A stretch of 36,613 nucleotides of DNA from Bacteroidales bacterium (GTDB lineage: Bacteria > Bacteroidota > Bacteroidia > Bacteroidales > UBA3824). The notes beneath the pieces were generated by a model. That model made no database searches. It had not been told where the DNA came from and saw nothing but the letters and a program-made list of their open reading frames with translations. Location: contig JAEERW010000024.1 of the NCBI GenBank assembly GCA_016286055.1, positions 1 to 36,613 of the forward strand, in the 5' to 3' direction. This document shows positions 1 through 36,613 of this stretch, piece after piece (position 1 is the first letter of the stretch; every line of letters starts with the position of its first letter). The position numbers and the translations under genes are program-made.

Positions 1-45
1 TTATTTTCGCAAATATACAAAAAGTTTTTTATTTTATCGCTTTTT

Positions 46-1128
46 TTATTTTTCAGCCTTGCCGCTCGGAATCTCAATAAGCCGTTTCATATCTTTGGTG
101 TAAAGTGCGCCGTTATATGTGCTAAAATTGGGATTATTTGGCGAAATTATAATTTTATTCAAGGCATATAAGCCTGACAAACTGCCAGATTTTATAAATT
201 CAAGTTTTTCTGGTAACGTTATGGTTTTAACATTTCCGCAATTATAGAAAAACGATTTATCGATGTTGACAATTTTTTCTGACAGCCTTATGTTTTTTAA
301 TTTGTCGCATTGCATAAAACAGAAATTATCCATTTCCACAACCGAATCCGGAATTAGAACAGTTTCAAGTTTTAAACAATTTTTAAAAGCACCGTGTTTT
401 ATGGTTTTGACACTTTCGGGTATAACAACCGATTTGCCTGCGAAACTGTCAAAACATCCGCTTTCTAAAACTTCCGTTCCGAATGGTATCTTGTAGTTTT
501 CGCACAACGCAGGGGGTACACAAATAAGTTTTTTGCCATCAGGCGAAAAAATTGCACCTTTGATTATTTTGAAATTAGGATTTTCTGGTGCTAGATTGAT
601 TTGTTTTACTTTAAAGCACCAATCAAAAGGAGAATGTAATTTTTTTACGTTTTTTGGAATATTGATTTCTGTAAGTTTTTCACAATTTGAAAATTCCGAA
701 TCTTCAATTACCTCAACAGTATCGGGAATGGTCGCATTTTTTAGTTTTGGTGCTTCAATAGCATGGTGTTCTATTTTTTTCAGATTTTTGGGGAATGTGA
801 TTTTTTGCAGATTATATGTTAAACCAATCGTCCCAGTTTTTAAGATTTCAAGATTTTCAGGCAAAATGATTTCTCGCAAATTACCTAAAAAATCTATTTG
901 GTGCAAATGATTTTTAAATAAATAACCCTGGATAAGGAAACAAGTCTTGCTCAAATCTAATACTTTTACGAAATGGGTTTTGTTTATGTTGACAAATTTG
1001 AAAAGACCCTCTTCCGAAGTACCTTTGATAATAATATGCTCAGCCTCTTTAAATTTCTGAGAATTAAGAATTCCATCTAATGAATTTGTATCGTCAATAT
1101 CTATGGTAATTTTTTTCATACTTTGCAT
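46..1128 (-). CDS. BspA-like leucine-rich repeat protein (LRR_5 type)
   Basis: This protein of about 360 residues is built almost entirely from LRR_5/BspA-type repeats. The recurrent pattern is I(T)IPxxVxxIxxxaFxxCxxLxxI, for example around 'VVIPESVKTIKHGAFKNC' and 'ITFPKNLKKIEHHAIE'. Such repeats usually form solenoids for protein binding, often on the cell surface in Bacteroidota. No signal peptide is visible, so a cytoplasmic or non-classical location is possible. The longest frame opens with a TTG at 1140; ATG codons at 1128 and 1119 are better starts, and the one at 1119 gives MKKITIDID. The C-terminus ends soon after a repeat with no sorting domain. The family call is firm; the ligand is unknown. 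Confidence 0.85.
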   Translation of the reverse strand: MQSMKKITIDIDDTNSLDGILNSQKFKEAEHIIIKGTSEEGLFKFVNINKTHFVKVLDLSKTCFLIQGYLFKNHLHQIDFLGNLREIILPENLEILKTGTIGLTYNLQKITFPKNLKKIEHHAIEAPKLKNATIPDTVEVIEDSEFSNCEKLTEINIPKNVKKLHSPFDWCFKVKQINLAPENPNFKIIKGAIFSPDGKKLICVPPALCENYKIPFGTEVLESGCFDSFAGKSVVIPESVKTIKHGAFKNCLKLETVLIPDSVVEMDNFCFMQCDKLKNIRLSEKIVNIDKSFFYNCGNVKTITLPEKLEFIKSGSLSGLYALNKIIISPNNPNFSTYNGALYTKDMKRLIEIPSGKAEK

Positions 1129-1213
1129 TTTTTTTAACAATACTCAAAATTATATTCCAACATTGACGGCAGAAGAAATCCGCCGCCAAAACTTTAATCC
1201 GTTGTAGTTATAA

Positions 1214-1939
1214 TCACGCCTCGTTTGTTTGTCCTTCATCGTCAATACTCTCAGCCCAGTTGTCGAAAAATTCGCTGTCGGATTGGTAGTTGAGTTGTCG
1301 GTTGATGAAGGCGATGGATTGGAGGAGGATTTTTTGGTTTTGAGGTTCACTGTATACAAACGCTTCTGTCATATAGCGGCGGGCACTTTCGTAATCGTCG
1401 AGCGATAGGTAAATGTTTGATATGTCGCTCAATAGACTATCTATATAATTGATACTGTTAAATTTATGTGCCCATTTTTCACATTCGAGAGCGTATTGTA
1501 GAGCCTCTTGGTATTCCCCTTTTTTGTAAAGAATCTTTTGCACAGTATACATCATATACGCAACGTGCTGCGGGTCATATTCGTTGTCAATACCTATTTG
1601 GATAGACTCTTTTAGGAAGTCAAGCGCCTCATCGTCGTAGTCGTTTTGATGATGTAAATGTCCGAGGCGGCGGAGCGACTTATGCAAACCGTATTTATAG
1701 TTAAAATGGCGTGCAGTTTCCTCGGCTGTTTTCCACGCGTTAAACATGTTTTCGCCATCGCGGAGGTTCATATAACATTCGCCAAGTTCAATCAAAGCGT
1801 CTACATACCACTCGTATTCGTCTTGATTTTTAGCGATGTCAACAGCGGTGATAAAATATTGCTCTGCCTGTTGGTAATCTTCGGCTTTGTAGGCTTCTTT
1901 GCCTGCCTTAAATGCTTCTTGAAATGTAATGTTTGCCAT
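1214..1939 (-). CDS. Tetratricopeptide repeat protein
   Basis: A 241-residue soluble protein with about five TPR-like helical pairs, such as 'AGKEAYKAEDYQQAEQYF', 'ELGECYMNLRDGENMFNAW', 'RRLGHLHHQNDYDDEALDF' and 'SDISNIYLSLDDYESARRY'. There is no signal peptide and no catalytic domain, so it is probably a scaffold or adaptor. It is transcribed divergently from the lipoprotein gene that begins at 2018. The 78-bp gap is AT-rich and carries a TATATTTA box for this strand. The start is an ATG with no Shine-Dalgarno site. The partner cannot be inferred. Confidence 0.8.
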   Translation of the reverse strand: MANITFQEAFKAGKEAYKAEDYQQAEQYFITAVDIAKNQDEYEWYVDALIELGECYMNLRDGENMFNAWKTAEETARHFNYKYGLHKSLRRLGHLHHQNDYDDEALDFLKESIQIGIDNEYDPQHVAYMMYTVQKILYKKGEYQEALQYALECEKWAHKFNSINYIDSLLSDISNIYLSLDDYESARRYMTEAFVYSEPQNQKILLQSIAFINRQLNYQSDSEFFDNWAESIDDEGQTNEA

Positions 1940-1983
1940 AATATTTTGTTTAAAATTAATAATGCGTAAATATAAAAATTTTT

Positions 1984-1991
1984 TACATTTG
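1984..1991 (+). promoter_or_regulatory. Bacteroidota -7 box (TACATTTG)
   Basis: TACATTTG fits the TAnnTTTG -7 consensus of the Bacteroidota primary sigma factor. It lies 26 bp before the ATG of the lipoprotein gene at 2018. Confidence 0.6.
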
Positions 1992-2017
1992 CCGTGAATT
2001 AAAACTCAAAAATTATT

Positions 2018-2854
2018 ATGAAAAAAGTATTTTTACCATTAACAGCGTTATTATTAGCCTTTTACAGTTGCAATAATGCGCCTCAGCAAAATTCGGACAA
2101 TGCTTCCGACACTACCAAAATTTCCATTTCCGAACCTAAGGACGATGCTCCCGCAGCCGACCCTTCTGTTGATTGGAACAAACCACTTTTCACCATCGAC
2201 ACCGAAACTGGCGATACCATTACCAAATGGCTCTACACTGATACCTCGATTGTTGAAACATCTATTTACACCGAGGCTTCGTATGGCTATGAGGGTGATG
2301 AAACCACTGTTTACGATTTAAAAGGTCGCATAATTTCGCAATGCGGTACTATTAATTCGGGCAACATTCACAACGATGAAATGGAATATACCTATGAGGG
2401 CAAAATTCGCACCGGCAAGGGTAACAACATTACTGAGGGATATCCTTCGTTTACCGACATCAAAGAGGTTGTTTATTTTGCCGACAGCGATTTTAAGATG
2501 GACACTCTTGGACAAACCTTCACCGCCGATGTTTCGTGGGACACTATGGAAGATGAAAACGAACCCGAAATTCAATACGAACTTGAAAGTTATTACATCA
2601 AAAAGTATAAAGACGGTCGTGTAATTGATTTAACCAACTATGGCAAGGATGTTAGCACCAACAAAATGGAGTTTCGTTCGCGTATAATTTATGAATACAA
2701 CACTGCCGGAGATTTAATTAAATCAACGATTCTCAACGAACAAGGCACGCCAATGGGTGAATATGCCGCAACCACTTTAACCTACGAAGGCAATGCCTGC
2801 ATCTCTACCAACGACGGCACCGAGACTAAAACATTTTATGCTAAGAAGAAATAA
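2018..2854 (+). CDS. Lipoprotein of unknown function
   Basis: The 278-residue product begins with a signal peptide ending in a lipobox (LLLAFYSC-NN). The predicted lipid-bearing Cys is residue 18, followed by a polar linker rich in N, Q, S, D and P. The rest is acidic and rich in beta-type residues, with alternating Tyr/Thr strands reminiscent of outer-membrane YD-like or beta-sandwich lipoproteins, but no family is recognised. Export and anchoring to the outer membrane or periplasm is inferred from the lipobox. It has its own promoter and faces the gene at 2858 tail to tail, 3 bp apart. Confidence 0.75.
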   Translation: MKKVFLPLTALLLAFYSCNNAPQQNSDNASDTTKISISEPKDDAPAADPSVDWNKPLFTIDTETGDTITKWLYTDTSIVETSIYTEASYGYEGDETTVYDLKGRIISQCGTINSGNIHNDEMEYTYEGKIRTGKGNNITEGYPSFTDIKEVVYFADSDFKMDTLGQTFTADVSWDTMEDENEPEIQYELESYYIKKYKDGRVIDLTNYGKDVSTNKMEFRSRIIYEYNTAGDLIKSTILNEQGTPMGEYAATTLTYEGNACISTNDGTETKTFYAKKK

Positions 2855-2857
2855 GGG

Positions 2858-3040
2858 TTAAAATTCGGGCACAGGCTCGTTATATAGTTTAACAAATACC
2901 TCACGGGCGGGGACATAGATGATGTTTCCGTCCGTGTCGGTTTGTACCACCATTTGATTCAGCATAGCCTTGCGTTTTAATGTTTCGTATTCGGCTATTT
3001 GAAGGGCGTTTTTAATAAGTTCCTTATCTTGATTGCTCAT
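2858..3040 (-). CDS. Small protein overlapping the zeta-like ATPase gene
   Basis: This 60-residue protein is charged and probably helical at its N-terminus (QDKELIKNALQIAEYETLKR), ending in 'VFVKLYNEPVPEF'. Its start lies 17 bp inside the end of the zeta-like ATPase gene, which implies translational coupling. The size and coupling suggest a dedicated partner, but the order (kinase first, small protein second) is the reverse of the classical epsilon-zeta antitoxin-toxin pair. No domain was recognised; the antitoxin idea is inference. Confidence 0.65.
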   Translation of the reverse strand: MSNQDKELIKNALQIAEYETLKRKAMLNQMVVQTDTDGNIIYVPAREVFVKLYNEPVPEF

Positions 3041-3605
3041 AGTTTTTTATAGTGTTAAAAGTTGATTTATCGTAAATTACTAAACCATCTTCGTCTTTTT
3101 CCGCGATAATGGCTCTTGGATTTTCTGCGTTGTCGATTATCATACAATAATCAACAATTGGCATATAAATTTCAAAAAGGTTTTTGATTCCTGCATAATA
3201 TCGTCTATAAATCACGTCTTTTGGAATATTGTGCCCGCCTTCTTTAACTCTCTGAGCCACTCTGGCTGCGGCAAATTCAGGCGACGGAAGCCAAAAATAA
3301 AGAAGTTGCACATAAAACCCTTTTTCGTGGGCTTGTGAAACAAGGTTTTGATAACTTTTGGTAGACAAAGTGGTTTCTATGGCAAAACTATCGTTTTGGG
3401 TAAGGAGATAGTTAATGCGTTCGAGCATCAGTTTGCCTGCCTGAATTGCCACGCTTTCAGGATTAAATGGCGAAAGACCTTTTGCTATTTCATCAGCATT
3501 AACAAACTCTTTACACTCAAATATTTCCGGTAAAATTGTTACCGAAGCGGTGGTTTTACCTGCACCATTGCAGCCGGATATTATGTAGAGTTTTTTAGTT
3601 GGCAT
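3024..3605 (-). CDS. Zeta-toxin-like P-loop ATPase/kinase (COG4185 type)
   Basis: A 193-residue P-loop protein. Walker A is GCNGAGKTT (residues 11-19), followed by NADEIAKGLSPFNPES, typical of the predicted ABC-type ATPase/zeta-like kinase family. The segment 'FAIETTLSTKSY' matches the substrate-side motif of zeta-type kinases, and 'RVAQRVKEGGHNIP' is the usual lid region. Zeta toxins phosphorylate UDP-N-acetylglucosamine; many chromosomal relatives of this short type have no proven substrate. It is the first gene of a two-gene unit with the overlapping 60-residue protein. A weak box TATCTTTA sits just upstream (3625-3632, minus strand). Length and motifs are intact. Confidence 0.8.
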   Translation of the reverse strand: MPTKKLYIISGCNGAGKTTASVTILPEIFECKEFVNADEIAKGLSPFNPESVAIQAGKLMLERINYLLTQNDSFAIETTLSTKSYQNLVSQAHEKGFYVQLLYFWLPSPEFAAARVAQRVKEGGHNIPKDVIYRRYYAGIKNLFEIYMPIVDYCMIIDNAENPRAIIAEKDEDGLVIYDKSTFNTIKNYEQSR

Positions 3606-3649
3606 TGGTATTTTTATTTGAGTGTAAAGATATAAAAAAAATTCTAAGT

Positions 3650-4123
3650 TTAAATAAAACTTTCGTATTCTTGTAAGTAGGCTACTGCCTTTTCTAAATA
3701 TTTCTTGTCGATGTCGTCGAATGTAGCCAAACTATCGCTGTCGATGTCTAAAACCGCTGTGATTATGCCCGATTTTGAAAACACGGGAACTGCAATCTCT
3801 GATTTAGATAGCGAACTGCACGCAATGTGTCCTGGAAATTTGTCAACATCTTCTACCACAATGGTTTGCTCTTTTGTATAAGCAGTGCCGCAAACTCCTT
3901 TGCTTTTGTGAATGCTTAAACAAGCAGGGTCGCCTTGAAATGGTCCGAGCAGCAAATAGTCGCCATCCACTACATAAAAACCTGTCCAAAAGAAATTCAT
4001 ATTTCGGTGAACCGCCGCCACAAAATTTGCAAGCGAACTAATTCCATATTTTACACCCGAAACAAGTGCTTGAATTTGAGGAACAATCTCCTCGTATTTT
4101 GATATTTTTTCTGATTGTGTCAT
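3650..4123 (-). CDS. msrC: Free methionine-(R)-sulfoxide reductase (GAF domain)
   Basis: A single GAF domain that reduces free L-methionine-(R)-sulfoxide in the cytosol, using thioredoxin-type reductant. With the start at MTQSEK the protein has 157 residues. The family signature is complete: FFWTGFY (44-50), LLLGPFQGDPAC (57-68), GVCG (76-79), FPGHIAC (96-102) and LDIDS near 125. The three cysteines fall at 68, 78 and 102, with the same spacing (10 and 24) as the reactive cysteines of E. coli fRMsr. The frame could open ten codons earlier, but that would overlap the upstream esterase; the internal ATG at 4123 is preferred and leaves a 13-bp gap, so the two genes are probably co-transcribed. 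Confidence 0.92.
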   Translation of the reverse strand: MTQSEKISKYEEIVPQIQALVSGVKYGISSLANFVAAVHRNMNFFWTGFYVVDGDYLLLGPFQGDPACLSIHKSKGVCGTAYTKEQTIVVEDVDKFPGHIACSSLSKSEIAVPVFSKSGIITAVLDIDSDSLATFDDIDKKYLEKAVAYLQEYESFI

Positions 4124-4136
4124 AATGGGTTTTATT

Positions 4137-5363
4137 TTATTTCCATCCTCCAATCCACCTATTCATATCGGTGTCTTTAAATTCGTCGGCTTTGCGGATG
4201 TTGGTGTCGGAGGGTTTGTTGAAGAGGAATTTTTCTACAAAGCGTTTAACGGCATCGTTTTCGGAGTCGCACGCCATACAGTGAGGATGTCCGCCTTCAA
4301 ACACGTAGCCAAAACGGTCGGAGATTCCAAATTTGTCCCAAACTTTGGAGGCGGCGGCAGTGGAAACGTATCCTGAATAGTCGCAGAGCCAAGGATAGTC
4401 TGAGTTGCCAAGCACCAAAACTGCGCGGGGTGCAATCATCGAAATAATCTGGTGATGGTCGTAGGGCAAGCGGTTGAGTTTTCCATTGAAATTATCCTTA
4501 AACGAGGGGGCAAACCAAGAGTAGTTGGTGTTTTCCACACGTTCTACATTAACATTGGTAGTGGCTGTGTGATAGTCGCTTGCACGCCACGAGTTGATGC
4601 CGCCGCCACCCGATTCTTGAATAATGGTGAGGGCGATGCGCTCGTCGAATGCTCCGGCAAACATAGCCATTTTGCCTGCGTATGAGCAACCTGTTACGGC
4701 AATGTGGTTTACATCGGCGTGGATTTGGTCTTTTACTTGGTAGAGCGCGTCGATTAGGCGGCTGATTCCCCAAGTCCATCCCGAATAGTTTCCACTGGTG
4801 TTCTTATACTTGGGAAATAGTTTGTAAAATGCTGCGGCACTGTCTCTTACAGCCTGATGACTGCTTTTGATAATTTGGTCGTGTTTAAACGGAACAAGTA
4901 TACAGCCTTTTACAAATTCGGGACGAATGCTGCCTGAGGGCATATTCATTCCTATAATCACGGGGAAAGGTCCGTTGCCTTCGGGAATGATTATTTTTGA
5001 CGAAAACTCCAAACTTCCGCCTTTGGTGTCCACCTTAATATTAATGGTGGTTTCGGCGGCGTTGTAGGTGGCGGTAACTTTTTTGAAAGAGGGGATAGGT
5101 CCTATTTCGTAATCCTGCACCATTCGGGCGGTTTCGTTGCGGTGACGTTCCCAACCTTTGTAGTCGGCGTTGTAGGTGCCGTCTTGATAGAGAAACGGGT
5201 CGGGGAGAGCCTCGTTGTTGTAACTCAGTTGTGCCGGAGCGGTTGACGAGCCTTCTTTGAGACTCTTGCCGGTGTTTTCCTTGGCAAAAACCAAGGGGAG
5301 GGTTTGCGCCGATGCTCCAATAGTGCAGAGCAATGCGGCTGTTATTAAAACACTCTTTTTCAT
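4137..5363 (-). CDS. CE15-family glucuronoyl esterase, secreted
   Basis: An alpha/beta hydrolase of 408 residues with a signal peptide (MKKSVLITAALLCTIGASAQ). The nucleophile elbow is VTGCSYAG, with Ser227, and a Glu follows 23 residues later (Glu250, in QESGGGG). The catalytic His lies in GGHPHC (His359 or His361). This Ser-Glu-His arrangement and the 23-residue spacing match CE15 4-O-methyl-glucuronoyl esterases, which cut ester links between lignin and glucuronoxylan. The usual GCSR-x-GK motif reads GCSYAGK here. No dockerin or carbohydrate module is present. It lies alone, away from any xylan locus, directly upstream of msrC. Expected location is the periplasm or outer surface. Confidence 0.87.
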   Translation of the reverse strand: MKKSVLITAALLCTIGASAQTLPLVFAKENTGKSLKEGSSTAPAQLSYNNEALPDPFLYQDGTYNADYKGWERHRNETARMVQDYEIGPIPSFKKVTATYNAAETTINIKVDTKGGSLEFSSKIIIPEGNGPFPVIIGMNMPSGSIRPEFVKGCILVPFKHDQIIKSSHQAVRDSAAAFYKLFPKYKNTSGNYSGWTWGISRLIDALYQVKDQIHADVNHIAVTGCSYAGKMAMFAGAFDERIALTIIQESGGGGINSWRASDYHTATTNVNVERVENTNYSWFAPSFKDNFNGKLNRLPYDHHQIISMIAPRAVLVLGNSDYPWLCDYSGYVSTAAASKVWDKFGISDRFGYVFEGGHPHCMACDSENDAVKRFVEKFLFNKPSDTNIRKADEFKDTDMNRWIGGWK

Positions 5364-5412
5364 TTTATTTGTTTTTGTTATATTTATTAGTAGCCTTATT
5401 TATAGATTTTTA

Positions 5413-5544
5413 AACAACGAATGAAACGAATTTAACAAATACCTTTTTAGGTAAGGATTATAAAAAATAATCTTCGATTAATTTTTATGCGAATTAAACT
5501 AATACATAGTTAGATTATTAGTTTTATTCGTTTAATTCGTTGTT
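5413..5544. repeat. Intergenic inverted repeat built on RCGAAT units
   Basis: The left arm AACAACGAATGAAACGAAT (5413-5431) pairs with ATTCGTTTAATTCGTTGTT (5526-5544), with one mismatch in 19 bp. The region between is AT-rich and contains further GCGAATTAAA-type pieces. It fills the 186-bp gap between the purT stop and the start of the esterase gene. It may act as a transcript-end structure or be a dispersed repeat; similar RCGAAT units recur at 8404-8485. Confidence 0.6.
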
Positions 5545-5549
5545 GAGAT

Positions 5550-6731
5550 CTAAATTTCAATTTTGAGTTTTGAATACATTTCTTGAACCTTGCGGCGGGC
5601 GTCGTCGATGTCGTTGCCACGAGCAAGAAGAACTGCCATACGACGGTGGTCGTGAACTTCGGGTTTGCCAAAAATCCTTATCTGCGTGTCGGGAATGTTG
5701 AGTGCTTCTTCAAGGTTTTCGAATGTTACGTGGTCGCTGTCGCCGCTTACCACTACGGCTTTTGATGCCGACGGACCGTGAAATGCTATGTTAGGAATTG
5801 GCAATCCGAGAATTGCCCTAACGTGGAGCGCGAATTCCGAAAGGTCTTGTGAAATCATAGTTACCATACCTGTATCGTGCGGACGTGGTGACACTTCGCT
5901 AAAAATTACATCGTTGCCACTTACAAACATCTCAACGCCAAAAATACCGTATCCGCCGAGGGCAGTGGTGATTTTTTCGGCAATCTGCTGAGCCTTTTGA
6001 AGTACTTCGGGCGTGGTGGGTTGAGGTTGCCACGATTCTTGATAGTCGCCGTCTTTTTGCCAATGTCCGATGGGTTCGAGGAAACTTGTTCCGCCCTTGT
6101 GACGCACTGTAAGAAGTGTTATTTCGTAGTCGAATTTTACAAACGCTTCAACGATAACCTTCCCTGCACCGGCGCGACCGCCTTCTTGGGCTATTTTCCA
6201 AGCGTTTTCGATGTCGGATTCTGATTTGATAACGCTCTGACCGTGTCCCGAACTGCTCATAATGGGTTTTACCACGCAGGGTATTCCCACGGCTTTTACT
6301 GCGTCTACAAAACCATCGTGAGTGGCTGCAAAACGGTATTCAGATGTTTTGATGCCGAGTTCTTCGGCTGCCAAACGGCGTATTCCCTCGCGGTTCATAG
6401 TGAGGAAAGTGGCTCGGGCGGTGGGGATAACGTTGTAGCCCTCTTTTTCGAGTTCAACAAGGGTTTTGGTGGCGATTGCCTCCACTTCGGGAATAATGTA
6501 GTCGGGTTTTTCGGTTGAGATAATTTCGCGGAGTTTTTCGCCGTCGAGCATCGACACCACATACGATTTGTGCGCCACCTGCATAGCGGGAGCGTTTTCG
6601 TATTTGTCGAGTGCAATTACCTCAATGCCAAGACGTTGAAGTTCAATAGCGACCTCCTTGCCGAGTTCGCCGCTACCACAGAGAAGGGCTTTTTTGCCGC
6701 CTTGCTTAAATACAGTACCAAATTTTGTCAT
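5550..6731 (-). CDS. purT: Formate-dependent phosphoribosylglycinamide formyltransferase (GAR transformylase 2)
   Basis: The 393-residue ATP-grasp enzyme catalyses formate + ATP + GAR to formyl-GAR in purine synthesis, independent of folate. The N-terminal GAR-binding fold starts with [21 protein letters not shown], as in PurT. The ATP-grasp core carries '[17 protein letters not shown]' and the metal-binding '[14 protein letters not shown]', and the C-terminal domain follows. The length matches E. coli PurT (392). It is divergent from nhaD across a 142-bp gap and stands as a single-gene unit. Nothing is missing. Confidence 0.96.
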
Positions 6732-6825
6732 ATTTCAATAATTAGGAGTCAGAATTAGGTTTGAATGAACAGGGCAAAGATAAAAAAATTTACATTTTCT
6801 TTTTATATCGGAGAGTTTTTTTACC

Positions 6826-6833
6826 TATCTTTG
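6826..6833 (+). promoter_or_regulatory. Bacteroidota -7 box for nhaD (TATCTTTG)
   Basis: TATCTTTG fits TAnnTTTG exactly and is followed by GCGGC, 40 bp before the nhaD ATG at 6874. Confidence 0.7.
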
Positions 6834-6873
6834 CGGCGTTTTTAAAAAAAGAAAATCTTAAAAGGTATTAGTT

Positions 6874-8319
6874 ATGTTTATTCTAATGATTGTAGTGTTT
6901 GTGATTGGGTATGCCTGCATTGCCCTTGAACACAAACTAAAAATCGACAAGGCCGCCACAGCCCTTATGCTCGGTGCATTAATGTGGATCCTGTTTGTAA
7001 TCGGTAAAGATTGTCTTCTTGTTGACAGCAACAAAGTCTGGATTGATTATAAGAAGGAGACTCCGTGGGAACAGTACCTCAAAGAGGAATTAAAGAAGGA
7101 CCCTTCTATTAATGAACTTTCACAATCGGAGCGTACAAAGAAAATCGATGAGATTTACGAAGTGTACCAAAATACTTTCATTATAAATAAGGAGAGCCTT
7201 CATCATTTGGGCGAAACGTCCGAGACGCTTTTCTTCCTTCTTGGCGCAATGACTATCGTGGCTATTATCGACAAACACAACGGTTTTTCAATCATTACCA
7301 ACAAGATAACTACCAGAAGCAAGAAAAAACTTATTTGGATGCTGAGCATTCTCACCTTCTTTATGTCGGCGGTGCTTGATAATCTTACCACTACGATTGT
7401 GATGGTTACGCTGCTAAATAAGTTGGTGGCCGACAGGCATTTGCGGTGGACCTACGCTGGTATGATTGTGCTTGCTGCTAATGCAGGCGGTGCGTGGAGT
7501 CCTATCGGAGATGTTACCACCATTATGCTTTGGATTGGCGGATATATCACTGCCGGTAAGGTGATTGCATCGCTGCTGTTGCCCTCGATTGTGTCGATGG
7601 TGATTCCGTTGATTGTTTTGGGCTTTACCCTCAAAGGCGACCTTGAAGTGCCTGGCGAGGATAAGGTGCTTGTTAGCAAGAGCGAAAACCGCCTTCAATC
7701 GTTCTGTCTATATTGGGGTATCGGTTCGCTGCTGATGGTTCCCGTGCTCAAAACTTTCCTCCATCTACCGCCTTATATGGGTATGATTTTGGTTCTCGGA
7801 TTGTTTTGGCTTATTACTGATATTATTCACCACAAGTTGGGCGACCATAAAGAAAACTCTGTTATACAGGTGCTTACAAGCGTTGATACGCCTACAATTC
7901 TCTTTTTCCTCGGTATTCTTACCGCTGTGGCTGCATTGCAGACTTCGGGACATTTGGCTGCAATGTCGAATGTTTTGGATTCGGCTTTCAACCAAAACAC
8001 TTACGGAATCGGCTTAACAATTGGTGTTCTTTCGTCGATTGTTGATAATGTGCCTTTGGTAGCCGGAGCAATGGGAATGTACGATATGGGCGCAACAGCC
8101 GATTTGGTTCAAGACGGAACATTCTGGCAGTTGCTTGCCTACTGTGCTGGAACGGGCGGAAGTATCCTCATTATTGGTAGTGCCGCCGGAGTTGCCGCTA
8201 TGGGCTTAGAAAAAATCGAATTTATTTGGTATCTCAAACATATCAGTTGGTTGGCATTGATAGGATATTTCGCTGGTGCAGTGTGCTTCTGGCTTCTTCA
8301 TAGCGTAATGCTGGCTTAA
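6874..8319 (+). CDS. nhaD: Na+/H+ antiporter, NhaD family
   Basis: A polytopic inner-membrane antiporter of 481 residues that exports Na+ or Li+ in exchange for protons. Membrane segments begin at residue 1 and run to the C-terminus. A charged extramembrane insertion (about residues 50-105, KKETPWEQYLKEELKKDPS...) interrupts the first helices, as in other Bacteroidota NhaD proteins. Family motifs are AVLDNLTTTIVMV (166-178) and NAGGAWSPIGDVTT (203-216). The second half contains SSIVDNVPLVAGAMGMY, the pseudo-symmetric counterpart of the DNLTT motif, and the protein ends with the usual 'GTGGSILIIGSAAGVAAMG' segment. A strong terminator follows. Confidence 0.93.
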   Translation: MFILMIVVFVIGYACIALEHKLKIDKAATALMLGALMWILFVIGKDCLLVDSNKVWIDYKKETPWEQYLKEELKKDPSINELSQSERTKKIDEIYEVYQNTFIINKESLHHLGETSETLFFLLGAMTIVAIIDKHNGFSIITNKITTRSKKKLIWMLSILTFFMSAVLDNLTTTIVMVTLLNKLVADRHLRWTYAGMIVLAANAGGAWSPIGDVTTIMLWIGGYITAGKVIASLLLPSIVSMVIPLIVLGFTLKGDLEVPGEDKVLVSKSENRLQSFCLYWGIGSLLMVPVLKTFLHLPPYMGMILVLGLFWLITDIIHHKLGDHKENSVIQVLTSVDTPTILFFLGILTAVAALQTSGHLAAMSNVLDSAFNQNTYGIGLTIGVLSSIVDNVPLVAGAMGMYDMGATADLVQDGTFWQLLAYCAGTGGSILIIGSAAGVAAMGLEKIEFIWYLKHISWLALIGYFAGAVCFWLLHSVMLA

Positions 8320-8364
8320 CAGTTAAACACGAATGTTTATTTAAACACGAATGATATTTTTAAA

Positions 8365-8524
8365 GGGAACAACGCCAAGGCGTTGTTCTTTTTTTTGAAC
8401 AAAAATTAAAGCGAATAAAAACGAATTAAAGCGAATTGGTTTATTGATGGATTCGTTTTAATTCGCTTAAATTCGTTTAAATTTACGTTTTTAAAAAGAA
8501 ATAACGCCTTGGCGTTATTTCCCC
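8365..8524. repeat. 160-bp nested palindromic region between nhaD and the mgtC-like gene
   Basis: The 279-bp gap 8320-8598 contains no gene. Its left hairpin (GGGAACAACGCC...) is mirrored at the right by AAATAACGCC / GGCGTTATTT (8499-8520) followed by CCCC, so the outer ends are inverted repeats of each other. The interior has RCGAAT-rich arms: left about 8410-8437 (AAGCGAATAAAAACGAATTA...), right about 8451-8478 (ATTCGTTTTAATTCGC...). Two ACACGAATG units lie just before it (about 8336-8360). The whole looks like a MITE-like or structured intergenic repeat. Confidence 0.6.
8367..8396 (+). terminator. Rho-independent terminator after nhaD
   Basis: A perfect 10-bp stem GAACAACGCC / GGCGTTGTTC with an AA loop is followed by at least eight T residues. 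It ends the nhaD transcript and is also the left end of a larger palindromic region. Confidence 0.9.
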
Positions 8525-8598
8525 CTAAAATCCATTTTTGTTATAAAAAACCTTTTTTGTCATTATACGTTTTAAAGTATTATTAATGTTAAGCGAAA

Positions 8599-9261
8599 AT
8601 GACATTATCCGATTTAGATATTGACCTAATGCTGAGGCTGTTTGTGGGCTCGGTGCTTGGCGGAATTATCGGCTTGGAGAGAGAATATAGGTCGAAATTC
8701 GCCGGGTTTCGCACGCATTTTCTTGTGGCTTTGGGCAGTTCGCTGTTTATGGTGATGTCGATTCACGGATTCGACGATTTGGCTGTGCGTTACGATGCGT
8801 CGCGTATTGCTGCTCAGATAGTTTCGGGCATCGGCTTTATTGGTGCGGGCGCAATTATGTTTCAAAAACACGCCGTCAGGGGACTCACCACGGCTGCGGG
8901 ACTTTGGGTTACGGCGGCTATCGGCGTGTGCGCAGGGTCGGGGAAATTCCTTCTTGCTATTGCCGCCACGGTGATGGTGCTGCTCTGTCTCGAAACTCTT
9001 AATTTTGTGCTTAGCAAACTTGGCAAAAAGATTATTTCGCTAAGTATTTCGGCTCATTCAAAGGCTGAAATCACCACTATATTACAGAATCTCAGAAACG
9101 CCGGTTTCAAGGTGGATACTTATAATATGGAGTTGAAAAAACGCACCGACGGCGATGTCTACGAACTGACAATGGAGGTGAAGGTAAACCGCAAGGAATA
9201 CGACCAAAAAGTTAGCGAACTATTTGCCAACTTTGATGATGTTTCGATTGACACAATTTAA
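8599..9261 (+). CDS. MgtC/SapB family membrane protein
   Basis: The 220-residue protein has an N-terminal membrane domain with the MgtC hallmark LGGIIGLEREYRSKFAGFRT (20 residues from about position 20) and LVALGSSLFMVMS, then GFIGAGAIMF and 'VRGLTTAAGLWVTAAIGVC'. A C-terminal soluble domain of about 70 residues (AEITTILQNLRNAGFKV...) resembles the ACT-like regulatory tail. Family members are linked to Mg2+ homeostasis or inhibition of F-type ATPase; many MgtC/SapB proteins outside pathogens have no proven role. It stands apart from the next gene by 58 bp of AT-rich repeats (ATAATGCACAATGCATAAT). Confidence 0.9.
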   Translation: MTLSDLDIDLMLRLFVGSVLGGIIGLEREYRSKFAGFRTHFLVALGSSLFMVMSIHGFDDLAVRYDASRIAAQIVSGIGFIGAGAIMFQKHAVRGLTTAAGLWVTAAIGVCAGSGKFLLAIAATVMVLLCLETLNFVLSKLGKKIISLSISAHSKAEITTILQNLRNAGFKVDTYNMELKKRTDGDVYELTMEVKVNRKEYDQKVSELFANFDDVSIDTI

Positions 9262-9319
9262 TTAATGCTTAATTCATAATGCACAATGCATAATTTATAA
9301 TTGAAAAAATATAAACCTT

Positions 9320-10504
9320 ATGATAAATTTTACATATTACGCACCCACAGAGGTGGTTTTTGGCAAAGGGGTTGAGATGCAGACTGCCTCGCTTATAAAA
9401 AAATATAACGGCACTAATGTGCTTATACATTACGGTGGCAAAAGTGCTGAACGGCTCGGACTTATTAATCTTGTTACCAAAATGCTTGATAGCGAGGGTA
9501 TTAAATATACACTTTTGGGCGGAGTTGTGCCAAATCCACGACTTTCGATGGTGCGCAAAGGCATAGAAATTTGTCGTGCTAATGGCATCAATTTTATACT
9601 TGCAATAGGAGGGGGGAGCGTGATAGATTCCTCTAAGGCAATTGCTTACGGCGTAGAATACGATGGCGATGTATGGGATTTTTTTGATAATAAGGCAGTT
9701 CCGCAAAAATCTATGCCTGTGGGAGCCATTGTTACCATTCCTGCCGCAGGAAGCGAAATGAGCGATAGTTGCGTTATTACCAATGAAGAAGGCGATTGGA
9801 AACGGGGATGCAACAACAATCTGTGTCGCTGCAAGTTTGCCGTTATGAATCCTGAATTTACCTACTCGCTTCCGGCTTATCAAACTGCCTGCGGTGCGGT
9901 TGACATTATGATGCACACTATGGAACGATATTTTAGTCCCGACACCGATATGACCCTCACCGACGCTATTGCTGAGGCACTTATGCGCACTGTTAAGGAT
10001 ACGGCTTACGACCTTTTGAAAAATCCCAATGATTATCAGGCACGTGCTCAAATGATGTGGGCTTCAAGTCTGTCGCACAACGATTTAACTGGCTGCGGCA
10101 CTAAGCGCGATTTTGCTACTCATCGTTTGGAACACGAACTCAGCGGAATGTTTGATGTGGCTCACGCGGCAGGACTTTCGGCTTTGTGGGGCAGTTGGGC
10201 AAGATATGTTATGAATGTGAATGTCAGCCGTTTTGTGCGTTTTGCTGTTAACGTTATGGGCGTAGAAAACGATTACAATAATCCCGAAAAAACGGCTCTC
10301 AAAGGCATTGAGGCAATGGAACGTTTTTATCACGATATTAATATGCCTGCCAATATCAGCGAACTTTTGGGTAAAAAACTTACCGATGCCCAAATCGACC
10401 AACTTGCCCAAAAATGCAGCCGTGGCGACACCATTACGCAAGGTTCGTTTAAAGTGCTGAAAATGGCTGATGTACGACGAATTTTTACCTTGGCTAATGC
10501 TTAA
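9320..10504 (+). CDS. Iron-containing (group III) alcohol dehydrogenase, YqhD/BdhA-like
   Basis: A 394-residue NAD(P)H-dependent alcohol/aldehyde oxidoreductase of the cytosol. The nucleotide-binding motif is AIGGGSVIDSSKAIA (95-109). The metal ligands can be placed at Asp195 (in GAVDIMMHT), His199, His268 (in FATHRLEHELS) and His282 (in VAHAAGLSALW). This spacing equals that of E. coli YqhD with a one-residue shift, so YqhD/butanol dehydrogenase-like activity is likely. The substrate is not determined; broad aldehyde reduction is typical. Its stop codon overlaps the stop of the convergent next gene by 4 bp (TTAA). Confidence 0.92.
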   Translation: MINFTYYAPTEVVFGKGVEMQTASLIKKYNGTNVLIHYGGKSAERLGLINLVTKMLDSEGIKYTLLGGVVPNPRLSMVRKGIEICRANGINFILAIGGGSVIDSSKAIAYGVEYDGDVWDFFDNKAVPQKSMPVGAIVTIPAAGSEMSDSCVITNEEGDWKRGCNNNLCRCKFAVMNPEFTYSLPAYQTACGAVDIMMHTMERYFSPDTDMTLTDAIAEALMRTVKDTAYDLLKNPNDYQARAQMMWASSLSHNDLTGCGTKRDFATHRLEHELSGMFDVAHAAGLSALWGSWARYVMNVNVSRFVRFAVNVMGVENDYNNPEKTALKGIEAMERFYHDINMPANISELLGKKLTDAQIDQLAQKCSRGDTITQGSFKVLKMADVRRIFTLANA

Positions 10505-11295
10505 CGGTTTTTGTTGAGCACAAGAAACTGACGACGTATTTCGGGTGTCCAATATTTTAGTATATCGTTGAAAACGAACACTTTCATTGGCATAACAGTG
10601 AATTTTTCTGTTGGAGTCCACCCTTTGGCGTAACGCATTAAACAAGTTAGTGCGTTTACGTCGTCGTGCAGTTTTATGTAGTTGCGTGCAGCCCAGATAT
10701 GATGGTCGTCGAGGGTGATAAGGTCGGCGTATTCCTCATAAATTTTTAGCACTTTTTCGGTTTCAATGTTGTTCCACATGTACATCAGCATCGACGAAAT
10801 CATGCGAGCCGATTCTTCGCGAGTGCACCCGTTGTTTTCAAAAATAATGGTGGATTGGCACTCGGCAGGGGTAATGATTTTTACCTTTTTGGGCGAATCG
10901 GTGGTTTTTTGACCGTTGAGACGGCGCATTGCATTAAGATAGATATTTTCAAACGGTTTGGCTGCCGCATATCCGTATTCTTTTCGTTTTTGGGCAATGT
11001 AGTAGTCGAGAAACTCAATTGCGCGGCTTATACTGCCAGTTTTTTTGGCGGCGTAAACGTATGCGCGCAGGTGATGGTTAACGATAAGTGGGTCGTACCA
11101 TTGATGATCGGCAGGAAGCGAATGTTCATCAAAATACATTGCGTTTTTGAGGTCGTCGCGGTAGTAAGCGATTTCAGCCTTGGCAATGTTTTTAATGGTT
11201 TCGGGCGCGGGGGCTTTTTCCAAAAGTTCCAATCCGTGGTCAGTTTCGCCGCTACGGATAAGGTTAATTGCTGTTTGAAAGTCGTTTTTAGGCAT
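10501..11295 (-). CDS. Helical-repeat (TPR-like) protein of unknown function
   Basis: The 264-residue protein starts with helix pairs of TPR/Sel1-like spacing (FQTAINLIRSGETDHGLELL, AEIAYYRDDLKNAMYFDEH) and continues as all-alpha. There is no signal peptide or catalytic motif, and the family is not recognised. The convergent alcohol dehydrogenase shares the TTAA at the stops, so the two genes have no terminator between them. A box TATTTTTG on the minus strand (11334-11341) is a candidate promoter. A scaffold role is only a guess. Confidence 0.65.
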   Translation of the reverse strand: MPKNDFQTAINLIRSGETDHGLELLEKAPAPETIKNIAKAEIAYYRDDLKNAMYFDEHSLPADHQWYDPLIVNHHLRAYVYAAKKTGSISRAIEFLDYYIAQKRKEYGYAAAKPFENIYLNAMRRLNGQKTTDSPKKVKIITPAECQSTIIFENNGCTREESARMISSMLMYMWNNIETEKVLKIYEEYADLITLDDHHIWAARNYIKLHDDVNALTCLMRYAKGWTPTEKFTVMPMKVFVFNDILKYWTPEIRRQFLVLNKNR

Positions 11296-11405
11296 AGTAT
11301 GATTCTTTCGTTTCCAATATTTTTCTGATACCGCAAAAATACGATAAATGTATTAAAAAACAAATTTTTTTGGGGGAAGGGATTATGTGCTTAATGTTTT
11401 TTAAT

Positions 11406-11972
11406 TTATACAAACGAATCAGCCATCAAATCTTTTCTACCAATAAGACTAAAAATTGTTATCTTATTGTCCTCATTAATAATACGCAACGTTCTCAAAA
11501 TTTCACCAAGAGTAGAGCCGCTTGTGGTTACATCGTCGATAATAAGCACATTTTGTTTGCGAATTTGGGCACAAAGTTCTGCGTCGGCAGATAAAACATC
11601 CTTATAATAAACCATTTTGGGCTGAGCAAAACGGTAAATGTAACGCATCATATAGCGTGTAACATCGTTTTGCAAATCGGGCATTATCACAAGTTCGTAA
11701 AAATAAAGGTTCACTTGATTATGTAAAGAATCAACAGCACGTTGAATAAATTCAGTCAACTTCGGCTTCGATTTTAAACCAACATTACACTTAATGAAGT
11801 GATTGAATTTATTTCTAAGCGCATTTGGAACATCATCGGCAAAATCAAAATGGTAGTAAAAGCAATTATCTATAAAATTGAGATTAGAACCAAATCCTTT
11901 TAATGAAACAACTTCATCGTGTTCAAAATCAAACACAAACTTATTTGTTCCATCAAAAAATGTTATGCCCAT
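11406..11972 (-). CDS. Phosphoribosyltransferase-like protein, shortened paralogue
   Basis: With the start at MGITFFDG the product has 188 residues. The PRPP-binding motif VLIIDDVTTSGST near the C-terminus marks a type I phosphoribosyltransferase. It is a paralogue of the 268-residue protein at 34450-35256. The last 60 residues are identical, but the N-terminal part is much more divergent. About 80 residues between 'RYIYRFAQP' and 'ADAELCAQ' are replaced by about ten (KMVYYKDVLS). The loss removes most of the region before the PRPP loop, so activity is doubtful. The frame could extend 14 codons upstream, but that would include the promoter (TAACTTTG, 11990-11997); both paralogues share about 20 bp of leader before this ATG. 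Confidence 0.75.
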   Translation of the reverse strand: MGITFFDGTNKFVFDFEHDEVVSLKGFGSNLNFIDNCFYYHFDFADDVPNALRNKFNHFIKCNVGLKSKPKLTEFIQRAVDSLHNQVNLYFYELVIMPDLQNDVTRYMMRYIYRFAQPKMVYYKDVLSADAELCAQIRKQNVLIIDDVTTSGSTLGEILRTLRIINEDNKITIFSLIGRKDLMADSFV

Positions 11973-11989
11973 ATCGAAGTAATTTTTTG

Positions 11990-11997
11990 CAAAGTTA
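11990..11997 (-). promoter_or_regulatory. -7 box for the short phosphoribosyltransferase gene
   Basis: The minus strand reads TAACTTTG, then GCAAAAAATTACTTCGAT into the ATG at 11972. The paralogue at 34450 has TATCTTTG followed by nearly the same leader. Confidence 0.6.
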
Positions 11998-12040
11998 ATA
12001 AAAATCGTTATCAACCGAATACGATTATTAAATTATTGAG

Positions 12041-12048
12041 TATATTTG
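12041..12048 (+). promoter_or_regulatory. -7 box for the DUF4160/DUF2442 unit (TATATTTG)
   Basis: TATATTTG lies 18 bp before the ATG at 12067. The surrounding 60 bp (12016-12075) resemble the promoter block of the TIR-Sel1 gene (19048-19107), with matching CGAATACGATT and ATTATTGA-TATATTTGC. Confidence 0.7.
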
Positions 12049-12066
12049 CAAAAAATAAAATTGACT

Positions 12067-12300
12067 ATGCCAACAATATTCATTTTTTTCGGATTTCGGT
12101 TTCTGTTCTACTCAAACGACCATGAACCTGTACACGTTCATATCGTTAAAGACGATTGCGAAGCAAAATATAATGTAAAACCATTAGAACAAATCTATAA
12201 TCACGGTTTTTAAAAGCGCGAAATAGCAATTATTGAATCCATTATAGATGAAAACCAAGAAATTATAATCGACCGTTGGACTAACTATTTTAACAAATAA
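12067..12300 (+). pseudogene. DUF4160 protein interrupted by one in-frame stop
   Basis: Translation from the ATG gives MPTIFIFFGFRFLFYSNDHE, then PVHVHIVKDDCEAKYNVK and PLEQIYNHGF, followed by TAA at 12211-12213. The same frame then continues without a gap as KREIAIIESIIDENQEII and DRWTNYFNK to a normal stop at 12300. Together this is a complete DUF4160 protein of about 77 residues. DUF4160 small proteins are usually paired with DUF2442 proteins, as here, and are suspected toxin-antitoxin-like modules without a settled function. The only lesion is a single codon (TAA where AAA would restore Lys). Confidence 0.8.
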
Positions 12301-12304
12301 ATCT

Positions 12305-12568
12305 ATGCCACATCAAATCCACATATCTCGTGTTTGGGTAGATTCCAACTACGTTTACGCCGCTACCGAAGACGGCAAAACTGCAAAATATGCTTTTGCT
12401 GATTGGAAGGGGTTTGCCAACACAACCGAAGAACAACGCCAAAATTTCTATCTATCATATTCAGGCATCCATTGGCGACAAATTGATGAGGATTTTAGTT
12501 TCAATGGAATGTTCAGAGATTGCGGTGTGTATCCTGATGGATATGAAGTAGATATTGTAAAGGCATAA
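12305..12568 (+). CDS. DUF2442 domain protein
   Basis: An 87-residue protein with the DUF2442 pattern: 'ISRVWVDSNYVYAATEDGKT', then AKYAFADWKGFANTTEEQRQ, then GIHWRQIDEDFSFNGMFRD. It starts 4 bp after the end of the interrupted DUF4160 frame, as in intact DUF4160-DUF2442 operons. DUF2442 resembles a small DNA- or partner-binding fold; the molecular role is unknown. The intact frame suggests that this half is still selected or that the break is recent. Confidence 0.8.
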   Translation: MPHQIHISRVWVDSNYVYAATEDGKTAKYAFADWKGFANTTEEQRQNFYLSYSGIHWRQIDEDFSFNGMFRDCGVYPDGYEVDIVKA

Positions 12569-12655
12569 AGACATTATCCATACATCTCAGCCGCCTCTCT
12601 ATGCATATAAATAATGACATTATGACATAATGAAAGACAATATACGAAATTACAA

Positions 12656-14986
12656 TTAATCAATTGACGATTCATCAAAACCGTCATTTGACCATTGGGA
12701 TAAAACGTCTATTGCATCAGGTATATAAGAAAGAATATGTTTGGGATTGATATAATACAGGAACATTATTATGCTTTTTGCAATAATTATTTTTTCTTCC
12801 TTGGAAAATTTAAAACCTGTTATATTCATTGCATTAGCGGCTTCTTGTTCATGACTTTCTCCATTTAACACCAATCTGGTCATAAGATTTTTATAATATA
12901 ATCGCTTATTCCCGGGAATATTTTTTATTACATCATTATCATGAGATATTGACATAAAATCACGAGCATAAACAAAAGAAGAATATGCTTCCATCAGTTT
13001 TCTCATTTGGTTGCCAATAACTGATGATTTTTTGTCAGCATTTTTATTGCAGGCAAATTCAAAAACAGCAATCATAATAGTTTTGTATTCGTTAAACAAA
13101 CCTTTTTTGGGAGATATTCCTTTATCGACAAGTTCTAGATACCCATCTTTATTTTCTTCTAATTCAGTTCGTACTTTCTGCAAGTTAAAGACAGTTTGAA
13201 TATCATGAGTCATTATGAGAATTTTGGTATTAGGATTGCCTTGAATGAATTGTTCGGTCATCCATCTCAATAAAGAAATGACACCTACTCGATTCTCAAA
13301 ATCGAAACTTGAAACAGGGTCATCAATAATAATAATAGAAGCATCTTTATATTTGTCTTTATTATTTTTGTCAACGAACATACTGGCGAAAAAGTAACAT
13401 AAGGCAATTATATTTCTCTCTCCGACAGAGATAGTTGAAGGTTTGACATCTTTATTGCGTGATAATAACGTATATATACCATTCTCTTTTGTTAATTGCA
13501 ATCTGTCTTTGTCAAAAAAGACATAAGACAAAGCCTGATTGATAAAATCAAGAGCGATTGTAATTTGTTGTTTCTGAGCAATAAGATTATTCAATTGTTT
13601 TTTTACTCGTTCTTCATCTTCCTTTCTCTTTTTTAATAATTGTATTAGATTATTTTTATTTTCGGACAAATCAGAATATTCTTTAATAAGTGATTCTAAT
13701 TCATAATAAGCCAAGTGTTTATTCTGTTTACTAATATTTTCTTTAAAAGTTTTTTGTTTTTCTACTACTTGGTTGAAATTCTTCACAAGACCATCAAGAT
13801 GGTCCAATGATTCTTCCACATTGTGGAAACACTTATTAAAATTATCCTCATCAATTAATTTATTATATGGCAGATAAATATTAACCATTCTTTCTTTTAG
13901 AATTGACTTTGCTTTGTTAATTTCACTATTATAGACACGAATATCTCTTTCGAGATTCTTTATTGCAGTACTAAAAAGTTTATTATCAATGTTAGGTACA
14001 ATTTTTAAGGATATTTCTACAAATTTAGCCATTGCTTCGGCAAGTTGATTTTTATAAGTTTCAGCCTCCTTATTGAGTATTCTTTTAACCAATTGAATTA
14101 CAGACTCTTTACCAACAGAATTAATGGGGCGTAAACATAAAGGACACACATTAACATTCTCATCATTAAAAACCACCTGAGAATCACCAATATAACGTCC
14201 GTATTTACCCTGAATGATATCCATAATATTCTTTTCACGTTCTGAAAACTCAGGAATCTCTTTGTGTACACAAAGGAGTTTATTAACATAGGTAATATCA
14301 ATGTCATTCGTGAGTGTAGGACAATTCCATTCAATCGGTTGTTGTCCTTTTGTTTGTTCTATTATCTTAATACCACCTAGAACTTCTTCCGACAAAGTTT
14401 GAAATGATAGTGTTCCTTTCCCAGTTTGTATTATGTTTCCTAAAACAACATCATTTACATCACTCTTTGATATCTTCCCTTGAATGGCTCTTTCTCTATC
14501 TGCCCAATTTCCATCCTTCCGTAATTGTTTCAATAATTGCTTATGAATGTCCTCATATTTATTCGCAACACTTCCAATAACTTCTGTATTCAAACTACAT
14601 ACCAATTGCGATTTTTCTTCCAGAATTTTATTTAAAACTGCCTCATACTCTTTAATTTGTAAATCAAGTTCAACCTGTTCACCAAGCATAATTATTGGAT
14701 GCAATCCGTCTTGCTCAACTTTGATATTTTTTTCTATATAATCCTCATTGAAAACGAAAATATGTTTTTTATCATCATCGTTCAGAGGTTCATCGAATTC
14801 TATGTGTGGTGATTCCATTGACGAATCGGATACGTATGCTGAAATAGCCCGAGAGATTGATGATTTACCGCTACCATTACGACCGTACAAGATATTAAAC
14901 CTATAAGGCAATATTGGTAAAGATTCATTCGAAAAGAAAGAATCACCACTATTGTTAAATGATATTGTTGTCTGATTTCCTATCAT
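12656..14986 (-). CDS. RloC-like AAA_13 ATPase with zinc-hook motif and putative anticodon-nuclease C-terminus
   Basis: A 776-residue SMC/Rad50-like ATPase. Walker A is YGRNGSGKSS (34-43). A long coiled coil (about 100-490) is split by CPLC (281-284), a Rad50/RloC-type zinc-hook motif. The ABC signature is SVGERN (520-525), Walker B IIIIDDPVSSFD (551-562) and the H-loop IMTHD (591-595). The C-terminus holds Arg662-x3-Glu666 (MRKLMEAY) and His712 (LVLNGESHEQ), which resembles the Arg-Glu-His catalytic set of PrrC and RloC tRNA anticodon nucleases. RloC enzymes cut or excise a wobble base of tRNA under DNA-damage or phage stress. The gene lies 97 bp behind the DUF4365-TPR gene on the same strand, with no clear promoter of its own. 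The ATPase call is firm; nuclease activity is inferred. Confidence 0.8.
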   Translation of the reverse strand: MIGNQTTISFNNSGDSFFSNESLPILPYRFNILYGRNGSGKSSISRAISAYVSDSSMESPHIEFDEPLNDDDKKHIFVFNEDYIEKNIKVEQDGLHPIIMLGEQVELDLQIKEYEAVLNKILEEKSQLVCSLNTEVIGSVANKYEDIHKQLLKQLRKDGNWADRERAIQGKISKSDVNDVVLGNIIQTGKGTLSFQTLSEEVLGGIKIIEQTKGQQPIEWNCPTLTNDIDITYVNKLLCVHKEIPEFSEREKNIMDIIQGKYGRYIGDSQVVFNDENVNVCPLCLRPINSVGKESVIQLVKRILNKEAETYKNQLAEAMAKFVEISLKIVPNIDNKLFSTAIKNLERDIRVYNSEINKAKSILKERMVNIYLPYNKLIDEDNFNKCFHNVEESLDHLDGLVKNFNQVVEKQKTFKENISKQNKHLAYYELESLIKEYSDLSENKNNLIQLLKKRKEDEERVKKQLNNLIAQKQQITIALDFINQALSYVFFDKDRLQLTKENGIYTLLSRNKDVKPSTISVGERNIIALCYFFASMFVDKNNKDKYKDASIIIIDDPVSSFDFENRVGVISLLRWMTEQFIQGNPNTKILIMTHDIQTVFNLQKVRTELEENKDGYLELVDKGISPKKGLFNEYKTIMIAVFEFACNKNADKKSSVIGNQMRKLMEAYSSFVYARDFMSISHDNDVIKNIPGNKRLYYKNLMTRLVLNGESHEQEAANAMNITGFKFSKEEKIIIAKSIIMFLYYINPKHILSYIPDAIDVLSQWSNDGFDESSID

Positions 14987-14996
14987 AATAGTTTTA

Positions 14997-15035
14997 CTTT
15001 ACTTATTCGTAGTTAATAATCAATATTAAGTAAAG
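14997..15035. repeat. Short inverted repeat between the TPR-nuclease and ATPase genes
   Basis: CTTTACTTA (14997-15005) and TAAGTAAAG (15027-15035) are perfect 9-bp arms around a 21-bp AT-rich loop. They sit just upstream of the ATPase start. The repeat could be a regulator site or an mRNA structure that tunes the downstream gene. Confidence 0.4.
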
Positions 15036-15083
15036 CAAAAAATGTACCTTTAAGAACAAAATTGTTTACCAATAAACATATTT

Positions 15084-17507
15084 TTATAAAAATGTACTTG
15101 TATTATCTTTAATGATATTTGATTCTTTCTCTTTTTCGCATATGTCAAACAGCAAATCTTTGGCTTTGTCTAAATACTTAGTTGTTACATTTGAGTTTTC
15201 CTTTAATGATTGGAATGTATTGATTGCTTTTTCACAAGATTGTTTAGCAACATCATATCTTTTTTCTTCGTGTTGTATGATGGCTAATGATAAAAGTGAC
15301 ATACCAATATATGCAATAAATTTATTAGGATGATTATTATCAAGCATTTGATATATTTTCAGAATTGCCATCATTTTTTTTTCAGCATCGTAATATTGTT
15401 TCTGTTCAATATATAGCAAATTAAGATCTCGAAGAATACTTATGATTAGAAAGAGCAAATCAGTTGGAATATTTTTGGGATAGTTCCAATACAATTTAAG
15501 CGCATCATTAATTTCTTCATCTGCCATGCTCAATTGTTTGTTTGCTGTGTGAATGCTTGCAAGATTGCACAGTGTGTTAATTTCATGATAAGCATATACT
15601 GAGGGATTTTTCTTGACTAATTTCTTACAAACTAGGAGAACTTCTTTAAACTCATTTTCTGCTTCCGTTGGTTTATCATGATAAAAATGTAATATCGCTG
15701 AATCATGTAGTACATTTAACATCTTAATAATATCTGAATCTGGAATAGAATTAGAAATACATAAATAAAAATCGACAATTTGATGAATTTCTTTTTCTGC
15801 ATCACAATATCTATTAAGTGATGTATACAATAATACAAGATTACAGAGAGTTCCAATAATATAACAATTATAGGCTTCGGGATATGACTCTGCAAGTTTC
15901 CTATAAATAACTAAACAATCATTATATTCTGCTTCTGCTTTTTTTACTTCACATGTTACGCTATGTAGATTCGCCATATTATTCAGTGTGTCAGCCACAC
16001 CTTTTATATATGCATTTGGGTATTTGGTAGCTAAACGTTGTCTAATATCCAAAGCCTCTTTGAATTCTATTTCAGCTCGGTCAAAGATTTTTGTTGATTT
16101 ATGAAATATTGCAAGGTTATTAAGACTTGTAGCCAAATCACTCAAATATTTATCAGGATTATATTGAGATAATTTACGATAAGTATTTAAAGATTCTAAA
16201 TATTCTTGTTCCGCTTCGTTGTATAATTTCATATTATCATGCAAAACCGCTAAATTATTATGTATCATAGCTACATTCTCAAACAACTCAAAATCATTCT
16301 TGGACAAATTATGATACAAATCCAAAGCTTTTTTATATTCCTCTTCCGCTTTTGCATATTTATTAAAGCGGTTATATAAGTTAGCCAAATTATTGTGAGT
16401 TGTAGCAACTTCTTCCATATAGGGGGTTGAATTATCATCTGATAGAACTAGATAAAAACAAAGAGCCTCTTTGAATGCAAGTTCGGCTTCTTTGTAACGA
16501 TTTAGAACAGAATGAAGGCGACCTATGTTATTAAGGGTTGCGGCCAGATAATTATTGTAAATTTTTGGAGCATCTATCGCAAGGTTTCTAAACACTTTCA
16601 AAGCTTCCGTAAACTCCTTTTCGGCTTCGTGATATAGATTACGATCAAGATGAATAAGGCCCAAATTGTTAATAATTAATGCATAATACAAACAATATTG
16701 ATTGCCTGCTTTTTGTAATTCATTCAAAGCATTATCATAATATCTTTCAGCCAAATCATATAATTTTTGGTTGAATAAGTATACACCAAAATTAATGAGA
16801 AGATTAATAAATTTATATTGTTTCATGTTACAATATACTATTTCAATAACCTTTTGAGCGTAATAAATGAATTTATCACGCCAACCGGCAGTTGCATCTT
16901 CTTTTAGATTTACTATTGTATCAATTAGTGGTTCAACATCGTACCTGATGTTTATATCAACGATATTTTCAAGATTTTTTCTTATTATTCTAAACTCTTT
17001 TACCAATGATTTTATCTCAAATGGGGAAGGATTGTCTATTGTTTCTTTCTGTCTTGCTTCTGCGAATTGTATAACAGCTTGTTCAAAATATTGGGGTTTG
17101 TCTGAAATCTCTTGCAATTTTAAAGTTATAGTTTTTGTCTCCTCTTGCAACATTGTCTCTATTGAACTAACAGAGAGGAAAGTATAAAGGATTCGATTAG
17201 ATTCTACATTATCATTGATTTGCACAAGAAAGAATACACATCCCCTGTCTGCTTTAAATCCCTTTAAATATTCTCGTCCAATTCTAAAACTGTCATTTTT
17301 AAAGTTCTTTGTTCCCTTTATTTGAAGAGGTATCCTATATACAAAATCACGTACTGAATGGTTAACGTCGCTATTGTAAACATAAATATCACCATCCCAA
17401 ATAGGAGTCTTATCATTTGATGTTATATAAGGCTCTAACTTAGGACATCTATCAATATAGTTTTCCACAGCACGAACTGCCGCTCGCTCAATTTTATCGT
17501 TATTCAT
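15084..17507 (-). CDS. DUF4365-like (PD-(D/E)XK-type) domain fused to about 11 TPR units
   Basis: An 807-residue protein. The first ~130 residues resemble DUF4365: Glu15, then WDGDIYVY (Asp38/Asp40) and PLQIKG (Gln62-x-Lys64). This order fits the Glu...Asp...(E/Q)xK core of restriction-endonuclease folds. Residues ~280-785 hold about eleven regular 46-residue TPR units whose first helix reads like NNLAxLHxxxxxYxEAExEF. The protein is probably cytoplasmic: a TPR sensor arm with a nuclease-like head. It is first in a two-gene unit with the RloC-like ATPase. The minus-strand box TAAATTTG (17521-17528) is a good promoter. A catalytic role of the head is inferred; it could also be a degenerate DNA-binding version. 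Confidence 0.75.
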   Translation of the reverse strand: MNNDKIERAAVRAVENYIDRCPKLEPYITSNDKTPIWDGDIYVYNSDVNHSVRDFVYRIPLQIKGTKNFKNDSFRIGREYLKGFKADRGCVFFLVQINDNVESNRILYTFLSVSSIETMLQEETKTITLKLQEISDKPQYFEQAVIQFAEARQKETIDNPSPFEIKSLVKEFRIIRKNLENIVDINIRYDVEPLIDTIVNLKEDATAGWRDKFIYYAQKVIEIVYCNMKQYKFINLLINFGVYLFNQKLYDLAERYYDNALNELQKAGNQYCLYYALIINNLGLIHLDRNLYHEAEKEFTEALKVFRNLAIDAPKIYNNYLAATLNNIGRLHSVLNRYKEAELAFKEALCFYLVLSDDNSTPYMEEVATTHNNLANLYNRFNKYAKAEEEYKKALDLYHNLSKNDFELFENVAMIHNNLAVLHDNMKLYNEAEQEYLESLNTYRKLSQYNPDKYLSDLATSLNNLAIFHKSTKIFDRAEIEFKEALDIRQRLATKYPNAYIKGVADTLNNMANLHSVTCEVKKAEAEYNDCLVIYRKLAESYPEAYNCYIIGTLCNLVLLYTSLNRYCDAEKEIHQIVDFYLCISNSIPDSDIIKMLNVLHDSAILHFYHDKPTEAENEFKEVLLVCKKLVKKNPSVYAYHEINTLCNLASIHTANKQLSMADEEINDALKLYWNYPKNIPTDLLFLIISILRDLNLLYIEQKQYYDAEKKMMAILKIYQMLDNNHPNKFIAYIGMSLLSLAIIQHEEKRYDVAKQSCEKAINTFQSLKENSNVTTKYLDKAKDLLFDICEKEKESNIIKDNTSTFL

Positions 17508-17520
17508 TATTTCATTTTTA

Positions 17521-17528
17521 CAAATTTA
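17521..17528 (-). promoter_or_regulatory. -7 box for the DUF4365-TPR / RloC-like unit (TAAATTTG)
   Basis: The minus strand reads TAAATTTG, ending 14 bp before the ATG at 17507. The leader would be very short. Confidence 0.5.
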
Positions 17529-17617
17529 AATAACGAGAATGAATTGAAAATGTTTAACTTCTGAAAAAAGATGTTTGACTGATATTTCAACTAATCATAA
17601 TTTTTTTTTCTTCTTAA

Positions 17618-17728
17618 AAAAACGTCAGCGACACCATCACAATCAAACGCATAATCAAAACCGGCTACGACGAAGTTTTCGACGACGAAAAATACGCCAA
17701 ACACATCAAAGATAAAAAAATATCATAA
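17618..17728 (+). pseudogene. Orphan C-terminal coding remnant
   Basis: Within the 382-bp gap 17508-17889 an open stretch of 36 codons without a start reads 'NVSDTITIKRIIKTGYDEVF', then DDEKYAKHIKDKKIS and a stop. Composition and codon use look coding, and its GC is higher than that of the flanks. An in-frame stop precedes it at 17615-17617. It is probably the tail of a deleted gene; the family is not recognised. The rest of the gap holds the 69-bp palindromic element and the RhuM-Fic promoter. Confidence 0.45.
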
Positions 17729-17739
17729 AATCACCCCGA

Positions 17740-17808
17740 GTGCCAAAAATGTGTAAACTTACACATTTTTGGCACCTATTTTTGTGGGTTTTTACACATT
17801 TTTGGCAC
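17740..17808. repeat. Element A: 36-bp palindrome plus an extra half-site, upstream of RhuM-Fic
   Basis: GTGCCAAAAATGTGTAAA (17740-17757) is followed at once by its inverse (17758-17775, one central mismatch). After a 15-bp spacer comes another inverse half TTTACACATTTTTGGCAC (17791-17808). The full 69 bp recur in opposite orientation at 35343-35411, with two differences. The element lies about 46 bp before the -7 box at 17855 and is a likely operator or structured repeat. Confidence 0.85.
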
Positions 17809-17854
17809 TTAGCAATTTTTTGGTATAAAAAATCTATTATTTATATATAATCAT

Positions 17855-17862
17855 TATATTTG
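17855..17862 (+). promoter_or_regulatory. -7 box for the RhuM-Fic gene (TATATTTG)
   Basis: TATATTTG lies 27 bp before the ATG at 17890. Because a TTG start at 17860 would sit inside this box, the ATG at 17890 is preferred. Confidence 0.7.
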
Positions 17863-17889
17863 CCAAAAGTATTATTACAACTCACAAGT

Positions 17890-18888
17890 ATGACACTCAA
17901 CGACAAAATACTGATTTACCAAACCGACGACGGACAAATGCAAATTGATGTCCGTATGGAAAACGAAACGGTATGGCTGTCACAACAACAGATGGCAGAA
18001 CTGTTTCAGAAAGACCGAACAGTAATCGGACGACACATAAAAAACATTTTTTCAGAATGTGAACTTGACGAAAAAGTGGTATGTGCAAAATTTGCACATA
18101 CCACTCCACATGGTTATATTAAAGATCAAACTCAAATTCAGGAAACTATACTTTACAACCTCGACGTAATAATCTCCGTTGGCTACCGTGTAAAGAGCAA
18201 GCGCGGTACTCAGTTTCGTATTTGGGCTAACAAAATCTTAAAAGATTATCTCATAAAAGGTTACGCAGTAAACACCAAAATATCCCAACAGAAATTTGAC
18301 GACCTCAAAAAACTTGTGAACGTATTGGGTCGCACGGTAAAGGCACAAGAGCAACTAACTTCTGATGATGCTACCGCCCTTATCAACGTTGTTACCAACT
18401 ATAATTATGCCCTCGACACATTGGACGATTACGACTACGAGCGTCTTAGCATCAAGGAAACAACTAAAACGGAGAAATTCCACGCCACCTACGAAAATGC
18501 AATGGCGGCAATACTATCATTGAAGTCAAAATTTGGTGGAAGTGCCTTGTTCGGAAACGAAAAAGACGAATCATTCAAAAGTTCTATTGGACAAATTTAT
18601 CAAACATTTGGCGGTATGGAACTTTATCCGTCTGTTGAAGAAAAAGCGGCAATGTTGCTTTATCTTGTTACTAAAAACCATTCGTTTAGCGACGGAAACA
18701 AACGCATTGCCGCCACATTGTTTCTATGGTTTATGGACAACAATGGTATTCTTTTTAATCCCGATGGCTCAAAACGAATAGCCGACAATACACTTGTAGC
18801 CCTTACACTTATGATTGCTGAAAGCCGTACCGAAGAAAAAGACACTATGGTAAAAGTTGTGGTAAACCTCATTAATAAAAACAATTAA
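17890..18888 (+). CDS. RhuM-Fic fusion protein (virulence RhuM domain with C-terminal Fic/DOC)
   Basis: A 332-residue two-domain protein. The N-terminal RhuM-type region contains the helix-turn-helix-like 'VWLSQQQMAELFQKDRTVIG' (28-47) and 'GYRVKSKRGTQFRIWANKIL' (98-117), the RhuM family signature. The C-terminal Fic domain has the complete catalytic motif HSFSDGNKR (264-272), so AMP or another nucleotide could be transferred to a target protein. Chromosomal RhuM-Fic proteins are common near restriction and toxin-antitoxin loci, and their targets are unknown. No autoinhibitory motif was identified with certainty. The gene has its own promoter and is framed by palindromic element A upstream and B downstream. 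Confidence 0.88.
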   Translation: MTLNDKILIYQTDDGQMQIDVRMENETVWLSQQQMAELFQKDRTVIGRHIKNIFSECELDEKVVCAKFAHTTPHGYIKDQTQIQETILYNLDVIISVGYRVKSKRGTQFRIWANKILKDYLIKGYAVNTKISQQKFDDLKKLVNVLGRTVKAQEQLTSDDATALINVVTNYNYALDTLDDYDYERLSIKETTKTEKFHATYENAMAAILSLKSKFGGSALFGNEKDESFKSSIGQIYQTFGGMELYPSVEEKAAMLLYLVTKNHSFSDGNKRIAATLFLWFMDNNGILFNPDGSKRIADNTLVALTLMIAESRTEEKDTMVKVVVNLINKNN

Positions 18889-18972
18889 CCTACACTAACT
18901 CCTGATACTTACAAAAACCACCTCCGCTTTGCACATCTCTTTTGTAACGCCTTGGGGATTGAAATGTGTTAG
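18889..18972 (+). pseudogene. Short in-frame coding-like remnant after RhuM-Fic
   Basis: Directly after the RhuM-Fic stop and in the same frame, 27 codons read 'PTLTPDTYKNHLRFAHLF', then CNALGIEMC and a stop. This is unusually protein-like for intergenic DNA here and may be the tail of a lost gene or an extension lost through the TAA at 18886. The family is unknown. Chance cannot be excluded. Confidence 0.3.
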
Positions 18973-19004
18973 GCTATAACCCCCAAAAAAATCGAGTTAT
19001 AGCC
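18972..19004. repeat. Element B: 33-bp inverted repeat between RhuM-Fic and TIR-Sel1
   Basis: GGCTATAAC (18972-18980) and GTTATAGCC (18996-19004) enclose CCCCAAAAAAATCGA. A further half-site TATAGCC stands at 19021-19027. The 33 bp recur in opposite orientation at 35280-35312 with one difference. Confidence 0.8.
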
Positions 19005-19072
19005 AAAAATTTATTACACATATAGCCAACAAAAAAAACTCCTCAATCGAATACGATTTTAAAATTATTGAC

Positions 19073-19080
19073 TATATTTG
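19073..19080 (+). promoter_or_regulatory. -7 box for the TIR-Sel1 / nitroreductase unit (TATATTTG)
   Basis: TATATTTG lies 18 bp before the ATG at 19099, with TATTG upstream. The 60-bp block around it resembles the DUF4160 promoter at 12016-12075. Confidence 0.7.
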
Positions 19081-19098
19081 CCAAAACAAAATTGAATA

Positions 19099-20274
19099 AT
19101 GGCAACAAAAAAGAAATACGACTTTTTTATAAGTTATCGCCGTGCAAATAACGGCACTGTATGCGGCAGTTTCCTCGTGGGATTGCTTAGCGACTTTAAT
19201 GTTTTTTATGATGTAGACTCAATTACCGAAGGCAAATTCGACGAACAAATTCGCACGGCTTTGGAAAATACCGAACGTTTTATTCTTGTGGTTACCGACG
19301 GAGCGTTCGACCGTCCCGAAGTGCCCGGTAAGCGCGATTGGTATTACGAGGAAATTGGTCTCGCTATCGAAACCGTTGGTTTAGACCGTATTACGCCTGT
19401 GATTTTTAGCGGAACATTCAACGAGGATGTTCTTCCTCCATCGCTCAAAGGTCGCGGATTGCGTTCGTGTCAAACCGTGAAATATGTGGCTGAATATGCA
19501 AAATATTTCAAAGATGAGTTTTACAATCATTTCGGACTCAACAATCCGTCTTCGTCGAAAAATGTTGAATCGCCCACCCGCGAACAAGTGGAAGACGATG
19601 ATTACGACAATGAGGAATACGACGACGAGGATTATTACGAAGAGTATGAATATGACGACATTGAAGAACTGAAACAAGAAGCCGCCAAGGGCAATCACGC
19701 CGCCCAAAACACTCTTGGAGATTGTTATTTTGATGGCGAGGATGTCCGCAAAAACTACAAAGAGGCTGTTAGATGGTATCGCGCCTCGGCAGAACAGGGC
19801 AACTCTTGTGCACAATATAGTCTTGGATATTGCTATTACATGGGCAATGGCGTAAAGGTAGACAACGATGAGGCTTTCCGTTGGTTCAAAGAGTCTGCCG
19901 AACAGGAACATTCCACCGCTCAATGCTATGTAGGGCACTGTTATTACAATGGTTTCGGCGTAAAGAAAAGTTTGAAAGAGGCTGTTAAATGGTATCGTTT
20001 ATCGGCAGAACAAGACGACCCCGAAGGTTTAAACGCCCTTGGCAATTGCTATTACGAAGGCGACGGTGTGGAGCAAGATTACAAAGAGGCTGCAAAACTA
20101 TACAAAATGGCGGCAGATCAGGAAGATGCAATTGGTCAATTCAACCTTGGCACTTGCTATTATTATGGCGATGGCGTTAAGGAAAACACCAAAAAGGCTT
20201 ACGAACTTATTAGTGCCTCTGCCGAACAAGAGTACGATGAGGCTATCAAATTTTTAGAGGAAAACGAATTTTAA
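19099..20274 (+). CDS. TIR domain-Sel1 repeat protein
   Basis: A 391-residue protein. Residues 1-150 form a TIR domain: box 1 YDFFISYRR (7-15), then VFYDVDSITEGKFDEQI and FILVVTDGAF. The segment DWYYEEIGLAIE has Glu84/Glu85 where TIR NAD-hydrolases keep their catalytic Glu. A very acidic linker (about 165-190, runs of D, E and Y) leads to about five 36-residue Sel1 repeats (LGxCYYxGxGVxxxxxEAxxWY). Bacterial TIR proteins often deplete NAD+ or make cyclic ADP-ribose signals during phage defence, and Sel1 repeats can act as the sensing arm. It is the first gene of a likely unit with the nitroreductase 11 bp downstream. NADase activity is inferred. Confidence 0.85.
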   Translation: MATKKKYDFFISYRRANNGTVCGSFLVGLLSDFNVFYDVDSITEGKFDEQIRTALENTERFILVVTDGAFDRPEVPGKRDWYYEEIGLAIETVGLDRITPVIFSGTFNEDVLPPSLKGRGLRSCQTVKYVAEYAKYFKDEFYNHFGLNNPSSSKNVESPTREQVEDDDYDNEEYDDEDYYEEYEYDDIEELKQEAAKGNHAAQNTLGDCYFDGEDVRKNYKEAVRWYRASAEQGNSCAQYSLGYCYYMGNGVKVDNDEAFRWFKESAEQEHSTAQCYVGHCYYNGFGVKKSLKEAVKWYRLSAEQDDPEGLNALGNCYYEGDGVEQDYKEAAKLYKMAADQEDAIGQFNLGTCYYYGDGVKENTKKAYELISASAEQEYDEAIKFLEENEF

Positions 20275-20285
20275 ATCAAAGACTT

Positions 20286-20798
20286 ATGGAATTTTTTCAA
20301 CTTGCAAAAGAACGCTATTCGTGCCGTATGCTTACCGATAAGCCGGTGGAACAGCAAAAGATAGATAAGATAATAGAATGTGCCAACCTTGCCCCCACAG
20401 GCGTTGACAAACAGCCGTTTAAACTTTGGCTTATGCAGAGTGCCGAGGCTGTGGAAAACATCAAAAAGGTAACAACCTACACTTTTGGTGCAAATCTCTT
20501 TTTGGTGGTAGGCGGCAATCCCGAAGAGGCGTGGGTAAGGAGTTTCGACAACCGCAACATTGCCGATGTGGATGCTTCGATTGTTGCCACACACATAATG
20601 CTTGCCATTCACGATTTGGGTTTAGCCAGCACTTGGGTAGGCAAATTTGACGCTCCGCAATTAAAAACCCTCTATCCCGAAATGTCATCATACGACCTTA
20701 TCGCCATTTTCCCGATAGGTTATCCCGCCGACAACGCCGCTCCCGCACCTAAGCATTTTATTCGCAAAAGCGTGGAGGAGATATTGGTGAGGAAATAG
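20286..20798 (+). CDS. Nitroreductase-family flavoprotein
   Basis: A 170-residue FMN-dependent oxidoreductase of the nitroreductase family. It begins with the typical 'FFQLAKERYSCRMLTDKPVE', followed by 'IIECANLAPTGVDKQPFKLW' (FMN and substrate side) and 'LAIHDLGLASTWVGKFD' in the second half. It ends with 'LIAIFPIGYPADNAAP'. Such enzymes use NAD(P)H to reduce nitro compounds, quinones or enones. The start lies 11 bp after the TIR-Sel1 stop, so co-transcription is likely. Whether this reflects shared NAD chemistry or chance is unknown. It converges on the RloB gene. Confidence 0.88.
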   Translation: MEFFQLAKERYSCRMLTDKPVEQQKIDKIIECANLAPTGVDKQPFKLWLMQSAEAVENIKKVTTYTFGANLFLVVGGNPEEAWVRSFDNRNIADVDASIVATHIMLAIHDLGLASTWVGKFDAPQLKTLYPEMSSYDLIAIFPIGYPADNAAPAPKHFIRKSVEEILVRK

Positions 20799-20802
20799 GA
20801 TA

Positions 20803-21462
20803 TTATTTACTCTCAAAATAATCAAAAATACAGTTCATTTCGGAACATCCTTGACTATAACAAGTGATATTATCGAACTGAACCGCATTTTTTCGTGCCT
20901 TTTTTAGTCCGCTATCACCACCAAGACGTTCGTAAATGTCGGGATGATTGTTGTAATAATCTTCTTTTTTTGAGTAGTTGGCAAGAGCGGGATTTTTTTT
21001 AAGATCGGGATAAAGCGCAGCAAAATCTGCATAATGCTTTGATGTTTTATTGAAATGCAACAGATACCAATATTCCAAGCAAGGATTATTAACTACCAAA
21101 AGCATATTCTTCATCCATCCGTATTTTTTTATTTGTTGTCCCGACAATTTGTCTTTGCTCGCCAACAAATACTTTTGATATAGTTCGTTGAATTTTGACA
21201 TTTCACCAGCATCCTTCAATGGTTCGTCTAAGTCAAAAATCAATATTACATAAGAATAGTCTTCGTCTAATTTTGCTTTTGCCAAATCAAACAAATCTTG
21301 AACTTTTTTGTGTGACGGCAGTTCAGGTTTAATTTTCACATTTTTGAGTGCAGCGCAAGGATAATGCTCCTTAACTTTTGCCATATACCACTTCTCGTCC
21401 TTACCGTCAACAACAAGGGCAATAGATTCTTTTGACTGTCTCTTTTTAAATTGCCTTGCCAT
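20803..21462 (-). CDS. rloB: RloB-like protein (AbiLii family)
   Basis: With the start at MARQFKKRQ (ATG at 21462) the protein has 219 residues. RloB hallmarks are present: a beta strand with VVDGKDEKWY near residue 18, ILIFDLDEP (73-81) and NPCLEYWYLLHF (126-137). RloB is related to Toprim-type effectors and pairs with the ATPase RloA; the lactococcal homologues AbiLi/AbiLii give abortive phage infection. Typical members have VxEGxxTE in the first motif, whereas here the acidic residue is Asp (VVDGKDE). The gene overlaps rloA by 17 bp, implying coupled translation. Confidence 0.85.
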   Translation of the reverse strand: MARQFKKRQSKESIALVVDGKDEKWYMAKVKEHYPCAALKNVKIKPELPSHKKVQDLFDLAKAKLDEDYSYVILIFDLDEPLKDAGEMSKFNELYQKYLLASKDKLSGQQIKKYGWMKNMLLVVNNPCLEYWYLLHFNKTSKHYADFAALYPDLKKNPALANYSKKEDYYNNHPDIYERLGGDSGLKKARKNAVQFDNITCYSQGCSEMNCIFDYFESK

Positions 21463-22813
21463 CGGTTTCAATAGTTTTAGAATTAGCAATAAATGTATCA
21501 CCTAATCGAGGTATTGCGCCCAAACGTCCGGCACGATAAAAATTGTAACGATTTGAGGAATCGCGCAAAACATCGCTACCAAAATCAGCCAAAGAATACA
21601 ACTCTGTTGCGCCCTCGTCGTTTTTTTCGGTAAACCAAACAATATCATCGCGAAACATATCCTTATCTGCCAAAAATTCCCGCATGTGTGTTGTGAATAC
21701 AATTTGCGATTCTTTGGCGTTATGGAGGAAAGTTGTAATGAAATGCGTGTAAAGGTCGGGGTGAAGGCGACATTCAAGTTCGTCGATGGCGAAAAAGAGT
21801 GATTGTTTTAACGAGAGTAATAATAGTCCGGAGAGTTGAAAATACCTTTGCGTTCCACCTGATTCATTTTCAAAATCAAAAGGAATTAAACAATTATTCC
21901 CTTTATGTAATAGGTTAATTTTAACTTCTTCATAAGCACCTTTGCGTATTTCGTTTTTAAATTCCTGTGGAAGAGATTCCTCCGCTAAATACATTTCAAC
22001 AATATTGTTCGGTATATTAGTTGTTACTTTTTTAACATTAAAACCTGATACCCCTATATCTGACTTTTGTAATTGAAAAGCCATCATATTATTATCAATA
22101 TCTTTATTATCAATACTTTTTAATATAAATATATGTAAAAAATTTTCACTAATATAGTTTCCATAAAACATTTTATCTGATATAATATTATAACTATTTA
22201 TATTCAGATAACTTTGTACCCAATCTACGATTTCTTTCATCCACGGAATATCAATGTTGCTTTTTTCAAAAGCCCCAAAAACAGTTCTATTATGTATTAA
22301 ATTCACACTTAATAGACGACTATTAGAGGTAGAGCGATATTTATCTCCAAATTTTAATTTAGATAAATGTGAGTTTTGATCAGTGGTTCTTTCAAATACT
22401 GTATGAAGCCTCTTTTCGGTAAAAGGTTGTTTTTGAAGTATTTCAAAAATAACCATGTTATTATTAAAATGTACTTCGTAACGATATTTTTGTGTACCAC
22501 AAATAAAATTGACAATCATTACTGAATTACCTTCAATATAATCTTTATCCAAAGCGAATTTAGAATACTCAATTTTAGAAGATTTATTTTCACAAGGATC
22601 AAGTATTAACAGTGGGAACATATTGAAAGCCCTTATAATGTTACTTTTTCCCGAAGCATTGGCACCGAGTATCACAGCCATTTTCAATATTCTGTAATCG
22701 CCTTTTTTAATTACATAGTAATCTTCAAGATGCGTATCTTTTGAAGCCTCAAACGAAATGGTTTGGGGTTCACGGATGGATCTAAAATTCGATATGGTAA
22801 AATCTAATATCAT
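21446..22813 (-). CDS. rloA: RloA-like AAA_15/AAA_21 ATPase (AbiLi family)
   Basis: A 455-residue ABC-like ATPase beginning MILDFTISNFRSIREPQTIS, characteristic of RloA/AbiLi and OLD-related ATPases. Walker A is LGANASGKSN (49-58), the signature region ESGGTQR (317-323) and Walker B FFAIDELE (340-347) with a following HP. The H-loop is FTTHM (373-377). It likely senses infection or binds DNA and controls the partner RloB, encoded downstream with a 17-bp overlap. The two genes form one unit; TAAATTTG on the minus strand (22870-22877) is a candidate promoter. Full length and intact. Confidence 0.88.
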   Translation of the reverse strand: MILDFTISNFRSIREPQTISFEASKDTHLEDYYVIKKGDYRILKMAVILGANASGKSNIIRAFNMFPLLILDPCENKSSKIEYSKFALDKDYIEGNSVMIVNFICGTQKYRYEVHFNNNMVIFEILQKQPFTEKRLHTVFERTTDQNSHLSKLKFGDKYRSTSNSRLLSVNLIHNRTVFGAFEKSNIDIPWMKEIVDWVQSYLNINSYNIISDKMFYGNYISENFLHIFILKSIDNKDIDNNMMAFQLQKSDIGVSGFNVKKVTTNIPNNIVEMYLAEESLPQEFKNEIRKGAYEEVKINLLHKGNNCLIPFDFENESGGTQRYFQLSGLLLLSLKQSLFFAIDELECRLHPDLYTHFITTFLHNAKESQIVFTTHMREFLADKDMFRDDIVWFTEKNDEGATELYSLADFGSDVLRDSSNRYNFYRAGRLGAIPRLGDTFIANSKTIETDGKAI

Positions 22814-22869
22814 TTTGCTTTCGTCTGTATTATTTATGGTTTAAAGTCATGATATTTGCAATCACTCTG

Positions 22870-22877
22870 CAAATTTA
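22870..22877 (-). promoter_or_regulatory. -7 box for rloAB (TAAATTTG)
   Basis: The minus strand reads TAAATTTG, 56 bp before the rloA ATG at 22813. It is a fair consensus match in AT-rich DNA, so confidence is moderate. Confidence 0.4.
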
Positions 22878-23040
22878 GAGACTTTATCGCAAAAATGCAA
22901 ATTTTTAATCAATTTTTTTCTTGTTGATATGTGGGATTTTTTGTTGTTTTGTTAATAATTGTTAATACTTACTTTTTGTGTGGTTTGAGATTAATTATTT
23001 TCGGATATTTGCACAATTAAAAGCAACTAAAAAAACATAT

Positions 23041-23976
23041 ATGCTACAACTAAACCATGTTACCAAAAATTATGGTAATTTTTGTGCGGTAAACGACCTT
23101 TCGTTTGTGGCGGAAGAGGGAAAAATTATTGGATTGATTGGTCCCAACGGCGCAGGAAAGTCTACCACTATCCGCATGATTATGAATATTTTGCAGCCCG
23201 ACAGCGGCGAAATCCTTTTTTATGGCAAACCTTATACCGACGAAGATAGCGACCTCATAGGTTATCTCCCCGAAGAACGAGGACTTTATAAAAAACAGAA
23301 AGTGAGCGATATGCTGCGTTATCTCGGTTCGCTCAAAGGTATGACTCAACCAAATATCGAAACTCAAATTGATTTTTGGCTCAATAAGTTCGGTCTTGCA
23401 AAGTGGAAAAACGAAAAAATAGATGCCCTATCAAAAGGAATGTCGCAAAAGATTCAGTTTATTTCTGCCGTAATGCATTCGCCAAAAGTGATTTTCTTGG
23501 ATGAACCTTTTTCGGGACTCGACCCAGTTAGTTCCGACCAACTTTTGGAGGTGATAAAAGAACTCAAAAACCAAGGGCGCATTATTTTGTTTTCTACCCA
23601 CGTGATGGAAACCGCCGAAATTATTTGCGACCATATCATTATGCTCAACCACGGCAAAAAAATCTTAGACGGCACTCTGTACGATATTAAACGTCAGTTT
23701 GGCAGCGACACCATTACGCTCACATGCAGCGGAAATCATAGTTTTTTGTCGTCGATAGATGCTGTGGCAGACGTTTCGGAGCGTGGACACGAACTCAATA
23801 TCTCGTTTAAAAAAGATTCCGACATAAACGCCCTGATGGTAGAAATTGTTAATCTTGCTTTACAAAATAATTGCACTATTAGTAGCATTAAGGTAGATGA
23901 ACCGTCGCTTCACTCGATATTTGTGAGCATTGCCGCCGACACCGATGAAAAATCTAACTCTCAAAAATCTAATTAG
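23041..23976 (+). CDS. ABC exporter ATP-binding protein (NatA-like)
   Basis: A 311-residue ABC ATPase. Walker A is GLIGPNGAGKST (about 31-42), the signature LSKGMSQK, and Walker B VIFLDEPFSGLD; the H-loop is LFSTHVMETA. The C-terminal ~90 residues form the DrrA/NatA-type extra domain. It pairs with the permease 2 bp downstream as an ABC-2 exporter of unknown substrate; NatA-type sodium export or lipid/drug export are options. The frame is open 21 codons further upstream, but that stretch holds the promoter-like GATATTTG (23004-23011), so the ATG at 23041 is chosen. Confidence 0.9.
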   Translation: MLQLNHVTKNYGNFCAVNDLSFVAEEGKIIGLIGPNGAGKSTTIRMIMNILQPDSGEILFYGKPYTDEDSDLIGYLPEERGLYKKQKVSDMLRYLGSLKGMTQPNIETQIDFWLNKFGLAKWKNEKIDALSKGMSQKIQFISAVMHSPKVIFLDEPFSGLDPVSSDQLLEVIKELKNQGRIILFSTHVMETAEIICDHIIMLNHGKKILDGTLYDIKRQFGSDTITLTCSGNHSFLSSIDAVADVSERGHELNISFKKDSDINALMVEIVNLALQNNCTISSIKVDEPSLHSIFVSIAADTDEKSNSQKSN

Positions 23977-23978
23977 TT

Positions 23979-25223
23979 ATGAAGACAAAAATTAAACACG
24001 TTATAAAATTTGAATTTATTCGTTTGGTAAAAACCAAGGCATTTCTTGTGGGACTTTTGCTTGCGCCTATTTTTATGGGTGTAATTATGGCTGTGTCGAT
24101 GTATTTAGCCCAACAATCTGCCGACCCTACCAAAGAGGATATTACCATTGGTATACAATCTCCTGTGGCGGATTCGTCGTTTGCCGATGTGGTAACTTCG
24201 ATGCGTGCAATGGGCTGGAAAACCGAGGAAAATTCTTCCGCCGCCGACCTTCGCCAAATGGTTTTAGAAGGCAAAATTAAGGGTTACATCGAATTTGACA
24301 GCACCAAAGGTTTTGGGTACTATTCCGACAATCTCGCCAATCTTACCATCACCAACACAATCAACGGTTTTGTGCAGGCAATAAGCCGAAGAAAAGATAT
24401 TCAGCAATTGGGTCTCGACGATAGTCAGGTGGCAAAAATTCTCAACCCCGAATCGCTTCACACATACAAAATTAGCGTTGATAATCCCGAAACAGCCGAA
24501 TCGTCGAATGCCACCGCAGAATTTGGCGTAAAGGCAATTTGCGGATCGGTATTTTTTATGCTCTTTTTTATGTGCATTTTGATGTTTTCGATTAATGTTG
24601 GACGTTCGGTTTTGGAAGATAAATCAACCAAAATAGCCGACGTTTTGCTCACATCTGTTAAGCCCGAAGAATTGCTTGCAGGCAAAATTATTGGCATTTG
24701 CGCAGCGGGACTTTTGCAAATTTGCGTTTGGCTGTTGATGGGTCTCGGCACATTGTTGTTTGTAGATTTGCCCGAATTTGCAAGTGTGTTTAATATTATA
24801 ACTCCCTCGTTTATAATACTTTCGTTGGTATATTTTATTTTTGGATTTGCCGCCGCTACATCAATTTATGCCGCCGTTGGCTCAATGTCAGAAACCGACC
24901 AACATTTTAATCAATTGATAGGTTATGTGCAATGGATCATTGTGTTACCCGCTTGTTTTCTGGGTGTTATGATTCAAAATATGGAATCCACTTTTGCCCA
25001 AGTGCTGTCGATGATACCGATAGTTTCGTCGGAGATTATGCCCTTCCGATTGATTTTTGGCGGAGTATCCACTTGGGAGATAGTGGTAAGTCTGGCAATT
25101 TTAATCATTTCTTGTTTCTTGATAATAAAAGCCGCCGCCAAAATATTCCGCAATGGCATAATGCATCAAGGCAAAGAGTTTGGTTTTAAAGATGTTGCCG
25201 CATTGCTCAAAGCAAAAAATTAG
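23979..25223 (+). CDS. ABC-2 type exporter permease (NatB-like)
   Basis: A 414-residue inner-membrane permease. One N-terminal membrane helix (about 20-42, AFLVGLLLAPIFMGVIMAVS) is followed by a large extracytoplasmic domain (about 45-185). Five or six helices then follow, including 'SVFFMLFFMCILMFSINVGR', the typical 'ILEDKST'-like segment VLEDKSTKIADVLLTSVKPE, and 'ICAAGLLQICVWLLMGLGTL'. This is the ABC2_membrane_3 layout. It begins 2 bp after the ATPase gene, so the two form one operon. Substrate unknown. It converges on the gene at 25225 with a 1-bp gap and no terminator between. Confidence 0.9.
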   Translation: MKTKIKHVIKFEFIRLVKTKAFLVGLLLAPIFMGVIMAVSMYLAQQSADPTKEDITIGIQSPVADSSFADVVTSMRAMGWKTEENSSAADLRQMVLEGKIKGYIEFDSTKGFGYYSDNLANLTITNTINGFVQAISRRKDIQQLGLDDSQVAKILNPESLHTYKISVDNPETAESSNATAEFGVKAICGSVFFMLFFMCILMFSINVGRSVLEDKSTKIADVLLTSVKPEELLAGKIIGICAAGLLQICVWLLMGLGTLLFVDLPEFASVFNIITPSFIILSLVYFIFGFAAATSIYAAVGSMSETDQHFNQLIGYVQWIIVLPACFLGVMIQNMESTFAQVLSMIPIVSSEIMPFRLIFGGVSTWEIVVSLAILIISCFLIIKAAAKIFRNGIMHQGKEFGFKDVAALLKAKN

Positions 25224-25224
25224 T

Positions 25225-25593
25225 TTATATAAACGTTATATTAAAAATATAAAACAAATACCGCTTTACAAATAAGACCAATATCACAATTATTGAGATA
25301 TTAAAGACCGATACCGGGTTGGAGAACAGCATAAACAGCAAAAATGTAACGGCATAGATAATGGATAATGCTATGTCGAACAATGCGTGAAAACCCTCCG
25401 CCATTCCGTCGCCGGCAGGGTCGCTGTGGTCAGATGCTACATATGTACATCTGCACCAAATATAATATCCAATGCCAAGCACTATGGCACCCGCTACGCA
25501 ATTCCATTTTGCCGCTAAATAGATTAGCCCAAATAACACTGCGCCTACCACAAGCAAAATTAGGGATACCCAAGTTTTTTCACTGAGTTTCAT
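25225..25593 (-). CDS. Small integral membrane protein
   Basis: The 122-residue protein has about four membrane helices: 'TWVSLILLVVGAVLFGLIYL', 'CVAGAIVLGIGYYIWC', 'LFDIALSIIYAVTFLLFMLF' and 'FNISIIVILVLFVKRYLFYI'. A polar loop (ASDHSDPAGDGMAEG) separates the pairs. No family is recognised. It begins 9 bp after the ADP-ribosylglycohydrolase stop and is the last gene of that operon, so it may serve the same process, but there is no direct evidence. Confidence 0.7.
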   Translation of the reverse strand: MKLSEKTWVSLILLVVGAVLFGLIYLAAKWNCVAGAIVLGIGYYIWCRCTYVASDHSDPAGDGMAEGFHALFDIALSIIYAVTFLLFMLFSNPVSVFNISIIVILVLFVKRYLFYIFNITFI

Positions 25594-25602
25594 AGTAAAA
25601 CG

Positions 25603-26433
25603 TTATTTGTTAAACTCACCAAGAATATCTTTAAACTCCTGCGGAATCATCGATAGAATTTTGTCGGTGATTGCTTGCGGGATTTTTTTGTAGAATGCCT
25701 CAGCAATGCCGCCGGTGATGCAAACAAGAGTGTCGGTGTCGCCGCCGAGCGAAACTCCAAGACGTATGGCAGATTCAAAATCTGTGCTGTCGAAAAACGC
25801 TGTCATTGCCTCAGGTACAGTGCCTTGACACGAACCGTCGAAATGATATTTTGGGCGAATGTCGTCGCAAGTGCGGGTTAAATCGTAGCCGAATGTCTGG
25901 GTAATGTAATCTTTGATTTCTTGTTTTGATTTGCAGGTGCGGGCAAGGAAAATAGCCGCCGCCGTTGCCTGTGCGCCCTTGATGCCTTCGGGGTGATTGT
26001 GTGTGATTTCGGCAGAACGTTTGGCTATTTCGAGGGTTTCTTCCAAAGTGTCGAACGCCCAACCCACGGCAGAAACACGCATTGCCGAGCCGTTGCCCCA
26101 TGAGTTGTAAGGATGTCGCCTGGATGGAGATTTGGAGGAGAAATTTTCGTCGTAAGTGTGAAGTTGTTCTGGATGAAACACCCAACGTTCAAACCCTCCG
26201 CCGTATGCGCCCATAGGGTCTGGGTAACGTGTGCACATTTCCACAAGACATTCTTCTAATTTTTCAAAAGTATGTTGCTTGTCGACAACGAGCCATTTAG
26301 CCACAGCCACGGTAACAATTGAGTCGTCGGTAAATTCACATTCCGGGGCGAAAAGCGGAAAATCAACCGACTTATGGTTGTGAAATTCGTATATCGAACC
26401 TACTGTATCGCCTATTACTGAGCCTAATATCAT
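25603..26433 (-). CDS. ADP-ribosylglycohydrolase family protein (DraG-like)
   Basis: A 276-residue all-helical hydrolase of the DraG/ARH family that removes ADP-ribose from proteins or related substrates. Metal ligands are in FTDDS (34-38) and GGDTDT (230-235), and GNGSAMR (113-119) is present. The N-terminus MILGSVIGDTVGSIYEFHN is typical of the family. Length and all key residues are intact. It is the middle gene of an operon, 26 bp after the VOC gene and 9 bp before the small membrane protein. A decayed second copy of the gene lies at 31945-32193. The substrate could be protein-, nucleic acid- or small-molecule-linked ADP-ribose. Confidence 0.92.
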   Translation of the reverse strand: MILGSVIGDTVGSIYEFHNHKSVDFPLFAPECEFTDDSIVTVAVAKWLVVDKQHTFEKLEECLVEMCTRYPDPMGAYGGGFERWVFHPEQLHTYDENFSSKSPSRRHPYNSWGNGSAMRVSAVGWAFDTLEETLEIAKRSAEITHNHPEGIKGAQATAAAIFLARTCKSKQEIKDYITQTFGYDLTRTCDDIRPKYHFDGSCQGTVPEAMTAFFDSTDFESAIRLGVSLGGDTDTLVCITGGIAEAFYKKIPQAITDKILSMIPQEFKDILGEFNK

Positions 26434-26459
26434 AGCGGGGTGGGGGTTGGTTGGTGAAT

Positions 26460-26837
26460 TTATTTACTTGCGAACACACAAATGTATCCATCGGGGTCTT
26501 GAACTGCAAATTCGCTTGTTCCGTAGAATGTTTTGTGAAGGTCATTGACAATTTTGAAATTGTTAGTTTTGGCGGCGTTGTAGTTGTTTTCTATATTTTC
26601 TGTTTGCATAAAAAGGGTTAAAGTAGCACCGAGTTGTTTGCCGGCTAACGGGGCAAATTCTTGAATACCGCTGTTTTTTTCTTGCAACATTATTTCTACA
26701 TTGCCACTTGCCACAGATGCCCAAATAGGTTTTTCGGCATCAGGAATCACTTGCTCTGCCTTAAAGCCAAATTTCTCATAAAATGCAATCGACTCTTTAA
26801 CACTTGTTACAAATAGGTTGGGACTTAGTTTAATCAT
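26460..26837 (-). CDS. VOC (glyoxalase/bleomycin-resistance) superfamily protein
   Basis: A 125-residue protein with the paired beta-alpha-beta-beta-beta fold of the VOC family: 'NLFVTSVKESIAFYEKFGFK' at the start, EIMLQEK near the middle, 'LFMQTENIENNYNAA' opening the second module, and 'FAVQDPDGYICVFA' at the end. Members bind antibiotics or isomerise small metabolites; no specific role is evident. It is first in the operon with the DraG-like gene. The minus-strand box TATCTTTG (26882-26889) is a good promoter. Confidence 0.88.
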   Translation of the reverse strand: MIKLSPNLFVTSVKESIAFYEKFGFKAEQVIPDAEKPIWASVASGNVEIMLQEKNSGIQEFAPLAGKQLGATLTLFMQTENIENNYNAAKTNNFKIVNDLHKTFYGTSEFAVQDPDGYICVFASK

Positions 26838-26881
26838 ATTTAGTATTTTTTAATTATTGTAAATTGTTGTTTATATGGTTA

Positions 26882-26889
26882 CAAAGATA
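26882..26889 (-). promoter_or_regulatory. -7 box for the VOC-DraG-membrane protein operon (TATCTTTG)
   Basis: The minus strand reads TATCTTTG followed by TAACC, 45 bp before the ATG at 26837. Confidence 0.65.
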
Positions 26890-26967
26890 AATCTTTTTTT
26901 CGGTTTGAGAAATTTTTCGTGGAGGATTTTTTATATTGAAACTAAATTTGTTGATTATCAACAATAT

Positions 26968-27023
26968 CACATTTTTCCTAGGAAAAATGTGGAAATTTTA
27001 CATTTTTTCCTAGGAAAAATGTG
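26968..27023. promoter_or_regulatory. Element C: tandem palindromes upstream of AAA_14 gene 1 (putative operator)
   Basis: A perfect 24-bp palindrome, CACATTTTTCCT followed by AGGAAAAATGTG (26968-26991), is followed by a near copy (about 27000-27023) with one extra T. The second copy ends exactly where the -7 box TATATTTG (27024-27031) begins. A bound protein would block the promoter. The half-site AAAAATGTG is shared with element A next to AAA_14 gene 2 and RhuM-Fic. Confidence 0.75.
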
Positions 27024-27031
27024 TATATTTG
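27024..27031 (+). promoter_or_regulatory. -7 box of AAA_14 gene 1 (TATATTTG)
   Basis: TATATTTG lies 23 bp before the ATG at 27055 and abuts the second palindrome of element C. Confidence 0.75.
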
Positions 27032-27054
27032 CAACGGACTAAACAATTAATGCT

Positions 27055-28344
27055 ATGTATAGAACTATTATTGAAGATTTAAAACGTTGGAAATCAAGTA
27101 AAAGACGCAAACCACTGATTCTTTCTGGGGCAAGGCAAACCGGAAAAACTTATATTTTAAAGTATTTCGGGAAGACCTGTTATAAAAACTGCGTTTATAT
27201 CAATTGTGAAAACGAAAAGGATATGAAGGATATTTTTTCGCAAGATTATAACGTTAAGCGTGTTTTGAATATGTTATCTGCAATTTCGGGCGAGAAAATT
27301 GAAAAAAATGAAACTCTGATTTTTCTTGATGAAATTCAAGAGATTAGGGGTGGACTTACTTCGTTGAAGTATTTTTGCGAGGATGCTCCTGATTATCATA
27401 TTGTGGTGGCGGGTTCTTTGCTTGGTATTGCGTTACATGGCGAAACATCTTTTCCTGTGGGAAAAGTGGATATGATGACTCTTTATCCTATGACATTCAA
27501 CGAGTTTATGATTGCAATAGGACAAGAGCCTCTGTTAGATTTTGTAAAGTCAAAGGATTGGATGTCTATCACTCCTTTGCGAAACCGTTATATCGAGTAT
27601 CTGCGACAGTATTATTTTGTGGGCGGAATGCCAGAGGCTGTGGCTGCATTTATTGAGAATGCTGATTTTCTGGAAATAAGAACAATACAAACAAATATTA
27701 TTACAGCATATAAAACCGATATTTCTAAGCACGCACCTAAATCAGAAATACAACGTATTGAGTTGGTTATTAACAATATACCATCACAATTGGCAAAGGA
27801 AAATAAGAAGTTTGTTTTTGGAGCATTAAAACAAGGTGCGCGGGCTCGTGATTTTGAAATTGCAATTCGTTGGCTTCAAGACTGTGGCATTGTTCATAAG
27901 GTATGCAAGGTTAGTAAGCCGGATATGCCACTAACATTTTATGAAGATCAGTCGGCATTTAAACTTTACTTTTGCGACTGTGGTTTGCTTGGTGTAATTA
28001 TGCACGCTCCTGTAAATCAGATACTTATTTCTAACAATATTTTTACAGAATATAAAGGTGCGTTTACCGAAAATTTTGTTCTTCAACAACTTAAAGCCGA
28101 TAAAAATTTAGAGGTGTTTTATTATGCTAATGAAAAAAGCACGTTGGAAATTGACTTTCTTGTGCAACGTGATGACCAAATGATTCCGATAGAAGTTAAG
28201 GCGGAGGAAAATTTAAAGGCTAAATCGTTGAAGAGTTTTGTTGCTAAAAATGCTGTAACTCACGGTATAAGATTTTCGATGAGCAACTATATGGAGCACG
28301 AGTGGATGACAAATATACCTTTGTACGCTATTGGTGGATTTTAA
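27055..28344 (+). CDS. AAA_14/DUF4143 family ATPase (paralogue 1)
   Basis: A 429-residue protein. The N-terminal AAA_14 domain has Walker A GARQTGKT (25-32), Walker B LIFLDEIQE (88-96) and the sensor segment VVAGSLLGIAL. The C-terminal DUF4143 region ends in a PD-(D/E)XK-like pattern, LEIDFLVQRDDQMIPIEVKA. This family is abundant and variable in Bacteroidota and archaea; its function is unsettled, with mobility or toxin-like roles proposed. It is paralogous to the gene at 35471, whose first 32 residues follow the same pattern (WK-SK-RKPL-L-GARQ-GKT). It has its own operator-like palindromes and a terminator. Confidence 0.9.
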   Translation: MYRTIIEDLKRWKSSKRRKPLILSGARQTGKTYILKYFGKTCYKNCVYINCENEKDMKDIFSQDYNVKRVLNMLSAISGEKIEKNETLIFLDEIQEIRGGLTSLKYFCEDAPDYHIVVAGSLLGIALHGETSFPVGKVDMMTLYPMTFNEFMIAIGQEPLLDFVKSKDWMSITPLRNRYIEYLRQYYFVGGMPEAVAAFIENADFLEIRTIQTNIITAYKTDISKHAPKSEIQRIELVINNIPSQLAKENKKFVFGALKQGARARDFEIAIRWLQDCGIVHKVCKVSKPDMPLTFYEDQSAFKLYFCDCGLLGVIMHAPVNQILISNNIFTEYKGAFTENFVLQQLKADKNLEVFYYANEKSTLEIDFLVQRDDQMIPIEVKAEENLKAKSLKSFVAKNAVTHGIRFSMSNYMEHEWMTNIPLYAIGGF

Positions 28345-28347
28345 CAA

Positions 28348-28383
28348 AACAAATAAACCAACCCATCGGTTGGTTTATTTGTT
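28348..28383. terminator. Bidirectional terminator between convergent genes
   Basis: A perfect 16-bp stem, AACAAATAAACCAACC / GGTTGGTTTATTTGTT, with a CATC loop. It is AT-rich on its outer sides, so it can end both the AAA_14 transcript and the convergent membrane-protein transcript. Confidence 0.8.
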
Positions 28384-28400
28384 ATATCGAAGAGAACTGT

Positions 28401-29099
28401 TTATGCTAATTCATTCTTGATAGCATTATTGAGTTCAGGTGATGCTTTTTTATCATTGAAACACTCAAAAAATTCGGCTTTGACGAGCCAGGCAAAACTA
28501 AATGCCCAGAGCATGATGGCTTCGTTGATGAGGGTCCAATAACCGGGGAAACCGCAACATGCCGATATCACTTGGTTGAGCATAAAAACTATTATCACGC
28601 CGGCACAGGTGTAATAGATTTTGTTGCGGAGTTTCTTTTCGGGGGTCATGGTGTCGTCGCCTTTGCTCTGTGTAAAATTGTAGCCTACCATTATGGCAAA
28701 ACTTACGAACATCAGGCTTGCAAAGGTGCAATGTATTATGAAACTTGTGCCACATTCCAATCCTAAAAGTCCTGTGATTTCGATTCCTCCGTGTCCGCAC
28801 GGAAACACTATTATGCCCAAGGCGCTTATGCCGGAAATTATGGTTAAAATCTTGTCGGATGCATTGTAGCCGATATACGACAAAAACAGCACTGCCATTG
28901 AGAATAATACTCCGATCATACAAATCTGCGAGTTGGCATAGTAGGTCATACTTATCGAATACCACCATTTGGGGTCTACAATTTGAGAGTTATCGCCCAA
29001 AAGTCCGAAGCCAATTGCGCACGGAGCCAAAAAGAATCCCAACAATCCTAAGATTCTTTTTTGAAAAATCATCAGTTCTTTTTTTCCAGTACTTACCAT
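28401..29099 (-). CDS. Polytopic membrane protein of unknown function
   Basis: A 232-residue protein with about six membrane helices, for example 'ILGLLGFFLAPCAIGFGLLG', 'ICMIGVLFSMAVLFLSYIGY', 'ILTIISGISALGIIVFPCG' and 'IYYTCAGVIIVFMLNQVI'. A conserved-looking 'KWWYSISMTYYANSQ' segment lies between the first two. Layout and size recall DUF998/Frag1-type proteins, but the match is not secure. It is a single-gene unit. The frame allows MVSTGKKELM or the internal ATG ten codons later (MIFQKR) as start. Confidence 0.7.
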   Translation of the reverse strand: MVSTGKKELMIFQKRILGLLGFFLAPCAIGFGLLGDNSQIVDPKWWYSISMTYYANSQICMIGVLFSMAVLFLSYIGYNASDKILTIISGISALGIIVFPCGHGGIEITGLLGLECGTSFIIHCTFASLMFVSFAIMVGYNFTQSKGDDTMTPEKKLRNKIYYTCAGVIIVFMLNQVISACCGFPGYWTLINEAIMLWAFSFAWLVKAEFFECFNDKKASPELNNAIKNELA

Positions 29100-29205
29100 T
29101 GTTTAATTGTTTAAATTTTAATAGTTTAACGATGTTTTAATAAATTTTTTCTTTGCCACAAATATAAGGCTATTTTTGATGTAATGCAACAAAGTTGATA
29201 CTTTT

Positions 29206-30360
29206 TTACCATTCTTTGGCTACCCAATCAACAGTTATAAATCTGATAAGTTGTCCGTTGCTGTCAAGTATGCCCCATTTTTTGTTTAATGTGGCGAAGA
29301 TTACACCTTGATTTACAAACACATCATCGTAGATTGGTGGAACAATTATTTTGCCCGTGGAGTTGATTAAGCCCATACGTCGGTTGTTTTCTACGATTGC
29401 ATAGCCGTAACGGTCGAAGGGATAGGCAAATGAGAATTTCGGCTCTACTACAAAATTGCCTGTGGTGTCGATATATCCCCATCCTGTTTTGTAGAAAACC
29501 ATTGCTAAGCCGTTGTTGCTAAACAGATGAGCCTCGCCGAATTTTGGTTCTATAACCCATTTGCCGGTGGTGTCGATGTATCCGTATTTGCCTTTGTAGG
29601 GGACTGGTGCCCAGCCGTTTGACCCAAATGCAGGATTATCTTTGTCTTCGAACTTTTGCTCTATTGCCCATTCGCCCGAGGTGTTGATAAAGCCAACATA
29701 ACCGTTGAAACGTACCGTTGCCAAACCAAATTGATTGAAGGGAAATGCAAAGTCAAATTTTGGTTCAATAACCCATTTGCCTGTGGTGTCGATATATCCG
29801 TATTTGTCGTGATATTTTGCCACTCCCAATCCGTTGTTGCCAAACTCTGTAACATTTTGAAACTGCGGTTCTATCACCATTTTGCCTGTGGCGTCGATAA
29901 AGCCCCATTTATCGTTGATGCAAACGGGGCAGATGTTAAATTGGTTGAACTTACGTGCGTATTGAAACTGAGGCTCAATGATGATTTTGCCGTTACTATT
30001 CAAAAATCCGCATTGTGAAGGCTCTCCATCTTTGTAAACTGTTGTAAAACTTGCCAATCCGTTGTCGGCAAAATCGCCCAAAAATCTGTACACCGGCTCC
30101 ACCACAAGGTCTCCTTTTTTGTTGACATATCCATATGTTTCGTGAAAAATATCACCAACCGAAACCTTAGCCAAACCATTGTTGCCAAAGCCGTTGCAAT
30201 GATAAAACTGAGGTTCAATTACCCAATTGCCATCAATGTCGATAAAACCATTTTTGCCATCGCTACAAGCGGCGAAAAGAGTAATGTTGCTATCATTTTG
30301 TGCCGCTGCAATATTTGATGAGGCGGTGATGAGGCCTGCGATTAATAGTTCTTTGCTCAT
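29206..30360 (-). CDS. WG-repeat protein, second of a tandem pair
   Basis: A 384-residue protein with a signal peptide (MSKELLIAGLITASSNIAAA) and about ten WG repeats, each close to YGYIDTTGKWVIEPKF. WG (KWG) repeats form beta structures and may bind partners or peptidoglycan; no enzymatic role is known. Two of the repeats are identical over 15 residues (YGYIDTTGKWVIEPKF), suggesting recent internal duplication. Only 15 bp separate it from the stop of the upstream WG protein gene, so both are probably on one transcript. The last unit (WGILDSNGQLIRFI) is degenerate and caps the array. Export is inferred. Confidence 0.87.
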   Translation of the reverse strand: MSKELLIAGLITASSNIAAAQNDSNITLFAACSDGKNGFIDIDGNWVIEPQFYHCNGFGNNGLAKVSVGDIFHETYGYVNKKGDLVVEPVYRFLGDFADNGLASFTTVYKDGEPSQCGFLNSNGKIIIEPQFQYARKFNQFNICPVCINDKWGFIDATGKMVIEPQFQNVTEFGNNGLGVAKYHDKYGYIDTTGKWVIEPKFDFAFPFNQFGLATVRFNGYVGFINTSGEWAIEQKFEDKDNPAFGSNGWAPVPYKGKYGYIDTTGKWVIEPKFGEAHLFSNNGLAMVFYKTGWGYIDTTGNFVVEPKFSFAYPFDRYGYAIVENNRRMGLINSTGKIIVPPIYDDVFVNQGVIFATLNKKWGILDSNGQLIRFITVDWVAKEW

Positions 30361-30375
30361 CTTTGTTGAGGAATT

Positions 30376-31764
30376 TTACTCATCAAATTCTATATAGATA
30401 TCATCATCAACAATTGATAAAAATTCGCCTACCACCTTAACGAATTGAGGTTCAGCAACAGTTTTTCCGGATTTGTCAATTATTCCCCATTTTTTATTTT
30501 TCTTAACGAATATTACTTCACCGAATATTAAAACATCATCATACTGTGGCTTAATCACTATTTTTCCTGAATTATCAATAAATCCTTTTTCATTATCTAC
30601 ATCGATAACTGATAAGCCAAGGTTAGGATGTTTTTCAATTTTCATTAGATCAATAATTGGTTCTATAATATATTTGCCTGTCGCATCTATTAAACCTTTT
30701 TTGTCGTTGAGGAATACTTCTGCCACTCCATAGTCGTCAAAGATTGTTGCATTGTTGAACTGGGGCTGTATTATCATCATACCAGTCTGGTTGATGTATC
30801 CATATTTATTATTATTTGCCTTAACAGCGGCAAGCCCATTTGAAGCAAAAGGTAAAGCCTTTTTAAAGGTTGGCTCAATTACAATTTTTCCCTTGTCGTT
30901 GATGTATCCCCATTTACCATCGATTTTTACAGGGGCTAAACCTTGGTCGGAGAACGCATCAGCATCGTCGAACTGTGGCTCCACAAGAATTTTGCCCGAT
31001 GTGTTGATAAAGCCATATTTGCCGTTCTGCTCAATACGGGCAAGTCCCTTTGTGTTAAAAGGTTTAATGGATTCATACTTTGTTTCAATTATTTTTTTGC
31101 CAGTCTTATCGATACAACCCCATTCATTATTAATCATAACAAAAGCAAAACCTTGGTCGGAGAACGCCTCAGCATTGTCGAACTGTGGCTCCACAACTAT
31201 TTTGCCGGTTGTGTTCATAAAGCCATATTTGTTGTTAAGTTTTATACGAGCCAGTCCATTGGTGCTAAAATCATCAATTGACTCAAATTTCGGCTCTACC
31301 ACTATACGTCCAGTTCTATCTATTATTCCACATTTGTCGTTTATTTCTACTAATATCAACCCGTTTGTCGACAAAAATTTCATATAGTCGTATTTAGGTT
31401 CAATTACAATTTTGCCCTTGGTATCGATACATCCCCAGAGATGATTTTCAAATATTTTAGTCAAGCCATTTGAAAAATAATCACTGACACCGCCAAACTT
31501 AGGTTCTATTACTATTTTTCCGTTTTTATCAACATATCCCCATTTTCCGTTGAGTTCGAACGGAGCCATTGCTACCGAATTGTCGTTACAGGGGTATGCA
31601 TAATCGAACTTAGGTTCAACTATCCATTGTCCGTATTCGTTGATGAATCCCCATTTCTCTTCAATAACGGCGGGGATGATGTATTGACCATTGTTTTTAT
31701 TTTGTGCAGTTGTTATGTTGGTTAATACAACCAACAAAATAATTAATAACAAGTTTTTTTTCAT
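30376..31764 (-). CDS. WG-repeat protein, first of a tandem pair
   Basis: A 462-residue secreted protein with signal peptide MKKNLLLIILLVVLTNITTA and about twelve WG repeats (pattern WGYIDxxGKIVIEPKFD). Loops between repeats carry a recurring 'F-S-T-N-GLARI' phrase. It is paralogous to the protein encoded downstream but longer, and differs in repeat detail, so the pair arose by older duplication plus repeat gain or loss. The promoter is the minus-strand TATCTTTG at 31827-31834. The periplasm or cell surface is the likely location; the partner is unknown. Confidence 0.88.
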   Translation of the reverse strand: MKKNLLLIILLVVLTNITTAQNKNNGQYIIPAVIEEKWGFINEYGQWIVEPKFDYAYPCNDNSVAMAPFELNGKWGYVDKNGKIVIEPKFGGVSDYFSNGLTKIFENHLWGCIDTKGKIVIEPKYDYMKFLSTNGLILVEINDKCGIIDRTGRIVVEPKFESIDDFSTNGLARIKLNNKYGFMNTTGKIVVEPQFDNAEAFSDQGFAFVMINNEWGCIDKTGKKIIETKYESIKPFNTKGLARIEQNGKYGFINTSGKILVEPQFDDADAFSDQGLAPVKIDGKWGYINDKGKIVIEPTFKKALPFASNGLAAVKANNNKYGYINQTGMMIIQPQFNNATIFDDYGVAEVFLNDKKGLIDATGKYIIEPIIDLMKIEKHPNLGLSVIDVDNEKGFIDNSGKIVIKPQYDDVLIFGEVIFVKKNKKWGIIDKSGKTVAEPQFVKVVGEFLSIVDDDIYIEFDE

Positions 31765-31826
31765 AGTTTATCTTTTTTTAATTAATTCTATTTTCCTGCG
31801 AAAACTAAAATAGTTTTATCTTGGTA

Positions 31827-31834
31827 CAAAGATA
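31827..31834 (-). promoter_or_regulatory. -7 box for the WG-repeat pair (TATCTTTG)
   Basis: The minus strand reads TATCTTTG followed by TACC, 63 bp before the ATG at 31764. Confidence 0.6.
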
Positions 31835-31885
31835 ATGTTTTTTTTGATTGCGGCAAATTATACTCAAAATAATGCTTTGAAAATT

Positions 31886-31937
31886 TTTATATCTCGCCAA
31901 AACTGCATATATTTTCACTGTTTTGGCGAGATATAAA
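31886..31937. repeat. Element D: 18-bp perfect inverted repeat upstream of the WG pair
   Basis: TTTATATCTCGCCAAAAC (31886-31903) and GTTTTGGCGAGATATAAA (31920-31937) are perfect inverse arms around a 16-bp AT-rich loop. No T-run follows on either strand, so it is not a standard terminator. It lies between the decayed ADP-ribosylglycohydrolase copy and the WG promoter, and resembles elements A-C in style but not in sequence. Confidence 0.75.
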
Positions 31938-31944
31938 TTAAATA

Positions 31945-32193
31945 TTACTTGTTGAAACCACCCAAAATCTCCTTAAACTCCTGCGGAATTATAGTTAGAA
32001 TTTTGTCGGTGATGTTTTGCGGAATCTCCTCATATTCGGGACGGATTTCGTCGCAAGTGCGGTAGAGATTGTAGCCGAAGGTCTTGGTGATGTAATCTTT
32101 GATTTCCTCTTTTGATTTGCCGTTTCGTGCAAGGAAAATAGCCGCAGCCGTGGCTTGTGCGCCCTTGATGCCTTCGGGATGGTTGTGTACCAA
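31945..32193 (-). pseudogene. Truncated ADP-ribosylglycohydrolase copy
   Basis: This 82-residue frame matches the C-terminal half of the DraG-like protein at 25603-26433: 'HNHPEGIKGAQATAAAIFLA' is shared, as is IIPQEFKEILGGFNK with small changes. The N-terminal 144 residues are missing. A further ~50 residues, including the metal-binding GGDTDT motif, are deleted between RPEY and EEIPQ. It cannot be an active hydrolase. Just upstream on the same strand (to 32281) an out-of-frame peptide MQLSEYIILIIVGLAILAGI suggests a junction with the start of a different membrane-protein gene. Confidence 0.85.
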
Positions 32194-32361
32194 CCAAGGG
32201 ATTCCTCAGCGACGCGAAATATATTCCCGCCAATATCGCCAAGCCTACAATAATTAAAATGATATACTCTGATAATTGCATAGATGTAAAATTTAGTTAG
32301 TTATCGGGGCAAATGTACGGAAAATTTCTTTCATCCCATTGCTTTTTTTTCAACTCTTTAT

Positions 32362-32369
32362 TATATTTG
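32362..32369 (+). promoter_or_regulatory. -7 box for the lipoprotein gene at 32391 (TATATTTG)
   Basis: TATATTTG lies 21 bp before the ATG. Confidence 0.65.
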
Positions 32370-32390
32370 TAAACCGAAAAACTCTGTATT

Positions 32391-33290
32391 ATGAAACATT
32401 TAAACTATCTGATACCGCTTATGATGTTGTTTAACTTCTTATCTTGCAATATGTTTGGACAGAAGTCGCCTGAGTGCGGGGGTGTGGTGCACAATGTGCG
32501 CAAGACCAAACCGCTCAACAATGTTTCGGGTACTATTTCTAACATTAGTTTCAGTCTCTACAACGGAGAATGGAACCGCGAGCAATTCCCTTTGACATTG
32601 GATTTTGACCTTAAAGACGGCGTGTTTTCGGGAAGCGTTTGCCGCGACCAAGACTACGAAAGTTACAAGTTTGAGTACGACGCTGATGCCGACTTGGTTG
32701 GAAAACTGTCTAACTTATTAAAAGAGAGCGGAATAATGGAGTTTAACAATTGGAATGTAGTTGTTGCGGGACTTCCTCCCATCTACGATGTGAATATCAG
32801 CGCCAATTTTACGTCAAAGGAGCATCTCTATATCAATTTCAATGGCGGACGCGACCCGGTTGGCTTTAACGAATGTTTGCAAAAGTTTGTTATATCAGTT
32901 TGTGAATTAGTTGATTACGCCCCTGAAAAATGTCCCAAGGCAAAACCGTATGTGAGTCCGTATGTTGGCACACATCATTTTGTTTACAACAAGAACGGCA
33001 AGCATCAGGATTTCACTTTTATAGTTGAACCCAAAGGCAGTCCCGACGGCAATGCAGAGGTGATTTCCGACGGCGATTTCGGGTATGTACACCTTCGCTG
33101 TGCGGCCAATAAGGTGAGCGGAAAATACCATTTCGACGTGCTGAGGCATTACGACGATTCCAAGGTTAGGAATGTTACCAAAAATTCTTTGGCAGGCATC
33201 ATCAGTATGCAAAAAGATGTATTCTTCCTTGAACCGTTGCAGGCGTGTCCCGATTTGCCCGACCGCTCGCTGTTAGAGCAGGAAAAATAA
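32391..33290 (+). CDS. Lipoprotein of unknown function
   Basis: The 299-residue protein has a signal peptide with lipobox FNFLSC (Cys20), so it is probably lipid-anchored. The mature part is a mixed alpha/beta domain containing 'FSLYNGEWNREQFPLTLDFD' and 'HHFVYNKNGKHQDFTFIVEP', with no recognised family. Several short Cys-containing segments (CGG, CRD, CLQ) are present. It has its own promoter. The next gene encodes another lipoprotein 110 bp downstream on the same strand, but the two show no obvious similarity. Confidence 0.75.
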   Translation: MKHLNYLIPLMMLFNFLSCNMFGQKSPECGGVVHNVRKTKPLNNVSGTISNISFSLYNGEWNREQFPLTLDFDLKDGVFSGSVCRDQDYESYKFEYDADADLVGKLSNLLKESGIMEFNNWNVVVAGLPPIYDVNISANFTSKEHLYINFNGGRDPVGFNECLQKFVISVCELVDYAPEKCPKAKPYVSPYVGTHHFVYNKNGKHQDFTFIVEPKGSPDGNAEVISDGDFGYVHLRCAANKVSGKYHFDVLRHYDDSKVRNVTKNSLAGIISMQKDVFFLEPLQACPDLPDRSLLEQEK

Positions 33291-33400
33291 TAATTGGTTT
33301 TTAATCACAACCTTATGCTAATTTTATTCGTAAAATCTATTTGAGAGGTTCGAAAAATAGTTTATCCTATATAATTGTTTCACTTTAAAAACCAAATGCT

Positions 33401-34186
33401 ATGATCAAGAAAAGAACCATCATCACAGCCGCCGTTTTTGTGGCACTCGCCTCGTTTACTGCCTGCGGTGGCTTAGTCAGCAACAACAACCAACAACAGT
33501 CTGATTCTGACGACGAACAGACCGAGGAAACCGTCACAACCGAACAGACCGTTGCAGAATCCGACATCCAACAGCCGAAGGAAGAGCCGAAAGCCGAACC
33601 TGCCACTAAGAAATGGTACGAGGGCGATTTTGTAATCACTCATACAATGTATGTTGCTAAAACCGGCTTAACGCGAGTTTTCGCACGCAAGGGTAATGCT
33701 TTGGCTGTCAAGAACGAAACAGGTCCGCAATACCTCTACGTTTTTACCGATGACACCCGCACCGATTATATTGTAAGCGACCGTGGCTATGCTAAAAAAT
33801 CTGAAAAAACGGGTTTGAACAGCGTTAACGACGGCATTTACAAGTATCTCAAAGGTCAGTTGGGTGACAATCTTTTCAAGGTGTTCAAGCCCGGCGATAA
33901 AGATTGCTCATTCAAGGACACGACAATTTTCGGGCGCCCTGCTTACGTTGTTACAAAGGTAGCCGCCGAGAAAAACTTCGCAGCCGAGGCATCGGGCAAG
34001 ACCATCTTGCATATCGACAAGGAAAACAGCCTTGTGTCTTATAAATACGGAATTTTGACCACCACCATCAACGGCAACACAAGCACCACCGAAAATGTAG
34101 AGTTCAAGATAACTGATTTTTCTGACAATCCTACTTACGACGGTCTTATTATGAGCCTCGACGGACTGACGGAAATTACAAAATAA
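33401..34186 (+). CDS. Lipoprotein with acidic/Gln-rich linker, unknown function
   Basis: A 261-residue protein with lipobox SFTACGG (Cys23) after a standard signal peptide. A low-complexity linker rich in N, Q, E and T (about 27-65) follows, then a folded domain starting at KKWYEGDFVITHTMYVAKTG. The beta-rich domain resembles DUF4412-like periplasmic or outer-membrane lipoproteins, which suggests but does not prove that family. It ends with a strong terminator at 34208-34243. Confidence 0.75.
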   Translation: MIKKRTIITAAVFVALASFTACGGLVSNNNQQQSDSDDEQTEETVTTEQTVAESDIQQPKEEPKAEPATKKWYEGDFVITHTMYVAKTGLTRVFARKGNALAVKNETGPQYLYVFTDDTRTDYIVSDRGYAKKSEKTGLNSVNDGIYKYLKGQLGDNLFKVFKPGDKDCSFKDTTIFGRPAYVVTKVAAEKNFAAEASGKTILHIDKENSLVSYKYGILTTTINGNTSTTENVEFKITDFSDNPTYDGLIMSLDGLTEITK

Positions 34187-34207
34187 TTATTTAATTTAGT
34201 ATGAATC

Positions 34208-34243
34208 AATGCCTTTGCTGATATTTTTAGCAAAGGCATTTTT
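34208..34243 (+). terminator. Rho-independent terminator after the lipoprotein gene
   Basis: A 12-bp stem AATGCCTTTGCT / AGCAAAGGCATT with a 9-base loop is followed by a short T-run. Confidence 0.8.
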
Positions 34244-34267
34244 GGTATTAATACACTTTATTGTGGG

Positions 34268-34384
34268 TTACCCTAACTCCTCCAACATTTGTCCCGGATT
34301 TTCGGCCGCCTTCACGTTTGAGAACGCCTTGATGATGATTCCGTTTTCGTCGATGAGGTAAGAGATATGCACTTGCAGGCGGCG
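34268..34384 (-). pseudogene. C-terminal remnant of a peroxiredoxin (bacterioferritin comigratory protein type)
   Basis: The minus strand encodes RRLQVHISYLIDENGIIIKA, then FSNVKAAENPGQMLEELG and a stop. The end matches the C-terminus of BCP/PrxQ-type thiol peroxidases (xxSYLIDENGxIxKxFxxVKAxxNAxQMLxEL). The catalytic N-terminal part (PxxxTxxC) is absent. The similarity stops about 65 bp before the phosphoribosyltransferase start, so the gene was probably cut when that segment arrived. Confidence 0.65.
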
Positions 34385-34424
34385 GAGATGTATGAGTGAT
34401 GGGTACAACTTATTATTTTTTTAT

Positions 34425-34432
34425 TATCTTTG
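34425..34432 (+). promoter_or_regulatory. -7 box for the full-length phosphoribosyltransferase gene (TATCTTTG)
   Basis: TATCTTTG then CAGAAAATTACTTCGAT leads into the ATG at 34450, matching the leader of the paralogue at 11972. Confidence 0.65.
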
Positions 34433-34449
34433 CAGAAAATTACTTCGAT

Positions 34450-35256
34450 ATGGGCATAACATTTTTTGATGGAACAAATAAGTTTGTGTTTGATTTTGAA
34501 CACGATGGCGCAACTGATATTATCACGCTTACGGGAAGCGGATACAAAGTTAAGGCGTTTGGACATTGCTTTTACTATGGATATGAGTTTCGCGACGATG
34601 TTTCGGGTAGTGTGCGGTCAGAATTTATTAAATATCTGAAATTTACGGGTGATTTAAAAAACAATTCCAATCTTACCGATTTTATAAAGCGTGCAGTTGA
34701 TGCCCTCCACAAAAAAATCAACCTCTACGATTATGATCTTGTTGTAATGCCTGAATCGTCGAGCGAGGTTAACAAATATATGCTTCGTTACATTTACCGT
34801 TTTGCTCAGCCCCATTTGCAAAAAATGGAATTGATTAAGGCTTTGCCTTCTAATATTGATTTTGATATGGACGGTTATCGTGAGCAGTATTTGAATGATG
34901 TTTTAGAAAACGGGCGTCCGCGTTACACTGAAAAACAGAAAGATGAGGTTAAAAAATCTATTCAGTCAATGCTCGACGACATTCACCGAAAGGATTATTT
35001 TACAATTGCCAAAGATGTTAAAAAGAGTCGTTTCCGTCCTTATATTACGCGTTTTCTTACGTTTAAGACAGATGCTGATGCCGAACTTTGTGCGCAAATT
35101 CGCAAACAAAATGTGCTTATTATCGACGATGTAACCACCAGCGGCTCTACCCTTGGCGAGATTTTGAGAACTTTACGCATCATTAACGAGGATAATAAGA
35201 TAACAATTTTTAGCCTTATTGGTAGAAAAGACTTGATGGCAGATTCGTTTGTATAA
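34450..35256 (+). CDS. Phosphoribosyltransferase-like protein, full-length paralogue
   Basis: A 268-residue protein. The PRPP-binding motif VLIIDDVTTSGST (222-234) marks a type I phosphoribosyltransferase. The conserved VVMPESSSEVNKYMLRYIYR (98-117) may form the pyrophosphate loop. Residues 209-268 are identical to the short paralogue at 11406-11972, while the N-terminal domain (MGITFFDGTNKFVFDFEHD...) is only moderately similar. A basic helical segment (about 122-205) present here is missing there. The base being transferred is unknown. The ATG at 34450 is chosen because the leader matches the paralogue's. Elements B' and A' lie directly downstream. Confidence 0.85.
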   Translation: MGITFFDGTNKFVFDFEHDGATDIITLTGSGYKVKAFGHCFYYGYEFRDDVSGSVRSEFIKYLKFTGDLKNNSNLTDFIKRAVDALHKKINLYDYDLVVMPESSSEVNKYMLRYIYRFAQPHLQKMELIKALPSNIDFDMDGYREQYLNDVLENGRPRYTEKQKDEVKKSIQSMLDDIHRKDYFTIAKDVKKSRFRPYITRFLTFKTDADAELCAQIRKQNVLIIDDVTTSGSTLGEILRTLRIINEDNKITIFSLIGRKDLMADSFV

Positions 35257-35279
35257 TTAGGAATATTATCAATTCTTTT

Positions 35280-35312
35280 GGCTATAACTCGATTTTTTTC
35301 GGGGTTATAGCC
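35280..35312. repeat. Element B': inverted copy of the 33-bp repeat
   Basis: GGCTATAAC (35280-35288) and GTTATAGCC (35304-35312) enclose TCGATTTTTTTCGGG. The reverse complement differs from element B (18972-19004) at one base. It lies 30 bp before element A'. Confidence 0.8.
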
Positions 35313-35342
35313 GAGATTTTTAGGTAAAAGACGCTTTATCAA

Positions 35343-35411
35343 GTGCCAAAAATGTGTAAAAACACACAAAAATAGGTGCCAAAAATGTGTAAATTTACAC
35401 ATTTTTGGCAC
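35343..35411. promoter_or_regulatory. Element A': inverted copy of the 69-bp palindromic element, upstream of AAA_14 gene 2
   Basis: Half-site GTGCCAAAAATGTGTAAA (35343-35360), a 15-bp spacer, then a perfect 36-bp palindrome of the same half-site and its inverse (35376-35411). It is the reverse complement of element A with two differences. The palindrome ends 30 bp before the -7 box TATCTTTG at 35442 and is a candidate operator. Confidence 0.85.
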
Positions 35412-35441
35412 TTGACTATTTGTTATGATGGGAAAAAACAT

Positions 35442-35449
35442 TATCTTTG
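35442..35449 (+). promoter_or_regulatory. -7 box of AAA_14 gene 2 (TATCTTTG)
   Basis: TATCTTTG followed by CGGC, 21 bp before the ATG at 35471. Confidence 0.7.
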
Positions 35450-35470
35450 CGGCATAAAAACATTAAGGCT

Positions 35471-36613
35471 ATGGAAAGAGATATTTTTGAAAAACTTCGA
35501 CAATGGAAAGACAGCAAAAACCGCAAGCCGCTTTTGTTGCAAGGTGCGCGTCAGATTGGCAAAACGTGGATTATGCGCGAATTTGGCAAGCGCGAATTTG
35601 AATTTGTCGCCGAGTTTAATATCGATGAAACTCAGAATTTAAAACAGGTGTTTGCCCGAAGCAAAGACCCGAAACGCCTTGTTGCAAATCTTTCGCTCTA
35701 TACCGACGTGCCAATACAACCCGGGCGGACGCTCATCATCATCGACGAAATCCAAGAATCCGAGGACGCTCTCAATTCGTTGAAATATTTTGCCGAAAAA
35801 GCACCCGAATATGCCATAATTGCGGCGGGTTCGTTGCTCGGCGTGGCGGTCAAGAAGAAAAATATGGCTGTTCCCGTAGGCAAAGTGCACGTTGTCAAGA
35901 TGTTTCCGCTTACATTCCGCGAGTTTTTGCGCGAGGCAGACATCAAGACGTTTCAATATTTGGAAAATCTCTCCACCCTCGACCACTTGCCCGAAATCAT
36001 ATTGTCGCGGCTTTTGGAGCAATATCGGCGATATTCGGTTTGTGGTGGTATGCCTGAGGCTGCGGCAGCTTTGCTTAATGGCAGCGGAATGGCGGCTGTT
36101 GACGAAATTCTCGACGATATTTTGAATTTGTACCAATTGGATTTTGCCAAATATGCTTCGCCTGTGGAGGTCAACCGCATAAGCGCAATTTGGCATTCGT
36201 TGCCGTCGCAATTGTCCAAAGAAAACCGCAAATTTATTTACAGCGTGGTGCGCACGGGAGCACGCGCCCGCGAATACGAAGACAGCCTTATTTGGCTCGA
36301 ACAGGCAGGTTTGATTTACAAGGTTCACAACGTTTCCGCCCCGAAAATTCCGCTCAAAGCATACGAGGAACTGTCGGTTTTCAAACTTTACGCCTTGGAT
36401 TGCGGACTTTTGCGCCGTTTGGCACATTTGAAGCCCGAAGCCGTATTGGACGGAAGCGAAGAATACAAGGAATTTCGTGGCGCAACTGCCGAAAATATGG
36501 TTCTTCAATCGCTTGTAACGCAAACCGACGGCATCCCCAACTATTGGACAAGCGGCAACCTCGCCGAAGTGGATTTTGTGATTCAAGATACCTTGGATAT
36601 AATTCCCATTGAG
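35471..36613 (+). CDS. AAA_14/DUF4143 family ATPase (paralogue 2, cut by window edge)
   Basis: The frame opens at ATG (MERDIFEKLRQWKDSKNRKP) and stays open for 381 codons to the window end. Walker A is GARQIGKT, Walker B LIIIDEIQE, and the sensor segment IIAAGSLLGVAV. In the C-terminal DUF4143 part, 'GARAREYEDSLIWLEQAGLI' and 'FKLYALDCGLLRRLAHL' align with paralogue 1. The visible end is AEVDFVIQDTLDIIPIE, the start of the PD-(D/E)XK-like motif, so about 45 residues are probably missing. The protein resembles paralogue 1 over the whole visible length but is clearly diverged. Its promoter region holds element A'. Confidence 0.88.
   Translation, partial: MERDIFEKLRQWKDSKNRKPLLLQGARQIGKTWIMREFGKREFEFVAEFNIDETQNLKQVFARSKDPKRLVANLSLYTDVPIQPGRTLIIIDEIQESEDALNSLKYFAEKAPEYAIIAAGSLLGVAVKKKNMAVPVGKVHVVKMFPLTFREFLREADIKTFQYLENLSTLDHLPEIILSRLLEQYRRYSVCGGMPEAAAALLNGSGMAAVDEILDDILNLYQLDFAKYASPVEVNRISAIWHSLPSQLSKENRKFIYSVVRTGARAREYEDSLIWLEQAGLIYKVHNVSAPKIPLKAYEELSVFKLYALDCGLLRRLAHLKPEAVLDGSEEYKEFRGATAENMVLQSLVTQTDGIPNYWTSGNLAEVDFVIQDTLDIIPIE

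Follow-up and report, generated by a model that had tools for sequence, protein, structure and literature searches.

An RloC-family ATPase gene beside a DUF4365-like TPR gene in a Bacteroidales defence island: probably neighbours, not a conserved two-gene system

Introduction

Do two defence-type genes that follow each other on one strand act together, or do they simply share an island? The question is raised by a gene for a zinc-hook ATPase that lies directly behind a gene for a TPR protein with a DUF4365-like head, in a 36,613-nucleotide stretch of Bacteroidales DNA (hereafter the window, meaning the whole stretch analysed). The initial annotation proposed that the two form an undescribed composite anti-phage system. 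A search of the open literature, with one awkward phrase among its terms and subscription papers outside its scope, returned no paper on a TPR nuclease with an AAA_13 protein in anti-phage defence. Here we characterise both proteins, examine whether their homologues occur together, and weigh the ways in which the pair could be read.

Results and Discussion

Layout and composition of the gene pair

The tandem arrangement was borne out: both reading frames are present on a common strand, with the ATPase gene 97 bp downstream of the TPR gene (Table 1), and the RhuM-Fic, TIR-Sel1 and RloAB genes that had been named as neighbours are indeed in the window. The G+C contents of the pair are alike and low (0.306 and 0.302; GC3 0.242 and 0.229), and all sixteen other window genes that were measured lie above them, from 0.318 for the RloA-like gene to 0.488, so that the matched composition would fit a joint arrival. 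A sigma-70 scan gave 43 candidates, which is the level of shuffled sequence (mean 36.6, sd 6.1). A scan with a Bacteroidota-type promoter pattern, at most one mismatch being allowed, gave a single degenerate match, which precedes the TPR gene; the 97-bp gap and the region before the ATPase gene gave none.

Table 1. Positions of the features discussed, in window coordinates unless a locus or contig is named.
Feature	Position	Strand	Basis
AAA_13 ATPase gene, 776 aa	12656-14986	-	ORF, ATG start
DUF4365-like head + TPR gene, 807 aa	15084-17507	-	ORF, ATG start
AT-rich intergenic gap, 97 bp, G+C 0.196	14987-15083	-	composition
Predicted PD-(D/E)XK-type nuclease head, residues 1-160	17028-17507	-	7-head alignment, AF2, motif
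TPR array, 11 x 46 residues, residues 277-782	15162-16679	-	periodicity; Pfam TPR_12, TPR_10
RhuM-Fic gene, divergent	17860-18888	+	Pfam Virulence_RhuM 2.5e-20, Fic 7.9e-12; PADLOC PDC-S23
RloB/RloA pair	20803-22813	-	RloA-like protein, PADLOC AbiLi 3.6e-70; partner, Pfam RloB 3.3e-21
Phosphoribosyltransferase-like gene, shorter	11406-12014	-
Phosphoribosyltransferase-like gene, longer	34396-35256	+
Direct repeats	12011-12076, 19043-19108		85% identical
GTGCCAAAAATGTGTAA sites	17740-17808, 35343-35411; source genome C17:894-962		one C17 half-site with mismatch
Second-copy pieces of ADP-ribosylglycohydrolase gene	25603-26433, 31945-32188		81-85% identical
Split ATPase homologue	L019:7001-9328
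Head gene convergent with distant ATPase	L013:4995-9567
Head, STAND-like NTPase, TPR array, 965-aa frame	L135:3106-6000

The ATPase and the RloC family

The 776-residue protein matches Pfam AAA_13 (2.9e-54), and SMC_N and AAA_21 more weakly. It carries a CxxC zinc-hook motif, C281-PL-C284, and a complete RloC triad, R662-x3-E666-x45-H712, with S711 before the histidine. The rule given for RloC is R-x3-E-x36-52-H, often with a serine before the histidine, together with a CxxC hook and a length of 658-897 residues (PMC2610378). The ATPase accordingly has the ABC motifs interrupted by the hook, the C-terminal triad and the size of the enzyme of Davidov and Kaufmann (2008). When the window protein is aligned with 51 homologues, each a single ORF of 700-850 residues and together drawn from 51 of the 78 listed loci described below, K41, C281, C284, D555, D556, H594, R662, E666, S711 and H712 are kept in all 52 rows, and the spacing from E666 to H712 runs from 44 to 49 residues. 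With hook, AAA_13 match and full triad all present, the initial assignment of an RloC-like ATPase holds, and its sequence adds a new protein to the RloC family. RloC acts on tRNA, cutting the anticodon loop and removing the wobble nucleotide, an activity that is predicted for the window protein; the gene differs from RloC as described in PMC2610378 in standing behind a DUF4365-TPR gene, a partner not seen at the 78 listed related loci.

The AlphaFold model of the ATPase (mean pLDDT 81.9, pTM 0.52) has a mostly helical insert at about residues 99-490, in which confidence drops to 58-73 close to the hook, and it matches Rad50 (7zr1, 1.7e-8), Lamassu LmuB (9hqu, 7.3e-7) and SMC heads. Its best PADLOC family is PDC-S06 (2.9e-36), and LmuB is also matched (1.1e-20).

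Homologues of the two proteins are not found together

In order to evaluate whether the pairing is conserved, we scanned genome contigs with the ATPase alignment, and the best 80 of 93 confirmed matches gave 78 distinct loci. Neither the head profile (E ≤ 0.01) nor the TPR protein (blastp, E ≤ 0.001) found a match at any of these 78 listed loci, which held 3249 ORFs of at least 60 residues and reached at least 2.5 kb upstream of the ATPase gene in 65 cases; in a spiked control all five known proteins added were recovered, namely the window protein and four of four heads from outside the profile rows. The closest ATPase relative among the matches listed, at 64% identity, is in a Bacteroidales MAG (L019), where no TPR gene was seen within the 10.7 kb examined and the ATPase gene is preceded by a DUF4143-AAA_14 gene and followed by an AAA_21 gene. 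The ATPase homologue at L019 is split into three reading frames, and comparison of the 97-bp gap with the region before it gave just 7-base matches in the portion of the output inspected. At the genome level, only one of 49 ATPase-bearing genomes (from 50 of the 78 listed loci) has a head, on a different contig. A search with the ATPase in 59 relatives returned the source genome's own copy and, besides it, only weak local similarity in two cases (E 1.8e-7 and 1.8e-4); the ATPase profile found nothing at E ≤ 1e-30 beyond that copy in 395 genomes of the phylum. A phage collection yielded one ATPase relative (1e-11) and two head matches, and the relatives found on the viral contigs scanned were heads only.

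From the side of the head, 33 loci were examined in two batches (24 and 9), of which 32 hold a head and one (L134) does not; the L153 and L017 proteins are identical, and L016/L112 and L141/L142 are near duplicates. The profile of the window's ATPase clade (A2, E ≤ 1e-3) found no member at any of the 33. A broader profile (A8) gave one distant match (5.9e-6, 19.9 bits), at L013 on an Arthrobacter plasmid, where the head gene is convergent with a gene for an 827-residue, CPLC-containing ATPase and adjoins type I restriction genes. Within the phylum the head was recovered from the source genome alone, both by a search with the single protein (296 genomes) and by the profile (395 genomes, E ≤ 0.001); at E ≤ 1e-5 it was present in 6 of 341 sampled genomes in the class of L046, a Clostridia MAG, and in 9 of 398 in the class of L060, a Streptococcus. 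Rare pairs could have been missed by these counts, since the ATPase loci are the best 80 of 93, some loci are short or end at contig ends, and four head matches (H50, H56, H66 and H67) lie outside the 33.

The conserved adjacency that a two-gene system would imply is not seen in these sets, and the homologue adjacency test came out against the composite system first proposed, which is left unsupported. Given that the homologues are not found together elsewhere, the pair looks like neighbours and not like a new two-part system. We consider it likely that two separately mobile defence genes, both probably anti-viral, have come to lie side by side in a defence island, their adjacency being local. 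In favour of this reading are the RloC signature in 52 of 52 rows, the 0 of 78 listed loci and 0 of 33 head loci, the closest listed ATPase relative with no TPR gene in its 10.7 kb, and the differing tails of the heads; against it are the common strand, the 97-bp gap and the shared low G+C, and we also counted against it that a DNA-targeting defence gene is often found in the upstream slot (18 of 40, see below), as well as the distant convergent ATPase at L013. The value of the analysis is that what are probably coincidental neighbours will not be recorded as a new defence system.

By the mechanism of its family, the ABC ATPase and zinc-hook coiled coil of the RloC-like protein would restrain the anticodon nuclease at its C-terminus; damage or infection would free that nuclease, whereupon host tRNA would be cut and translation would stop. 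The 807-residue protein would be a single-gene sensor-effector, in which the TPR solenoid serves as the binding site for a phage or stress ligand, the protein oligomerises, and the DUF4365-type head then cuts nucleic acid; this we infer by analogy with DUF4365/DREN nucleases and with the head-STAND-like-TPR relative described below.

What the ATPase clade sits behind

Upstream sequence of 500 bp or more is available at 72 of the listed ATPase loci, and at 40 of the 72 an ORF of 150 residues or longer, on the same strand, ends no more than 150 bp before the ATPase gene; 25 of these upstream genes were scanned directly and 15 were assigned to scanned ones through blastp. Restriction, BREX or YhcG genes make up 18 of the 40, i.e. 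18 of the 72 loci, 11 by Pfam directly and 7 by blastp cluster: HsdR (7), HsdM-type (3), ResIII (1), type II R-M (5), BrxL (1) and YhcG nuclease (1). The other 22 are RloB (1), HARE-HTH (2, weak), ATPase_2/AAA_14-like (3), tRNA U5-methyltransferase-like (5) and miscellaneous or unmatched genes (11). Besides placing the ATPase in the RloC family, the analysis shows that genes of this clade often follow immediately after a restriction, BREX or nuclease gene, of which there are several kinds. At L092, L058, L059, L026 and L061 the RloC-like genes are directly behind type II (AlwI, D12 methylase), BrxL and YhcG nuclease genes, kinds that differ from the type I/III restriction linkage given for RloC in PMC2610378.

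These upstream genes invite a reading in which the DUF4365-TPR nuclease occupies the restriction slot and the RloC-like tRNase is a second line that acts when the first fails or makes DNA breaks, with RhuM-Fic completing a set directed at DNA, RNA and protein. PrrC and RloC genes frequently occur within R-M operons, as well as together with genes of the RhuM or Fic/Doc type, and a three-level defence of R-M, RloC/PrrC and Doc/RhuM has been proposed (PMC3710099, 2013). The window resembles these sets in having RloC-like and RhuM-Fic genes in one island, and it differs from them in that no R-M gene was found among the 17 scanned of its 51 ORFs of at least 100 residues, and in the DUF4365-TPR gene that lies in between. 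The 18 of 40 upstream genes, the matching composition of the ATPase and TPR genes, and the activation of an Acinetobacter RloC by an inducer of DNA breaks (PMC3874168) all speak for such a pair. However, the searches gave no second instance of it, 22 of the 40 upstream genes carry no restriction or nuclease assignment, and relatives of RhuM-Fic occur at just 3 of the 78 listed loci (blastp, E ≤ 1e-5; RloA 1, and RloB, TIR-Sel1 and the phosphoribosyltransferase 0; Pfam also detects an RloB protein at L023), which makes this restriction-like arrangement unlikely, if still the best placed of the alternatives.

Somewhat less probable again is a relay, in which the TPR arm would sense infection, the head would break DNA, and the breaks would activate the adjoining RloC-like enzyme and so stop translation. 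The Acinetobacter observation and the shared low G+C make a functional connection by way of DNA breaks possible. Were the relay true, the three-level defence of R-M, RloC and RhuM-Fic would here have a restriction-free form, its parts linked by DNA damage and not by a physical complex.

The TPR protein and its DUF4365-like head

The significant Pfam matches of the 807-residue protein are TPR families (TPR_12 at 1.8e-34), with DUF7913 below threshold (0.004). The mean BLOSUM62 autocorrelation is 0.67 at lag 46, where 200 shuffles over lags 20-99 reached a maximum of -0.40, confirming the period of the eleven 46-residue units that had been claimed; the units were placed at fixed 46-residue steps and the final ones have diverged.

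The head itself (residues 1-160) has no direct Pfam match at E ≤ 1. By tblastn it found homologues in seven plasmid records (E 1e-14 to 6e-3); six of the seven were inspected, and in these the matched part is the N-terminus of a protein with an annotated length of 407-629 residues. Two relatives pass the DUF4365 cut-off (L014, 1.8e-5; L017, 3.3e-5), and the invariant columns of seven aligned heads include E7, D38, G39, Q62 and K64, so that the Q-x-K active-site pair of DUF4365/DREN is present in all seven. DREN/DUF4365 is described as a nuclease of the PD-(D/E)XK fold that tetramerisation activates in SPARDA (PMC12205087). For TmuRE, a DUF4365 protein, Q62 and K64 have been put forward as potential residues of the active site, and a Q62A/K64A form served as the inactive mutant (PMC10810196). 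The initial assignment of a DUF4365-like head with a nuclease-type motif (E7, D38, Q62-x-K64) holds; the structural check of the fold came out divided. An AF2 model built from four sequences has ten-residue pLDDT means of 79-92 over residues 1-150, apart from one block at 68, and its element order (helix, strands, helix, strands, helix, strand, helix) fits PD-(D/E)XK, but Foldseek found nothing in the PDB at E ≤ 0.001, DpnI standing at rank 39 with E 0.72. Since no structural match is significant, the assignment as a nuclease rests on homology and motif, and we regard the head as a predicted PD-(D/E)XK-type nuclease.

That the head is instead a binding or degenerate domain, and the TPR protein no nuclease, we hold to be improbable. 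The Foldseek result and the lack of a direct Pfam match would suit such a domain, as would the best PDB sequence match of the head profile, which is to peanut lectin (4.3e-5). Against it stand the invariance of E7, D38, Q62 and K64 across all seven aligned heads, the two relatives above the DUF4365 cut-off, the helix-strands-helix order of the elements and the role proposed for Q62 and K64 in TmuRE (PMC10810196). The odd lectin match covers about 69 residues and was at 0.003 in another search; beside it we set the alpha/beta element order predicted for the head.

Among the 32 heads, only that of L135 is followed by a tail matching the window's TPR array (blastp 7e-14, with limits of E up to 1 in the 24-locus batch and up to 0.01 in the 9-locus batch); one further match to the TPR part, at E 0.26, is a small ORF with no head. 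The L135 frame, in a Clostridia MAG, runs from the head through an nSTAND_NTPase5 match (1.3e-4, below the curated cut-off) to a TPR array (TPR_12, 1.8e-116), and it may encode an antiviral STAND protein whose effector is of the DREN type. The L135 and window proteins share the head family and have related TPR_12 arrays, and the window protein differs in having none of the NTPase-like middle: no STAND or NTPase family was found in the 807-residue protein by Pfam at E ≤ 1. The head-STAND-like-TPR order is the nearest architecture found to that of the window protein. At L141 the head belongs to an 1182-residue protein with a sub-threshold ANAPC3 match only. The head family is modular, its members carrying different tails (uncharacterised, STAND-like with TPR, TPR alone), and these tails offer a testable set of possible sensors for a single effector. 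The STAND-less DUF4365-TPR protein is the less usual member of the pair, a variant architecture that these searches found in the source genome alone. On contig C36 of the same genome (L002) there is a long TPR protein with repeats 31-33% identical to those of the window and, by eye, an NTPase-like part upstream.

Comparison with other systems

In Lamassu, the LmuA nuclease is encoded beside the hook ATPase LmuB. A Lamassu-like system here, with the hook ATPase as a sensor that holds and then releases the nuclease, would agree with the nuclease-like protein adjoining a hook ATPase and with the LmuB matches of the model and in PADLOC, but it is highly improbable given the higher PDC-S06 score, the retained RloC triad, the lack of an LmuA match and of any PADLOC match to the TPR protein (E ≤ 0.01), and a pairing that is not conserved. 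Membership of Lamassu was rejected on the same PADLOC results.

Three further identities were considered and set aside. PrrC is a hookless protein of 341-416 residues linked to type Ic restriction, unlike the 776-residue hook ATPase in a window with no R-M gene among the 17 scanned ORFs. With SPARDA and TmuRE-Ago (PMC12205087, PMC10810196) the window protein shares a DUF4365-like head and the Q-x-K at 62/64, but it has a TPR tail instead of APAZ and no Argonaute family was found among the 14 Pfam-scanned window ORFs, so that it was not assigned to SPARDA. Membership of the Avs/antiviral STAND proteins was rejected because Pfam gave no NTPase family in the 807-residue protein at E ≤ 1.

Other genes and repeats in the window

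The RloA/RloB pair may be an AbiL system, given its AbiLi and RloB matches (Table 1). Two phosphoribosyltransferase-like genes flank the defence genes in opposite orientation; they share 91% identity across 184 bp at the 3′ ends and 70% across 400 bp, and the shorter is without the central part. The protein of the shorter gene has a weak match to ShosT (3.4e-6).

Several repeats accompany these genes. An inverted pair of the 17-mer GTGCCAAAAATGTGTAA, with a third half-site 33 bp off, has three copies in the genome (a reversed-pattern control gave 0), which lie near the RhuM-Fic and TPR nuclease genes, a phosphoribosyltransferase gene and, as judged by eye, a restriction-like gene. Direct repeats, each with a TATATTTGC core on the plus strand, are found beside the starts of the minus-strand phosphoribosyltransferase gene and the plus-strand TIR-Sel1 gene, and pieces of a second copy of an ADP-ribosylglycohydrolase gene lie at two places further along the window.
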